64,000 nt of DNA from contig CM055100.1 in the NCBI GenBank assembly GCA_029204225.1, positions 51,955,260 through 52,019,259 on the forward strand, given 5' to 3'. Origin of the DNA: Diphasiastrum complanatum (lineage: Eukaryota > Streptophyta > Lycopodiopsida > Lycopodiales > Lycopodiaceae). Below are positions 1-64,000 of this stretch, in pieces. Both the position numbers and the translations under genes were made by a program. The stretch's first letter is position 1; each line of letters starts with the position of its first letter. The notes under the pieces were generated by a model. That model was given only the letters and a program-made list of their open reading frames with translations, did no database searches and was not told the origin of the DNA.

Positions 1-502
1 ACATCTCTTCATGCAGTCCTCCTGCCTATATTTGTCACACAGACATGCATGAGAATTGTACCACTTCTTTAGTTCCGTCAAGATCGGCTCCGGAAAAAAA
101 ATCCCTCCTGGAAACCGATTAATACTGCTTGACCATGAATAATGGTATTCAAGTTCCACAGAATCTGGGCTTACATTGCTGAAAGCCGAATGCCAAGTTG
201 ATAAGAGCGTATGACATGCATATTGTCCATGGAGAAAGAAAATCCAATTTTCTTCTAATCATAACCGGGAAACAATATACAAAACCAGGGTTACATTTTG
301 ACAAACGAGCACCAAGAAACCTAAGCTCCTCTAACATGGTGCTAATTACTTAAAATTTCTGAGTTAATTTCAAGAATCAACCTTTTAAGTTACAACCGTC
401 AGACTCAATCGACTCTTGGATAACTGTCATGCAACAATCCATGAATTACAGAATTGTCGATTGCCCCCTGGCTCCTACTCAACCTCACATATGCATGCCA
501 AA
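1..502. other. unassigned flank of inverted-repeat element
   Basis: I see no coding signal here. The open frames are short and low in complexity. It borders the outer end of the left arm of the inverted repeat that begins near 503. Confidence 0.4.
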
Positions 503-2478
503 AGCCCTAAGTTTTCTATACATAGATTCATCTAGAATAGAGTCCTAAGCATGGACCACCTATTCATAGAATTGCTATTGATAACTCTACACATGCATAC
601 ATTGTCTCATACCTTGTCTAAACTCCATTCAGTGTGTTTTGGGCCTTACAAGAATATTAGTTACTTTCGGGTCACATCCAGTATGATGTGGCATAACTAA
701 CAGCTTGATTTACTGGAGTACCGTATATCCAAGACTAGGAGTATACTGAATCCTACTTGCTGGCCATGGACATAATAGAATAATCGGGTGTGGATTGTGG
801 TACCCATCTGATAGGCATGCCAGTCATCCAAATAAAGGGATTCTCCAGAGATAATATCCTATAGTGATTATAGGACAACTAGATGATCATCAGATAAGGC
901 GGTTAAGGGTTTTTTGGAAGGAAAAGCTGATGGTATGGGACATCAGTAATTTTGGAAAGGGAATTCTAGGACTATAAAAATCTGATGATCAATGGTGTGT
1001 TTTAGTACCTAGTCGCGATATGGGAAAGAAGAAAACCATTCGATCAAATATGGGGTATTTTGGAAAATTTTGAGGTTTAATCTAGATCCCAATGTGGTAT
1101 CTCATTATTTACAAAATTAGAGGCCCTCAAATCTATTTCTCGCTTTCTTAATTAATCCTTTACTTCTTAGTAATTTCTCAAATATGGATATCAAACTGAT
1201 TTAGATGATTCTTTCCAGCATGAAGTTATTCTCTGAAAGACTATTATGTCATATAAATTACTACTTGTATGAATAGACTTGGAAGTCAGATAAATTCTAA
1301 AGTCAAAGTGGTTCAATGTCTTAAATCTTGGATATCTCTGATGCATAAATGGATTTAAGAGGAATGATAGTTTCTGTCACTCAGGTTGAAAATACTTGAA
1401 AAAAAAGTCCTGTTGGTAATAGAGTGAATCCCTTTGTGGAATGCACTTATTACTGACTTTTCATGGATTTGGATATTTTCATATGTCATCTTTCTAGTTA
1501 GCTTTTATGGAAATTGACAATTTCCTTAAAAGGAGAGGTGAAGTGATGGGATAATATTCTATCTAGGTATCTATTGGTTGCATAGCTTTTGGAAGAGAAC
1601 CAACTATGGTATAGAAATGAGATGTGGTCTGAAAGTAATTTCGGATAGATTCAGAGTAAGATGCCTAATTGGAACTTTTCGAAATATGAGGAATTATCTA
1701 GGGATTGTGTGGACAATCTAGAACTAGAACATGTTTGGAATTTGAATCATTATCTATAAGTAGTACAGTAAAAGGTTAAAAGTTACTAATTCCATTTTGA
1801 TTGGAATAGAAGTAAGTTTGATCAAAATTTAAGTCTGAGAGTTCTATATTGGATCAACCTAATCTTAGTTTAAGTACTAGGATCAAAGAGGGGTTAATCA
1901 GTGCAAAAAATTATGTAATTAGAGGTAAGTGGGATTGGAAAATTGCTGAGAGGGAATTTTATTTGTCTCAAAGATTTCTCGGATATGTTATTTACTCATG
2001 AGGATATAGCTGAGTTACAAGATCTCAGTGAGATATGTGAGTAACATATGTTGGTTCTGGAGGAATCTGCCAGATAAAAATGTGTTTATGTACTGGTGGG
2101 TCATAGTGAGATTATTCACATATGTGCACGATTAATCTTGTATGAATCTGATGTGTTTTCCTGGTTACTAGGGTTATTTGGTGCACTTACCCTAGTCAGT
2201 GAACATAAGCATATGATCAAGTATTGGTTTGACATATACTTCCTAGTCTTGGATACACGGTACTCCAGTAAATCAAGCTGTTAGTTATGCCATGTCATAC
2301 TGGATGTGACCTGAAAGTAACCAATATCCTTGTGAGGCCTAGAACACACTAAATGGAGTTTAGACATGGTATGAGACAGTGTATGCATGTGTAGAGTTAT
2401 CAATATCAATTCTATGAATAGGTGGTCCATGCTTAGGACTCTATTATAGGTGAATCTATGTATAGAATACTTAGGGCT
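503..2478. mobile_element. long inverted-repeat (foldback/TIR-like) element
   Basis: The segment 503-758 reappears as its reverse complement at about 2236-2478. The match is close to 90 percent by eye, with a few small indels. Both arms share recognisable blocks such as GGTGGTCCATGCTTAGGACT on one strand and its complement on the other. About 1.48 kb of AT-rich DNA lies between the arms and shows no transposase-like frame. Long terminal inverted repeats around a non-coding core are typical of non-autonomous foldback or Mutator-like DNA transposons, but two oppositely oriented fragments of one longer repeat would look the same. I could not find a convincing target-site duplication: the outer flanks (ATGCCAAA on the left, ATGCAGGG on the right) resemble each other only loosely. 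Confidence 0.6.
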
Positions 2479-2712
2479 ATGCAGGGCTATGTGCCCAGGT
2501 TGCTTTTGGCTCTATATATTGAGGCCAAACTCGTCCTACTCCTTATTGTGATCATTGATTCATTGCCAGAGTTTCACTCTACATTCATGCTTCTTATTCC
2601 TTGGCTTGGGGGTGAAGCTTCTAGAGTTGATTTGTTGCTTCTACTTGGTTGGGTGGTTGCTCCATAGTGTGTTTTCCATTGTGTGTTATATTGTAAGCAG
2701 GATCTTAGGGAG
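2479..2712 (+). other. promoter/LTR-like stretch between inverted repeat and Copia-1
   Basis: This runs on from the right arm without a match in the left arm. It has a TATA-like string (CTCTATATATTG, near 2510) followed by T-rich sequence, so it could be a promoter end of the same repeat or an LTR remnant. There is no supported gene. It meets the truncated 3' side of Copia-1 near 2713. Confidence 0.25.
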
Positions 2713-3170
2713 CTTACCTTATAGTCATAGTCTCTGTCAATCTGTAAGCCAAAATAACATCTGGTTTCTCCTGTCTTCTCATCCACGATGTGAATCCTGA
2801 GATCATAAGTGGCTACATATGCAAACAGTAGACATAGGGACGAATGTTTCACAATAAAGGAGAAGGTCTCAGCATTGTCGATACCATATTTTTGAGAAAA
2901 ATCCTCCGCTACAAGTCTGGCTTTATACTTTGAAACATTTTCATTCAGTCCATACTTCAACTTGTATATCCATTTGCATTGTACAGTTCTTCGCTTATCT
3001 GGTAATGGCTGCAATGTCCATACCTCATTCTTCTTCATGGATTCCATCTCTTCATTCATGGCTTGGATCCATTTGTCCTTCTCTGGACATTCAATTTCTT
3101 CTTCACGTTTGTGGTTCTCCACTGAATCCACAACAATCTTCAAATGTAGAAGCTGAGCTACATGGCACAA
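2713..3170 (-). pseudogene. Copia-1 reverse transcriptase remnant
   Basis: The frame starts in the linker and enters the RT with the usual copia opening: WIQAMNEEMESMKKNEVW, then CKWIYKLKYG and KYKARLVAEDFSQKYGID. After the VATYDLRIHIVD segment it jumps straight to a piece from further on in RT (CYFGLQIDRD), so the palm with the YxDD catalytic motif is deleted. After about 2713 the frame reads unrelated sequence. Family membership is clear; activity is excluded. Confidence 0.8.
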
Positions 3171-3270
3171 ATCTTGCTGGCGCTCTTCGCTCTTTTATTG
3201 ATCTTCTGGGAGATCCTTCTGGTATTGCAATGCTCTTGCCTTTATTTGTTCTGCTAGGTCCGGAACCGTT

Positions 3271-4029
3271 TCAGTTTACAAGTGTTGTAGCAGTAGGCTG
3301 GCTTGCGAATCTTTCTTCGTCTGATTCGTCGCTCAACTGAGGTGCAACTCGAACATCTTTGTCTGAGTGTTCGTGTTCTGCTTCCTCTATCGCGGTTGGT
3401 AGACCATAACATTGTCTTCCAAGGACTTCATACCTGACAGGATCATTGTTGGCCATTGTTCTGGTCTCATCGAACTTGACGTCTTTGACAGTCTTCACTG
3501 TGTTTGTCTCTGGCATATAGATTCTGCAGTATGACAAATGATTGTCATATCCTACAAGATATTCTTGTTCTGCTTTCTCATCAAGCTTCTTTCGAAGCTT
3601 GTCAAGAACATGTGCATATGCTGCACAACCAAAGATTCGAATATGAGTTAGATTCAGTTTTCTACCCCACCATAGTTCGTGTGGTGTTGTATGAGAAACA
3701 CCTGATTTTCTTGTCCCTTTTTGAATGTAGGCAGTTGTAGCTACTGCTTTAGCCCACAACACTCTTGGAGCCTTCGAATAGGCCATCATGCACCTAGCGG
3801 CTTCCATGACAGTCATGTTCTTTCTTTCTGCAATACCATTGTGCTGCAGTGTATAGGATGTTGTCCTTCTCTGAGTGATTCCTTGATCATTGTAGAAATC
3901 AGTGAATCGGTTTGAGATGTATTTTCCACCTTGATATGTTCTGATCCACTTCACTTTATTTCTTGTGCATCTTTCTGCCCAGCTCATGCAGGTGGTCAAA
4001 TTTCCATGATTCAATTTTTCATCATCCAT
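3271..4029 (-). pseudogene. Copia-1 integrase remnant (rve core, C-terminal half)
   Basis: Integrase would insert retroelement cDNA into the chromosome. The frame contains NKVKWIRTYQGGKYISN, where the family has RTDxGGEY, so the second catalytic Asp is Tyr. The third catalytic residue survives in HNGIAERKN, followed by the conserved LWAKAVATTAYIQ and HIRIFGCAAYAHV segments and the VGYDNHLSYCRIY motif. The N-terminal HHCC zinc finger and the first catalytic Asp are absent because the DNA jumps from the end of gag into the core. Confidence 0.85.
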
Positions 4030-4207
4030 CTTCGAGCTTTCTGGCTTTTCGACGTGTCTTCGGGTTTAGCTAGCACAAATCGACAGTATATACTTTGCGT
4101 TTGCATCCCACGCATATTTTCTTGTTGCCATTCTATTGTTTGGGCTTTCCTTTGTTCTTCCATCTGCCTCTGTTGGCTCCCTCTGCTTGCTGGTCTCGAT
4201 CCTGCCT

Positions 4208-4894
4208 TCAGTCTGGCTCCCTCTTAGGCTTGAACTGCTTCTTTGGCTTTTCTTTGTTGCTGTAGAGAGCTTGGTCAGAAGCGTCTTTGTGATCAAGGTG
4301 CTCACGAGCTTCGACTTCCTCTCGAATCTCGATCACTGCCTTTTCGAGTGTCATAGCTAGATCCTTTGCTAGCAATGTTTGGGTTGTTTGGAAAGATCTT
4401 GGTAAAGCTCGTAGTAGGTAGGTAAGCTGCTTCTCTACTGATACTGATCCGATGTTGTGTAATGAAAGAAACAGATCCTTCATCTTTCTGATAAAGGAGG
4501 TGAGGTCTTTGCCATCCCATTGTAGGTTTGTCAGCTGATCTTCAAGAAGCATGATCTGACTACGTGATTTCGTCTGAAATCTTGTGAGCAAAGTATCCCA
4601 GATCTCTCTTGCATTGGAGAGTGTAGCCAAGTCAAGTGTGAGAATATCTTCAATGGATGATGACAACACGGCTACTGCCTTGTCGCTCTTTTTTTTCCAT
4701 TCGCGTAGCTCCTTGCCTGTAGTTGCTGGCATTTCTTTGGTGCCATCTACCCAGGCCCATAGCCCTTTTCCCTTCAATATGAGAGAGGTCTTTATCTTCC
4801 ATGCTAGGAAGTTCGACCCTGATGAGTCGAGAATTGTACAGATCTTTGATTGTATACTGCTTATTGAAGCCATTGCCTTGAACTGTGTTCTCAC
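4208..4894 (-). CDS. Copia-1 Gag (capsid, UBN2/retrotran_gag-like)
   Basis: About 228 codons. The likely start is the second Met (MASISS, near 4870), because copia Gag proteins usually begin close to this point. Typical features in order are NFLAWKIKTSLILKGKGLW (the motif around the first Trp), then AREIWDTLLTRFQTKS, LLEDQLTNLQWDG and a Lys/Arg-rich tail. No CCHC zinc knuckle is readable; downstream frames around 4066-4210 hold only a decayed CVGC-like piece. It would form the cytoplasmic virus-like particle. It is open but sits in a dead element. Confidence 0.8.
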   Translation of the reverse strand: MRTQFKAMASISSIQSKICTILDSSGSNFLAWKIKTSLILKGKGLWAWVDGTKEMPATTGKELREWKKKSDKAVAVLSSSIEDILTLDLATLSNAREIWDTLLTRFQTKSRSQIMLLEDQLTNLQWDGKDLTSFIRKMKDLFLSLHNIGSVSVEKQLTYLLRALPRSFQTTQTLLAKDLAMTLEKAVIEIREEVEAREHLDHKDASDQALYSNKEKPKKQFKPKREPD

Positions 4895-4989
4895 TTGTTA
4901 CTGGTTCTTTGTCTTGAATGCTTTGCCTCCTGGATTCGATAGCTTTGCAGCTATATCAGACTATAAGATGTTCTGATTACTAAATCTAC

Positions 4990-5002
4990 GGCTCTGATAC
5001 CA
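4990..5002 (-). other. Copia-1 primer-binding site (initiator-Met tRNA)
   Basis: Read on the minus strand this is TGGTATCAGAGCC, complementary to the 3' end of plant initiator-Met tRNA and the commonest copia primer site. It lies one base inside the 5' LTR and fixes the element's orientation. Confidence 0.9.
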
Positions 5003-5003
5003 C

Positions 5004-5628
5004 TGATGAGGATTCGCGACTTTTGAACGAATGAAACGTGATCACCTGATGCGAACACTACGCGATGAATTCAGATGGAGTTTAAATTTGATTGCTGGTC
5101 ACTGCCGGCTATATCATTCCTACAATCCTCCAGAATGTAGAGAGACATTGCTAACCTATGTTTAAGTTAATTCAGCATTCAACAAGATTGAACCTATGTG
5201 CGGAATAGATAAACAAGCGAATGAGATACACGAACAATGTGCAGACAATAATTCAATCGAGATCAGACAATTTGAATGATATGTGCATAACAGCTACAAC
5301 ATCATCTATTGATCCTCTTGTTCAAGCACTGTGTGACAGACCCACACAGTGCATTGGCATGAGAGAAGTAGTGTTCTCCCACGAACAATGTCTCGCTTAC
5401 TAGCGGACTTCTTGGATCTCTGTGGATCTTGCTTACAATGTCTCGCTCTCTGGCGGACTTCTCTATTCTGTATTTTTCTTTCTGTATCTTCTTGTATCTT
5501 TAGTGCATCTAGCAATTACATATATTCAGAGTAACATTTTTGATTAGATAGATTAGGCAATCTAAGACTAACCACAGATTACAAGAGTGGCGGACTAGGC
5601 ACGTCCTAACGTTCTTCTGTTGATGTCA
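5004..5628 (-). repeat. Copia-1 5' LTR
   Basis: About 625 bp ending one base from the primer-binding site. On the minus strand it starts TGACATCAAC and ends CCTCATCA, giving the usual TG...CA ends with a short inverted match. The right boundary rests only on the TG/CA rule because there is no second LTR to compare. Confidence 0.65.
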
Positions 5629-5858
5629 CCATATCATATCAGGAGACTGTACTTCATGGTACTTGTTTGATCTTCCTGGTCCTTTGGAGCATGAAGAGTC
5701 GAAAGTTTTTCGTTTCGCGTTGTTTGACCTTCTCCTATTGTTCGTGTTGTTCATGTTGTTTGCGAACATTTCGTCTATTTGTTCTTCATTTTCATCAGGT
5801 TGGGAGTCGAGAGCTAGTAGAGCTTTGGTAATAGAAACACTTTGTTTCTTCAAAAACC
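5629..5858. other. short unassigned stretch between Copia-1 LTR and ParB/methylase pseudogene
   Basis: A minus-strand frame of 83 codons (5877-5626), rich in Asn, Lys and Arg, crosses this stretch. I do not recognise it. No promoter is evident on the plus strand for the gene beginning at 5859, and any upstream sequence may have been displaced by Copia-1. Confidence 0.3.
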
Positions 5859-6605
5859 ATGACTCCCAAGGGCACACATACTAGCTCCAAGAAGAAACCC
5901 CAGCCCCAGGCTTCTAAGTTAAATCTACCTGGGGCAAAAATCAATCTTGAGCTGGCCAGTTGGGATGTAGCAAAAATGCGTGTTGTGATTCATGAAACCA
6001 AAAAAATCCAAGCCACAACTTTTATTCTTGATATTGAACAATGTGACAGGCCCCCCATTGACCCAGCCATCGGTGACAAGCCCATGGAGGTTAGGGAGCC
6101 CAATTCCTCCCATGTACATAATTTAAAGATAAAATTTAAGGACCCACCCAAGCCATAGTTACCCCCTTTATTGTCCTTGTTGACCTTGTTGATTGTCCGA
6201 TAGTGGCAAATTTTGATATTCAGTGTATAGATACCTGCAATTTTTTTGTTTTGGGCGGAATTCATAGCTTGCAAGCCAGAAAGGAGCTCTTAATTGAGTA
6301 TTCTCATGTATAGTCTTTTAGACAAGTTAGTGCTATAGTATTTGCCGAGCTGACTGTTGAGGAAGCCAAGCTCCTTGCATGGGACCATAATATTGACTAG
6401 GATTACAGATTGAAGATGTCTGTTATAGAAGAAGTCAGATTATTCCATAAGGAGTACCTGAGGCTTCACAAAGAAGGGGACAAAACAAACGTACAATTGA
6501 AGTGCCTTTGTGCACAGGAGATTGGGCTACTCTTGGATGAAAAAATCCAGCCTCCTCATTGACGAAGTATGATAATTTTTTTCAGTTGGCCTTCCAAAGG
6601 AGCAT
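5859..6605 (+). pseudogene. exon 1: ParB-like (ParBc/sulfiredoxin-fold) domain
   Basis: The frame opens at ATG 5859, with a Lys/Gln/Pro-rich lead. It then shows the ParB-like order: an ILDIEQCDRPPIDP segment, a strand reading TPFIVLVDLVDC after a frameshift at about 6156, the diagnostic FFVLGGIHSLQARKELL (family pattern: hydrophobic strand, G-x-x-R/H, then A-x-x) and finally AIVFAELTVEEAKLLAWDHN with a following helix. ParB domains bind CTP or act as nucleases in bacteria; in methylase fusions the role is not settled. Stops at 6311-6313 and 6398-6400 and a second shift near 6555 break it. The likely donor is GTAATT at 6606. Confidence 0.6.
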
Positions 6606-6699
6606 GTAATTTTTGTTTACTATTAGTGACATTGTTCTTCTCTTCGACATTATTCTTAAATCAAAATAAAATCCTTTAGCAATTTTTTTTTTGTTTCAG

Positions 6700-7045
6700 A
6701 TTTGGGACCTTGTAGATAAAATTTTCGACAAGTGGGACAGATCAAAGGATGTTGTTGTGAGTGTCCTGTCGAGAGTTGCTGATGGACAACTCAGCCTTGT
6801 TGAGATGGGAAAAGAATTTCAAAGGTGATTTTGTTTTTTTAATTCTAAATTCTTATTTTTAACTCATGTGCAAAATCTTTAATCTAATCATTGTAGTTTT
6901 TCTCAGACACAAGCTTCTCATGAAAGTGCAAGAGGCTATGGTCAAGAGCCTCAACTGCCAGGATTGGGAGGAATGCCAAAGGCTGTACCCAGACAGCTCA
7001 AAAGATGAAGAGCTCCAAAGATTTCTTATTTTATCCAGGGATATG
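6700..7045 (+). pseudogene. exons 2 and 3 of the ParB-methylase pseudogene
   Basis: Exon 2 (6700-6824) follows a T-rich tract ending TTTCAG and reads IWDLVDKIFDKWDRSK before the donor AAAG/GTGATT. Exon 3 (6907-7045) follows TTTTTCTCAG and reads RHKLLMKVQEAM, then NCQDWEECQRLYPDS, ending at ATG/GTAAGG. Both are open across their length with consistent GT-AG borders, which argues that this was a spliced gene and not a processed copy. The helical linker has no domain I recognise. Confidence 0.55.
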
Positions 7046-7415
7046 GTAAGGCTCTCTTACAAATTTTAATTTTAAATTACCAATTTGCAAACATTGTTTA
7101 TGCTAAGCATGGGTGTTTTTTCTTAACTATTTCTTAAATTGTTATTTTTGACATCATTATTCAACTTTTAAGTACAAGTTTAGCATTTGAGAGACCCATG
7201 CATAGCATAAGTGTATTTCTAATATAGTAACTTCTCTTGTAGACAATTGAGAGACTCATGCTTATAGCATAAATGTATTTCTATTGTCATTTATTTTCTT
7301 TTATATTATTGTTTTTTCAAATCAACATTCATGCTTAGCATAAGTTCATGTCATTAGTAACAAAGTTAACATTTGAATGTCATGCTTAGCATAAGTGTAC
7401 TTCTATTTTTCACAG
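7046..7415 (+). repeat. intron with repeated CATGCTTAGCATAAGT units
   Basis: The intron between exons 3 and 4 holds at least four copies of a short unit close to CATGCTTAGCATAAGTGTA (near 7105, 7200, 7330 and 7381), separated by T-rich DNA that includes CTTCTATTTTT-like tracts. It ends in TTTTTCACAG. Confidence 0.55.
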
Positions 7416-7862
7416 AGTTCTAAAGATAAAAAGAGTGGGCAGCTTCCAGAACAGTTTAGAACCCATCTTCAGAAAGCCAAGGCCGAGAAAAAACACAGAG
7501 AATCACAACAGACTGGAGACTCAAATGTTGATGATGATCCCAAAGAAACGTTTATTTCCAAGTCTGTTGATGATCCTCCTTGTTTTTATACAATACAAAA
7601 AGGTGATGCAAGAGAGATAACCAAGTTTGTAAAAAGAAGACCTGACACTCTCTGGATCACGGATATTCCGTACGGGTTTATACTTGCGGGTTCATTGAAT
7701 GATGATCACCCATTTAAGTACACTGAAGTGAAAGAAGTCGTTGTTGGTTTCCTGGGGGTCACTACTTTGGAGGATAGTGATATTTCACTCCAGTTGGCAA
7801 CAAGTAGGTGTTCACAAGGCCCTATTGGAAGTCTGCAATGCAGAGATAAAGAACGCCATTTG
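7416..7862 (+). pseudogene. exon 4: methylase catalytic (DPPY-type) region
   Basis: After a charged linker (KKSGQLPEQFRTHLQKAKAE and following) the frame reads FYTIQKGDAREITKFV, matching the conserved start of N4/N6 methylase domains (a Gly-Asp pair with a following acidic residue). It continues with TLWITDIPYGFILAG. The family motif is D/N/S-P-P-Y; here the first Pro is Ile. The helix that follows (KYTEVKEVVVGFLGVTT) fits the domain. The exon is completely open for 149 codons and ends at TTG/GTAAGT. Confidence 0.6.
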
Positions 7863-7966
7863 GTAAGTACTGATTGTAATTAAACATATATAGTCACAAG
7901 TCGATTTATTATTTTAAACATGTTATGTTATCTGGTTTTTTGACTTTTTGCATTTGATGTTTGTAG

Positions 7967-8590
7967 GTACAAACCAAATGTGCGCAATTCTGGTGGTGCA
8001 CTTCTCTTAATGAGATCGAATATCTCAGCATCGGTTACTTCTCCCTCGATGGAAAGAGATCCATGTTGCATTACAACACTGTAGGAAACACCGATTTTGG
8101 AAATCATTTCGATTTTTCTACAGTGACAAAAAAACTTAAAAATCCAATGACTGGTTTCGTGGCTTGACCATATCAAAAGCCATAACAACTTGTAAATAAA
8201 CTTAATTAAAATGTTTTCTCATCCCACAGATTGGATTTTAGATTTATTTTAGTGGCACTACTAGTGCATGTGCTATCCAAAAGGGCAGACATGTTGCGGT
8301 CTCAAAATAAGATGAGAGTTTAGCAAGTTTTATTAAGATGAGGCTAGGTGGTATTTCAGTTTTGCCCGATGAGTTTCAAGAGGTTGGCAAGTTGGGCCCC
8401 TCTGAGGATGGTATCGTTCCATTTGTTAAGGACCTCAACCACCTGCCAGTGTTGTTGGTGATGAAGGAGAACTGGTCGAGGTGGTCGAGCAAAGCTACAA
8501 AGTGATTGAAGAAATTGTATCTGTTTAAGACGGGACAACACCTCCAACAAACACAAGGGTTGGAAGCGTTGCTACTCCAGATCTAAATGA
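7967..8590 (+). pseudogene. exons 5-6: methylase C-terminal part with SAM motif
   Basis: Exon 5 starts after TGTTTGTAG and reads EYLSIGYFSLDGKRSMLHYN before two stops near 8166 and 8184. The last exon begins after CCCACAG (8230) with ILDLF; then, one frame over, SGTTSACAIQKGRHVAV and DESLASFIKMRL. This matches methylase motif I (D-x-F-x-G-S-G-T-T, small residues, then an acidic residue and a helix ending Arg-Leu). A tail reading GGISVLPDEFQEVGKLGP follows. The proposed last intron, about 38 bp, is unusually short, so exons 5 and 6 may be contiguous with a deletion. Confidence 0.55.
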
Positions 8591-10697
8591 TCTGGTTGAG
8601 AATTTTTGACTCTGTGAAAATTTGAGACTATGTAATTTGAAACATTCAACAAAATTTTATTTTTAAAGAAATCTCTTTTATTTAAAAGATTATTGTACAA
8701 AATGTTTATTTATTATATGTTTTTAATTATCTTTTTGGTGAATGATTTTATTGTTAAATAATATTTGGTAGAATTTTAGCATTTCTTTTTTAATACTAGA
8801 TTTGTTTAGTTTACTTGATTCCTAAAATACAAATATCAAATTACAAACAACGTCTAAAATTTATGTTTGTTTTTTTGTTGTTTTTTATATAAAAATATAA
8901 AATTTTAAATTTTACAATCACTTGCTTAATCTATCAACTATTTTACATAATAATTAATTGCACACAAATGATATTTTTATTTTTTGTGCTATACTTGCTT
9001 GATCTAACAACTATTTTACTTAATAACAAATTGCACACAAGTGATATTTTTATTTTTTGTGCTATTTTAGTGTAAAATTTTAAAAATATTTTAACTAACT
9101 GCAAAATATACAATCTTGCAAAATAATAAATTCATTTTTGAATTTAGAATTCAAAAAGCACTTGAATTTCAAAAAATTGTAAGTTCACAAAAAAAAATTG
9201 GGTCTTGTGCCATTTCTAATTTCATAAGATTTCGTGTTGAATGTGAATGTTGCCTTCCACTTTAACAGTGCATGTGAGAGAATGAAAGAGTGGAAGGACG
9301 TCAGTTTAATAGCATGAAGGGTCAAACCACATGAATGTTCAATAGCAAGGAGCTATTTTTGGAGAGCCATAAGCTTAAAGATTGGTTTCCCTTGCATTTT
9401 TTTATTGTAAATGTAGAAGTCAACCCATCATAGAGAAGATCTTTATATATATTACACATCCATTAGAGAGTTCGAATACTCTAAATCAAGTCCTAAGATC
9501 CACCAATGAAAAGAGAAAATCTTAGGTGTGATTAATTGCTACTTAGGCAGCTATGAGGATGTGTGTCAACCCTCCTATTATTCAATCATACATGGTCTTA
9601 TCTTGCAAGATACATGTCTCCCCATTGGTTTGAATCCATAGTACACAGATTGCTCTCTTTGTGGTGCGAAGCACGAAGCATCATTCAAGAGCCTAATATA
9701 GAATCACCATGCAATATTACACAATGTCAAATCTTTAAAATAGTTATATTAGAGATGTCGTTGTGATTGCTTTTTTCTCTTCTTTCTCCACAATGATTGC
9801 AAAAACTCTCGTTATTTTACTTCTAATGTGCTTCAATTGGCACTCCTCATCTAAAAAGAGAGATGGAAGAGTGAAAACAAGCATCCATCCACATATAAAT
9901 TTAGAGAAAGAACTATATGACACGCAAAGTAGTGATATCTTCTTATTATCATTTTAGGATTGAACAAGAAAACTTCTTGCGCACTGGAACACTCGTAGTG
10001 ATTGAAAAATCTTTCTTGATAGCATTCAACGTAATCTAGTGACAATCCCAACTTATAAGTATCATCTTTTGTCATATCATCTTCTGTCTTGAATGTGCCC
10101 AAGGACTGCATCTAACCGAGATTGTGTACAACCAATAATTCTATAATATTATGTGAAGTTGTCCATGTTGAATCATTCGTTGGTAAGATGAGACATCACA
10201 TCACATACTTACATCTCTCTCTTGCTAATTATACAAAAAATAGACTAACTTTGAGTGCAACAAAAGTCATAGTTGTGATGAAATGGTGCTTCAATTTTGC
10301 TTGCATTATTAGCTTTTGTGATGAGTTGGGTGTCCATTTTTTGAAATAGTGTCGAGCTACGATGTTTTAGCAACTACAAAGCTAATATGATTGCCACACA
10401 TGAGATGACATGGACTTTTCCAGTCTTGTAAAATGACATCCAAGTCTCCCTTAGGAAGTAGTAAGAACTTTTATATGTTAAGATATATAGTAAAGCTTTA
10501 ATTTGAGCCTTTTTCTAGTGGGACTCAAAGCCTTGACTTTAATGAAGTGTTTTAACTTCTAAAAAGATATGGAGTCGTTTTCCCCTAGCACTTTCAAAGG
10601 TTCCCTTTTCTTCGAGTGGCCCAGAAGAATTGCGATTCACTTTCAAGGTGAAGTAGGCATTGGATTAGTCACTTCCCACTTCCACTTAAGCTCCAGC
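8591..10697. other. AT-rich intergenic DNA
   Basis: I see no supported gene. Open frames are short and lack recognisable domains. The first 600 bases are very AT-rich and include a tandem duplication at 8921-9065. Confidence 0.5.
8921..9065 (+). repeat. 73-bp tandem duplication, AT-rich
   Basis: Two copies, 8921-8993 and 8994-9065, each run from CTTGCTT.ATCTA.CAACTATTTTAC through a shared ATGATATTTTTATTTTTTGTGCTAT-like end, with a few substitutions. Confidence 0.75.
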
Positions 10698-10699
10698 CT

Positions 10700-10771
10700 C
10701 CAAGATTGAGAAGTGCAAACATAACCACTCTAACTCCAAGATTGAGAAGTGCAAACATAACCACTCTAACA
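10700..10771 (+). repeat. 36-bp perfect tandem repeat
   Basis: The unit beginning CAAGATTGAGAAGTGCAAAC and ending CCACTCTAA occurs at 10701 and again at 10737. The CCACTCTAACAAACGT tail is then partly repeated twice more up to about 10795. Confidence 0.85.
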
Positions 10772-11387
10772 AACGTAGCCACTCTAACAAACGTCATTAA
10801 AGTGAAAAAGTTAATATGCAAAGTTCAAACTCAACCGTGAAATGTTAAACTCGTGAAACTCCAAACATATTTCTTTACAAATATAGACCTCATTAAGTGA
10901 TACGTTCTATGAGAGTATACACAATAACACGTTACAATAGGACTGAACTGTCAAACAACTATAAAATATAAGACAATAACCAGACGTATGTAACACTTGA
11001 TGCAGCTTCAGGTAAGCTCAGTATAACATTCCAATAAAACATGAAATAGTGTTACATGAAGATGAGGAAACATAAAAGCATCCAATTCTTAAGGCAACAA
11101 CAAAGACATACATTTACTTAAACTGGGGTACAACAATAATACGCCAATATTCAGCAAAAGGAGACAGGTCATGGTATTATCAACTACACACATCTACGTG
11201 CCTGCCTCATCACTTGACTGATCTGTGACACAAAACACCCAAAGTTACCATCACCTGATGTAAGTCAAACCAAAAGAAACCAAAAGAAGAAAGCTACAAC
11301 TTGATCAAAGACCATCCACTGCCAAGTGTTTGCAAGAGGAGTGATGCTTGAGGTTACATGAATCTCTCCTTGCGTTGATTTTCAACC

Positions 11388-12458
11388 TCAATACTCATCG
11401 TTTGCGAGAGGAGTGTGAGTAACTGGAACCAGGAAGATCTCCCCATATGTCCAACCAGCAAGAGATCCACCTATTAGAGGGCCAACCCAGTAGATCCAGT
11501 GATTCTGCCAGTTCCAGGTGACGAGAGCAGGTCCGAAGGAGCGTGCAGGATTCATGGATGCCCCGCTGAAAGGGGCTGCAGCTAAGATGTTTGCTAAAAC
11601 TATGAAACCTATGGCGATAGGAGCTATTCCGCCCACAGTGCCCTTGGCCCGGCTATCTACTGCAGTTGCATAGACTGTGAAGACCAATCCGAAAGTAGTG
11701 ACAATTTCCCAGACTAATCCTGTGATGACGCTTTCCTTGGCTCCCAGTGCATGCACAGGTACTACCTGCAATAACAAAACGCGGGGTTAGATGTAGAGTA
11801 TGTACTCTAGTAATTGAAGACATACTTCAGTAACTCGAGTAGATAGAGTTTCAATACCTCGCCGCTGGTAATAAACTTGAGGATTAGAGAAGCAGCAGCT
11901 GAGCCAAGAAGTTGAGCAATCCAATATAAACTTCCTCGTAAAAACGTAATTTGCCCTTCCACTGCTAGTCCGAGAGTCACGGCTGGGTTAACGTGCCCAC
12001 CTGAGATGTTAGCAGTGGCGGTAATCACGACAAATAAGGCTATTCCGTGTGCAAGAGCTATGGCTACCAAACCAGCTGGTGTAAGATCCCCCGGCGGAAG
12101 GATCTTTCCTGCACGTTCAATCTCAGCGAATTATTATACAGAATCGGCACTATGACTACAAACTTAGCACTTCTGAATAGCTCGCAAATTGGCTATATGT
12201 TAGATGTCGCATTCGAGGACTTGTATTCAGCCAAAAACTGGAATGGAGAGACATAAAAGCCTTCTGGATAAAAGTAGTCAAAACGGTGAGTTAATGTGAT
12301 AACACAATTCAGATAAGGAGTGAAAATAAACCGTATGCTATGGCTGAACCGACTCCAGCGAACACGAAGAGAAATGTGGCGAAGAATTCTGCCAAAACTG
12401 CCCTGAGAACATCAGGAGCTGTAGCCTCCTGAACTCCACCGATTGCAACTCTTCCCAT
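11388..12458 (-). CDS. tonoplast intrinsic protein (TIP) aquaporin
   Basis: A vacuolar-membrane water/solute channel of 251 residues in three exons: 12458-12332, 12108-11858 and 11765-11388. All introns are GT-AG and phases match (Tyr-Gly-Lys is rebuilt across intron 1; intron 2 is phase 0). Start is MGRVAIGG, directly before the first helix. The pore motifs are NPA at residues 83-85 (SGGHVNPAV) and 198-200 ([10 protein letters not shown]). The selectivity-filter positions read His63, Ile186, Ala195, Arg201. HIAR is the set known from TIP3 and TIP4 types, not TIP1 (HIAV) or TIP2 (HIGR). Six membrane helices are visible. No stop or frame break is seen, so this is the one intact cellular gene here. 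The subgroup needs a tree. Confidence 0.93.
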
Positions 12459-13080
12459 GTTGCCGTTGCTGCTCTAATCTGTCTGCTTTGAACAATGTTT
12501 CAGAGACCTCTTCCCTCTTTCTTCTATATGCGATTCCCCCGTCGCTCTCGCCAAGCAAAATCGAAATCTCTGGAAGCAGAGCAAACAAAGAGAAGACACG
12601 AGAGGAGAGAGAGAATGAGAAGGCGAAGGGGAGCGTGGCCCTTTAGTGCAGATGAGAATGGGATGGGTCATGGGGCCATGGGGCCACGGGTCCTTGTGGC
12701 TGGAGGCTGTTTCCACCGCCTTTTGGCCGCCCCTCCTTGTCTGTTCGCCACTGCGGGCCCTGGCCTGTCCCCCGTGGGACCATCCCTTAACAGGCTACAG
12801 ACGGTGAATCTTAGAGGATCCACCCTGGCTCGTCACAGTCACCGGTCACGGCGCTTAACCAGGAGCTCAGAACCGACACCTGTAAAGAGTCCATGGCCCC
12901 TACAAAGTACCACGATCCTCTAGTACTGGACAGGCTTTATCTCCGGTCGAACCATACTCAAACACGTGTACAGATAGATAAGGCAAACTGGAAAATAGTA
13001 CGCCAACTTCCGATGCTCTGAAAACCGGGGCAAAGTAATACGGTTGACAATGCAAAGTCGATTCCCTTATTTATTTACTA
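12459..13080 (-). promoter_or_regulatory. TIP upstream region / probable 5' UTR and promoter
   Basis: Upstream of the TIP start codon lies a pyrimidine-rich stretch on the coding strand (12540-12640), then a GC-richer block at about 12640-12960 unlike the AT-rich surroundings. I could not place a TATA box or transcription start with confidence. Overlapping open frames on both strands (about 12470-12920) are best explained by the raised GC content. Confidence 0.45.
12962..12969. promoter_or_regulatory. ACACGTGT G-box / ABRE-like palindrome upstream of TIP
   Basis: A perfect 8-bp palindrome with the CACGTG core, about 0.5 kb before the TIP start codon. In plants this core is bound by bZIP and bHLH factors and is common in abscisic-acid- or light-responsive promoters. 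One 8-mer can occur by chance, so the functional call is weak. Confidence 0.35.
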
Positions 13081-13856
13081 GGAAATTACATAAATTTTTT
13101 AAGATTGTTGAACTCAATGCATATATTTTTCTGGCCTATATATTAAGATTACATTTATATTTTTCTATGTCAAACTCATGAATATATATGCTATTGTATT
13201 GGCCTACGGAATAAGAACACATTCATTTTTGTTCTATATTGATGCAAGAAGAGTTCTCATGGAGCATCATATTAGTTTTCAAATCATTATAACATTTCAA
13301 AACAAAAAATCATTACAACCTATGCAAACATAATGATAAAGCCATAGTAAAATTTTTATCACCGTCTATAAAGCCAACTACATGTCTTGTTACTAAGTAA
13401 TTATTGTCAACTTTAGCACTACAAATTTGGACTCTCTTTATCTTAGTTCAATCATTGACTAAAACTTATATATCCCTTGTATTGTGATAACTACAAAAAA
13501 GTACATCGAAATACTAACTACTAAGTGATAAATAAAAAATAGTTCTAGAATGTTTGAATTAGCTCAAGTATAGCTAAAAATGCTCACTAGCTTTTAGTGC
13601 CTAAAAGTTGTATATAGTCCATGCAAGACCAACACAAACTTGTGTACATAGATTGAGGGAGCAATACTCCCCAAAGCAATCCTCTAAGAGGCTTTTACAT
13701 GTAACCAGCTATCTCACTATGTAGGCCGTTTTCCTCCATAGGCCAAAGGGCCCCAAGATAATGGGTGGTTGAATTTGAACTTTTCATGTAACTTGTGAAG
13801 GACCTCCATAGGAGTAATAAGTAGCAAATATAATGAATAGCCACAAAATTCACCAT
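13081..13856. other. AT-rich intergenic DNA
   Basis: Nothing recognisable; only short frames without domains. Confidence 0.45.
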
Positions 13857-14235
13857 AAATGTGGAAGTGCAAACCACATTTGAGAGGCAAAGTTGTGCAT
13901 TGTGATTGGGTAGAGACACTCCTCTCCATAGGTGAGAAGGCAACCAATTTTGCTATGGGGCCGATGCCTTGAATGCGTGCATACCTACTCACCCCAAGAC
14001 GAGGAGGAGATGCAAGAGCTCACCAAAAGGCCATGTCACTGGGGTAACAGACATCATATTTGTTGAAATGTCCATGAAGTCCACCTAAATGTGGAACTAC
14101 GGATCTACAAACACATTTGAGGAGCTAAGTCATGCATTGTGATTGGGTAGAGTAGGTCACAAGTGAGAATGAAATCCATTTTCCTGAGGGGTGGATATCG
14201 TCAATGTGTGCATATCCTCGACGCAAGATAGGTCA
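13857..14235 (+). repeat. diverged tandem duplication, about 225-bp period
   Basis: Two related copies (about 13857-13995 and 14085-14235) share AAATGTGGAA, GCATTGTGATTGGGTAGAG, GTGAGAA...AACCAATTTT-like and TCAATGTGTGCATA-like blocks in the same order. Confidence 0.6.
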
Positions 14236-14483
14236 AGATGATGCATGAATTCAGGCCAAGAGGCTCCCATTTTGACACCACCTTCACGGCCCAAGTGGGT
14301 GCATATGTGCATAAGAAGGTGTATGTAATAAGGTGCCCACGGGCAAGGCTTTCAAAATAATTTAGACATTAAAATCTATGGCCATGGTAAATAGATTTAT
14401 GGGTAATTGAGGTAGTTCCGTCTGCTTATTAGTTTTGTTGAGATGCTAATTATACATGTATTATGATACGAGTTGGGCAAATG

Positions 14484-14616
14484 ACGTTTTGCGTGGTAAG
14501 GAGTCATAGGCTAGGCCTGGAGGGGCCGAGACTATGATTCTTCACTAGGTAGCGTTCTGCCCAGTAAAGAGTCATGGGCAAGGCTCGGAGGGGCTGAGGA
14601 TATAATTTTTCACTAG
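14484..14616 (+). repeat. about 67-bp tandem duplication
   Basis: Copies at 14484-14548 and 14552-14616 share GCGT..TG, AGAGTCATGGGC-like, GAGGGGC.GAG and TTCACTAG blocks. Confidence 0.65.
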
Positions 14617-14659
14617 AGAGAATGTCATTTCATCTGCTCAGCTCATTTTGTTAGTTGCT

Positions 14660-14789
14660 GCTTTTTCACATGACTATTATGCAATAGAATTTGCATTTGA
14701 AAAACATAATCAATGCTTTTGAAGCTGAGCTTTTTTCACATGACCACTATGAAGCAAAATTTGAATCTGAAAAAACATAATCAATGTTG
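14660..14789 (+). repeat. about 70-bp tandem duplication
   Basis: Copies at 14660-14719 and 14729-14789 share CTTTTTCACATGAC, TATG.A..A.AATTTG and AAACATAATCAATG. Confidence 0.7.
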
Positions 14790-15192
14790 AAAACATTGGG
14801 TCCCCCTTGCTTTTTAAGATGCATCAACTATGCATCACTGCTAACTGAAGATACAGATACCTTGTTCAAACTTCAGTTTGTGTGGCACCTCTTCTCGTAA
14901 AGTTTAAACTCAGCTGAAATAGTATTACAATCTTAGTTATAAAAAATCAGGCCAGTACTTTGCCGAGTGAGATGGCAAGAACATTACCGTACCTATAATC
15001 AAGTATCAAGGGTGAACAAGTACCAAAAACTATAATGAATGTGGCGTGCCGCGTGGAGAGTCTATAGATCAATCTCTAGAAAGTTCGAAGGAAGGAAATA
15101 AAAATGAAAGAAGGGTAATTACACAGACACGTCCATTTCTGTGGATTTTGATAGTTTACAGAAATCATTAGTATAAAGACTTTCACAAAAAG

Positions 15193-15554
15193 TCATTCTC
15201 TCATACGGCAAAGTCCAAACTTTTCTGTCACTATTGGTAAAAATTCTTGTTTAAATCTGCGTGGCATTTTGTCTTTCCAATGGATGATGGATCGCTGCAA
15301 GTTGTCATAAATGTTAAACGCAAAAGCATTTTCAAACTTATCGTTCTGAAGACCGGACTCTGAGCCTGTCCTGGACCTTTTTTTTTTGTGGAGCGACTCT
15401 TTTGGAAGACAATGAAAGAATTTGCCTTTACACTAATGCAAAGCACATGGAATATGTCATCAAATTTTGAATTTTGAGGCAATTGTTCAAGCCTAGGTTC
15501 ATGATTGACGTGTAAGGTACATAACATGATGGTGACCGTCAGGCAATACATCAA
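15193..15554 (-). pseudogene. unrecognised protein-coding remnant with one frameshift
   Basis: On the minus strand an open frame starts at 15554 and reads LPQNSKFDDIFHVLCISVKA, then SFIVFQKSRSTKK. It reaches a run of ten T/A bases at 15378-15387. One frame over, the sequence continues as RSRTGSESGLQNDKFENAFA, YDNLQRSIIHWKDKMPRR and LPIVTEKFGLCRM, ending with a stop at 15193-15195. Both halves have balanced amino-acid composition, as real coding DNA does, and the shift falls exactly in the homopolymer. I do not recognise the family. A transposase C-terminus is one possibility. The shift could be a mutation or a sequencing error. Confidence 0.45.
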
Positions 15555-17329
<1,775 letters not shown>

Positions 17330-17620
17330 TATTTAGTGAATTACCAATGGTAGTGTAAGGATTGCCTAGTGAAGATCCGACTAGATCCTGTTGCAAGCAA
17401 CCAAAAGGACACCTGTGGGGCAAAACCACCCAATCAATAGGAAATGTCTAGTCAATACCCTAACTACTTCACCCCCATGCCATGGTGAATGAATGCAAGA
17501 GAGGAGGGGCTCCTGGATACAAGGATCAAAAAATCCAATAGGTAGATGGGCAAGTTTTCATTAGTATATATTCTCTCCCAGAAGGAGAGAATATTCTTCT
17601 TAGGATTCCCATGCAACCTA

Positions 17621-18815
17621 TGTTGGATTATTCTCTTTCCTACTAATCGACTAATCAGTTTTTAATCTTCATACAACTGTTTATCTAGTTCTACGAGTTT
17701 TTCCGTGTCTTTATACAATCTGCAGAATTTCAAATGTTTTTACACAGTCTGCAGAAATACATGGAGTTTGACAACAATGTCGCATTTTCTCTCTACAAAC
17801 CCGATGAAGTCACCTGTCATATATCTCGTGTAAAAATGAAGTGTCGGCTTTTTCGCATTTTTTGCCTGTCGGGATTTATGTGTAAAAATGCAGTGTCGCC
17901 TTTTTCGCATTTTTCGCTTGTCAGGAATTACGTGTAAAAATGCAGTGTCGCCTTTTTCGCATGTCAGGAATTACGTGCAAAAATGCAGTGTCGCCTTTTA
18001 CGTATTTTTTGCTTGTCAGAAATCACGAGTAAAAATGCAGTGTTGCATTTTTCGCCCGTGGCAGTTTACATTCATTTATGCAGAATGACAGTTTACATTC
18101 ATTTATGCAGACAGACTGTTTACGACCAATTGTCACCGCTTATTAACAAGCAACTTCCGAGAAGAACTGGATGAATGCCAACGGACACCAGCCAACTGGC
18201 AATCACATTTGATGACCTAATTACTTAGTATAAATCAGTTGTTCATACATCTCATTATCAATGTTATTGTGAATTGTGAGAGTGTTATCACATGACGCTT
18301 TCTGTGCTCTCATCAAGCAGATCGTTCACAATCAGAAAGTATTGTTGTTAGCTCTCTATCAAGCTTTCAAGCTTGAACTCTCTTGAGCATTCTAGCTCAG
18401 TCTTTTAGAGATTTATTTTAGAATTGCTAGTGCGCTATTGCTTATCAGCAGAGTTGCTTATTTCAGACTTATTCTCAGTTACTCAGAGACAACTTTAGAG
18501 TGCGCGATTTCTATCCACTATTGTCTTGCACTCATTAGCATCTGATCTTGTTTTCCTGAATCAATATTATTTTCTTATTGCATTCAGTTTGTGTTAGAAT
18601 GCATGCATCTCTGTATTGTTTTTGTAATTGATAGAAACTGTCTAAGAAATCAATACTTTATGTTTGGCTACGTAATCACTTAGTATCTAGCAAAAGTTAG
18701 TTGGTAAAGATTGGACGTGATTTCCATCACTACTACTTTGTTCAATTTTTGATAGGCGTAGTCATGCATTGGAAGTAGGAAGTTTTTGCATTCTATTACT
18801 CACCTATTTCTGACA
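17621..18815 (+). repeat. Copia-2 5' LTR
   Basis: Starts TGTTGGATTATTCTC and ends TTTCTGACA, directly before the primer site. The start matches the 3' LTR of Copia-11 (TGTTGGATTTATCTC on the minus strand, ending at 62531). Both also share CGTGTAAAAA..AGTGTC and TTTATGCAGACAG motifs, so they belong to related families. A likely TATA box (AGTATAAATC) lies near 18228. The 5-unit tandem array at 17828-18063 enlarges this copy. Confidence 0.75.
17828..18063 (+). repeat. five ~52-bp tandem units inside Copia-2 LTR
   Basis: Units begin GTGTAAAAATGCAGTGTCGC and continue CTTTTTCGCATTTTT.GCTTGTCAGGAATTAC. Starts lie near 17828, 17880, 17932, 17975 and 18026; the third unit lacks about 8 bases. A second small duplication follows (CAGTTTACATTCATTTATGC twice, 18060-18110). 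Confidence 0.8.
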
Positions 18816-18828
18816 TAGTATCAGAGCG
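18816..18828 (+). other. Copia-2 primer-binding site
   Basis: TAGTATCAGAGCG directly follows the LTR. It differs from the initiator-Met tRNA site TGGTATCAGAGCC at the second and last positions. Confidence 0.8.
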
Positions 18829-18966
18829 TTGATTCTTCTTCAAGGCCTAATACTATTTCGATATCAAAGCGAAAAGCTCTAATACTTGATATCTTTTGCG
18901 ATATCAAATTGATATCATATTCTTCAGTTCCTTTTATCCTTTCAGTATTAGAGAATTGATTTCCTG

Positions 18967-19730
18967 TTGTTGGCATTACTACATCTTAGCATCATCAATA
19001 CAATCGACAGACTAAGTTCTAGATGGCAAAGTAAAGCTGGTCTTATCGCAGACAAGCTAAATGGATCCAATTATCATTTGTGGAAATTTAAGATGAAGAC
19101 CTTGCTAATCGCCAACGAGTTATGGGATGTTTTTACAAGTATCGAAGTGAAACCTGAATACGACACATAAGACTCAAAATGGAAATCAAAGGACGGTAAA
19201 GCTTTCACACTTATTATCCTCAATATATCAGATACTCAAATTGGCCACATAGCTGAAGCTAAAACTTCGAAGGAAGTTTGGGACATCTTGAGCTCACTAT
19301 ATGATGTGAGAGACGTAACTACCAAGTTACATCTTCAAAGTAAATTCTTCACACTGAAGATGTCAAATGGTGATTCTCTTCAAAATCATATTAACCAGTT
19401 TAAGAATCTCTTGCAACATATGACCACTGTCAGATCAGTCATAGATGATCAAGACACAATTATGACATTGCTTTCAAGCCTGCCCTCTACATATGAGAAC
19501 TAGGTGATGATCATCATGACACACTCAGATTTAACTCTTATTAGACTTATCACTATGTTGCTACAAAAAGATAATCGAAGAAGTCAAGCACTTCGTCTAC
19601 CTCTTCGTCTCATGCTCTATATGTCAACAAGGGCTCGAAACAACAGAAGCAGAAAAGCTCCAAGCAGTCGACATCAAATCAGAATCAGACTCAAAGTCAA
19701 GAACAATCATCAAATCCACATTCGTCAAAG
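18967..19730 (+). pseudogene. Copia-2 Gag, broken
   Basis: The frame reads LNGSNYHLWKFKMKTLL near its start, the usual copia Gag opening. After an in-frame stop near 19168 it continues in the same frame with ISDTQIGHIAEAKTSKEVWD, then TTKLHLQSKFFTLKMSNGDS and FKNLLQHMTTV. A TAG stop at 19501 and frame drift then break it. The zinc-knuckle piece (FCRYCKRNNHEIQDCRIL, a CX2CX4HX4C pattern) is readable at 19737 in another frame. Confidence 0.75.
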
Positions 19731-19736
19731 AAGAAG

Positions 19737-20405
19737 ATGTTTTGTAGGTATTGCAAACGCAATAACCATGAGATCCAGGATTGCCGAATTCTCAAAGCAA
19801 AGAATGCAGCCAAGCAACCTGATCAACGAGCAAATACAATTATAGCATCTCCTCAAGTTGAAATGGATGAAGGCGCTTTTATGGTCACAGACAAATACAC
19901 GAATTCAGATGACTCGTGGTTTCTAAATTTTGGAGCTACTCAACATATGACCAATCGTCGTGAGATTTTCCAATTCTATATGTCTTACAGCACAAAGAAG
20001 TATGTTCATCTTGGTGATGATAGTACTTAGGTGAAGGTACTATAAGATTGAGATTCCAGCATGATCAATTTAAACTATTGTCAAAAGTCGTGTATGTTCC
20101 TAAACTCTCTACAAAGCTGTTATCAGTAAGTAGAATTACAGATTTAGGTCATAAGCTTGAGTTTGAGTCTGATCAATGTAGAATTATCGATAGGAGTAAG
20201 AAGATCCTTGCACTCGGCAAGAGGCATGAATACTTATATAGATTGGCACATTGTTATTCTGATTCTAGTCAAGCTTTGAAAATCTCTGTTCTTGTCAATA
20301 AGGCATTACTATGACATCATCGCTTAGGACACTTGAATTATGCATCTGTTTCAAACATGTACAGACAATCCATGGCTCTTGATCTCGACTATCCTTCTGG
20401 TAAAG
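19737..20405 (+). pseudogene. Copia-2 protease and GAG-pre-integrase remnant
   Basis: The zinc knuckle is followed by the protease active-site segment SWFLNFGATQHMTN, where the family has D-S-G-A; the catalytic Asp is Asn. After a stop at 20027 the flap region continues (VYVPKLSTKLLSVSRITDLG) and then the pre-integrase region (LGKRHEYLYRLAHCY). A stop in the HHCC entry (near 20311) precedes HHRLGHLNYA. The sequence ends at the tail-to-tail junction. Confidence 0.75.
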
Positions 20406-21573
20406 TCGATCTATTAGATCTAAGGATCTGTATCTTTTTTAAAGTGTGTCGCTCTGCGAATGCCACAAACTTCTTGAAAGAATCAAATACTCCGGATTTC
20501 TTCTTCAAGTAGTAGATCGTGGTCATTCGACTGTAATCATCTATGAACATTAGAAAATATCTCGAACCTGAGAGCAAATCTGTTTTCATCGGTCCACACA
20601 CATCAGAGTGGACGAGCTCAAGAACTTCTTTGGCTCTTCTTCCTTCGTGTGTGAATGGATTTCGATGTTGCTTGCCTTTCTGACAAGCTTCACAGAACTC
20701 AGCCTCTGGCCTTGAAATCTTGAGACCTGTGACAATGTCCTTTCTGTTCATGTCATACAGGCTCCGCATGTTCAGATGATACATTCTTCTATGCCAGAGC
20801 TGATCTTCATTTTTTGAAGCATTTAATATGCTTTCAGAGTTGCTGATTATTTTGGCCTGGTAGAGATGTCCTTCTCTGCATCCGACAATCAGCAACTTGT
20901 TTGTCGTCTTCTCAATCATACGGCAAGTGTTGTCGTCGAACAAAACTCGAATACCTAGATCTTCCATCTTGGAGACAGATAGCAGATCCTTTCTGAGTGA
21001 GGGCACATAGAGTGCTCCTGGCAGCTCTGCTTGGCCTGACAGTGTTTGTAGCTGTAGAGAGCCGATGCCTTTGGCATTGTGTCTGCCTCCATCACCTAGA
21101 ATCACTGCTCTGTCGTTTTCGAGTTCGCGAAAGTTGATCAAAATCTTCTTGTTGCAGGCTATGTGAGATGTTGCTCCTGAATCGATGACTACATCGTAGT
21201 CGTGTTCAGAGTAGCTTGTTGAAGCTTCGTGGAGTATCGTGAAAGCTTCGTCATCTCTTTCAGCATCCTTTGATGACTCTGCAACGTTTGCCTTTTCAGC
21301 TTTGTTTTTTCTTTTTGGGTTGAATCTGTAGCTGTATGCAAAATGCCTTTTCTTCTTATAGTGCATGCAAGGTATTGCTGGATTGAACCAACATTTGTTG
21401 GCCGTATGGCCTGGTTTGTGACAGTGATCGCAGGAAGAAGATTGTTGATTTGAGAACTTCGTCTTCTCGAATCTTGGCTTGTTTTTGTTCTTCTTCTTTT
21501 CTTTCGTGAAGAGAGCCTTCTCTTGATCACTGCTTGCCTCTCCTTCGTCTCTCATCAGTCTCTCATCCGACAA
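20389..21573 (-). CDS. Copia-3 zinc knuckle-protease-integrase partial polyprotein
   Basis: 394 codons, open throughout. In order: a basic linker; zinc knuckle CDHCHKPGHTANKC (about residue 50); protease active site VVIDSGATSHIA with an intact DSGA; flap and VPSLRKDLLSVSKMEDLG; HHCC finger LWHRRMYHLNMRSL...CEACQKGK; integrase core with the first catalytic Asp in LVHSDVCGPM and FIDDYSRMTTIYYLKKKS; ending KKIQILRSN, where the second catalytic Asp would be (Asn here). The last 6-7 residues (RSTLPEG) are foreign, from across the junction. Confidence 0.85.
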   Translation of the reverse strand: MSDERLMRDEGEASSDQEKALFTKEKKKNKNKPRFEKTKFSNQQSSSCDHCHKPGHTANKCWFNPAIPCMHYKKKRHFAYSYRFNPKRKNKAEKANVAESSKDAERDDEAFTILHEASTSYSEHDYDVVIDSGATSHIACNKKILINFRELENDRAVILGDGGRHNAKGIGSLQLQTLSGQAELPGALYVPSLRKDLLSVSKMEDLGIRVLFDDNTCRMIEKTTNKLLIVGCREGHLYQAKIISNSESILNASKNEDQLWHRRMYHLNMRSLYDMNRKDIVTGLKISRPEAEFCEACQKGKQHRNPFTHEGRRAKEVLELVHSDVCGPMKTDLLSGSRYFLMFIDDYSRMTTIYYLKKKSGVFDSFKKFVAFAERHTLKKIQILRSNRSTLPEG

Positions 21574-21579
21574 GACTGA

Positions 21580-22103
21580 CTGCTTTGTCGAATGTAATAT
21601 CTGGTAGACTCAGTATGAATGAGCATTCTCAGCGGCTAATAGGATGTCGGTAGAGATTTTATGAAGTACATCAGCTGCTGTGGTGCTGGGACCTGGTGCT
21701 CCTGTCCTGATGCAGCGAGTTGAGCGAAGATCGTTATGATCTTCTCAACGTGCTGATCTAACTGGTTGCCATCCCACCGTATGGATTATAGCTGATTGTG
21801 AAGGTGCATGACTGAAGCTGCAGTCCTCACTGCATACTTCTGCTTTAATCTTTCCCACACTGCATGGCTGCTTTCGCAGTCTTCAATCTGCATGAGTAGA
21901 TCTTCGTTTATGGACGAAACGATGATTGCCATTGCGCGCTCATTCTTTCTGATCCATTCAGCTCTCATTAGGTCTCCCTCTGGAGGCTGCACCTCTGAGA
22001 GCTCGGTCACCGACCAGATGCCTTCGCCCTTCATGAGTGTTTTGATTTTGAATTTCCAGATTCTGTAATTTGCACCATCAAGACTGATTGCTACTCTGGT
22101 CAA
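21580..22103 (-). pseudogene. Copia-3 Gag
   Basis: Begins MTRVAISLDGANYRIWKFKI, the copia Gag opening, then GEGIWSVTELSEVQPPEGD, a lysine-free helix with MAIIVSSINEDLLMQIEDCE, and AVWERLKQKYAVR. A stop just after HNQL (near 21790) and a frameshift separate it from the rest (WDGNQLDQHVEKIITIFAQL), which then runs into the zinc-knuckle frame. Confidence 0.8.
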
Positions 22104-22168
22104 ATTGTCGTAGCCATATTGTGTTGTCTAGAAGAATCACTGCTGGATATCAGTAGTGATAACCTGTA

Positions 22169-22181
22169 GGCTCTAATACCA
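22169..22181 (-). other. Copia-3 primer-binding site
   Basis: Minus strand reads TGGTATTAGAGCC, one change from the initiator-Met site and the same variant as in Copia-6 and Copia-9. It directly follows the LTR end CGCGACA. Confidence 0.9.
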
Positions 22182-22690
22182 TGTCGCGGAAGCTTTTTCG
22201 TTTCATGTTCGTCCTCTCTCTTCTGATTCGCGAACAATTTTTTGTCTTTGAATTTTCTTTTCATGCGAAAGGTCTTACGGGATCCCAGACACTCGACTAC
22301 GCATCACAGAACATGGTTTATTCTAGCAATCAAGAGACACAGCACAAGGCCAAGAGATACGAAATAGAGCGACTATATTGTCGGTTTGGTTTTAGAGCGA
22401 GATCGTCAATGTCTCACTCGTTGGCGGATTGACTCTCTGCTCTTTCGTTGTGTTCTACTTGTTGGCAGACTTTCATGCACAGTCATGGTATTTTGCTTTC
22501 TTACTCTACTCGCTACGTCTCTCTCTGTTTCTTACATATCTCTATAAAATTCTCATCACTTTTTCTTTCTTCTTCTTGGTTATGATCCAGAGAGGATCAT
22601 TTATATCTCCACTGTGTGGAGTTTACAAGATAGCTAAACGTAGAATCACAAGACTAGTTAACGCTAATTAACTAGTTAATTAGTCTCCGT
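22182..22690 (-). repeat. Copia-3 5' LTR (right boundary approximate)
   Basis: The LTR end near the primer site (AAAAAGCTTCCGCGACA on the minus strand) matches 61861-61877. The similarity runs inward through TTCGCGAATCAGAAGAGAGAGG-like and GAAAGAGCAGAGAGTCAATC blocks. I cannot fix the outer end because the two copies diverge beyond about 250 bp. Confidence 0.65.
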
Positions 22691-23004
22691 CGTTGCTATT
22701 CGTTTCAGTTTGGCATGAAGCCCGTTGAGCTGCCAGCTGGCAGCGCGAAAGATTTCTCTTCCTGTGTTTTTGTTCTTTTCGTTCCTTTTCGTAGTTTTTG
22801 TTTTGCGTCCATTTTGCGCTTTGCGGTCCTGGAGGTGTGTTTACGATTTGCAATTGATTCGCGAATCGTTCGTGCTTCGAGTCAAAGACACGTTGATTGT
22901 CGTGAATTGTTCTCATTCGACCTTCGTGTCTTGTTCGTGCTGCGACAAAGTTGCAGAAGTTTACAATTTTGACAGTCTATAAGAAAGATCATTGATCAAG
23001 GCCA
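22691..23004. other. unassigned stretch between Copia-3 LTR and Copia-4 fragment
   Basis: Overlapping frames on both strands reflect composition, with no domain. It contains a 14-bp palindrome CTGCCAGCTGGCAG near 22730. It may be leader or LTR sequence of either neighbour. Confidence 0.35.
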
Positions 23005-23621
23005 TAGACCTTTGTTTACGTCTAGTCGTTGTATCATTCTTGACAAGAATTCAAATGTAGTTCTCTTTGCACGCAGAGAAGGAAATTTATATATCTTGAG
23101 TCACGATTATGCACTTTTTGTGAGTAATTCTGATGCTCATGTATGGCATCAAAGATTAGGTCACTTAAACATGAGGATTATCTTGTATATGTATCATAAT
23201 AGTATGGTCAAGGATATGAGAATTAATGTTGTCTCCACAAGAAATCAGCCTATTTGTAAAATGTGCTTACTAGGAAAACAACCTAGGACAAAATTTCCTA
23301 AAGGACAAGCCAAAAGGGCTAAGTCTATTCTTGAATTAATCCATAATGATTTATGTGGTCCTATGAGTGTGCCCTCTTTGGGTCAAGATTTATTTATCAC
23401 CTTTATTGATGACCTCTCCAGATTCACCAAAATTATGTTCATCAAGAACAAGTCTGAGGCATTCAACTATTTTAGAGAATTTAAACAATTTGCTAAGACT
23501 CAAACTAGTCAGAGGATCAAGACCCTATGGTTTGATTCTGAGAGAGATTATATGTCTGATGAAATGGCGAACTACTTATCTTCATGTGGCGTGCACCATC
23601 AGTTCACTACAAGCTATATCT
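23005..23621 (+). pseudogene. Copia-4: GAG-pre-integrase and integrase fragment
   Basis: An isolated plus-strand piece of a copia polyprotein, open over about 203 codons. It covers the end of protease/pre-integrase (VVLFARREGNLYILSHDY), the HHCC zinc finger (VWHQRLGHLNMR ... CKMCLLGKQPR) and the integrase core with the first catalytic Asp (LIHNDLCGPM: D retained) and FIDDLSRFTKIMFIKNKSEA. At the second site it reads TLWFDSERDYMS, keeping the Asp. It ends at HHQFTTSYI, where the family goes on to PQQNGxAER. At 23622 minus-strand Copia-5 begins, tail to tail. Confidence 0.85.
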
Positions 23622-23953
23622 GATCTTAGAACTTTGATCTTCCTACCTGTTTGATTTTCGACCAATGCTTTGAAGCTCTTGAAATTGTCAAATGCATCCG
23701 ATTTCTTCTTCAAGAAGTAAATCCACGTCTTACATGACATATCATCAATAAAGGTCATGAAATAGAAGGCTTTACCTAAGGACATTGTCCTCATAGGCTC
23801 GCATAAATCTGTGTGGATCAAATCCAGGATGTTCTTTGCTCTTGCAACACCACCTTTATTGAACTTCTCTCGATGCTGCTTCCCATACACACATGATTTG
23901 GACATCGATTTTAAATGGTCTTCTATCATAGGTAATCCTCTCACCATTTTCAT
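23622..23953 (-). pseudogene. Copia-5 integrase N-half
   Basis: Reads the second half of the HHCC finger (CVYGKQHREKFNKGG), the core with LIHTDLCEPM (first catalytic Asp kept), FIDDMSCKTWIYFLKKKSDA and RKIKVLRSD (second catalytic Asp), then foreign residues from the neighbouring strand. The first half of the finger (HKRLGHLNLGSL, from about 23960-24010) is separated by a stop. Confidence 0.8.
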
Positions 23954-24010
23954 TTCCTCATTAAACTAAGGCTTCCTAAGTTCAAGTGACCAAGCCTCTT
24001 ATGCCACAGT

Positions 24011-24439
24011 TCAGTTTGCGATGGAATGGACAAGTCCATGTTGCCCCTTGATTGTATCATTCAACCTGTACAATCTAGTGTTGGGCTCCCTTATACCATC
24101 CGCAATGACCTTGAACTTTTGGTTCACATCCTTCACAAAGCAACGATCATGGGCAAATTCTACTTTCAACTTTTGATTAGTAATGACGCCAATAGAAAGT
24201 AGATTTTTTTTCAAACCTGGTACGTAAAGTACCTCCCTGATCATCCTGCTTTTGCCATCAGGTAGTTGGATTGAAACGGTGCCTATCCTCTTGATATTGC
24301 ACACATCACCATTTGCCTGTGAAACAGACGTTTCATTATCCAACACTTTCAAGCTACTGAACCAATCCTTGTTACCTGTAATGTGTCTTGTGGCTCCCAA
24401 ATCAATATACCATGCTTGATCATCTTGATTAGATGACAA
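24011..24439 (-). pseudogene. Copia-5 protease and GAG-pre-integrase
   Basis: The active-site segment is AWYIDLGATRHITG: the catalytic Asp is kept but the family Ser is Leu. Next come SIQLPDGKSRMIREVLYVPG, LKKNLLSIGVITNQKLKVEF and the pre-integrase KVIADGIREPNTRLYRL. In the upstream frame (24705-24349) the zinc knuckle CFHCGKKGHWKSEC is intact but out of frame with parts of Gag. Confidence 0.75.
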
Positions 24440-24673
24440 TGCTGATATGAAGATGCTAGAGTCTTCAATCTCAACCTCATCGACAAGGTTACCTGCTTGC
24501 TTTGGTTTTCCCTTGCCTGATTCCGCCAGGAATTTCCGACATTCACTCTTCCAATGGCCCTTTTTACCACAATGGAAGCACTTGCCTTTCTTCTTGGTCT
24601 TGCTGGAAGATCCCTCATCCTCCTGAGTCTTGGCGAATTGCTGCTTAGACTTCTTCTTGCCCTTGCCCTTGCC

Positions 24674-25312
24674 TTATTTTTGGCATGTCGCAAGTGCCTG
24701 ATCATCAGTGTTTTGACGTCTAGCTTTCACCATTTCTCGCCGTTGCTCTTCTTGCATCAAGATTCCTATGAGCTCGTCAAAGGTTGGCAATCTTTCTCTT
24801 AATGTTATTCTGCTCACAAACATTTGATAGGGTTCTACAATGTCGCACAATGCATTGTGCACTAGCTCCACATCACGTATACGCTAACCAATAGAGTGCA
24901 GTTCATCCCTCATTGTCTTGATTTTGGTCATATACGTCTGAATGTGCTCTCCTTGTTCCATGCGGGCACTATTCAGTTTTGATTTCATAAACATGATTCT
25001 TGACAGATTTGACATCTCGAACTGTTCCTTTTGCACATCCCATGCTTGTCTGGGTGTAACGGCATCACAAATGTGGGTAATGATGTGATCCTTCACTTAC
25101 GAGTTAATGAAGGTCAAAGCTTTCCTCACCTTCTTATCAAACACTTTGATGTCCGTTTCATTTGGCGGTATTCTCTCATCACCTGTGACGACATCCCACA
25201 CGTTCTTTTCCATCAGTATGTTTTTCATTTTGAATTTCCACACTGCATAGTTGGAAATCCCGTCCAATTTGCTACTTTTGCTCAAAATGGACTCTCCCAT
25301 GTTTGTCATCAC
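24674..25312 (-). pseudogene. Copia-5 Gag, broken by stops
   Basis: Starts at 25312 (MMTNMGESILS), with LDGISNYAVWKFKMKNILME, then after a stop at about 25097 ITHICDAVTPRQAWDVQKEQ, FEMSNLSRIMFMKSKLNSAR, and after another stop near 24884 LPTFDELIGILMQEEQRR. Order and motifs follow the copia capsid domain; the reading frame is cut at least twice. Confidence 0.75.
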
Positions 25313-26613
25313 AAAACTGCTTGAAACTTCAACCGTAGGCTAAAAGCAGTATGCCGAGGCCAACTGTGATGTTAGAAGTAAAAATTAATGACCTGCACTT
25401 TTTTCTTTACCGGGCCACCCACCGCTTTTCCGCCAAATTGAAAGCCAAATCGGCGTCGCCTTCCAAAATGCACTTTGTCGCCAACTCGCAACTACGTGCC
25501 CAATGGAATGGTGAAATCACTTTTAGCATGCTCCAAGCACTTTCTTTGCTGCAATCACTCTGTTTTGAGGTACCATACTTGCCTGTGCAGTCTGAGTGCC
25601 CTTCGTTTGAAGGTTATAGCCTTTCGTTTGGATCAAAACGGATAAAGGACCCAAAAATAGGGACTTTTTTAGTTTTTGAACTATTTCTTCAGAGTGAAAA
25701 AACTTTACCTTTCATAAACTTGGGACCCAATCTTTATTTCAAAGTGAAATTTTTTATTGAAGTTGAATGGCCAATCACTCTTCAATGGCCTTCAGGTCCC
25801 TTCCAAGCCAATCTAATGGCTTCTTCCCATCCAACGGCCTTAGTTCAATCTCCAACTCGTGATCCGATCCATTGATCCTCGTAGGAACTTATCCTACAGT
25901 CACCAGCTTGCCCGCGCGTTGAAATCTTCTCCTGGAGACACCAACTCCTTCGAGCCACTATGATTTTAGCTCAGTTGGACGTGCGCGAGCCACACTCTCC
26001 TCCTTGTCTGTGGCTGCACCTACCCTGGCCATTTTCAGCCTGATCAAGCTAGATTTTGGATCAATTTAAGCACAATCTGAGGCTTGGAGCAGGGTTGCCC
26101 TATTGATCCCAAGTCTACAGAGTCTTCAAACATGGAATTCTGTGGAGAAACGATAATTTTTGCTCAACTTGAAAAAGTGGTTTTTTCTCACTTTTTTTTT
26201 CGCAAATCTGCTAGGTTATCTATCTGCAGACAGATCTCTAACACAAGGCTCAGAATCTCTCCATGGCTTATTGACAGTATGATTAGCTTCCTTCCTTTCT
26301 TTATGGCATCCAAAATGGAGCACAAACGTCGAAGAAATCACCACTATTGTGTAGAAAACCGCAACCCCAAACAGATTTCAATTTTCAACTGGCTTCAAAA
26401 TTGTCAATTTTCCACCAAATTGTTTCCTATCTGATGCTATGCACGAGCTAATAAGTCCTCTGCTGAGCTTGGCAAGCCTATGTAAACTAGAAACCATGCA
26501 CCAATGCTTTACTTTCCGTCTACAACTCGCCGTAAGCCCCGAACTCTCAGAAGACTGCTCTTCTCTTGAAGCTCTCTTCAACGACGACATTGTACTGTGT
26601 ACACTCCCTATAT
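25313..26613 (-). other. Copia-5 untranslated leader
   Basis: About 1.3 kb between primer site and Gag start with no retroelement domain on either strand. Long frames on the opposite strand (25351-25875, 26084-26434) show no domain and probably reflect composition. A second insertion here cannot be excluded. Confidence 0.45.
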
Positions 26614-26626
26614 GGCTCTGATACCA
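26614..26626 (-). other. Copia-5 primer-binding site
   Basis: The minus strand reads TGGTATCAGAGCC, a perfect initiator-Met tRNA site. Confidence 0.9.
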
Positions 26627-26973
26627 ACTTAGAATTTGCTTCGAACAGGAACACAGATCATACTACATAGTAACACAGATAGAAAACACTCTCCACAACA
26701 AGCTCACATAGCAACTGTATTTCTCAAAATGAAATTACACTGTACATATAGTTCTTCACTCAGGCAACCCATGCATGACCCAGGTTGTCGTTGACGGGAC
26801 GCGTGTCCCGTCGACTCGCCTCGTGGCAAGGCCAACTGATTCTTATCGACTGATAGGACCCACAATACAGTAACACAATGATTCTACTTTAATTCTAACT
26901 CATATTTCACTAGATCCTATTTTATAGGGAATATCCCTATTTTTGTGGAGACTAGCTTTTGCTTTCTAGCTAG

Positions 26974-27419
26974 TGTGATAAGTCAACTTTGGAAAATGAG
27001 CATATATGGCTTCTATTGGTGGATCTACATGACTAGGCACTCTTCACACGTGTGAAGGCTTGCTGGACAATACACAGCTCATGGATGTACTTGATCTATA
27101 AAGAGATCAACCAAGTCAATAAGAGGTTGATGTGACATTTGCAATTTCTAGTTTTCCTTGTAATTTCCACATTTGTCTTGAGTTTTTATGTACTTCACTC
27201 TCTGTTTAAATTTCGTACTGGTACTATCCTCCACATGTGTGAGGCCGCTCTTCATAGTTTTTAATCATTTGATCCATTGCTCTTGCTAAAATCATAGTGT
27301 AATGCATCTAGATCAAGATCTAACACATAGAACTTGATAGATCATTGGATTAAGCAATCAATAACTCTTAGTGATTGTTTTGTACAATCATAATTGTCCT
27401 TTTTTTCTAAAAATTGACA
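26974..27419 (+). repeat. Copia-6 5' LTR
   Basis: Starts TGTGATAAGTC and ends AAAATTGACA beside the primer site, about 446 bp. A probable TATA box (CTATAAAG, 27095-27102) sits 38 bp after the palindrome TTCACACGTGTGAA (27043-27056). A related CACATGTGTG lies at 27232. The 5' boundary rests on the family's TGTG start and is approximate. Confidence 0.65.
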
Positions 27420-27432
27420 TGGTATTAGAGCC
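27420..27432 (+). other. Copia-6 primer-binding site
   Basis: TGGTATTAGAGCC directly after the LTR, the same initiator-Met variant as Copia-9. Confidence 0.9.
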
Positions 27433-27998
27433 AAGTATAAGAGTGATCTGATTAATAAATCTTGTGAAGCCATTGACAATGTGTTGTTTTTTAACTTTAC
27501 TTGAGTGGGTGAGTTCAAGGAGAGAGGTACCTTCAATATTTTTGGTCAAGATCGATTTGTGGGATGATGATGTACTGTACACACATGTGAAACCATACAG
27601 CTACCTTCAAATCAACTTCCTTTAGTATTTTTGGTCCAAAAATGTGCATAATTGTCCAAAATTCAAGGTTTTTGGTGCATTGTCTAGATCAAGGTCAATC
27701 CATTGAATGCTAATGATCAAATAGAGATTTGAGTCATTGAAGCAATCTATTTTGAAGAATTAGATTAGATCTATAAGGCTGATTTGTTCAGATCTTATGT
27801 GTGTATGAAATGTCAAGCAAAATTGTACTAGAATCAATTTTTTGAAAAAAGTGATTTGCTAGGATATTTGAAGTAGATCTATTACACCATCATCCAAGTT
27901 GAACTAGGTTGATTGGAAGCTTCTTAGAAAGCTAGAAATCTATCTTAGATCACTCATTATCAAGAGATCTTTGTGCATATCATAGGCAATCATTCATA

Positions 27999-28965
27999 AT
28001 GTCATCCATTGGTGGATTTTTGTTAGAATCTACTGAGACGCTAACGTCCCCAAACTATTCCATTTGGAAAGTGAGGATGGAATCACTATTTGTGCCTCTA
28101 TGAAATTGTTCTTGGAGTTGAGGAAGCGCCTCAAGCAGCCCAAGAACAATTGAAATACAAGAAGAGGGCTAGATTGGCCCTACATTGTCTAAAGATGAAT
28201 GTAGGCAATGACCTCTTGAAAGAGGTGGCTTCTTGTGCCTCATCAAAAGAGGCTTGGGATTCATTGAAGAGTATCTATGTATCCAACAACACTTCAAGAG
28301 TTCTTATGCTAAGAAATTTGATTTTGAAAAGCATGAGAGGAAGTGATGAGAGTGCACAAGAATATGTGCTTAGAATTAAGTCACTAAACTAAGAGTTAGC
28401 TTCTATTGGTGACAAAATTCATGATAACGAACTTGTTCAAGTAATCCTGAATGGACTTGGAGATGAATACTCCAATAGGGTCCAAAGTTTTGCCATTCCA
28501 GAGAGCCTACCTTCTATTGACAAGCTACATAGTGTGCTTGTGGCTGAGGAAAGTAGAGTTCTACATGTAAAGACTAGGATGAGTTTCTTATCTTTACAAG
28601 ATGGAGATGAGAAGGCCAGCTTCTCATTCAAAGGCAAGAAGAAGACCAATGCATCCATGAAGATCCAAGGCAAGGAGGCCAAGATGGAGGATCAAGCATC
28701 AAGTTCAAGGAAGAGAGACAAATCCAAACTCAAATGCTTCTTTTGTGGGAAGAAGGGGCATATAGCATCCGAATGCTATAAGAAGCAAAGGGCACAAGAA
28801 GAGAGCCAACAAGGGAACCTTACACATGAAGAGGAGGAAGATGAGGAAATCTCATCTTTGATGGCATCTACGTCCACATCAACAAGCAAGAAAGATTCTA
28901 GTGAAGCATGGTGGATTGATAGTGGGGCAAGCTCCCACATGACATTTCTAAGGGATTCTTACTAA
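27999..28965 (+). pseudogene. Copia-6 Gag with zinc knuckle and protease start
   Basis: Begins MSSIGGFLLES with NYSIWKVRMESLF, then a shift near 28070. The frame from 28090 carries ALHCLKMNVGNDLLKEVASC, KEAWDSLKSIYVSNNTSRVL and SDESAQEYVLRIKSLN, followed by a TAA stop at 28390. Downstream (open again to 28965) come LPSIDKLHSVLVAEESRVLH, a basic linker, the intact knuckle CFFCGKKGHIASEC and the protease site WWIDSGASSHM with DSGA intact. The protease breaks at 28963. Confidence 0.8.
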
Positions 28966-29132
28966 ACTCTACACTCTTATAATGATGCTAGAAAGTTTAT
29001 CTTTACATCAAGTAATCAAGAATGTAGAATAGATGGTATTGCTACCATTCCCTTATGTCTTGGATCTACTAAAAGGATAGATCTAAGAAATGTGCTTTAT
29101 GTTCCATCAATTTACTAAGTGTTGGACAACTA

Positions 29133-29640
29133 GTGGATAATGGATTAGATGTTTACTTCAAGCATGGAGTTTGTTCCATATTGAATAATGATGTATGCAT
29201 AGCAAGAGTATTTAGACAAGGAAGATTGTTTAAATTAGATGCTAATATTGCCATTAAAAAAGAGATTATGGCAAAGGAGAAAATCATTCATTCAAATACA
29301 CGTCCCTTGTCTCTTGTATTATATGGTGATGCTAGGATGTATCTCTTATCAAAAGTTGATTGTGGGATCTTGAGATTCATTTGCTTTGTTTACATTCCTT
29401 TGCAAATAAGAAATGAGGAGTATCTAATCTCAATCAAGAGGATGATGGTAGGATCTCCATATCTACCTACAATCCAAGGTGATGATAAAGATTGGCTAAA
29501 GCTTGAGGAGGAGTCTTCTCAACTAATGCTTCCATGGAGATTCTCAAAGGACAAGGCCGAGTCAATGAGGCTCACATTTCACGGGGAAGAGAAGCAAATT
29601 TCAGGTGGTACACACTTCTATATATCCATGCTTGCTTAAA
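29133..29640 (+). pseudogene. Copia-6 pre-integrase joined to integrase C-terminus
   Basis: Reads NGLDVYFKHGVCSILNND and FRQGRLFKLDANI (pre-integrase), then switches near 29330 to CFVYIPLQIRNEEYL and a weak copy of the integrase tail, with WLKLEEESSQ and MRLTFHGEEKQ resembling the arginine-rich linker before RT. A deletion of about 0.9 kb of integrase explains this. Confidence 0.65.
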
Positions 29641-30895
29641 TTGCCTAGAACTTGGAAAATCAGCTTTTTGAACTAGAATTGATAAAAATAGCTTCATGCA
29701 TGAAATTTTCTATGATCAATCTACTGAACACCCATGTACCATGCATCCAAACATGCCTATAGGTCTATCCATACATTTTCATCAACAGAGAAGCACTACA
29801 CTGAGTTACATGCATGCATGCATCAGAACATTATGAAAAATTTGCAAATTTTGGTCAAAAATTGCCAAACTTTTGATAGCCATAACTTTCTCTACGGGAC
29901 ACCAAATGGGTTGCTGCAAAACACAGTAGGGAGGGAGAGTAGGTCTACAAGACACTTGTCACATCAGCTTGCCACCTAGGCTTCACATGTGCAAGCTGTA
30001 ACTGATCAAAAAATAGGTAGGAGGGCACACTTTTCCAAGGAGGTATCTTCAAAAATCCACCTCCAGCCTAATATGCATCCTAGGCTCAGATCATGCAAAG
30101 AATGCATTTTTGGACTTCTTCAACAAGCAAAACTTTAACATAATGGTGCCTAAGTACAAGCAAATCTAATAAAGAAGTTTGCAGATCTGATCTGATTTCA
30201 AGCTAGGAATTGTCTAGATTCTACCTTCTAGCTAGTTTGCAGTTTTCTTGTGATTTTGAGCTACAAACCACATTGAATGGGCCAGATCAGGTACTGTACG
30301 GAATTTCAGGTGCCAGCACGTGTGAAATCCACCCATTTTTCAAATTGGTGGTTCTCTCTCACCTCATATCCAAATTTCAAGCAAATTATCCCACTAGAAA
30401 GCTAGAAATGTGTAGAATCTGATGCAATTTGAATCATGACAGTTAAATAAGTCAATCAGAAGTTATAAGCTTTTGAAGAGTCATAGGTAGGGTGCCTAGA
30501 CCTGTGGCAAATCGTGTGTACATGTCATTTATTGCCTGAATGATCACAAAAATCATCCAGAAGCTACACAATCTCATCTATATGTGATTTTGACAAAACT
30601 TAAAGGTTCTAGGCAAATTGTTTCATACAAATAGATTGTATTTGAGTCAATTTGACATTTTTGGAATATTTCACACGTGTGAAATTCAGAGAACCATAAC
30701 TTTTGCCATACTTCATCTTTTTTGATGATCAACTCTTGTTTTAGAGAGATTGTCAAGCTAGTGAGATCTATCTCATAGTTTTTTGCTAAGTCTTACATAG
30801 GATTTGGTTTTGTACCCTTGATTGGTTCTTATAGTGAGAAGAAAAGCAATTCTTTCATCCAACTTTTTTGATTTCCATCATTCTTTATTACTTCA
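29641..30895 (+). other. probable truncated leader of Copia-7
   Basis: Non-coding. It carries GCACGTGTGAAA (30316) and a perfect TTCACACGTGTGAA (30670-30683), as leaders of the related Copia-6 and Copia-9 carry such sites after their primer sites. No primer-binding site or LTR is visible, so Copia-7 seems 5'-truncated here. Confidence 0.5.
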
Positions 30896-32566
30896 ATGAG
30901 TGTCTTTCTATTAGAAGCAAGTGAAAGATTGTCAACCTCCAATTACGCAATTTGGAAGGTTAGAATGGAATCTGTCCTAATACTACAAGATGTGATGGAT
31001 ATTGTACTTGGCATTGAAAAAGAACCTCAAATTCCTCAAGAAATTCCAAAGTACAAAAAGAGAGCCGGGATGGCTCTACATTATATTAAGATGAATGTCT
31101 CAAATGACATCTTAAGAGAAATTGGTGCTTGTACTAATGCCAAAGATGCTTGGGAGACTCTCAAGTCTATCTATGAGGCAAAAAATACTTCTAGACTTCT
31201 AACACTAAGAAACCAAAATTTTCAAAGTGTACAGAGAAGTGATGAATGTGCTTCATCTTATGTAATGAGAGTTAAAGACCTCCATAGAGAATTGTCATGC
31301 ATAGGAGACTCCATCAACCAAAATGAACTTGTTCAAGTCATACTTAATGGGTTAAAGGAGGAATATGACAACCTTGTTCAGAGTTCTACCATTAAGGAGG
31401 AGCTACCAAGTTTGGAAGCACTCCAAAGTGTGCTCATTTATGAAGAATCAAGACAAGAGTATAAACTCTTGAAAATGGAGAGACTGTCTCTCAACATTGA
31501 TGGTAAAGCTCTCTTTACCAAAGACAAGCACAAGACAAGAAGTAAGAATCAACACCAATTCTCTTCAAGCAAGAACAATCTTATTTCCAAGGAGAAAGGA
31601 GATGAGCATGAGTCCTCTCAAGCTTCCACATCCAAGAAGAAGAAGAAAAATATCAAGTTTTTCTTTTGTGGCAAGAAGGGACATTATGCCACCAATTGCT
31701 TCAAGAAGAAGAGTCAATTCAAGCAAGCCAACATTTCTAATGAAGAGAAGGAAGATGCTCATGCAAGTGATGAAGAGGGATCTCTTATGGTCTCGAGTTT
31801 TTCTTCATCACCTTTCAAGAAGGATGGTTCGTGGTATATTGACAGTGGAGCTTGCTCACATATGTGTAGCTCCAAGTATTCTTTCTCATCCATGTCACCT
31901 TATGAAGGAGCCAAGAAGTCCATCTACATAGCAAATGATCATGAGTGTGCTATTGAAGGCATAGGGACCATTCCCTTAAAGCTTTCTTCATCAAAAGTTC
32001 TTTCTCTATCTAATGTACTTTTTGTTCCCAAGCTAACAAAAAATCTTATTAGTGTTGGGCAATTGTTTGATAGTGAACTAGATGTGAATTTCAATGTTGA
32101 TACATGTACAATCAAGAAGCATGATGAAATCCTTGCATTTGGGTCTAGATATGGTGGAATCTACAAGCTTAATCCCGAAGAGTATGCTAACTCTTGTGAT
32201 AGTGCTTTTGATACTCATATGTCCTTGGAGGAACTATGGCATAGAAGGTTGGGTCATCCTAACTATAATTCTATGGTGTCCATGGTCAAAAAAGCCAAAG
32301 CTATTGGCTTGCCTAATCTTATCTTCAAGAATTTCAAGCCATGTGAGGCTTGTGCCATATCTAAGTCTCATAAGAAGCCTTTTTCAAAGTCATCTATCAA
32401 GACTACACATCCATTGGAGCTCATACACTCGGATGTGCACTTCTCATCTTCAAAGAGCAAGGGTGGTGCTACTTGCTTTGTAACTTTCATTGATGATTTC
32501 ACTAGATTTACTTGGGTATATCTTCTAGCTTCAAAATCTATGGTGTTTGACTATTTCCTAAGTTGA
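30896..32566 (+). pseudogene. Copia-7 Gag-protease-integrase (first half of polyprotein)
   Basis: 556 codons from MSVFLLEASERLSTSNYAIW. Gag motifs are ALHYIKMNVSNDILREIGAC and DAWETLKSIYEAKNTSRLL. The zinc knuckle reads FFFCGKKGHYATNC (near residue 255), having lost its first Cys. The protease has WYIDSGACSHM (near residue 311). The pre-integrase finger is LWHRRLGHPN ... CEACAISKSH, followed by the integrase core with LIHSDVHF and FIDDFTRFTWVYLL. A small deletion near 32562 (family FLTFKALVE) shifts the frame. Confidence 0.85.
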
Positions 32567-34296
32567 AAGCTCTAGTTGAAAAGCAATTTTCTTACAAAAT
32601 CAAGATTCTTAGAAGTGATGGAGGTGGTGAGTACACTTCCAATAAATTTCATGATTATTGTGAGCTTGAAGGCATTAAAAGAGATTTTTCTTGTGCACAT
32701 ACACCATCTCAAAATGGGGTGGCTGAAAGAAAGAATAGAACACTATGTGAATGTGCCAAAACCATCAGAATTGAGACATCTTTGCCAAAAGACTTTTGGG
32801 GTGAGGCTATCAATTGTTCAAACTATCTTTGCAATAGACTCCCTCATGTTGCACTTGGAGGAAAGTCACCATATGAAGCACTCTATTTGAAGAAACCTAA
32901 GGTTGAACACCTTAGAGTATTTGGATGCATATGCTTTGTCCATATTCCCTTGGAAACGAGAAAGAAGGATGATCCTTGTGCAAGCAAAGGAGTAATGGTT
33001 GGATATTCATCCAACAAGAAAGCCTATCGAATTTACATGCTCTCTACCTCTAGAGTAATTGATAGTAGAGATGTAGTTTTTCATGAAGAAGAAAAGTCCA
33101 ATCTTGGAGGGGCCGAGATCAAGCAACCTCAAAATCTATCACCTATTGTTATTGAGGACAATCAACATATGGAGGAGTCAAGATTTGAAGATGGAAGTCC
33201 TCGGATTTTCAGTCCTAGAAGATCCATGAGGGAGAGATCCAAGCCCAAGAGGCTCACTTATGATGACAAAGGAGAACAAGTGGATCTTGATTCCACTTAT
33301 GCTTATTTTGTTTCTCATGAGGAGCCCAAAGATGTTCAAGAAGCCCTCAATACCAAGGAGTGGTATGAGGCCATGAAGATTGAATATGATGCCTTGATCA
33401 CCAACCACACATGGGAGCTAGTGGATCCACCACCTTACATGCATATCATTGGATGCAAGTGGGTGTTCAAGATCAAGTACAATCATGATGGCTCCATCAA
33501 CAAGTACAAGGCAAGATTGTGTGCTAAAGGCTTTGCACAAATATATGGCCTTGACTATGAAGAAACCTTTGTTCCTGTAGCAAAGATGGTAACAATAAGA
33601 ATCATAATCTCTCTTGCCTTATTTTTTAAGTGGAAACTGTTTCAACTTGATGTCTCCGAAGCTTTTTTGAATGGCTATCTTGAGAAGGAGATATACATGG
33701 AACAACCTCAAGGATTTATCAAGGATAAATCTAAGGTGTGTTTGCTATTTAGAAGTCTTTATGGCTTAAAGCAAGCACCTAGATCATGGTATTCAAGACT
33801 CAACAAGTTTCTACTTTCATTAGGATTTGTGCTTAGTGACTATGATCCTTCTATGTACTTAAAATTTGATGGTAGTAATATTGTCATTCTCCTAATCTAT
33901 GTAGATGACATTATTCTTAGTGGAAGTTGTTTGATGCTAGTTCAAGAAACCAAAGATGCATTAGGAAAAGAATTTAAAATGCAAGATCTAGGAGAGATCC
34001 ATTACATTTTGGGCCTTGAGATTGATTTTCATGAAGAGTATGCTTTTATTTGTCAATCTAGATATGTCTTTTCTATGTTGAGAAAATTCAATATGCAAAG
34101 TTGTAAAGGCATAGATACTCCCATGGAGCAACATGTAAAAGATCCTATTAAAGGTGATGAAAGATCCTTCGAGGACATCACACTTTATAGGAGTCTTATA
34201 GGCTCTTTAATTTGGCTTACTATCACTAGACCCGATTTGAGCTATTGTGTGCACAAATTGAGTCAATTTATGCAAGATCCCAAGATCCAACATTGA
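32563..34296 (+). pseudogene. Copia-7 integrase C-half and reverse transcriptase
   Basis: Continues with KIKILRSDGGGEY (second catalytic Asp), QNGVAERKNRTLCECAKTIR (catalytic Glu), the GCICFVHIPLETRKKDDP and VGYSSNKKAYRIY segments, and the Arg-rich linker. RT follows: EALNTKEWYEAMKIEYDAL, CKWVFKIKYNHDGSINKYKA, KLFQLDVSEAFLNGYLEKEI, LYGLKQAPRSWYSRL and the catalytic LLIYVDDIILSG. It ends at a TGA at 34294 where the family has Trp (HW). Confidence 0.88.
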
Positions 34297-34350
34297 AAGA
34301 TGGCCAAGAGAGTTCTGAGATAGGTATCTTCTACTCAAGATTATGGTTTA

Positions 34351-34863
34351 TTGTACAAGAATGAAGATCTAACCATTGTTGGCTATTCAGATTCCGATTT
34401 TGCAAGTGATAAAATGGATCGAAAGTCCATTAATGCATATACTATCTTTTTTGGAGGCAATCTTTTGTCTTGGCTTTCAAAGAAGCAGGATACCATATCT
34501 CTATCATCTTGTGAGGCCGAGTACAAAGCACTCACTACAACAACTAAAGAGGTGCTTTGGATCAAGAGGTTAATCATGGAGCTAAATTGCATCAAAGAGG
34601 ATGATCTTCCCTTGATCAAATGTGACAACATATCGGCACAAGCTCTTGCAAACAATCCTATTTTTCATGCAAGAAGCAAGCATATAGAAGTGGCACATCA
34701 TTTTGTAAGGAAAAAGCTCATTGGAGGTGAAATCAACTTAGAACATGTCGACACATCTTTGTATATTGTTGATCTTCTCACAAAGCCACTTTGCAAAAGT
34801 GCTTTCTCAAAGCATAGGTCTAATCTTGGTCTTATCTCAAGATCAATGCTTGATCCACATTAG
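34351..34863 (+). pseudogene. Copia-7 RNase H
   Basis: After a TAG at 34321 the frame is open for RNase H: GYSDSDFASDKMDRKSI, SWLSKKQDTISLSSCEAEYK, IKCDNISAQALANNPIFHAR and SKHIEVAHHFVRKKL. The acidic residues of the active site are present. It ends at MLDPH, as related copies end, just before the polypurine tract. Confidence 0.85.
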
Positions 34864-34880
34864 ATACATTTTTAGGAGGA

Positions 34881-35495
34881 GTGTCAAAATATTGAATAAT
34901 CTATCTAATGTTGTGAGTATGGGTCCTAAAATTGCCAAAGATGAATTGGGCTCTTTTGGCTTAGTAAAGACCCATCTTAGAATAAAAAATTCAAGGTAGG
35001 TAGAAGTAGAAACTCGAGCTACCATAGGAATTTCCATTTGTACTTTACATGCCACATTTAATGCATGAAAAGACTATGTGGCACAATTAGACATAGTGAG
35101 GTGGCTTGGATAAGTCTAGATAGCTTGAGAGGTGGATCCACAACTCCTTCAACTCAAAGTAGGAGAAGAGTCCATGGATCTATATATATGTGATGTACTC
35201 TCATTGAGAAGACGATGAAATTTGTGTGTAATGCAAATTTGGAGACAAGCTCTTTGTGCCCTTTCTCTCTCCACGAGTTTTGTACTTTTTATTTTCTCTC
35301 TCTAGCCGAGTAAAGGCATTTATGATGCTTTGTCTTATGTTTGTTGACAAATCTTGCTTGTAACACAATAATATTGCTTGTATGATCAGCTTTCCTATTG
35401 ACAACCAATGCTAGTCTGATCTTTATGGTGTTATTGTGCTTAGGAGATCAAAAATACATGTGTAGGGCATCCCACACATGTGAATTCGGCAATAT
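34881..35495 (+). repeat. Copia-7 3' LTR, 3'-truncated
   Basis: Starts TGTCAAAATATTG after GAGGAG. A TATA box (CTATATATATGTG) lies near 35180, and CCACACATGTGAA at about 35472 is a variant of the family palindrome. Similarity to an LTR end (…CA plus flank) is not reached; the sequence changes near 35495. Confidence 0.65.
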
Positions 35496-35595
35496 ATATA
35501 TAGTACATTTTCCTAGTTCCATTGGCAAAGATGTCGCTAATGAGACCAAGTCCCGTCATCTGTAACAGCACATGACACATGCATGTCTATATTGG

Positions 35596-36381
35596 TGTAG
35601 CGGCCTTGGTTCACCTGTCATGCATAGATTCGTTCCCAAGGGAATAGTGCTCTCCTTGCGAAGTTAGCCTGCAAATCCTACTCTAACCACACCTAGATTA
35701 ACCACATCTAACTATCCACCCTACTTTAACCACAAGCATGAGAAGGAAGAATAGATTACAATGGGAGAGGCGCTTACATCCTATCCTCTCTACTCTCTTA
35801 GAAATCATTAACAACATGCAAGTAGAGAGAAGAAACAAATGGAAAGCAAATACAAAATGCAAAAACATGAGAGAGAGAGGGAGAGAGGGAAGGAAGCAAG
35901 GATGTTCAAATCTCATTTGGGCATAATCTCCTCCTCCTATTGAACATGGAAATATGGTACAAAGGGTGCCTTTTTATGGATGGAGAAGGCCCTTGTCCCT
36001 TTCTCCTATTAGTTAATTACAATGGCAAGGATCCTAATCCAAGCCTCCTAAACTAACACAAAATGAATCTAATGGTTCTTTAAGAAAGCACAAGGGCACT
36101 CACATGATTCATGTGAGTTCAAATTTGGGCCCTTTTAGCTTTTTTATTAACAACTTGACTTAGGGCCTCTAATGTCATTTTAGAGTTTTAGGCCCCTAGT
36201 CACTTATTCCTAATTCTACAAGTTCTACAAAACCAAATTGCGTGCTCATTGGGTTGGGCTTATACACGCAGGAATCCAGTGCTCTCGCACTTATTGCTCT
36301 ACATGTATAGTGTACTGTGGTGGGGCCCACTTGGTAAGCTTAACCAATAGTACTTTAGTGGCGGGACCCACTAAGTGCCCA
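35596..36381 (-). repeat. Gypsy-1 3' LTR (approximate)
   Basis: On the minus strand it would begin TGGGCACTTAGTGGG just after a polypurine tract (AGGTGGGGGA, complement of about 36387-36400) and end ...CTACA at 35596. Boundaries come from the polypurine tract and TG/CA rule only. Confidence 0.45.
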
Positions 36382-36559
36382 ATAGTATCCCCCACCTAAA
36401 TAGGTGACGGTCCCATGACACCTGCCTGTGCTTGTTGTAAAAGAAGGCTGTCGACACGTTTATTGCGGATGATGGAGTGTGTCAGAAAAAGTGTGGATAA
36501 AGATTGCTTACGTAAAACCTGAGGCTTTATTCGATGATGAGGAGCCTATCCTAAACTCT

Positions 36560-37109
36560 TCAAAAAGTGTTTGGGAAGGCTCGTGATGACCAGTACTTGC
36601 GTAACCGGCTACCATTGATGGGCGTAGCAAACGGTGTCCCATCCATTGTTTCTAAAGTCACTGCCCCTTGCGATAAGATGTCGGTGATGCGATAAGGGCC
36701 TTCACCAGTGAACTTCAGCTTTTCTTTGATCGCCTTTGTCTTGTACACGAGGACCAAATCTCCTTTTTGAAGATCTTGCTTGTGAAGACGATGATCATGC
36801 CAGGCCTTGCGACGTGCTTTCTCTGCAGCAAGAGCATGGACCACTAACAAGCGTGTTTCGCACAACTTGTGTAGCGCTTCGTGACGAAGGTGGAGCGATC
36901 TTGTACCATCCAATCATGGCACTACGGCAATGCGAAGAGATGGAACGAGAAATTCCACCGGCATGACTGCATCTTGGCCATACACCAATTAGAATGGAGT
37001 TTGTCCGGTGCTGTCTTTGTATGCAGTTCTGAAAGCCGACAAAGCAGCGTATAGCTTGTGCTCCCAATCTGATCTGCTTGCTTCCACGGTCTTTGTCAAA
37101 ATGCCTCAC
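36560..37109 (-). pseudogene. Gypsy-1 integrase C-terminal region
   Basis: Two overlapping frames (37109-36795 and 36913-36560) give the region after the catalytic core, then HDHRLHKQDLQKGDLVLVYK and KFTGEGPYRITDILSQGAVT, the GPY/F module typical of gypsy integrases, ending NGSRLRKYW. No chromodomain is seen. Confidence 0.8.
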
Positions 37110-37696
37110 AAAATCTTATTAGAAGATTCAGCTTGGTCATTGCCTCTTGGGTAGTAAGGCGTGCTGAAACGATGGATCACAAAGAACTCTTCTAATAAGA
37201 CCTTGATGGTCTTGTTGACAAAGTGAGTTTCCCGATCGCTGACTATCTCCACTGGGCATCCAAAGTGTACAATGATATTTTCGTAAAGGAACTTCGCGGT
37301 GGACCTAGCATCTGCTACGCGCACTGCTTTGGCTTCAACCCACTTTGTGAGATAATCTGTAGCCATGATAATATATCGGGCTTGGGTACTGCAAGTGGTT
37401 AAGTGAATAGGGCCGATGTAATCAAGTCCCCACTTCTCAAATGGCGCTCGAGCCAATACAGAATGTAACGGCTCATAATTTGCCTTCGTTGGTCAACGCG
37501 CTCTCTGACATACATCACATTGCTTGATATATGCCTCAATATCCTTGTGCATTGTTTGCCACCAACAACCGGATTGTAGAATCTTGCGTACTGTTACATC
37601 TGCTGCAAAGTGTTTGCCTCCCATTGCTTCATGCGAGAGAGACATTATCTGACTTGTCTCATGGGACAGGATACAACAACAAATGATATTATCCAC
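37106..37696 (-). pseudogene. Gypsy-1 integrase zinc finger and catalytic core
   Basis: Zinc-finger end (GKHFAADVTVRKILQSGCWW, CDVCQRAR), then after a stop MARAPFEKWGLDYIGPIHL with the first catalytic Asp, DYLTKWVEAKAV, FGCPVEIVSDRETHFVNKTI with the second, and YYPRGNDQAESSNKIL with the catalytic Glu. The core residues are all present although the polyprotein is interrupted. Confidence 0.85.
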
Positions 37697-37759
37697 CCCT
37701 CTTCGATATAGTTGGCCGGCAATTAGCTGATATGGATGAGCTTTAAGTACAAGTTTCCG

Positions 37760-38671
37760 CTATTGCGCCTTGGATAGTGACCGATCTGGTTGGCCATTCA
37801 TCAAATACTCAACTATGTCTGCGGCCCAATCGGGTACAACATCCACATAAAATAAAACAGCATCCGGTAACTCATCATCAGGCTGGGGATCCTTCTGTGT
37901 TGATCTGATTCGAGATACATGATCAGCCATATAATGTTGCTTGCCTTTGCATACCACTATTCGAAAATCGAACTCCAGCAACAAGAGTAATCATCTAGTG
38001 ATTCTCCCTGTGTTGCAAGTTTTGTTGACTAGGTAGAGCAAAGGTTGATGATCAATGTAGAATGCAAAATGAGTTGCCATAAGATAATGGCGAAACTTTT
38101 TGACCGCTAATATCATCGCCAAGGCTTCTCGCTCAGTCGTTGAATAGTTGATTTTAGCATCGTTGAGTTGTCGGCTAGCGAAGCGAATAGGAAAGTCTTT
38201 CTTGTACTCGCCTGGCTGGGTCAAAACTGCTCCTATAGCATACTTTGATGCGTCGGTATGCACATGAAACTCAATCGTCCAATTGGGAGGCCGTAAGATT
38301 GGTGCAGATATAAGTGCTTCCTTCAGCTTTTGGAAAGCTTGTAGGGCTTCCTCTGTCCAATGTGGATCAATTGTCAACTTGTAGATAGGACGTGCCAAAT
38401 CCGCAAAGAATAGAATGAAGATTCAGTAGTAATTGGCATGTCCCATAAATACATAGACTCCACGAATCGTTTCGGGGGGTGAAAGATCCATGATAGTATG
38501 TATCTTAGACAGATTAATGGCGATCCCATGTCTAGATACAATATGGCCTAGGAGCAGACCATGTGTGACCCAAAATTGGCATTTCTCCGGGTTCAATGAT
38601 ATTTGAAATATGCAGCATTGTATAAGCACTTTCTCTAGCTGAGATAAGTGTTCATCATCAAATCCGTACAC
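37760..38671 (-). pseudogene. Gypsy-1 RT thumb and RNase H
   Basis: The RT end reads VYGFDDEHLSQLEKVLIQC, SLNPEKCQFWVTHGLLLGHI and GVYVFMGHANYY. RNase H reads EFHVHTDASKYAIGAVLTQ, SRQLNDAKINYSTTEREALA and FAFYIDHQPLLYLVNKT, followed by the linker HYMADHVSRI. Stops or shifts fall at 38420 and 37990. Confidence 0.85.
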
Positions 38672-39317
38672 TGTAATCTTGAGGGAGAATGAGGTGATAG
38701 CTAGAGGATCAAGATTTAGAAAGCTTTACAAGTTAGATCCTAGAGAGAATGCTAACATATGTGATGTTGCTTATGAGACCAAGGTTCATCAAGAAGATCT
38801 ATGGCATAAAAGGTTGGGCCATCCCAACTTCAAAGCCTTGCAATCAATGGTCAAGGAAGTAAAACCAATTGGATTACCAAAGTCTATGGCAAAGGAGGCG
38901 CAACCTTGTGAAGCATGTGTTTTGGCCAAAGCTCATAGAAGACCTTTTCCAAAATCAAGCATCAAGACACATCAACCACTTGAGCTCATGCATTCAAATG
39001 TTCACTTCTCTTCTTCCAAGAGCAAAGGAGGAGCAACATGTTTTGTGTCCTTCATAGATGATTATACAAGATTTTCTTGGATCTATCTTAAATTATCTTC
39101 TAAAGCCATGGTTTTTTATGTCTTTCTTACATTCAAAGCATATGTTGAAAATCAGTTTTCTATCAAACTAAAAGCTTTGAGATGTGATAGTGGAGGTGAT
39201 TATACCTCTAATAGGTTAAATTATTATTGTGAGCAAGAGGGCATACAAAGAGAGTTTTCTTGTTCTTATACTCCTCAGCAAAATGGAGTTGATGAAAGGA
39301 AAAATAGAACACTTTGT
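38669..39317 (+). pseudogene. Copia-8 integrase, left part
   Basis: Reads VIARGSRFRKLYKLDP, the zinc finger LWHKRLGHPNFKAL ... CEACVLAKAH, the core LELMHSNVHFSSS (first catalytic Asp is Asn), FIDDYTRFSWIYLKL, LKALRCDSGGDYTSN (second Asp kept) and TPQQNGVDERKNRTLC (Asp replaces Ala, catalytic Glu kept). It stops at the Copia-9 insertion point. Confidence 0.88.
39313..39317 (+). other. target-site duplication of Copia-9, left copy (TTTGT)
   Basis: TTTGT immediately precedes the 5' LTR; the same five bases follow the 3' LTR at 48930-48934. Five-base duplications are usual for copia integrases. Confidence 0.92.
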
Positions 39318-40137
39318 TGTGAAAAATGCAAAAATAAGCTTCGTAGAGGCCAAAAATCTTGTATATAGGATAGACACACATGTGTGGAGCCTGTTCCCAC
39401 GTGTGAAACTAGTGTACTTTTCATGTACCATAATTATATATGTTGTACATATGATTAAATTCAAGTTCTAGTGGCTAAAATGGCCAAAAACTAGTTTCTA
39501 GAGATATGACACATGGCACCAATCTAATGATTGCATGAGCCAAATATTTTGAATAGGTGTCACAATTATGTGTAGAGGACAGCTCACACATGTGGAAATA
39601 GCTGAAGTAGACAAGTTTTTGCTTCTAGAAGATTTCCATGAAGATCTCCATATAGTAGGAAAATAGACCAAAAATGTCCAAAATGAAAAGTTTTGATTCA
39701 AGTGTCAATTTGCATGATGGTGACAAGGCATCCTCACACGTGTGAGATCTGATGCATGATTAGTACCTCGAGCTCCAAAAGTGTATATATAGAGGCTTAT
39801 TTGGCCATAATCAATGTGAGACACCAATCTTGGTTTTGGAAGCAATTTTGAGTGATTCTCTCCATTAGTCTACATTTGTTTTGATTGTTTTGAGGTTCTA
39901 TCAATGTGTACTTGATTTTCAGGTTGGAGTCCGTACTCAGACAGTGTTTCACACGTGTGAAACCAAAAAGTACACCTACCTTCAATTAATGATTGTTCTT
40001 GTTAGGATTTTGTGTCTAGAATTGATCTAGATTGATCTTAATCTCAAGTAAATTGATAGATCAAGTAATCTGACAACCAATCCCTCTTGAGGATCAGATT
40101 AGGATCCACTCTTGGTCCTTTTTGTACTTTTTGCACA
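39318..40137 (+). repeat. Copia-9 5' LTR
   Basis: 820 bp, TGTGAAAAATG...TTTTTGCACA. A TATA box (TATATATAG) lies near 39783. The palindrome TCACACGTGTGA (39734-39745) is 38 bp upstream of it and GTTTCACACGTGTGAAAC (39946-39963) about 155 bp downstream. Two weaker relatives lie at 39375 and 39396. Confidence 0.92.
39946..39963. promoter_or_regulatory. 18-bp palindrome GTTTCACACGTGTGAAAC in Copia-9 LTR
   Basis: A perfect 18-bp inverted repeat with a CACGTG core, kept unchanged in the 3' LTR at 48738-48755. See 27043-27056, 30670-30683, 39734-39745 and 40311-40322 for related sites. It could bind a dimeric bZIP/bHLH factor, or act as RNA structure in the transcript. Confidence 0.6.
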
Positions 40138-40150
40138 TGGTATTAGAGCC
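40138..40150 (+). other. Copia-9 primer-binding site
   Basis: TGGTATTAGAGCC directly after the LTR. Confidence 0.93.
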
Positions 40151-40741
40151 TAGTACAAGAGGTTTTGTTGAAATTGATAGGGTTAATCCAAATCAAAGCC
40201 AAAATTAACAGTTTTTTGGAAACTAGTCAAATTTTGTGTAGCGAGTTGGATTTGATAGCTATCCTCAAAATTTTTGGTCCAGATCTTGTTGTGGGCTGTA
40301 GGAACCCTTTTCACACGTGTGAGGCCGTACATCTCCTGTTTTGACTGAGAAATTTTTAAAATTTGTAGAATTTGACTCACATACCCAATTTGAGTGATTT
40401 TTGGTGCAAAATCAAGCATTTTCTATAGTGAATCTAATTGCTTGATTAGTTTTTTGGATTAGATCAGCCAAAAAATTAAAATTGAAGCTTGAATTAGGTG
40501 CACTAATTGATCTTCTCTGATTTTTTGAGTGTTATGTTGAGGTTGAAGAGAGGGATTGCTAAAAATCATAGATTAAGGAGTGATTTTGCAAGTTTGAGAC
40601 TAGAATCTAAATTTCCATCATTCTAGATTGGTTCATGAGTGATAGGATTGAGTCTATAAGCTTTCTAAATTTCTAGAAGACTTTAGATTCAGATCTCTTA
40701 GAGAAACCATAAGAGTTTCTAGTGCTTTTTCACATTCAAAA

Positions 40742-41798
40742 ATGGCATCAATGGGTGGTTTTTTGCTTGAAGCTAGTGAAAGACTTACATCCACTAATTA
40801 TGATACTTGGATAGTTCGAATGGAGTCTTTGCTTGTACTTCATGATCTTTATGACATAGTACTTGAGGTGGAAGTAGAACCTCAAGGAGGAGCTGAATTG
40901 GCTAAGTACAAAAAGAGATGTAGAGTTGCATAAAAGTGAATGTAAGTAATGAACTTTTGAAAGAAATCTCATCTTGTACCACATCCAAAGAGGCATGGAA
41001 TTCATTAAAAGCCATTTATGGATCCAAGAACGCTTCAAGGATACTCATGCTTAGGAATCAAATCCTTCAAATCATGAAAGGAAGTAGTGAAAGTGCCCAA
41101 AATTATGTCTTTAGGATCAAATCTTTGAATAAGGAGTTGTCTTCTATAGATGATAAAATTTAAGATGATGAATTAGTTCAAATCATTTTGAATGGATTAG
41201 GAGACGATTATTCCAATCTTGTTCAAACCTTTGTATTCAAGATCCACTTCCTAGTATTGAAAAACTTCAAAGTGTGCTTGTTAGTGAGGAGAGTAGAATG
41301 CTTCATATCAAAAGTAGGATGAGTTCCTTATCTTTGAATGATGGTGATGAAAAAGCTAACTTTTCTTTGAAAGGCAAGAAGAAGAAGTTTCCATCCAAGA
41401 AGGATCAAAACATGGAGATGGAGAACAAATATGAAACATCAAGTTCCAAAGGCAAGAGCAAGAAGGACAAGAAGAAGCTAAAGTGTTTCTTTTGTGGAAA
41501 AAAGGGACATTTTGCATCCGAGTGCTACAAGAAGAAGAATGCCCAAGAGAAGGACAATCAAGACAATCTTTTGCTTGAGGAGGAGGAAGAAGGGTCTCTA
41601 TCTTTGATGGTATCCTCACCACAAACATCTAATCAAGATACTTGGTGGATTGATAGTAGGGCAAGCTCTCACATGACTCACCAAAAAGACTACTTTTCTA
41701 ATCTACTTTCTTACAATAGTTCTAAGAGATTTATCTTCACTACAAGTAATCAAAAATGTAGGATTGTAGGTGTTGGATCCATTCCTTTATGTCTATGA
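40742..41798 (+). pseudogene. Copia-9 Gag and protease start
   Basis: Starts MASMGGFLLEASERLTSTNY. A deletion near 40931 breaks the frame before MNVSNELLKEISSCTTSKEA; a TAA at 41161 and a shift near 41235 follow. The 41274-41798 frame holds a basic linker, the intact zinc knuckle CFFCGKKGHFASEC and the protease site WWIDSRASSHM, where DSGA has become DSRA, so the protease is probably inactive. It ends at a TGA at 41796. Confidence 0.85.
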
Positions 41799-42347
41799 TC
41801 ATCTAGAAAAGTAGATCTAGACAATGTTCTTTATGTACCTTCAATTACAAAGAACTTGTTGAGTGTAGGACAACTTATGGATAGTGGATTAGATGTACAT
41901 TTCAAGCATGGAGCATGTTCTATCTTGAAAGTTGAAAAATGTATTGCTAGTGGTTCCAAGCAAGGGAGGTTATTCAAATTGGATGCTAATGTGATGGTTG
42001 GAAGTGTGAACATGGCAAGGGAGGAGCTCACTCAAGTGGAATTATGGCACAAAAGGTTAGGTCATCCTAATTAAAAAGCTATGGAGACCATGGTGACAAA
42101 GGAGCTAGCAAGAGGACTTCCCAAAATCATATCCAAGTGTGGCAAGCTTTGTGAAGCTTGTGGACTCTCCAAATCTTATAAGCTTCCTTTCAAGAGATCT
42201 TTGATAAGATCTAACTCTCCTCTTGACCTTATACACTCGGATGTTCATTCATTTTCACATGAATCAAATGGTGGAGCTATGTATGTTCCTTTTATTGATG
42301 ATAAGTCAAGATACTCTTGGGTTTATCTCTTAGTCAATTTTTTGTGA
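41799..42347 (+). pseudogene. Copia-9 pre-integrase and integrase start
   Basis: After the stop it reads VLYVPSITKNLLSVGQLMDSG, GRLFKLDANVMV and LWHKRLGHPN, a TAA at 42072, then CEACGLSKSYKLPFKR, LDLIHSDVHSF (first catalytic Asp) and FIDDKSRYSWVYLL. At about 42345 integrase ends and unrelated DNA leads into Copia-10. The rest of the core is deleted; the integrase C-terminal end resumes at 46485. Confidence 0.85.
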
Positions 42348-42454
42348 TTTTGTCAAAACCCTAATTTTGATTAGATCTTGAGATAGTGAGGTTGCTAGAC
42401 CTCATTTGAGGTGCTCATGCTAACATTGTTCAAAGTATTGCTATTCAAAAGACT

Positions 42455-45058
42455 TTGCCAAGTTTGATGGATCTTCAAGAGATCTTGATCAATGAGGAAT
42501 ATAGGCTTCAAGCAAGAGGTGGATCTACATCGACACTTCAAGAGGATGCTATGTTCACAAAGGGAAAATTCAAGGGCAAAACCAGAAGCAAGCGGTCTAA
42601 AGGGCAAGATCAAGTGGATGCTTCTTCAAGTGGCAAAAAGAAGGATAGATCAAAGCTCAAATGTTTCTATTGTGGCATCAAAGGACACTTTGCAAGTGAG
42701 TGCTACAAGAAGAAGAGAGATCAAGGAGACAAGCAAGGTAATTTTACTCTTGATGAGGATGGTTTGGATGTGCAAGATGAAAATGATGATGCTTTTGTGA
42801 TGTCTTCATGTATGCTTGTTAATGATGGAGATCTAGATCCTTGGTGGATTGATAGTGGAGCAAGTTCACACATGACCTTTCACAAAGAATACTTCACTTC
42901 CTTGTTGGCATATGGAGATGACAAGAGGGTGATCTACATGGCCAATGATGGTGAGTGTGCAATCAAAGGGATTGGCACAATTCCTATTTCTCTCTCTACA
43001 AATAGGAATGTTTATTTGGAGGATGCCTTGTTTATTCCATCTATTACCAAGTATTTGCTTAGTGTGAGTCAAATGCTAAGTAAGGGCCTCAAGGTGGAGT
43101 TTGATGGAGATGCTTGTTTGATCAAAAGGAAGGATGTCTTGATTGGAAAAGGTAAAAGGCAAGGGAAGTTGTTCAAACTTGATGCTTGTGTTATTGCAAA
43201 CCAAGTTGGATGTGTTGCAAGGGAGCAAATTTCTATTCAAGAGGTTTGGCACAAAAGGATGGGACACATCAACTTCAAGTCATTGGAGGTAATGGCAAGG
43301 AAGAAGGTTGTGATTGGTCTTCCAAGTTTCTTAAGTAATGACAAGCATGTTTGTGAGTCTTGTGCTTTGTCTAAGTCACATAGACTACCTTATACTAGAT
43401 CTATTTCTAGATCTACAAAGCCTTTTCAGCTTGTACATTCGGATATTCATGGATTTACTACAATTAGCAATAGTGGAGCTAAGATGTATGTAACATTCAT
43501 TGATGATTTTAGTAGATTTTGTTGGATCTATCTACTAAAGAGCAAGGATGAAGTGTATGATGTCTTTGTCAAGTTCAAGAATGCAAGGGAGAACCAATTC
43601 TCCACAAAGATCAAGTGCTTGAGAGGTGACAATGGTGGTGAGTACATATCTAACAAGTTCAAGGCCTTTTGTGATGAGCATGGGATCAAGAGGGAGTATA
43701 CAACGTCAAGGACCCCACAACAAAATGGAGTGGCTGAAAGAAAGAATAGAACTTTATGTAAAAGTGCTAAAGCTATGAGGTTAAGTGCTAATCTTGACAA
43801 ACCATTTTGGGATCAAGCTTTATTGTGTGCCAATTTCTTGTGCAATAGGTGGCCGAGTGCTATTTTGGATGGAAGGACACCTTTTGAGATGCTATTCAAG
43901 AGGAGGCCGAGTGTCAACTTTCTAAGAACCTTTGGATGCACATGCTATGTTAACATTACTCTTGATGATAGGACCAAGGAGGATCCATCTTCAAGAAGAG
44001 GTATTTTTGTTGGATATAGTGAGGTGAGTAAAGCCTATAAGGTTTACATTCCTTCTACTAACAAAGTGATTGTCAGTAGAGATGTAATTTTTTATGAGGG
44101 AAACATTCCAAAGGTGTCTTCAAGCATGATTGATGGTAAAGTAGATGGTTCTAACATTCTTGATGTTGATGAGAAGGATCCTACTTTGGATGGTGGTGAT
44201 GATGGACCTTCATCAAGTCAAAAGCCAAGGAGAACATCAAGAGAAAGACAAGTACCTTCAAGGCTCACATATGATCAAAAGGGTAAGCAAGTAGTTTCTA
44301 GAAATTATGTTGCTTTACTAACCTCTTTGGATGATCCTACAAGTGTAGATCAAGCAAGGAAAGAAGAGGAGTGGATCCAAGCAATGGATCTCGAGTATCG
44401 ATCTCTTATGAAGAGTGGAACATCTTTTGGAGGATCTTCTTGTGTACATGGAGCTATGCAAGTGGATGGATGTTATCTTGCTGTAAAATCAAGTAACGGA
44501 TTTGGAAAACAAATTTTGTTCAATGACTTTGATGGTCAAGTTGAAGATCAAGAGGTTGATCTCAAAGCGCTTCAACTAGTCAAAAGGGAAGTTGGCAATT
44601 TGGAGCTAGTCAAGAGCATCAAAGGAGAGGTAATTGGCAAGGGTGTTATGGATCTGTTTTTGCAGCATATTGAAGACTCAAGTAAGGTCAAAGGAGCAGC
44701 AAGGAAGTGTTGTTCAAGTTTACTTTACTTGTTCTATCTCATGTTTGAGCAATTTCATGTGGATGTGTGCAAATTGTCAAGATATGGTAAAACTAGCTAC
44801 ATTGGTGAGCATTGTTTTTATGTTGGATTTGTACTAGAATTCTTGGCTGATTTTGCTGATGGAAATGAAACTATTGGAGGTTCATTATGTCACTCATCCA
44901 TGGCTAAGTTCTCAAGTGTTGAGTTACTTGGTGCCAATACTTGGAGATTGTCAATTTTTGGTGAATTCATGGTCATTTTCTTGTGTCAAATAGATCTTGA
45001 AGATGGACTAGTGAAAACTACTTGGTTTATGGAGTCATGTGGTGCTGGATTTGCATAA
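42455..45058 (+). CDS. Copia-10 polyprotein: zinc knuckle, protease, integrase and novel C-terminal segment
   Basis: 867 codons without a stop. Zinc knuckle CFYCGIKGHFASEC (near residue 69); protease WWIDSGASSHM (about 130); zinc finger VWHKRMGHINFKSL ... CESCALSKSH; integrase with LVHSDIHGF, KIKCLRGDNGGEYISN and QNGVAERKNRTLCKSAKAM, all three catalytic residues present; linker RRTSRERQVPSRLTY; then EWIQAMDLEYRSLMKSGT, which normally opens RT. From about residue 656 (44422) the protein is unrelated to RT: SSCVHGAMQVDGCYLAVKSS, then VDLKALQLVKREVGNLELVK, then a Cys/Leu/Phe-rich part (KCCSSLLYLFYLMF), ending MESCGAGFA. I do not recognise it. It lacks YxDD. A captured host or repeat sequence is likely. 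Confidence 0.85.
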   Translation: MPSLMDLQEILINEEYRLQARGGSTSTLQEDAMFTKGKFKGKTRSKRSKGQDQVDASSSGKKKDRSKLKCFYCGIKGHFASECYKKKRDQGDKQGNFTLDEDGLDVQDENDDAFVMSSCMLVNDGDLDPWWIDSGASSHMTFHKEYFTSLLAYGDDKRVIYMANDGECAIKGIGTIPISLSTNRNVYLEDALFIPSITKYLLSVSQMLSKGLKVEFDGDACLIKRKDVLIGKGKRQGKLFKLDACVIANQVGCVAREQISIQEVWHKRMGHINFKSLEVMARKKVVIGLPSFLSNDKHVCESCALSKSHRLPYTRSISRSTKPFQLVHSDIHGFTTISNSGAKMYVTFIDDFSRFCWIYLLKSKDEVYDVFVKFKNARENQFSTKIKCLRGDNGGEYISNKFKAFCDEHGIKREYTTSRTPQQNGVAERKNRTLCKSAKAMRLSANLDKPFWDQALLCANFLCNRWPSAILDGRTPFEMLFKRRPSVNFLRTFGCTCYVNITLDDRTKEDPSSRRGIFVGYSEVSKAYKVYIPSTNKVIVSRDVIFYEGNIPKVSSSMIDGKVDGSNILDVDEKDPTLDGGDDGPSSSQKPRRTSRERQVPSRLTYDQKGKQVVSRNYVALLTSLDDPTSVDQARKEEEWIQAMDLEYRSLMKSGTSFGGSSCVHGAMQVDGCYLAVKSSNGFGKQILFNDFDGQVEDQEVDLKALQLVKREVGNLELVKSIKGEVIGKGVMDLFLQHIEDSSKVKGAARKCCSSLLYLFYLMFEQFHVDVCKLSRYGKTSYIGEHCFYVGFVLEFLADFADGNETIGGSLCHSSMAKFSSVELLGANTWRLSIFGEFMVIFLCQIDLEDGLVKTTWFMESCGAGFA

Positions 45059-45249
45059 TTTATGTACTCACCTACTCATGGATTTCCAAGGTTTGATGGT
45101 TTCTTATGGCAAGATGAAATGGAGGCTCATTCATGGAGTATCATGATGGATACAAGGCAACAAAGGACAAAGGAGGAGGAGACATGCAAGCAAAAGTTGA
45201 TCACTCACATTTATTGTTTGTTTGCTGTATTTTTCTAAAGAGTTCAGAG
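44423..45249 (+). other. 827-bp unidentified segment replacing RT
   Basis: It lies between SGT, where RT normally begins, and WKLGKRVLRYIIG, where RNase H begins. It is about the size of the missing RT block (about 0.9 kb in Copia-9). The first 633 bases stay in the integrase frame; the last 190 are non-coding. There is no terminal repeat, poly-A or LTR border that would mark it as a simple insertion. Confidence 0.7.
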
Positions 45250-45832
45250 TTGGAAGCTAGGAAAGCGAGTTTTGAGGTACATCATTGGAACTCGAGATTT
45301 TGGCATACTATATGAGGGATCATCACCTAATCTTTTTGGATTTTCAGATTCGGACTATGCTGGAGATGTAATGGATAGAAAATCCATTAGTTCTTATTGT
45401 ATTTTCATAGGCGATGGAGCTATATCATGGATGTCAAAGAAACAAGCCACTATCTCATTGTCATCTAGTGAGGCCGAGTACAAAGCCCTTACACATTGCA
45501 CAAAGGAGATGGTATGGATCAAGAGGATGATCAAGGATCTTCACTTGCTGGATTTTTCAGAGAGACCAATCATCTTTTGTGACAATCAATCAACCCAAAG
45601 AATGGCATCCAATCCTATCTTTCATGCTAGGAGCAAGCGTATTGAGATACAATATCATTTTGTGAGGGAGCGAGTCATTGCAAAGGAGGTGGAGCTTCAA
45701 CATGTGTCTTCAAGGGAATGTGTAGCTGATATCTTCACCAAAGCATTGGGAAAAGACTTGTTCATGAAGCATAGGACTTCACTTGGAGTATTATCAAAGT
45801 CTATGCTAAAACTAGTTGAAGAGGGAGTGTGA
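45250..45832 (+). CDS. Copia-10 RNase H
   Basis: Starts with KLGKRVLRYIIGTRDFGILY, then GFSDSDYAGDVMDRKSISSY, SWMSKKQATISLSSSEAEYK, IFCDNQSTQRMASNPIFHAR and KRIEIQYHFVRERV, ending LVEEGV just before the polypurine tract. Active-site acidic residues are intact. It is out of continuity with the integrase frame because of the stop at 45056. Confidence 0.88.
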
Positions 45833-46477
45833 AAGATTCAACTAGTTTCATCACATTTTGCAATATTTCCATATTTGGCATATTGAGGCCAAAACTTGTT
45901 TTAGACTTAGAGTTTGACTTTTCAAAGTTCATTAGTCTAAATTTCATTTGAATAAACACTTTTTGAAAGTGTGGGAAAGATAGAATGCAAGTTTGAGTAG
46001 ATTCAATTTGAATAAGTTGGGTACATTGAATCTAGACCCAAAATTGGTAGGGTTAGCATTTTGGTGGGAAAGCCAAGTGGCCAAATAGGGTTTGGACCTG
46101 TTATAAAAGGATGTAACTCGTGGAGAGAGTCATCTTCTCTCTTCTCTATCTCATTTCATGCTTATACATGGTTCTCTTGGGTTCTACTATCCATTGGTGC
46201 ACTATCTTGGTGATTGCTTGCAATTCTATGTGTAGAATGATCTATATTTGTTATTTTTGGATCCACACGTGTGAAATACAGTAGCTTGCTGGTTTTGTAC
46301 GGACAGAAACATTACATAATCATTTCATTCAAGTTTGATCAAGTTCTATTAGTGTTTGCATCTCAAATTGTGTGTAGATGCTGATTTTTCTACATTGGTG
46401 AAATTGGTAGTGTATTTCTCTTTCTAACCAAAGATCATTCAAGTAGATTGGATCTTAAGGATCTAAAATCTTTCACA
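45828..46477 (+). repeat. Copia-10 3' LTR
   Basis: 650 bp from TGTGAAAGATTC to AAATCTTTCACA: the ends are inverted copies of each other over about 10 bases. TATA box (TTATAAAAGG) near 46101. CCACACGTGTGAAA at about 46263 lies 160 bp downstream of it, at the position of the second palindrome in Copia-9. Confidence 0.9.
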
Positions 46478-48429
46478 CTTGTTATGTACATATTCCTTTA
46501 GAAACAAGGGAAAAGGAAGATGCCACTTCTTTCAAAGGCATCTTTGTTGGTTATAGTGAAAGTAAGAAAGCTTATAGGATATATGATCCTATTACAAAAA
46601 AAGTTGTTGCTAGTAGAGATGTACTTTTTGATGAATCTCTCCAAGCCAAAGGAAAGGTGACTTCCAACAACACTCAACTTGTCAAAGATCATGCTATGGT
46701 TGAGGAGCAGCTTCATGAAGATGAAGACCAAGTGAAACCTACTCCAAGTACAAGGGTGCCAAGAATATCAACAAGGACAAGGATTGAGCCATCAAGGCTC
46801 ACTTATAGTGACAAAGAGGAGCAAAGGGAAGATTCTCAACTACTCAACTCTTATACTTTCTTGACTACTATGCTTGAAGAACCAACTAATTTTGAGGAAG
46901 CAAATAAGTCTCGATATTGGAGGAAAGCTATGCAAGTAGAGTTTGATGCATTAATGAAAAATCAAACTTGGAAACTTGTTGATTTACCTTATGAAAAAAA
47001 GCCTCTTACTTGTAAATGGATATATAGATTGAAATATAATCAAGATGGTTCCATTCATAAGTACAAAGCTAGACTTGTAGCAAAAGGTTTTTTGCAAGTC
47101 AAAGGCATAGATTATGATGAAAACTTTGCACCTGTTGCAAAGCTTGTGACCATTAGATTAATCATATGTCTTGCAACTTCTTTCAAATGGGAGCTCTTCC
47201 AACTTGATGTGACAAATGCTTTCTTGAATGGATTCTTGGAAGAGGGAATCTACATGTGCCAATCCGAGGGCTTCATCAAAGATGGAGAAGAAGACAAGGT
47301 GTGTCTCTTGAAGAAGAGTCTGTATGGACTCAAGCAAGCACCAAGAACATGGTACTCTAGGTTGCATTCCTATCTTATTTCCATTGGATTTGTTGTAAGT
47401 TCTTATGAACCATCATTGTACTACAAATGTAATGATGGAAAGATCATTATCTTAGTTTTATATGTTGATGACATTATACTCACAGGAAATGATCTAGATG
47501 GCATCAAAAATGTAAAAGTTTCCTTGTCTAGTGAATTAAAGATGGTAGATCTAGGACTTCTTAAAGTTATACTTGGAATAGAAGTCATTAGAAGTAATGA
47601 TTTTACCTTCATATGTCAATCTAAGTATGCTAGATCAATCTTAGCAAGATTTGGCATGATTGATTGTAAAGGAGTTGAAACTCCTATGGAACTAAGTGTA
47701 AAAGTTTCTAAGGAAAGTGATGAAGCATCCTTTGAGGACATCACTACCTATAGAATGCTTATTGGTTCCTTGATATACTTAACCATCACTAGACCAGATC
47801 TTAGTTTTTGTGTTGGCAAGTTGAGTCAATACATGCAAAGTCCATTAATATGTCATTGGAAAGGAGCAAAAAGGGTGTTAAGGTACATATCGGCTACAAA
47901 AGACTTTGGCATAGTTTATGAAAGGACTAATATTTGTTTGAGAGCATATTCGGACTCAAGTTTTGCAGGTGACAAGATGGATAGAAGATCCATAAGTGCA
48001 TTTGCTACATTCTTATGTGGAGGAGCTATATCTTGGCTTTCCAAAAAGCAAGATACCATCTCTCTTTCATCAACAGGATCCGAATATAAAGCTATGACAA
48101 CAGCAACAAAGGAGGTTCTTTGGCTTAAAAGGCTTTTGGAGGAGCTACATGTGATCAAGGATGAAGACATTCCATGCATATATTGTGATAATCAAGTAGC
48201 TCAACAACTTGCAAACAATCCAGTCTTCCATGCTCGAACAAAGCACATCGAGATTGCACATCATTTCGTGAGGGAGAAAGTGCAAGCAAAGGAGATCAAG
48301 TTTATTCATGTTTCATCATCAGATTGCATTGCTAATATACTCACCAAGGCATTGCCTAAAGATCCATTTATAAAATTAAGATTGGCTCTTGGAGTTATAG
48401 ATAGATCTATGCTAGATTTACCAAGCTAG
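46478..48429 (+). CDS. Copia-9 integrase tail, RT and RNase H
   Basis: The frame resumes right after the Copia-10 LTR with CYVHIPLETREKED, and is open to a TAG at 48427. In order: VGYSESKKAYRIYDP, the Arg-rich linker with RIEPSRLTYSDKEEQ, RT with YWRKAMQVEFDALMKNQTWK, CKWIYRLKYNQDGSIHKYKA, ELFQLDVTNAFLNGFLEEGI, LYGLKQAPRTWYSRL and catalytic LVLYVDDIILTGND, then RNase H with AYSDSSFAGDKMDRRSI, SWLSKKQDTISLSSTGSEYK and CDNQVAQQLANNPVFHAR. RT and RNase H look intact, the best-preserved pair in the window. Confidence 0.93.
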
Positions 48430-48441
48430 ATTTTTGAGGAG

Positions 48442-48929
48442 TGTGAAAAATGAAAAAATAAGCTTGGTAGAGGCCAAGAATCTTGTATATAGGATAGACA
48501 CACATCATGATGGTGACAAGGCATCCTCACATGTGTGAGATTTGATGCATGATCAGTACCTCGAACTCCAAAAGTGTATATATAGAGGCTTATTTGGCCA
48601 TAATCAATGTGAGACACCAATCTTGGTTTTGGAAGCAATTTTGAGTGATTCTCTCCATTTGTTTACATTTGTTTGATTGTTTTGAGGTTCTATCAATGTG
48701 TACTTGATTTTCAGGTTGGATTTCGTACTCATACAGTGTTTCACACGTGTGAAACCAGAAAGTACACCTACCTTCGATTAATGATTGTTCTTGTTAGGAT
48801 TTTGTGTCTAGAATTGATCTAGATTGATCTTAATCTCAAGTAGATTGATAGATCAAGTAATCTGACAACCAATCCCTCTTGAGGATCAGATTAGGATCCA
48901 CTCTTGGTCCTTTTTGTACTTTTTGCACA
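48442..48929 (+). repeat. Copia-9 3' LTR with 332-bp internal deletion
   Basis: 488 bp. It starts TGTGAAAAATGAAAAAATAAG and ends TTTTTGCACA, followed by TTTGT. Relative to the 5' LTR it lacks about 332 bp between GATAGACACACA and CATGATGGTGACAAG. The first palindrome has decayed to TCACATGTGTGA (48527); the second is perfect (48738-48755). Confidence 0.92.
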
Positions 48930-50796
48930 TTTGTGAATGTGCAAAAAGCCATTAGGCTAGAAGCATCTCTACCCAAGGAATTTTGGGGAGAAGCAGTTGC
49001 ATGTGAAAATTATCTTTGTGATAGGCTTCCTAATCTTGCAATAGAAGGAAGAATACCCTATGAAATGTTGTACAAAGAAAAGCCTAAGGTAGATCATCTT
49101 AGGATTTTTGGTTGTTTATGTTATGTGCATGTTCCTTTAGAGACTAGGAAAAAGGATGATCCTAGTGCTATTAAAGGCATTTTTGTTGGATATGCATCTT
49201 GTAAGAAAGCATATAAAGTTTATGTTCCCTCTACTAACAAGAATGTTGTAAGTAGATATGTGAATGTCCATGAAGATCAGAAGTATAACTTGGATGAGAC
49301 AAAGATCAAGGAATCTGATGCAAGATTTACTATTATCAATCTTGATGTTGTTCAAGACATGTTGGGGCCGAGGCTTGAGGAGGAGCAAGATCAAGCAGAT
49401 GCACCTAGAAGATCCACAAGAGAAAGATCCGAGCCAAGTAGGCTCACATATGTGGAGAGAGGAAAGCAAGTGGAGGATGTAGGAGGCACTTCCTATCATG
49501 AGCCAAGAGATGTCCAAGAAGCACCAAGGATTGGGTTGAAGCAATGACCCTTGAGTATGAAGCCTTGATGTCAAACAACACATGGGAGCTTGTCAATCCG
49601 CCTACCAACATGCATATCATTGGATGCAAATGGGTGTTCAGGATCAATTACAACAATGATGGATCCATTAACAAATTCAAAGCAAGACTTTGTGCCAAAG
49701 GATATTCTCAAGTCAAAGGTCTTGATTATGAAGACACTTTTGCACTTGTTGCAAAAATGGTACTATAAGAATTCTCATTTCACTTGCATGCTATCACAAT
49801 TGAAGGATGTTTCAACTTGATGTATCTAATGCTTTCCTCAATGGTTATCTTGAGGAGGAGATCTACATGGAGCAACCACCTGGATTAGTGAAAGATGGTG
49901 AAGAAGCAAAAGTATGTCTTTTGCTTAAAAGTCTTTATAGACTAAAACAAGCACCAAGGTCTTGGTATGCAAGGCTCAATTGTTTCCTCATATCACTCGG
50001 ATTTCATGTTAGTGATTATGACCCATCATTGTACATTAAGTTTATAAATAAGTCTTTAGTTATTCTTCTTATCTATATAGATGATATAATTCTTAGTGGA
50101 AATGATTTGGAGCTAGTTAAGGAAACAAAATGTGCACTTGGTAGTGAATTTAGAATGCAAGATCTAGGAATTCTTCAATACATCTTAGGCCTAGATATTG
50201 ACTTTTGGAAAGATCATGCTTTCATAAGTCAAAGTAGATATGCTCTTTCCATGCTTAAAAAATTTCAAATGGAAAATTGGAAGGGCATAGATACTCCAAT
50301 GGAGCATATTGTAAAAGTTCCTATAAAAGAGGATGAAAGATCCTTTGAGGACATCACTCTTTATAGGAGTCTTATTGGCTCCCTCATTTGGTTAACTGTA
50401 ACTAGGCCGGATTTAAGTTTTAGTGTGCATAAATTAAGCCAATTCATGCAGGATCCAAAGATTTGTCATTGGAAGTTGGCAAAAATAATCTTGAGATATG
50501 TATCTTCCACCTTAGACTATGAATTGATCTATAAAGGAGAAGATCTAACATTGGTTGCATTTTTAGACTCGGATTTTGTAGGAGACAAAGTGGATAGAAA
50601 ATGCACAAGCGCATACACAATTTTTATTGAAGAAAATCTAGTTTCTTGGCTATCCAAGAAGCAAGCTACTATATCTTTGTCATCTTGTGAAGCAGAGTAC
50701 AAAGCTCTTACAACTACCACAAAGGAGGTCCTATGGATCAAGAGGCTACTCATGGAGCTAAAGTGCATTGAAGATGAAGACCTTCCTATTATCAAG
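48930..50796 (+). pseudogene. Copia-8 integrase end, RT and partial RNase H
   Basis: The first five bases are the right TTTGT duplicate. It reads ECAKAIRLEASLPKEFWGE, FGCLCYVHVPLETRKKDDP and VGYASCKKAYKVYVPST; a frameshift near 49538 leads into [20 protein letters not shown], and another near 49766. RT then reads MFQLDVSNAFLNGYLEEEIY, LYRLKQAPRSWYARL and LLIYIDDIILSGND (YIDD). RNase H reads AFLDSDFVGDKVDRK, where the family has SDSDF, and stops after LPIIK, losing the rest of the domain. Confidence 0.87.
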
Positions 50797-51470
50797 AATT
50801 GTTGAAAGTAAATCTGATTTGCGCGTGCTATGGTTGGATCTACTCATGATGCGGTGTAGTATAGAAAGGATCGTCCACTTTTTAAGTTTCTACCAAGCTT
50901 CAATAAAAAATGCGGAACAAAAGCACTAAGGCTTACCCAACTAGTGCTCAGAATGGAAATGAAACTATCTAAGATGACAAAATACAAAAACTTACTAAGG
51001 CTTACCCAACTAGCAAGGTGATTAAACTAAATCCTAGATTAACACCCAAAGGGAATTAGAACGGACGATGGCAGCTAACTAATAATCAATCAACAAAATA
51101 CATGCCACAATACAAACCAATGAGAAGGAGACAAGAGGAGGCCCGAGCCCCTTCCCTCAAGCTATGCACCTTCCAATGGAAACACAAAGAAATAGAATGA
51201 CTTCTCAAATAGAGAGCAATTAGCATAATCTCAAAGTGCTATTTACAAGGCAAATACCTCTCCTTTAATGGCAAGGAAGGTCTTCCATAAGTATCCACTA
51301 ACTTATGGGACTAATCTATTTCTAGCCTTTCTAGAACTTCTAACTTAGGATTTAGAACCTCAAAAGTTCTTTAACTTAGGAAAACTTAAGACAAAATATT
51401 TCTATTCTTAAGTTTTCTAAGTCTAAGTTCTAAATCTAAGTTTAGACTACTTTATTATTTTTTTAATCTT
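50797..51470 (-). other. probable Gypsy-2 3' LTR/flank
   Basis: Non-coding DNA between Copia-8 and the first Gypsy-2 frame. It contains a repeated AAGGCTTACCCAACTAG (50928 and 50998) and an AACTTAG-rich part near 51340-51440. By position it would hold the 3' LTR; I could not define ends. Confidence 0.35.
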
Positions 51471-51482
51471 CTATTCATGGGC

Positions 51483-52327
51483 TTACAAACACATGCCATG
51501 TTGCGCTAGGATCTCCTTTGGGACCTGAGAGGATTTAAGACTCCCTCTGGATTCAGCATACTCAGCCTCGATGTCACTGGATAAAATGTCGTGAGGGACA
51601 TTAACTTCTGTGCTGATCGCCTTCCCTTTCTGCTTCTTAGTTGGTGGTGCTGGTGAAACTGGTTCTGTTGTCAGTTGGGGAGTGGCTCGCTTCTTATCTA
51701 TTTCAAGATTATAGGCCACTCGGAGGGAAGGGATATGAAATTCTACAGGCATAACGACTTCTTGACCATATGCTAGATGGAAAGGGGTTAAGCATGTAGC
51801 TCTCTTCGGGGTGGTGCGATAAGCCTAGAGAGCAGCATGAAGTTTGAGTTCCCAATCAGATCAGCTGGATTCAACGGTTTTGGTGAGAATGCCACATAGG
51901 ATTTTATTGGTGGATTTCGCCTGGCCATTGCATCGTGGATAGTATGGGGAACTTTTGCGATGTACCACAAAAAATTTTGAAAGGAGATATGCTATGACAG
52001 AGTTAAGAAAATGTGTACCCCTATCACTGATAAGTTCTAGAGGAATCCGAAATGAACTATAGCCTGTTCATAGAAAAATTTTGCGGTAGAATGAGCGTCA
52101 GCATTGTGAACAACTCTTGCTTCAACCCATTTGGTGCAATAGTTCGTAGCTACTATAATGTAACGAGATTGTGTGTGTCGAGCAGTAGCACCAATGGGTC
52201 CTACATAATCAATCTCCCATTTTTGGGAAGCTTGATCAGTGGTTACAAGACGTAAAGGCATGTAGTCGGTCTTTTGAACGTGTTTTGTGCGTTGGCAAAC
52301 ATCACAGGCCTTAGTGTAATTGTGCAT
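51483..52327 (-). pseudogene. Gypsy-2 integrase core and tail
   Basis: Contains CDVCQRTKHVQKTDYMPLR, WEIDYVGPIGATA (first catalytic Asp), NYCTKWVEARVV, then after a shift ELISDRGTHFLNS (second Asp) and YYPRCNGQAKSTNKIL, where the catalytic Glu is Lys. The end ([20 protein letters not shown]) leads not to the GPY/F module but to a Pro/Lys-rich tail ([12 protein letters not shown]) to 51483. Confidence 0.8.
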
Positions 52328-52575
52328 ATCCTTGAAGAGTATTGGCCACCAAAACCGGCCAAGAAAAATTTCTTAGTAGTCGTTTTAGAAGAGAAATGGC
52401 CTGCACCAATGCCTTCATGAGTGAGGGAAATTACAGAGGGTATTTCACCTTCAGTAAGACATCGTTGAATGATTCCATCTAACCCTTGCTTATAGTGTTG
52501 TCCTGCAATTAACGTATAAGGTTTGGTTTTGAGGACCAATGCACGTTGTTCAGGTTTAAACAAGGAAGGATCCAT
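52243..52575 (-). pseudogene. Gypsy-2 RNase H-integrase linker and zinc-finger region
   Basis: Reads QHYKQGLDGIIQRCLTEGEI, HEGIGAGHFSSKTTTKKFFL and a broken end of the HHCC finger, in line with gypsy integrase N-termini. A frameshift near 52330 separates it from the core. Confidence 0.7.
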
Positions 52576-52593
52576 CTGCCCTGAAGTTAGATA

Positions 52594-53205
52594 TTATGTG
52601 AGTTCCTTAGCCCATATGGGTGTAGAGTCAACTTGGAAAAGGATGGCATCTGGTAAATCATCGTTGACGCCTTGATCAGGGGTGAGAAAGTTAGGGATTC
52701 GGGACAGATGACCGGCTAGAAAATGTTGAACTCTCTTACGAACTACGATCCTAAACTCAAATTCTTGTAGTAATAGGATCCATCTAGTAATACGGCATGT
52801 GGTGCAAGTCTTGTTGATGAGATACAACAGTGCTTGATGATCAGTGAAGAATACAAAAACTTTTCCTAGAAAATAATGGCGAAACTTCTGAACCACATAT
52901 ACCATTGCCAAGGCTTCACGTTCGGCAGTGGTATAATTGACTTCAGTAGGTATCAATTGTCTACTAAGAAAACAGATTGGATAATCCTTTTTGAATTCTC
53001 CCCGTTGGGTGAGCACTGTTCCAATGGCATACTTGGATGCATCGGTATGCACATGGAATTCTTTAGAATCATCAGGAGCCCGGAGGATAGGTGCATTGGT
53101 AAGGACTTCTTTGAGTTGATTAAATGTGACGCGTTCCGTCCATTTGGGAACTACAACTACTTTGTAGATTAAGCGTGATTTGTTAGAAAATCGAAAATAA
53201 AGCAC
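52594..53205 (-). pseudogene. Gypsy-2 RNase H
   Basis: Reads EFHVHTDASKYAIGTVLTQR, SRQLIPTEVNYTTAEREALA, FVFFTDHQALLYLINKT and HFLAGHLSRIPN, with the catalytic acidic residues kept. Confidence 0.85.
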
Positions 53206-53959
53206 CGATAGTAGTTGGCGTGGCCAAGAAAAGAGTAAACTTCGCGTATCGTACGTGGATCCGGCAGATTTTGAATGATAAAGATCTTTTTGGGATCAGT
53301 GGCAATGCCATTTCGGAAAATAATATGTCCTAATACAATACCATGTGTTACCCAAATTTGGCATTTTTTAGGATTAAGGGAGATGCCGAAGCGTTGACAT
53401 TGGATATAAAAAAAATTCGAGCACAAACAGATGGCTTGTTTCTTCTGAATGTGCACCTAAATCGTCCGAGTAAACCTCTAGGGTATCGCCCATCTGCTGA
53501 GAAAACGTAGCTTGCATAACACGTTGGAATGTGCTAGGGGCATTGTAGAGACCAAAAGGCATGACTTTCCAGCAGAATGTTCCCCATTCTGTGGAAAAAA
53601 CGATTTTTTGTTGATCTTCTTCAGCAATTTGACTCATATTGTATCCGCTAAAGTCTTCTAAGGAGGAATAAGCCTCGTCACCTACTAGATTTTCTAAGAT
53701 TTTTGGTGACGGCGTTAAGTTTCTTAAAGTCGACGCAGATGCAGAGTTTTCCATTTTTCTTGGAAACGATGACAATTGGGGAGACCCACTCAGTATGCTC
53801 GATTTCATAGATAAATCCCGCATCTAAGAGGCGTTGTAATTCTTCTTTGATCTTGGCCTTATAGATTGGATTGCATCTGTATGGACGACTAACAATTGGC
53901 CTCGCACCCGGTTTAAGCGGGATACGATGCACAGCTACTTGGGATGAGACGCCTTTCAT
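53169..53959 (-). pseudogene. Gypsy-2 reverse transcriptase
   Basis: Begins VAVHRIPLKPGARPIV, then KIKEELQRLLDAGFIYEIEH, SPIVIVSKKNGKLCICVDF, FSTEWGTFCWKVMPFGLYNA and the catalytic LEVYSDDLGAHSEE (YxDD as YSDD). The thumb is ISLNPKKCQIWVTHGIVLGH and EVYSFLGHANYYR. Frame changes near 53690, 53450 and 53200 break it. Confidence 0.85.
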
Positions 53960-54480
53960 GTCTTTATAGGTCCACGCAAAGACATGTCAATATTTTCGCA
54001 GGAGCTTTTCAAACTGTCTGCATTGTTCGCGATTAAGATGAGCTCCGATGTGGACAATATATTCATTGGTTTCATTTGGCTCACTCAAAGAAAGAGTGAT
54101 GGTTCGCACATGGCCTTCTTAGGGTGAATTACCATTTGGCTCACGTTGAGCTTGGGATAATTGGATTGTCACATCCTCGATCGTATAGTCCTTAAAGTAT
54201 GCAGGGACATCATGGGCTGGAGATTCGAGGGGAGCCTTGCTTTTCACCTACCGGGATGGTGATTGGGAACGTTTGGGGATTGGCGTAGGAATAAAGGCAA
54301 TCTTAGGAACTTTCTTAACAGTTGTAAGATCGTCAGGCGTTGAATTTGAAGCAGTTTTTTCATCTTCTCTTTCATAGCATGGCCACGTGGTTGAGGCTTT
54401 GGCTGTGGAGAGGTGTGTGAATGAGGGACGGGAACTAGTGTTGTAGTTTTGTTGCTAATATTAGATTTGAACAACAACTT
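53960..54480 (-). pseudogene. Gypsy-2 protease-RT linker
   Basis: In broken frames it reads ETNEYIVHIGAHLNREQC and a segment like FAWTYKDMKGVSS, the usual lead-in to gypsy RT. The far end (54477-54244) is a basic, low-complexity frame. Confidence 0.6.
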
Positions 54481-57240
54481 CCAACCCTATTTAAAACGAC
54501 ATATCTGCACACTAGGTTTGAATTTTGAAATATGCATGTCTATTTGTTTGCAAAATCCATAAATGCCATGTGATATTTGTAATCATGAATCAATAGTATT
54601 TTATCTATACCAACAATTTATATACGCTAGTGCAAATTTTAATTCTACTTTATTTTATTTTGCAGATATGTGAAAACAGATACCGACTATGTCCATGGCT
54701 ATTATCCCCACCAAGACAGTAGTGCATACTTTAGCTTTAATATACGCAAATGTGCCTTTGGCATTCATTCACTACTTTCCACAGAATACAAATATTTTTA
54801 CGGTACTTTCTTTTTGGGACAATTTCAAATGCCAACCTTGTGAATTGCAACATGATATAATTCAAAAATTTACAAAATCCATGCATGAACAAAATATTCA
54901 TGCATTGTGGTGGCATTCGATTTTTTTTCTCAAATGAAATCTTCAAAGCCTACCATGCAAACATCCATTCTGCGTACTTCGAACTCATCATGAATAACCA
55001 TTTTACAAACATAAAATTTGATCCATTTTACCTATATTGGATGACAAAAAAATTGTAAACAAAAAATCATGGTACAACAATACAATCCAATAACACAAAA
55101 TGTCACCACATTTTTTATATGCCCAGAAAGTGCTCCACCCTAGAAGACAATATTAGTAATATTAACTAATCCTCCAGAGATTTATCCTTCCACAATAAAC
55201 AGTATTATTTTGCAAAAAAAGCTTTATAAGTCGTTCTTTGTCAAATTACCCATGGACAATTGACAAGCTACTTGTTTTAAAAAAACATCGTTCTAGAATT
55301 TATCCATTTGCCAACATCAAGAATAGCTACCAATTTAAAAAATAAACATCCAAACATTCCCTACAAAATATCAAATATTATCTACCATATCCGAAAATAA
55401 TAAAAAAAAAACTAATTTACTAGCAAATAACCCAACAAAACCCAAAATATGAATTCATTCCATGCAAATGCAAGGACTCGAAATTTCTGGACACACGAAC
55501 GCAATTAATATTCTACAACAAATAACTCGTAACTCATTTCATAAAACAACTAATGATATGATTGCAAAATTTAAAAACCACTTTGTACAAATCAAAATAT
55601 CAAAAACCAAATTACAAGAATGATGAAATTAAATGCTCAGAAAAATACCACTGCAACACAAAAATACTACGATCGTATATCTGACGTACCCACATGCACT
55701 TGTGTTAGTTACAAATCAAATTATTTCAAACTCCAAGTTCATTTAGTTGATGATGATAAAAACTACATTTCAACTCTCAAACAAATACCCTATGACCTAG
55801 CAGAACTTTCCAAAATACATTTGTGCCCAATGTCGTAAAAGTATACATGTGTGATAAAATTTCAAAACTAATGTGTCCAAATCATATATCATTGTATTAT
55901 CACTTCCATTACATAGTTCCACAAGAACATTTACATTCATAAATACAAACCCGAAACATCTGCGAGCATTTGTTTTGAAACGAAAACTTGACCTACAACA
56001 ACTTGAACCAGATTCCACTGACATACATTACAAACCTAAAATTGATAAGTACTTCGCTCGTCCAAAGACACATTCCGACCTCTGCTTAGTAAAATACATA
56101 TCATGTTATCGATTACCAGTCAAAAGATTTCGAAACGTAGAACACCACAAATTATTAAATTTGTTCACTACTATAGACATAAAGACCCAAACAATTTCTA
56201 TCTGAACAACTGCTTCTATATAGGCCTTTTCATGAATATGAAGACACAATAGTTGACTCACATTGTACCCAAAAAGATGCCTACAATTTCCACTACAATA
56301 CCATTTATAAAAATAGCAGCAAATTTAGCTACAACTTCCAAACTATGTTTACTGCACATCATGTACAACATTTAGTACAACCATGACCACATCGCAAATC
56401 TCGACACAAAACCTGCCAATTAGAGACGAGCAACAATGCGAATACAATGTTGAGCTTGACTTTACATCCCTTTGCCAACTTCATTCAACACAACCTCCAC
56501 AAGAAACTGTCAAATTTCCATACCCAATTATGGACAACAATACGTACTTTGAAAAAATCAGAAGCCTCAATCAAATACAACGATTGATCTTTGATGACAT
56601 TATGCGTTTAAAATGACTTCAACCAAATCGACGCATTTCATTTACTTTTAACTGGCGGTGCAAGAACTGGAAAACATTCACATTGCTACTTTTAACTCAG
56701 GGATTGCTTCGGCATTATTATAGATACCATTCCCCGGATAACGAATTACCAAAGGCTTTATTAATGGCATATACTGATAAAGCCGCATACAACATTCGTG
56801 AGACTACCATTCATTTCGCGCTACATATACCTATAAATGCAAAAAAATTAACATCGTTGTCTGGTGACAAGCTCCAAGAACTAACTACTAAATATTGTGA
56901 TGTACAATTTGCCATATTTGATAAAATATCTTTGATAGGCCATCGTATATTCCAATTCACTGATCAACGAGTTTGATCAATAAAACATAGACCAAGTTCT
57001 TTTTTTGGAGATCTTGACGAGATAACTTGTGGTGATCTTTTTCAAACGATTCCTGTTTTAGATGCATGGATTTTTAAATCAAATGATGCCTCTCTCAATG
57101 CATTCAAATTATCATACTGGAATAACCTGTTGCATTGTTATGAATTAGCACAAACACTACATGTTGCATCTTTGACATATAGGAGCCATGTGCTCCATGT
57201 TTGCGCTTGGTTTATTACTTGATGTTCATTGTATGTGTTC
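54480..57240 (+). mobile_element. decayed Helitron (helicase region)
   Basis: Broken plus-strand frames give a Helitron-type protein: YVHGYYPHQDSSAYFSFNIR; TTATQKYYDRISDVPTCTC with ISTLKQIPYDLAELSKIHLC (about 55640-55830); IDKYFARPKTHSDLCLVKYI (56041); then a PIF1-type helicase. The helicase has the Walker A region GGARTGKH (family GGAGTGKT, about 56655), ALLMAYTDKAAYNIRETTIH, Walker B FAIFDKISLIG (family DEIS, about 56915) and CGDLFQTIPVLDAWIF (about 57030). I saw no HUH replication-initiator motif, and could not place the 5' TC or 3' CTRR ends. Confidence 0.75.
56383..57160 (+). pseudogene. Helitron PIF1-like helicase remnant
   Basis: The helicase would unwind DNA during rolling-circle transposition. 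Frames at 56383-56616 and 56683-56976 plus the following sequence carry motif I (with Gly to Arg in the P-loop), Ia-like KALLMAYTDKAAYN, motif II with Glu to Lys, and motif III-like GDLFQTIPV. Stops at 56614 and 56974 and frameshifts around 56640 prevent a product. Confidence 0.78.
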
Positions 57241-60200
57241 AAACCAATATTGATAACATCAAGTAGTTTGTTGTCACAACATAAAAATAAGGTGATCTAA
57301 ATTAGCTTTGTCATGCACATTGAAAAATGAAATACTAAAGGTACAAATTGTTGTACTTTTCGACACAAACTCATCCAAAGACATGTCATATTATGAAGGA
57401 ACTAACACAATAGCTTTACTAGCATTGAGAAAAATTTAATGCTAAAAAACATTCAAACCCTTGTATAGTTAGTCTACCAACCCAAATGATGCTCAAGGCT
57501 CAAAAGATACGTATTGACAAAAGCATCTAAGAATGTTGAAATGGTTGGAAATGCAGGTCTTAACATTTTGTTAATGTTCTAAGGGAATGGGAATGCATTT
57601 TTGTCTATCGGAGATTGTTTGTTATAGTTATATTATCATGATAAAACAACAATAGAAGTGTGGTATATAGGTCACTAAAAGATGATTCACATAGATCCTA
57701 GGCATCATTGTTGGGAGAATGGGAATACCACATAACTTTAATAAATGAAGTGATAGTAATAAAAAGAGAATGTACTTTCCTCTAGATCATTTCAACTAAA
57801 GAAAAGTCCTAGTAAAATAGAAGGTGAATAAAAAATCTAAATAGACAATGGCCAATTTCATTTTTAACTTGAGAGATTGAATCACATTCTTGACATCTAA
57901 ATTTTTTAAAATGAAAATTGGAAATGCAAGATAGCCTTGTATTCATTTTATTATAACTGGAGCATTTTTATAGTGTTTATATCAGCCTTTTAAATTTGGC
58001 TGGTTACATTTCAATTTGTGATACTTGCAAACCTGATTTTTTTGTTTTGTTTTCTGATTCATGGCCCGTGGGTAAAAACATCCTTAGAAAACATGAGTTT
58101 AGGTCTTAGACCATAATTGTAACATTAATTTGAACCTTAACTTAAGGTTTAGACCAGAATATCAGCTTGATTGCTTCTAAACCTCAGTCAAAAAGTTTTA
58201 GCTTTATTGAATACATTTCAGCTTAGTGAAAAAATTAGTTAGGTATAGACCGTAGTTCCAACTGTGATAGTTCTTTTGGAGTTTTCAGCTTTAATGATCT
58301 TTTGTGAGTTGTTGTGGACCTTGTGTTAATATTCATAATTTTGCTGTGAGTTTCCCTTTTGGACCGGTTCAAAAAAGCTCACTAGATTTTTTCAAGCTGA
58401 TTTGGGCTTTGAATCACCTTAAGAAACAAAAAGACTGCATTGATTCAGAATAAAATTAAACAAAACAGGATTCACTGTGAATGGAATGATCAATTCGTTA
58501 GAATCAGCTAAGTTTTATAGTGTTTGTAAATGGCAGCAACCTCATACCAAATTCTCCTCCCACGATCCTCCAGTCTAACCCCTAATAGAAGATTTCAAAA
58601 TTGTCATTTTACTCAGCTAGAATAGGACTCCATCTTCAGCAACCTGTCTGCCTTTCAATGATGCAATGTGATCTAAGATCGTAAACCGTGATAATATATA
58701 TTTGCGAAGCTTTTTTCCCTTACTCCTGTACAAGACAACAGTCTAATTAGCCACGTTTCTATAATAGATGACCTTTAAAAGGTCATGTGGACGTTTTGAA
58801 GCTTAGTATCTTTGTAAGAAATCTTCATCCTTGAATGTAGCTGTTTCATTGTGTTCCATTCTCCATATAAGCCAGTAAAGAATCCCAAAATATAAATATA
58901 AAGCATCTCACTACTTGGAAAAGGTTGTATCGATGGATTATAAGAAGATATGTGCTCACCAACGCCGAGCAGTGGGAGTTCTTTTCTGCCTCCAGGCAAT
59001 CTTAGAGATTTGAAAAAAGAAATACCGATGGCAGACTCCTGAATTACAAGATCAGTTGTTGCATTACACAGCAGGAAGAAGGATATGATCAGCTCAAGCT
59101 ACAGGAGGAAAAAACGATACAAAAGGAATTCTTGATCTTGATGCCTTTTTCGGCCTTGTTTGTTGAAATCAACGTCTAGTGCAGAATGTTTGAACTTCTC
59201 CACAGAAAATCAACAGACTATGTATGATCTCAGAGATGTAAGAGAGAAGGACATATGAAAAGCCCCAATCAGCTCCAATTAAAAACTAGCATTACAACGT
59301 GAAGAAGCCATAGTTTTCTATCAGATAGTGGCAGTCGTTGCAAAAGAAAACTCCACAGAAATTGCTCAGTAATATGACCCATAAATTTTTTGTTAAAAGC
59401 AAGTTATCATCATACAAAATGAGAGATGTACTTACCACATCGGACCAAGTTTTTTTTCATTGAAAGCAAGTTGAGGTCTTCACCTTTAAGAGAACGGCCA
59501 TTAGCCTGCAAGCTGGGAACGCGCATCCCTAGTCTTATTAAAACAAATATCAAAACTTGTTATAGTTACACAAAAATTGAACATATGCATCAGTAGCTAC
59601 TCATCATTCTTCTATGATCCTGATAGCCTGTGGACCCTTTGGCCCAATGAATAGTAATGTTGTCAAAGAACGAGACACAAACAATTAACAGGATTTACAA
59701 TCACTCTGAGCAAGCCTTAAGAAGGTGAGACAGGTAGGGTAAACATAAGATAGATGGGCTGTAGACTGGATCCAAGGGTTTTAGGTTGTACAGATATAGC
59801 TCACCTACATCAGTTTGATCTGAACACTGAAACTAAGAATTCGTTTAGACTTTAGCAGTTTATGACCTGCCTAATGGATTAGTCCAATGATGTTCTAAAG
59901 GCATCAATCTTACTGTCCTTCAGAAGTTTTCCTCAGCGTGAAAATAGATCTTCTGAAATTACAAGCTGAACATAAGTTTTCTGTCTTGCTGTCTTCTTCA
60001 TAGAAATAGGACACTCGCTGGCTGCACTTCGTCAGGAAACATCAAGCTTGGAATGGTGTATTGCTTACTGCAAATTCAGAGCAGAACTTTTCCCGGCCTG
60101 ACAGCACGAATATGATGCCCGTGATCTGGTACATCGGTAAGACCGCAAGTTAAAAAACAAATCTCTACCAAACTATTGCATAGATTGACCTTCTAAGCTC

Positions 60201-60420
60201 GTGTCCGTACCTACCAATCAGCCAATGTGCTGAAGGATCGATTCTTACGAAATGCAAGTTCCAGCATCTCACTTTTCCAGTCTTTCCCCTGAATTTCCGT
60301 TCACAAGCAGTCTTCGATCTGACAATGTAAACAAACTACAAACTGAATCTTGGATTCACGAGACTAGGGCGTGAAGGATGATCGAAGCTCAGAATCGGAG
60401 ACAGAACAGGATGAGCGCGA
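57241..60420. other. unassigned intergenic DNA
   Basis: No gene is recognisable. A 74-codon minus-strand frame (58999-58775) and scattered splice-like signals (e.g. CATCG/GTAAGA near 60136) do not assemble into a protein I can name. A non-coding or highly diverged transcript is possible. Confidence 0.4.
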
Positions 60421-60670
60421 TATCTGGTGCATCCCGGACGAGGAGAGAACGGCGAGCAGATGAGCGCGAAACTAGTCATTAATGCAGCCGTTGCCAACCC
60501 ATTGCAGCCAGAATTGGACAATGAGCACCTTATTAAGGCTTTGGCACACAACTCGTGTGCCACTGCAACACCTTTCGTCGTCCATTCACAAATGCCTACT
60601 TATGTGCCGCGTGTTGCTCTTGAAGGTGAAATGCAAGGATCAAGCACTACTCTCATAATTGTGTTATCCT
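60421..60670. other. overlapping short frames, locally GC-richer, unrecognised
   Basis: An 86-codon plus frame (60427-60687) and a 75-codon minus frame (60563-60336) overlap; neither shows a domain. The locally higher CpG content could mark a first exon or promoter. Confidence 0.25.
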
Positions 60671-60831
60671 TGCCATCAACAACTTAAGGCCCTCAAGCCA
60701 TTCTATAACATCAAAAAATGGATGTCTAAATGTGAAAGCATATTCACATGTGCCATCAACATCCTAAGGGCCCTCGGCCTGTCTTAGACATCTGAAATGG
60801 GTGTCTAAATGGGAAAGCATATTCACATGTG
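60671..60831 (+). repeat. 80-bp tandem duplication
   Basis: Copies 60671-60750 and 60751-60831 share TGCCATCAACA.C.TAAG, GGCCCTC, ATGG.TGTCTAAATG and GAAAGCATATTCACATGTGC. Confidence 0.8.
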
Positions 60832-61369
60832 CTCCTACTACTCCCATGATCTTGCATTAGGCATTAAACTTGAGCTTTCTAAAGTGATGGGAATAAACTT
60901 TGAGCTATCTGAGTTTCATGAGCTCAAAATTTCTCAAACTTAATCACTTTATGAGAAACCTAGAGTGACAAGCACCACCAATGAGCTATTTTCCTAAGAT
61001 GCACAATGAATTTTAGTTATGTTGTGTGATAGAGATAAATTTCATTGACAAGGGTTTGAAGTCGAGCTATCTTAATGTCCTAGACTTTGGATAGGTTGAG
61101 TATAATCAGTTCATGAGCCATGTCAGATGACAAGTCGCAAATTGCAAATCGAATGTTAGGCATGAAAGTTTGGCTTTTCCGAGTGATAGGCACCAAATTT
61201 GATCTATTTGAGTTTTGTAAGATCAACATAACTCATAGTCGATCACTCTGTGAGCAACCTGGAGTGATAAGTGCCAAAATGGGATTGTTTACATTGATAG
61301 ACATCAAATTTGAGTTACCTCGTGTGATGTTTTGGTCAATTACGATCATTGAATGAGCAATGTCAAATG
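60832..61369 (+). repeat. diverged duplication with GAGCTATCTGAGTTT-like blocks
   Basis: Two related blocks (about 60880-61125 and 61175-61372) share AGTGATGGG-A-AAA-TTTGA, CTAT.TGAGTTT, GATCACT..GTGAG.AACCT.GAGTGA.AAG and TGAGC.ATGTCA.ATGACA in order. No gene is supported. Confidence 0.5.
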
Positions 61370-61877
61370 ACAGGTGTCATGGCCATATTCGGTTAAAGAC
61401 CTGGAATAGTCCTAATATGGTAGACCGGCCCTCCGGTATTCGGGATTGTTGGTCACGCCATGATTTAATTCCATGTCAAGGCCAGTTTGTGACTAATAAC
61501 CTTGAGAGGACCTAGACACTCTAATTGAGACATGTGGAATATTGCATGTACGTGTGATGGATATAGGTAGGAGGATTGCATGAAGAGATGTGATCTATTT
61601 ATAGTTGACCTGCATGAAAGAGCAGAGAGTCAATCCGCCAACGAGCGAGACACTGACGATCTTGCTCTAAAACCAAACTGACAATATAGTCGCTCTATTT
61701 CGTGTATCTCTTGGCCTTGTGTTGTGTCTCTTGATTGCTAGAATAAAATATGTTCTGTGATGCATAGTCGAGTGTTTGGGATCTCGTAAGACCTTCCGCA
61801 GGAAAATTCAAAGACAAAAAATTGTTCGCGAATCAGAAGAGAGAGGACGAACACAAAATGAAAAAGCTTTTGCGACA
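61370..61877 (+). repeat. LTR fragment related to Copia-3 LTR (solo or truncated)
   Basis: Ends GAAAAAGCTTTTGCGACA, matching the Copia-3 LTR end, and is similar to it inward to about 61614 (GAAAGAGCAGAGAGTCAATC). The base run after it (TTATCAGATT) is at best a ruined primer site, and no gag follows; the sequence passes straight into Copia-11 LTR DNA. Confidence 0.65.
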
Positions 61878-62531
61878 TTATCAGATTAAGTATAGCAAAA
61901 TATACATGTCAATAATGCGGTAGAGCACAAGACAATAGCGGACAAAACGACAAGCTCTACAAAGCTAATTCAATTCGTAAAGGAATGAACTTCTTACTGA
62001 CAAATAAAGAATCAATGATATGCAAATGGTATCCAACATATATACATCTTTTTACATGTGTGCAGATGAAGAAAGTACAAAGTGGATGTGCTGTCTGTAG
62101 GAGATCGTGGGTGGCTGCTATCGTTGTTAGATCCGTTGGCACAATTGCATGAGATGAGCGTGAGAAGGCCGTGACATCAGCTTTTGCTGAAATGAACATT
62201 GGTGAAGATTCAAAAAATGCGTCACTCCAACGAAATGCCTTAGGATTTGATTTACAGGGTGCCTTCACTTCCTAGGGCACCTTTGGCATTTTGTAGGGCA
62301 ATGTTGCCTTTTTGCCTGTCACAAAACACGTGTAAAAAGATAGTGTCACGTTTCTTTTGTCTTTTCTTCGTCTGTGAGAATTTACTTGTATTTATGCAGA
62401 CAGTCATGTTTTATTCGTCTATCTTATTTTACATGTAAATATGCAGATTGTGTGACAACGTGAGTAAAATGCAGCATGAATGGAGGCAGATTAAAATGGG
62501 ATTTGGGAGAGTAGAGGAGATAAATCCAACA
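61878..62531 (-). repeat. Copia-11 3' LTR, truncated
   Basis: On the minus strand it starts TGTTGGATTTATCTC right after the polypurine tract AAGGGGGGGGTG. It holds one copy of the CGTGTAAAAAGATAGTGTC unit and TTTATGCAGACAG motifs found in the Copia-2 LTR. Its far end is cut at the join with the plus-strand LTR fragment. Confidence 0.7.
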
Positions 62532-62542
62532 CCCCCCCTTAA

Positions 62543-63812
62543 TCTGGATCCGTGAATGCCTTGATCTTCAGACTAAGCAATGCACAAAATTTGGTATGTG
62601 CATTAACACTTAATGCTTTTGTGAAAATATTTGCAACCATGTCATGTGTTCTGCAGTACGCTAAGCTCACCTCCTTGTTGAGAACCTTGCCCCTGATGTA
62701 GCGATATCTGATGTCAATGTGCTTACTCCTAGAGTGAGATCTAGGGTTGGCCGATAAGGCAATAGCACTCTGATTATCACAGGATTAGATTGTAGGGCTG
62801 CATTGATACAGATTAATGTCTTACAGTAAATTTCTCAACCAAAATGCTTCCTTAATAGATTGAGAAGCAGCAATGTAAAATGCTTCTGTAGAAGAAAGTG
62901 CGATAGAGGTTTGCTTACGACTGTTCCATGAGATAGGACCGCCGTTGAAGAAGAATGTAGATCCAGATCTGGACTTACGATTGTCTACATCACCTCCCCA
63001 GCTTGCATCAAAATATCCACTAAGCTGATGAAGATTGTTGTTGCTGACATCTCCATAGCAGATGCACTGGTCCATGGTAGCTCGAATATATTTCATGACT
63101 CTTATGAGAGCCTTCCAATGGGTAGTGCCAGGATTAGCCATATATTGGCTGAGTGAGCTTACTACAAAAGAGATATCTGGTCTTGTGCAGACCATTGCGT
63201 ACATGAGAGATCCAAGTATCGATCAATAAAGATACTCTCTCATCTGCTCCTCTTCCTGCTTGGTCTAGGGACATTGGTCCTTTGACAAAACGCAGGCCTG
63301 GAGTCATCGGTGAGTGAGCTAATTTATAATTCATTAGATTGTATCTGTTAAGAACATTGTGAAGATACCTTTGTTGAGTGATGTAAATCAGTCGTCTCGC
63401 TCTGTCTCTGTGGATTTGAATGCCTAGACAGAAGTGAGCTTCGTTTAGATCAGTCATATCGAACTCTGAAAACAGCATCGGCTTAGAATCCTTGACCAAA
63501 TTGGATTGTTGTTAAAGAGCAACGTATCATCCACGTATAAGATGATGATAATATAGAATTGCTGCACTGACTTGGAATAGACGTTGCAATCAACAGTGCT
63601 TGGTTTGAATCCTTGTTCGATGAAGAATGTGTTGATCCTCTGAAACCAAGCTTTGGCAGACTGTTTCAAGCCATAAAGTGCCTTGTGGAGTTTACAGACA
63701 TGATTTTTCATACCTTCCAGAACATATCCTTCGAGCTGGATCATGTAGATATCTTCTTGTATAACTCCATTCAAATAGGCTGTTTGCACATCGAGTTGAT
63801 GTACTTCAAGGT
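62543..63812 (-). pseudogene. Copia-11 RT and RNase H
   Basis: RT: LDVQTAYLNGVIQEDIYM, LYGLKQSAKAWFQRI and IILYVDDTLLFNNN, then a shift near 63500; FDMTDLNEAHFCLGIQIHRD and RYLHNVLNRYNLMNYKLAHS; another shift near 63210. RNase H: MYAMVCTRPDISFVVSSLSQ, GYFDASWGGDVDNRKSRSG, SWNSRKQTSIALSSTEAFYI (Phe replaces the usual Glu in AEY), then CDNQSAIALSANPRSHSRS and HIDIRYRYIRGKV after a stop near 62818. Not functional. Confidence 0.85.
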
Positions 63813-64000
63813 CGGAGTTCGGGGTTTACGGGGGTTGAAGACGGAAGGAGAAGCACTGGTGCAGAGAGTTTAGCACACAAAAGCTTGGTGAGCTTGAGAC
63901 TGTGTGGAGATTCAGAGACAAGATTTGTCGGCTGAATCAAAACCTCTGCAAACAAAATTGTGAAATTTTGAAGGAAGGCTACTTGGTGTTTGTAGTCAGT
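63813..64000. other. unassigned edge of the window
   Basis: Sequence beyond the Copia-11 truncation; no domain is visible and it is cut by the window end. Confidence 0.3.

Follow-up and report, generated by a model that had tools for sequence, protein, structure and literature searches.

Introduction

ParB-like domains joined to DNA methylases are already known from algal transposons. The brown alga Ectocarpus has an element, Sola1-1_Ec32, whose published description includes a gene for a ParB-like domain and an N4/N6 methylase, and transposon ParB-methylases of green and red algae (Iyer et al. 2011; Petroll et al. 2025) are cited in the same report (PMC12477816). For the Sola1 element of Salpingoeca, a 4-bp duplication has been described (PMC6875170), and the account of bdelloid rotifer 4mC describes bacterial-type N4-methylcytosine in a eukaryote (PMC8885841). 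We found no report of a transposon-borne ParB-methylase from land plants in the open literature searched. The status of 6mA and 4mC in plant genomes is a disputed question.

Here, we analyzed a 64,000-nucleotide stretch of the genome of the clubmoss Diphasiastrum complanatum (the window), in which a pseudogene joining a ParB-like domain to a bacterial- or phage-type N6/N4 methylase had been predicted from position 5859 onward (the original prediction).

A decayed transposon copy in the window

The window region carries the decayed remains of a DNA transposon of a type about 8-9 kb long with two divergent genes, one for a DUF7869 protein and the other for a ParB-like domain, a linker and an N6/N4-type methylase. 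Its 3' part, the ParB-like/methylase side, occupies 5853..9238 on the forward strand, as delimited by blastn against three sister copies (L016, L028 and L017). The right terminus is at 9238, and the sequence beyond 9230-9238 is unlike among the window, L028 and L017.

All features of this part lie on the forward strand. The N-terminal part of the surviving first exon (5859..6158), 5' of the ParB-like core, was placed by its reading frames and by matches to the N parts of other copies, and it falls within tblastn matches of 86-194 residues to fern-type proteins (28-36% identity). The ParB-like core (6140..6605; VTPFIVLVD...FFVLGGIHSLQARKEL...LTVEEAKLLAWDHNID) runs through other frames and stops, and shows 44-48% identity over 134 residues to P0001, P0002, P0007 and P0009; the GT at 6606 is a candidate for its donor. 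Two linker exons, placed by frames, sister copies and GT-AG borders, follow at 6700..6824 (IWDLVDKIFDKW...SRVADGQLSLVEMGKEFQ) and 6907..7045 (HKLLMKVQEAMVKSLNCQDWEECQRLYP...). The methylase lies in two exon halves, the first at 7416..7862, with motif IV (DIPYGF) at 7662-7679 and a frame change near 7770, and the second at 7967..8310 (YKPN...IEYLSIGYFSLDGKR...KKLKNPMTG...YQKP), which has stops and frame changes. The predicted intron borders are GT at 6825, 7046 and 7863, and AG ending at 6699, 6906, 7415 and 7966. Frames and sister copies also define a tail 3' of the methylase (8311..8607; FIKMRLGGISVLPDEFQEVGK...), after which the 3' untranslated part and terminus (8608..9238) include two tandem units of 73 bp at 8920-9065 and the terminal TTTCGTGTT at 9230-9238. 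In many sister copies, the halves of the 6700..6824 exon are separate, as if by one extra intron.

The peptides on which the original prediction was built are all present: FFVLGGIHSLQARKELL in the frame at 6140-6313, FYTIQKGDAREI and DIPYGF in the frame at 7395-7883, and, in the SAM-motif region, ILDLF at 8235-8249 and SGTTSACAIQKGRHVAV at 8251-8301. The predicted order of ParB-like half, linker and methylase over GT-AG exons was likewise borne out, and the putative borders could be located.

The window element is dead: a Copia insertion divides its gene, which also contains stops and frame changes and lacks a stretch at the SAM motif. The near end of the Copia-type LTR element lies on the reverse strand at 3271..5852 and comprises one LTR (5002-5852), a gag-like ORF (4208-4897) and an integrase-like ORF (3271-4065), the Copia assignment and both ORFs being named by eye, not by profile. 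The far LTR is found at -1947 to -1109, left of the window, and the whole element spans -1947 to 5852; the LTR pair is 88% identical across 855 alignment positions. Copy L016 provides the uninterrupted counterpart of the insertion site, and comparison with it revealed no clean target duplication. Still farther left, the DNA at -2516 to -1948 matches the upstream part of L016; it appears coding by eye, and none of four fern-type proteins matched it in tblastn. Because the Copia element splits the gene, position 5859, where the original prediction begins, is not the true gene start.

Copies, termini and target duplications in the clubmoss genome

The ParB-like/methylase family is a high-copy family in the clubmoss genome. 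A search of the 1.74-Gb genome yielded 2196 first-look candidates, of which 150 matches were scored, the window itself included, and two further searches gave 1180 and 2953 first-look candidates, with 40 and 150 scored, respectively. Across 20 copies, each retrieved as a 10-kb stretch, the gene pieces that were found follow a constant order, and few copies retain every piece. Given the 150 scored matches and this constant order, the gene layout is more than chance. One stray piece on the opposite strand makes L021 an exception to the order.

Two sister copies, A and B, are whole elements of 8-9 kb. Their ends are AACAC...TGTT, with target duplications of 4 bp, and they contain two genes in divergent orientation, one transposase-like (DUF7869) and the other ParB-like/methylase. 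The left end, AACAC(G/A)ATGAC, is present in A, B and all six further copies (AATACGACGAC in L025). Among nine copies inspected for the right end, five have CATCATGTT, one has CATCATATT and three lack it; none of six guessed windows yielded a right end. The ends of the fern-type copy L037 are AACACGTTTGCGTGAAGAA and TTCTTCACGCAAACATGTT. Three of the six elements with both ends seen have exact 4-bp duplications, namely clubmoss A (ATGT) and B (AACT) and fern-type L033 (TGTT); the duplication is absent in fern-type L038 and L037, and matches at three of four bases in L025. Beyond the shared inverted ends, the flanks differ between copies. Since the intron layout is kept and the sharp common ends adjoin unlike flanks, we conclude that the copies moved as DNA. 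The original prediction had suggested that the gene might belong to a eukaryotic transposon and that copies should be compared for terminal repeats; the shared inverted ends with unlike flanks, the whole elements A and B and the DUF7869 partner all agree with this.

The DUF7869 gene

Pfam assigns no function to DUF7869 (PF25273), proteins with which occur in ferns, Riccia, Chara and animals, and our literature search found no paper naming it. In copy B, the DUF7869 profile matches at 2.2e-28 next to the methylase, and the gene is enclosed by the element ends in A, B and L033. In 10 of the 20 clubmoss loci, pieces of it occur upstream of the methylase in divergent orientation; in nine, the fetched 10 kb contains no such piece. 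At L016, the piece is downstream of the methylase, near a second left end. In the DUF7869 alignment, D417 is invariant and D336 and D459 are near-invariant. A profile search against PDB returned 18 matches, all xylanases (E 0.14-0.2). On the strength of the conserved D336, D459 and D417 and of the genomic context, we infer that DUF7869 is a transposase, which gives this family a likely role.

The methylase half and the ParB-like half

The methylase assignment is supported by the profile match of a sister copy. PF01555 (N6_N4_Mtase) exceeds its cut-off at L024:5377-6069 (44.3 bits versus 26.7), and the L024 exon equivalent to window 7967..8310 matches it at 2.6e-11. The closest solved relatives are MboIIA, RsrI and CcrM, and the methylase of Natrialba phage PhiCh1 matches the plant methylase with 95% of the query covered (24% identity, E 1e-5), all in keeping with the predicted pseudogene of a bacterial/phage-type N6/N4 methylase. 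None of nine window pieces reached a Pfam cut-off (seven matched no family and two gave one sub-cut-off match each), and against PHROG six had no match and three one weak match each. Thus, of the Pfam search proposed with the original prediction, the PF01555 part succeeded in the sister copy L024, not in any window piece, and PF02195 matched no member scanned.

Motif IV precedes SAM motif I (FSGSGTT or FSGTG), which is the permuted order. The norm for motif IV is (D/S/N)PP(Y/F), e.g., DPPY, SPPY or NPPY, and the plant DIPY departs from it. We searched 37 loci (28 clubmoss, including the window, and nine fern-type; L002 and L028 represent a single place, and some others differ little from one another) with a pattern that required D and P and left the second position open. 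Of the 31 loci that matched, 30 read D-I-P at motif IV and 28 read DIPY. Four aligned phage relatives read DPP here, in contrast to the isoleucine of the plant family. The proposal that DIPYGF is a decay product of DPPYG was therefore rejected.

The ParB identity comes from a motif, and we accordingly speak of a ParB-like half; the profile tests of it failed or were weak. ParB_N (PF02195) matched no family member scanned with Pfam, and one sub-cut-off DUF6551 match lay over the core of P0016. Scans with NCBIfam (four ParB-like proteins) and PHROGs (17) gave weak matches and no ParB family. The ParB-like alignment A3 matched no chain in PDB up to E 1, tblastn of phages with the ParB-like protein P0017 found no match up to E 1, and among the 19 pattern matches that the ParB-like alignment had in viral contigs there was no relative. 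When the plant ParB-like half was compared with phage ParB halves, the hhalign probability was 0.3%, for an alignment at an unexpected place; a core-only local profile alignment paired GGSHSAEARRQL with AGHGRILAAQKL at 1.5% (P = 0.034, one comparison; P = 0.15 in the global version). The ParB-like domain of the original prediction is retained as a motif, without the family assignment.

Fern-type relatives and coding constraint

Nine relatives were found on contigs of one cyanobiont MAG, which we read as probable Azolla (fern) DNA. Of these nine contigs, five extend sufficiently upstream, and every one of the five has the divergent DUF7869-methylase pair; in four of them, an open transposase-like frame covers 873-898 codons. 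The original prediction had allowed for intact copies elsewhere, and seemingly unbroken genes with open exons do occur among these fern-type copies.

The fern-type coding sequence is, as judged from substitution patterns, under strong constraint. The first methylase exon gave pN 0.056-0.117 and pS 0.78-0.96 (six pairs), the ParB-like exon pN 0.129-0.233 and pS 0.68-0.90 (15 pairs), and the transposase-like gene dN/dS 0.07-0.12 (six pairs). Between three clubmoss groups, median pN was 0.15-0.30 at pS 0.70-0.90; this comparison also took in broken fern-type copies, and the fern-type median pN for the same exon was 0.215, which weighs against the explanation preferred below. Because the DUF7869 element occurs in clubmoss and probably in fern, simple entry of a bacterial gene into the clubmoss lineage, as first envisaged, is too narrow an account.

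Discussion

Taken together, our preferred explanation, which we consider reasonably probable, is a two-gene transposon with DUF7869 as its transposase and a ParB-like half that guides methylase marking. Points against it are the DIPY form of motif IV, the failed ParB_N profile matches, the xylanase-only PDB result for DUF7869, the elements with no exact 4-bp duplication or no right end, and the clubmoss loci with no transposase piece upstream. DUF7869 would act as a DDD/E transposase, cutting at the AACAC...TGTT ends and leaving 4-bp duplications. The ParB-like half may recruit the methylase to DNA, with the ends or inner repeats of the element itself as the most likely sites, and the methylase would write 6mA or 4mC there. 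Such a mark could benefit the element in one of several ways: protection from silencing by the host, labelling of new copies or adjustment of transposase binding. More specifically, an old transposon lineage of clubmoss and fern may encode a sequence-specific methylase and mark itself with 6mA or 4mC, coupling modification to transposition or to escape from silencing; we put this forward tentatively, as less likely than not. If it is true, the lineage would also be a source for the disputed non-5mC marks in plant genomes.

The methylase might instead be active in trans: it could mark the genome at large or act as a decoy against host silencing, showing no preference for the element, and the ParB-like half could be a general DNA clamp. 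The constraint on the methylase gene and the existence of phage ParB-methylase fusions (Vibrio phage 1.213.O and Natrialba phage PhiCh1) speak for this, and our data fit cis and trans action alike; retention across element lineages is easier if the element itself benefits, and we regard trans action as unlikely. A further reading, that the methylase-like protein no longer methylates and serves the transposase as a DNA- or SAM-binding cofactor, draws on the isoleucine of motif IV where the phage relatives have DPP. We think it likewise unlikely, given that motif IV retains D and P (both required by the pattern) and in most cases Y, that motif I is kept, and that the methylase exon is strongly constrained.

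We rejected, as highly improbable, an immobile host gene family grown by ordinary or tandem duplication: two D. complanatum gene models that include exons of the family (P0020 and P0021) speak for it but look like fusions with unrelated genes, and the thousands of first-look candidate places, the common termini with unlike flanks, the exact duplications in three elements and the DUF7869 neighbour in two plant lineages all stand against it. A remnant of an endogenous giant virus or phage with its own methylase was rejected as equally improbable, since A, B and fern-type L033 show just two recognised genes between their ends and the viral-contig scan found no relative, common as ParB-methylase fusions are in phages (261 records).

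The two-gene transposon provides a defined enzyme, host and target region for addressing the question of whether 6mA or 4mC is deposited by mobile elements of plants. Since seemingly unbroken genes occur in the probable fern DNA, some plant mobile DNA may be able to mark DNA chemically.

Comparison with known systems

In the fusions of Vibrio phage 1.213.O, Wolbachia phage WO and Natrialba phage PhiCh1, ParB is followed by PF01555, an order shared by the ParB-like half and methylase of the plant gene. The Vibrio phage fusion scores 26.9 bits for ParB_N (cut-off 26.3) and 81.9 for PF01555, with 261 records covering at least 80% of its length, and that of PhiCh1 scores 23.7 (below cut-off) and 122.4. 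The three scanned are 404-419 aa in a single frame with DPPY, whereas the plant gene is split into exons and reads DIPY, and the plant ParB-like half has no phage match by tblastn and no significant profile similarity to phage ParB halves. For the transposase-like gene, Ceratopteris richardii KP509_18G011500 is 58% identical to the fern-type protein over the searched region. Bdelloid 4mC, likened here by description, is reported as an epigenetic mark (PMC8885841), whereas the plant gene is transposon-borne.

As published, Sola1-1_Ec32 resembles the clubmoss element in having its methylase gene opposite in strand to the transposase, and differs in its length (21.5 kb, against about 8-9 kb), its 1104-aa accessory protein and its brown-algal host (PMC12477816). 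The green- and red-algal cases have, by the same report's description, the same kind of accessory gene in different host lineages (PMC12477816), and the 4-bp duplication described for Salpingoeca Sola1 (PMC6875170) has the same length as those of A, B and L033. Transposon-borne ParB-methylases, previously reported in algae, are now joined by the same kind of gene at high copy in a clubmoss and probably in a fern.

A high-copy family of DNA elements in the clubmoss genome

The entire genome (1,744,706,496 bases, 5176 contigs) was searched with the protein of the first methylase exon, which gave at least 150 matches (all 150 places scored, from 2196 first-look candidates), with a best E-value outside the window of 4.1e-64 among the places scored. 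Twenty copies were taken at 10 kb, 19 of them picked for a match without inner stops and hence biased to better-kept copies. Their gene pieces follow one common order, except for one stray piece in L021, and few copies hold the full set. Among nine of the 20 (L010 and L020-L027), identity is mostly 88-94% across several kilobases, and a few pieces are lower. Since the copies retain their intron layout, they moved as DNA, not through RNA. Of the four proteins that a search with the methylase half found, two are Diphasiastrum gene models, P0020 (O6H91_23G046600) and P0021 (O6H91_Y145100), with fragments of the methylase gene at their ends; they carry Pfam PF00067 (P450) and PF07885 (ion channel), and are either chimeric models or exonised transposon.

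We extended two copies, A (L022+L029) and B (L030+L024), whose common stretches stop sharply, at 4805-12942 in A and 3775-12884 in B. In both, AACAC(A/G)ATGAC on the left and GTCATCATGTT on the right are mutually inverted with small differences, and the flanking 4-bp duplication is exact (ATGT at A, AACT at B). A third copy, L025, starts with AATACGACGAC and is flanked by GTGT vs GTGC. Shared terminal repeats were a check set by the original prediction: the left end is kept in A, B and six further copies, where it is identical (AACACGATGACATTTG), and the flanking DNA differs in all. No right end was found in the guessed windows of those six. Among nine copies the right end reads CATCATGTT in five and CATCATATT in one, and neither form is present at the place examined in three. 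A 300-base left-end query had at least 40 genome matches (40 scored; 1180 candidates).

Within the element ends lies a second gene in the opposite direction, two pieces of which match DUF7869 (PF25273) at 1.8e-16 and 2.2e-28. Its pieces lie upstream of and divergent to the methylase gene in 10 of 20 loci (L009, L014, L017 and L022-L028). L016 has a piece downstream instead, close to a second left end, and the remaining nine loci showed none within the 10-kb stretch at E 1e-3. DUF7869 has at least 150 matches in the clubmoss genome (150 scored; 2953 candidates) and none in 14 control genomes. Across 66 aligned DUF7869 proteins, D417 is invariant and so, nearly, are D336 and D459, with 41 residues between D417 and D459, a DDD pattern that fits a transposase. 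The C-terminal part of this gene at L030:4134-4730 (minus strand), PFWIAKVLGF...VYWLRTTSTNAFLGRYELEML, resembles by eye a chromatin-reader type domain; no Pfam match above cut-off was found for this stretch.

Fern-type relatives

When the read-through of copy L015 was compared with proteins, all 18 matches fell in the ParB-like half (7999 candidates scored), and most stop at the exon border known from the clubmoss gene. Bacterial and archaeal genomes were also scanned: of 28 pattern matches nine are relatives, and these all lie in a single MAG labelled uncultured Trichormus, ERR2144891_bin.1. The genes of L033 and L035, the two loci examined, require introns, and L033 has polyprotein frames that are Ty3/gypsy-like by eye; the contigs are therefore read as eukaryotic. 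The fern Azolla has Trichormus or Nostoc azollae as its cyanobiont. Among named proteins, the transposase-like protein has its nearest relative, at 58%, in the fern Ceratopteris. Given this cyanobiont, the Ceratopteris relative and an Azolla metagenome study to which the run may belong (PRJEB19522; PMC5901025, in part), the nine loci L031-L039 (contigs CAKZGI01...) are likely Azolla nuclear DNA inside a cyanobiont MAG, that is, database contamination.

These loci support the suggestion of a eukaryotic transposon with unbroken relatives. In all five that extend far enough upstream (L031, L032, L033, L037 and L038), the DUF7869 gene and the methylase gene are divergent, and the frame of the former is open over 873-898 codons in four; both proteins scanned match PF25273 at about 3.5e-51. 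The ParB-like exon is open across 560-594 codons in six of the nine. Identity between the clubmoss and fern-type proteins is 30-53% over aligned pieces. L037 has the ends AACACGTTTGCGTGAAGAA and TTCTTCACGCAAACATGTT. An exact TGTT duplication flanks L033; L038 and L037 show none.

The two halves of the protein

Of the two profiles named in the original prediction, PF01555 (N6/N4 methylase) matches sister copy L024 at 44.3 bits against a cut-off of 26.7; for the ParB-like half, Pfam, NCBIfam and PHROG scans gave no row backing ParB. The C-terminal half has MboIIA, RsrI and CcrM as PDB relatives (1.7e-5 to 2.5e-4), PRK11524 and CcrM rows in NCBIfam, both under their cut-offs, and a match to the methylase of PhiCh1 that covers 95% of the query at 24% identity (1e-5). 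By these comparisons we regard its assignment as a methylase as secure. Motif I is FSGSGTT in clubmoss and FSGTG ahead of an intron in the fern-type genes. A motif-IV pattern with its second position left open matched 31 of 37 loci searched, D-I-P occurring in 30 and DIPY in 28. The count of independent loci is lower, L002 and L028 being one place and some other loci near-identical. The isoleucine of DIPYGF is the family's own and not damage.

The identity of the N-terminal half is weaker. Its pattern, PF.VMVD ... Y.VIGG.HS..A...L ... GL...EAKLLAW..N, agrees with the ParB core. A core-only profile comparison paired the expected stretch (1.5% probability; P = 0.034 as a single test; P = 0.15 in global mode), and a longer comparison aligned elsewhere (0.3%). 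The Ectocarpus authors name a comparable domain of their own protein ParB-like (PMC12477816, in part).

Constraint on coding

Among fern-type loci, synonymous sites are saturated and amino acids are kept: pS was 0.78-0.96 and pN 0.056-0.117 in the first methylase exon (L033, L034, L035 and L037), and 0.68-0.90 and 0.129-0.233 in the ParB-like exon (six loci). For the transposase-like gene (four loci), dN/dS was 0.07-0.12 at a dS of 0.96-2.9, and is hence rough. A wider comparison took the window exon as the anchor for every copy, broken ones included and stops skipped, with clubmoss groups B, W and Y assigned by us from piece order and copy-to-copy identity. Median pS and pN were 0.821 and 0.215 for fern-type (28 pairs), 0.129 and 0.070 in B (45 pairs), 0.221 and 0.089 in W (45 pairs), and 0.348 and 0.109 in Y (15 pairs). 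Between clubmoss groups they were 0.70-0.90 and 0.15-0.30, and between clubmoss and fern-type 0.79-0.85 and 0.44-0.46. Constraint is weaker within the clubmoss groups. We conclude that selection preserved the accessory gene across element lineages more than in individual copies.

Decay of the window copy

The peptides first quoted are all present, in order, at 5859-8607 in a three-frame reading. Three GT-AG introns have fitting borders; for a fourth, the AG is clear and the GT is a candidate. Stops and frame changes in the ParB-like part, both methylase exons and the SAM motif confirm a pseudogene. Similarity to sister copies begins at 5853 and stops near 9238, at TTTCGTGTT, where the window, L028 and L017 diverge in flanking sequence. 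The gene is split by an LTR element, by eye of Copia type, with LTRs at -1947 to -1109 (left of the window) and 5002 to 5852 that are 88% identical; sister copy L016 shows the uninterrupted site. Further left, -2516 to -1948 matches the upstream part of L016, and its frame resembles by eye the N-terminal part of fern-type proteins, with which tblastn gave no match there. With the gene split and DNA like the upstream part of L016 beyond the LTR element, the proposed start codon at 5859 probably encodes an inner methionine.

The halves of the linker exon (6700-6824) are joined in the window and about 130-170 nt or more apart in many sister copies, which may reflect intron loss. An inverted repeat pair, 503-740 and 2241-2478, 93% complementary over 238 nt, lies within the span of the Copia insertion, and tandem arrays of 27-95 bp units with a long AG microsatellite occupy 17827-18123 and 17116-17328.

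Proposed working and comparison with known systems

Most likely, the transposase-like protein would mobilise the element, and the ParB-like half and linker would carry the methylase to DNA, to make 6mA or 4mC. Its target would be the element itself, which the mark would benefit. The Ectocarpus authors suggest that proteins of this kind bind the transposon that encodes them and modify it (PMC12477816, in part). There, a 21.5 kb Sola1 transposon has its ParB-like/methylase gene opposite in strand to the transposase, as in the clubmoss element, the ParB-like domains being likened by description (PMC12477816, in part). For the Sola1 element of Salpingoeca, a 4-bp duplication is listed (PMC6875170, in part). 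Set beside these by description, the clubmoss and fern-type element may belong to the Sola1 superfamily. No ParB-methylase transposon of land plants was described in titles or abstracts among the matches listed (for two of the queries, the best 20 of 157 and the best 15 of 16), in literature mostly outside subscription journals. Transposon-borne ParB-like/methylase genes are already known in algae, with green- and red-algal cases cited (PMC12477816, in part). What is new here is the clubmoss and probable fern host, the DUF7869 partner, the open exons in fern-type copies and the evidence of selection.
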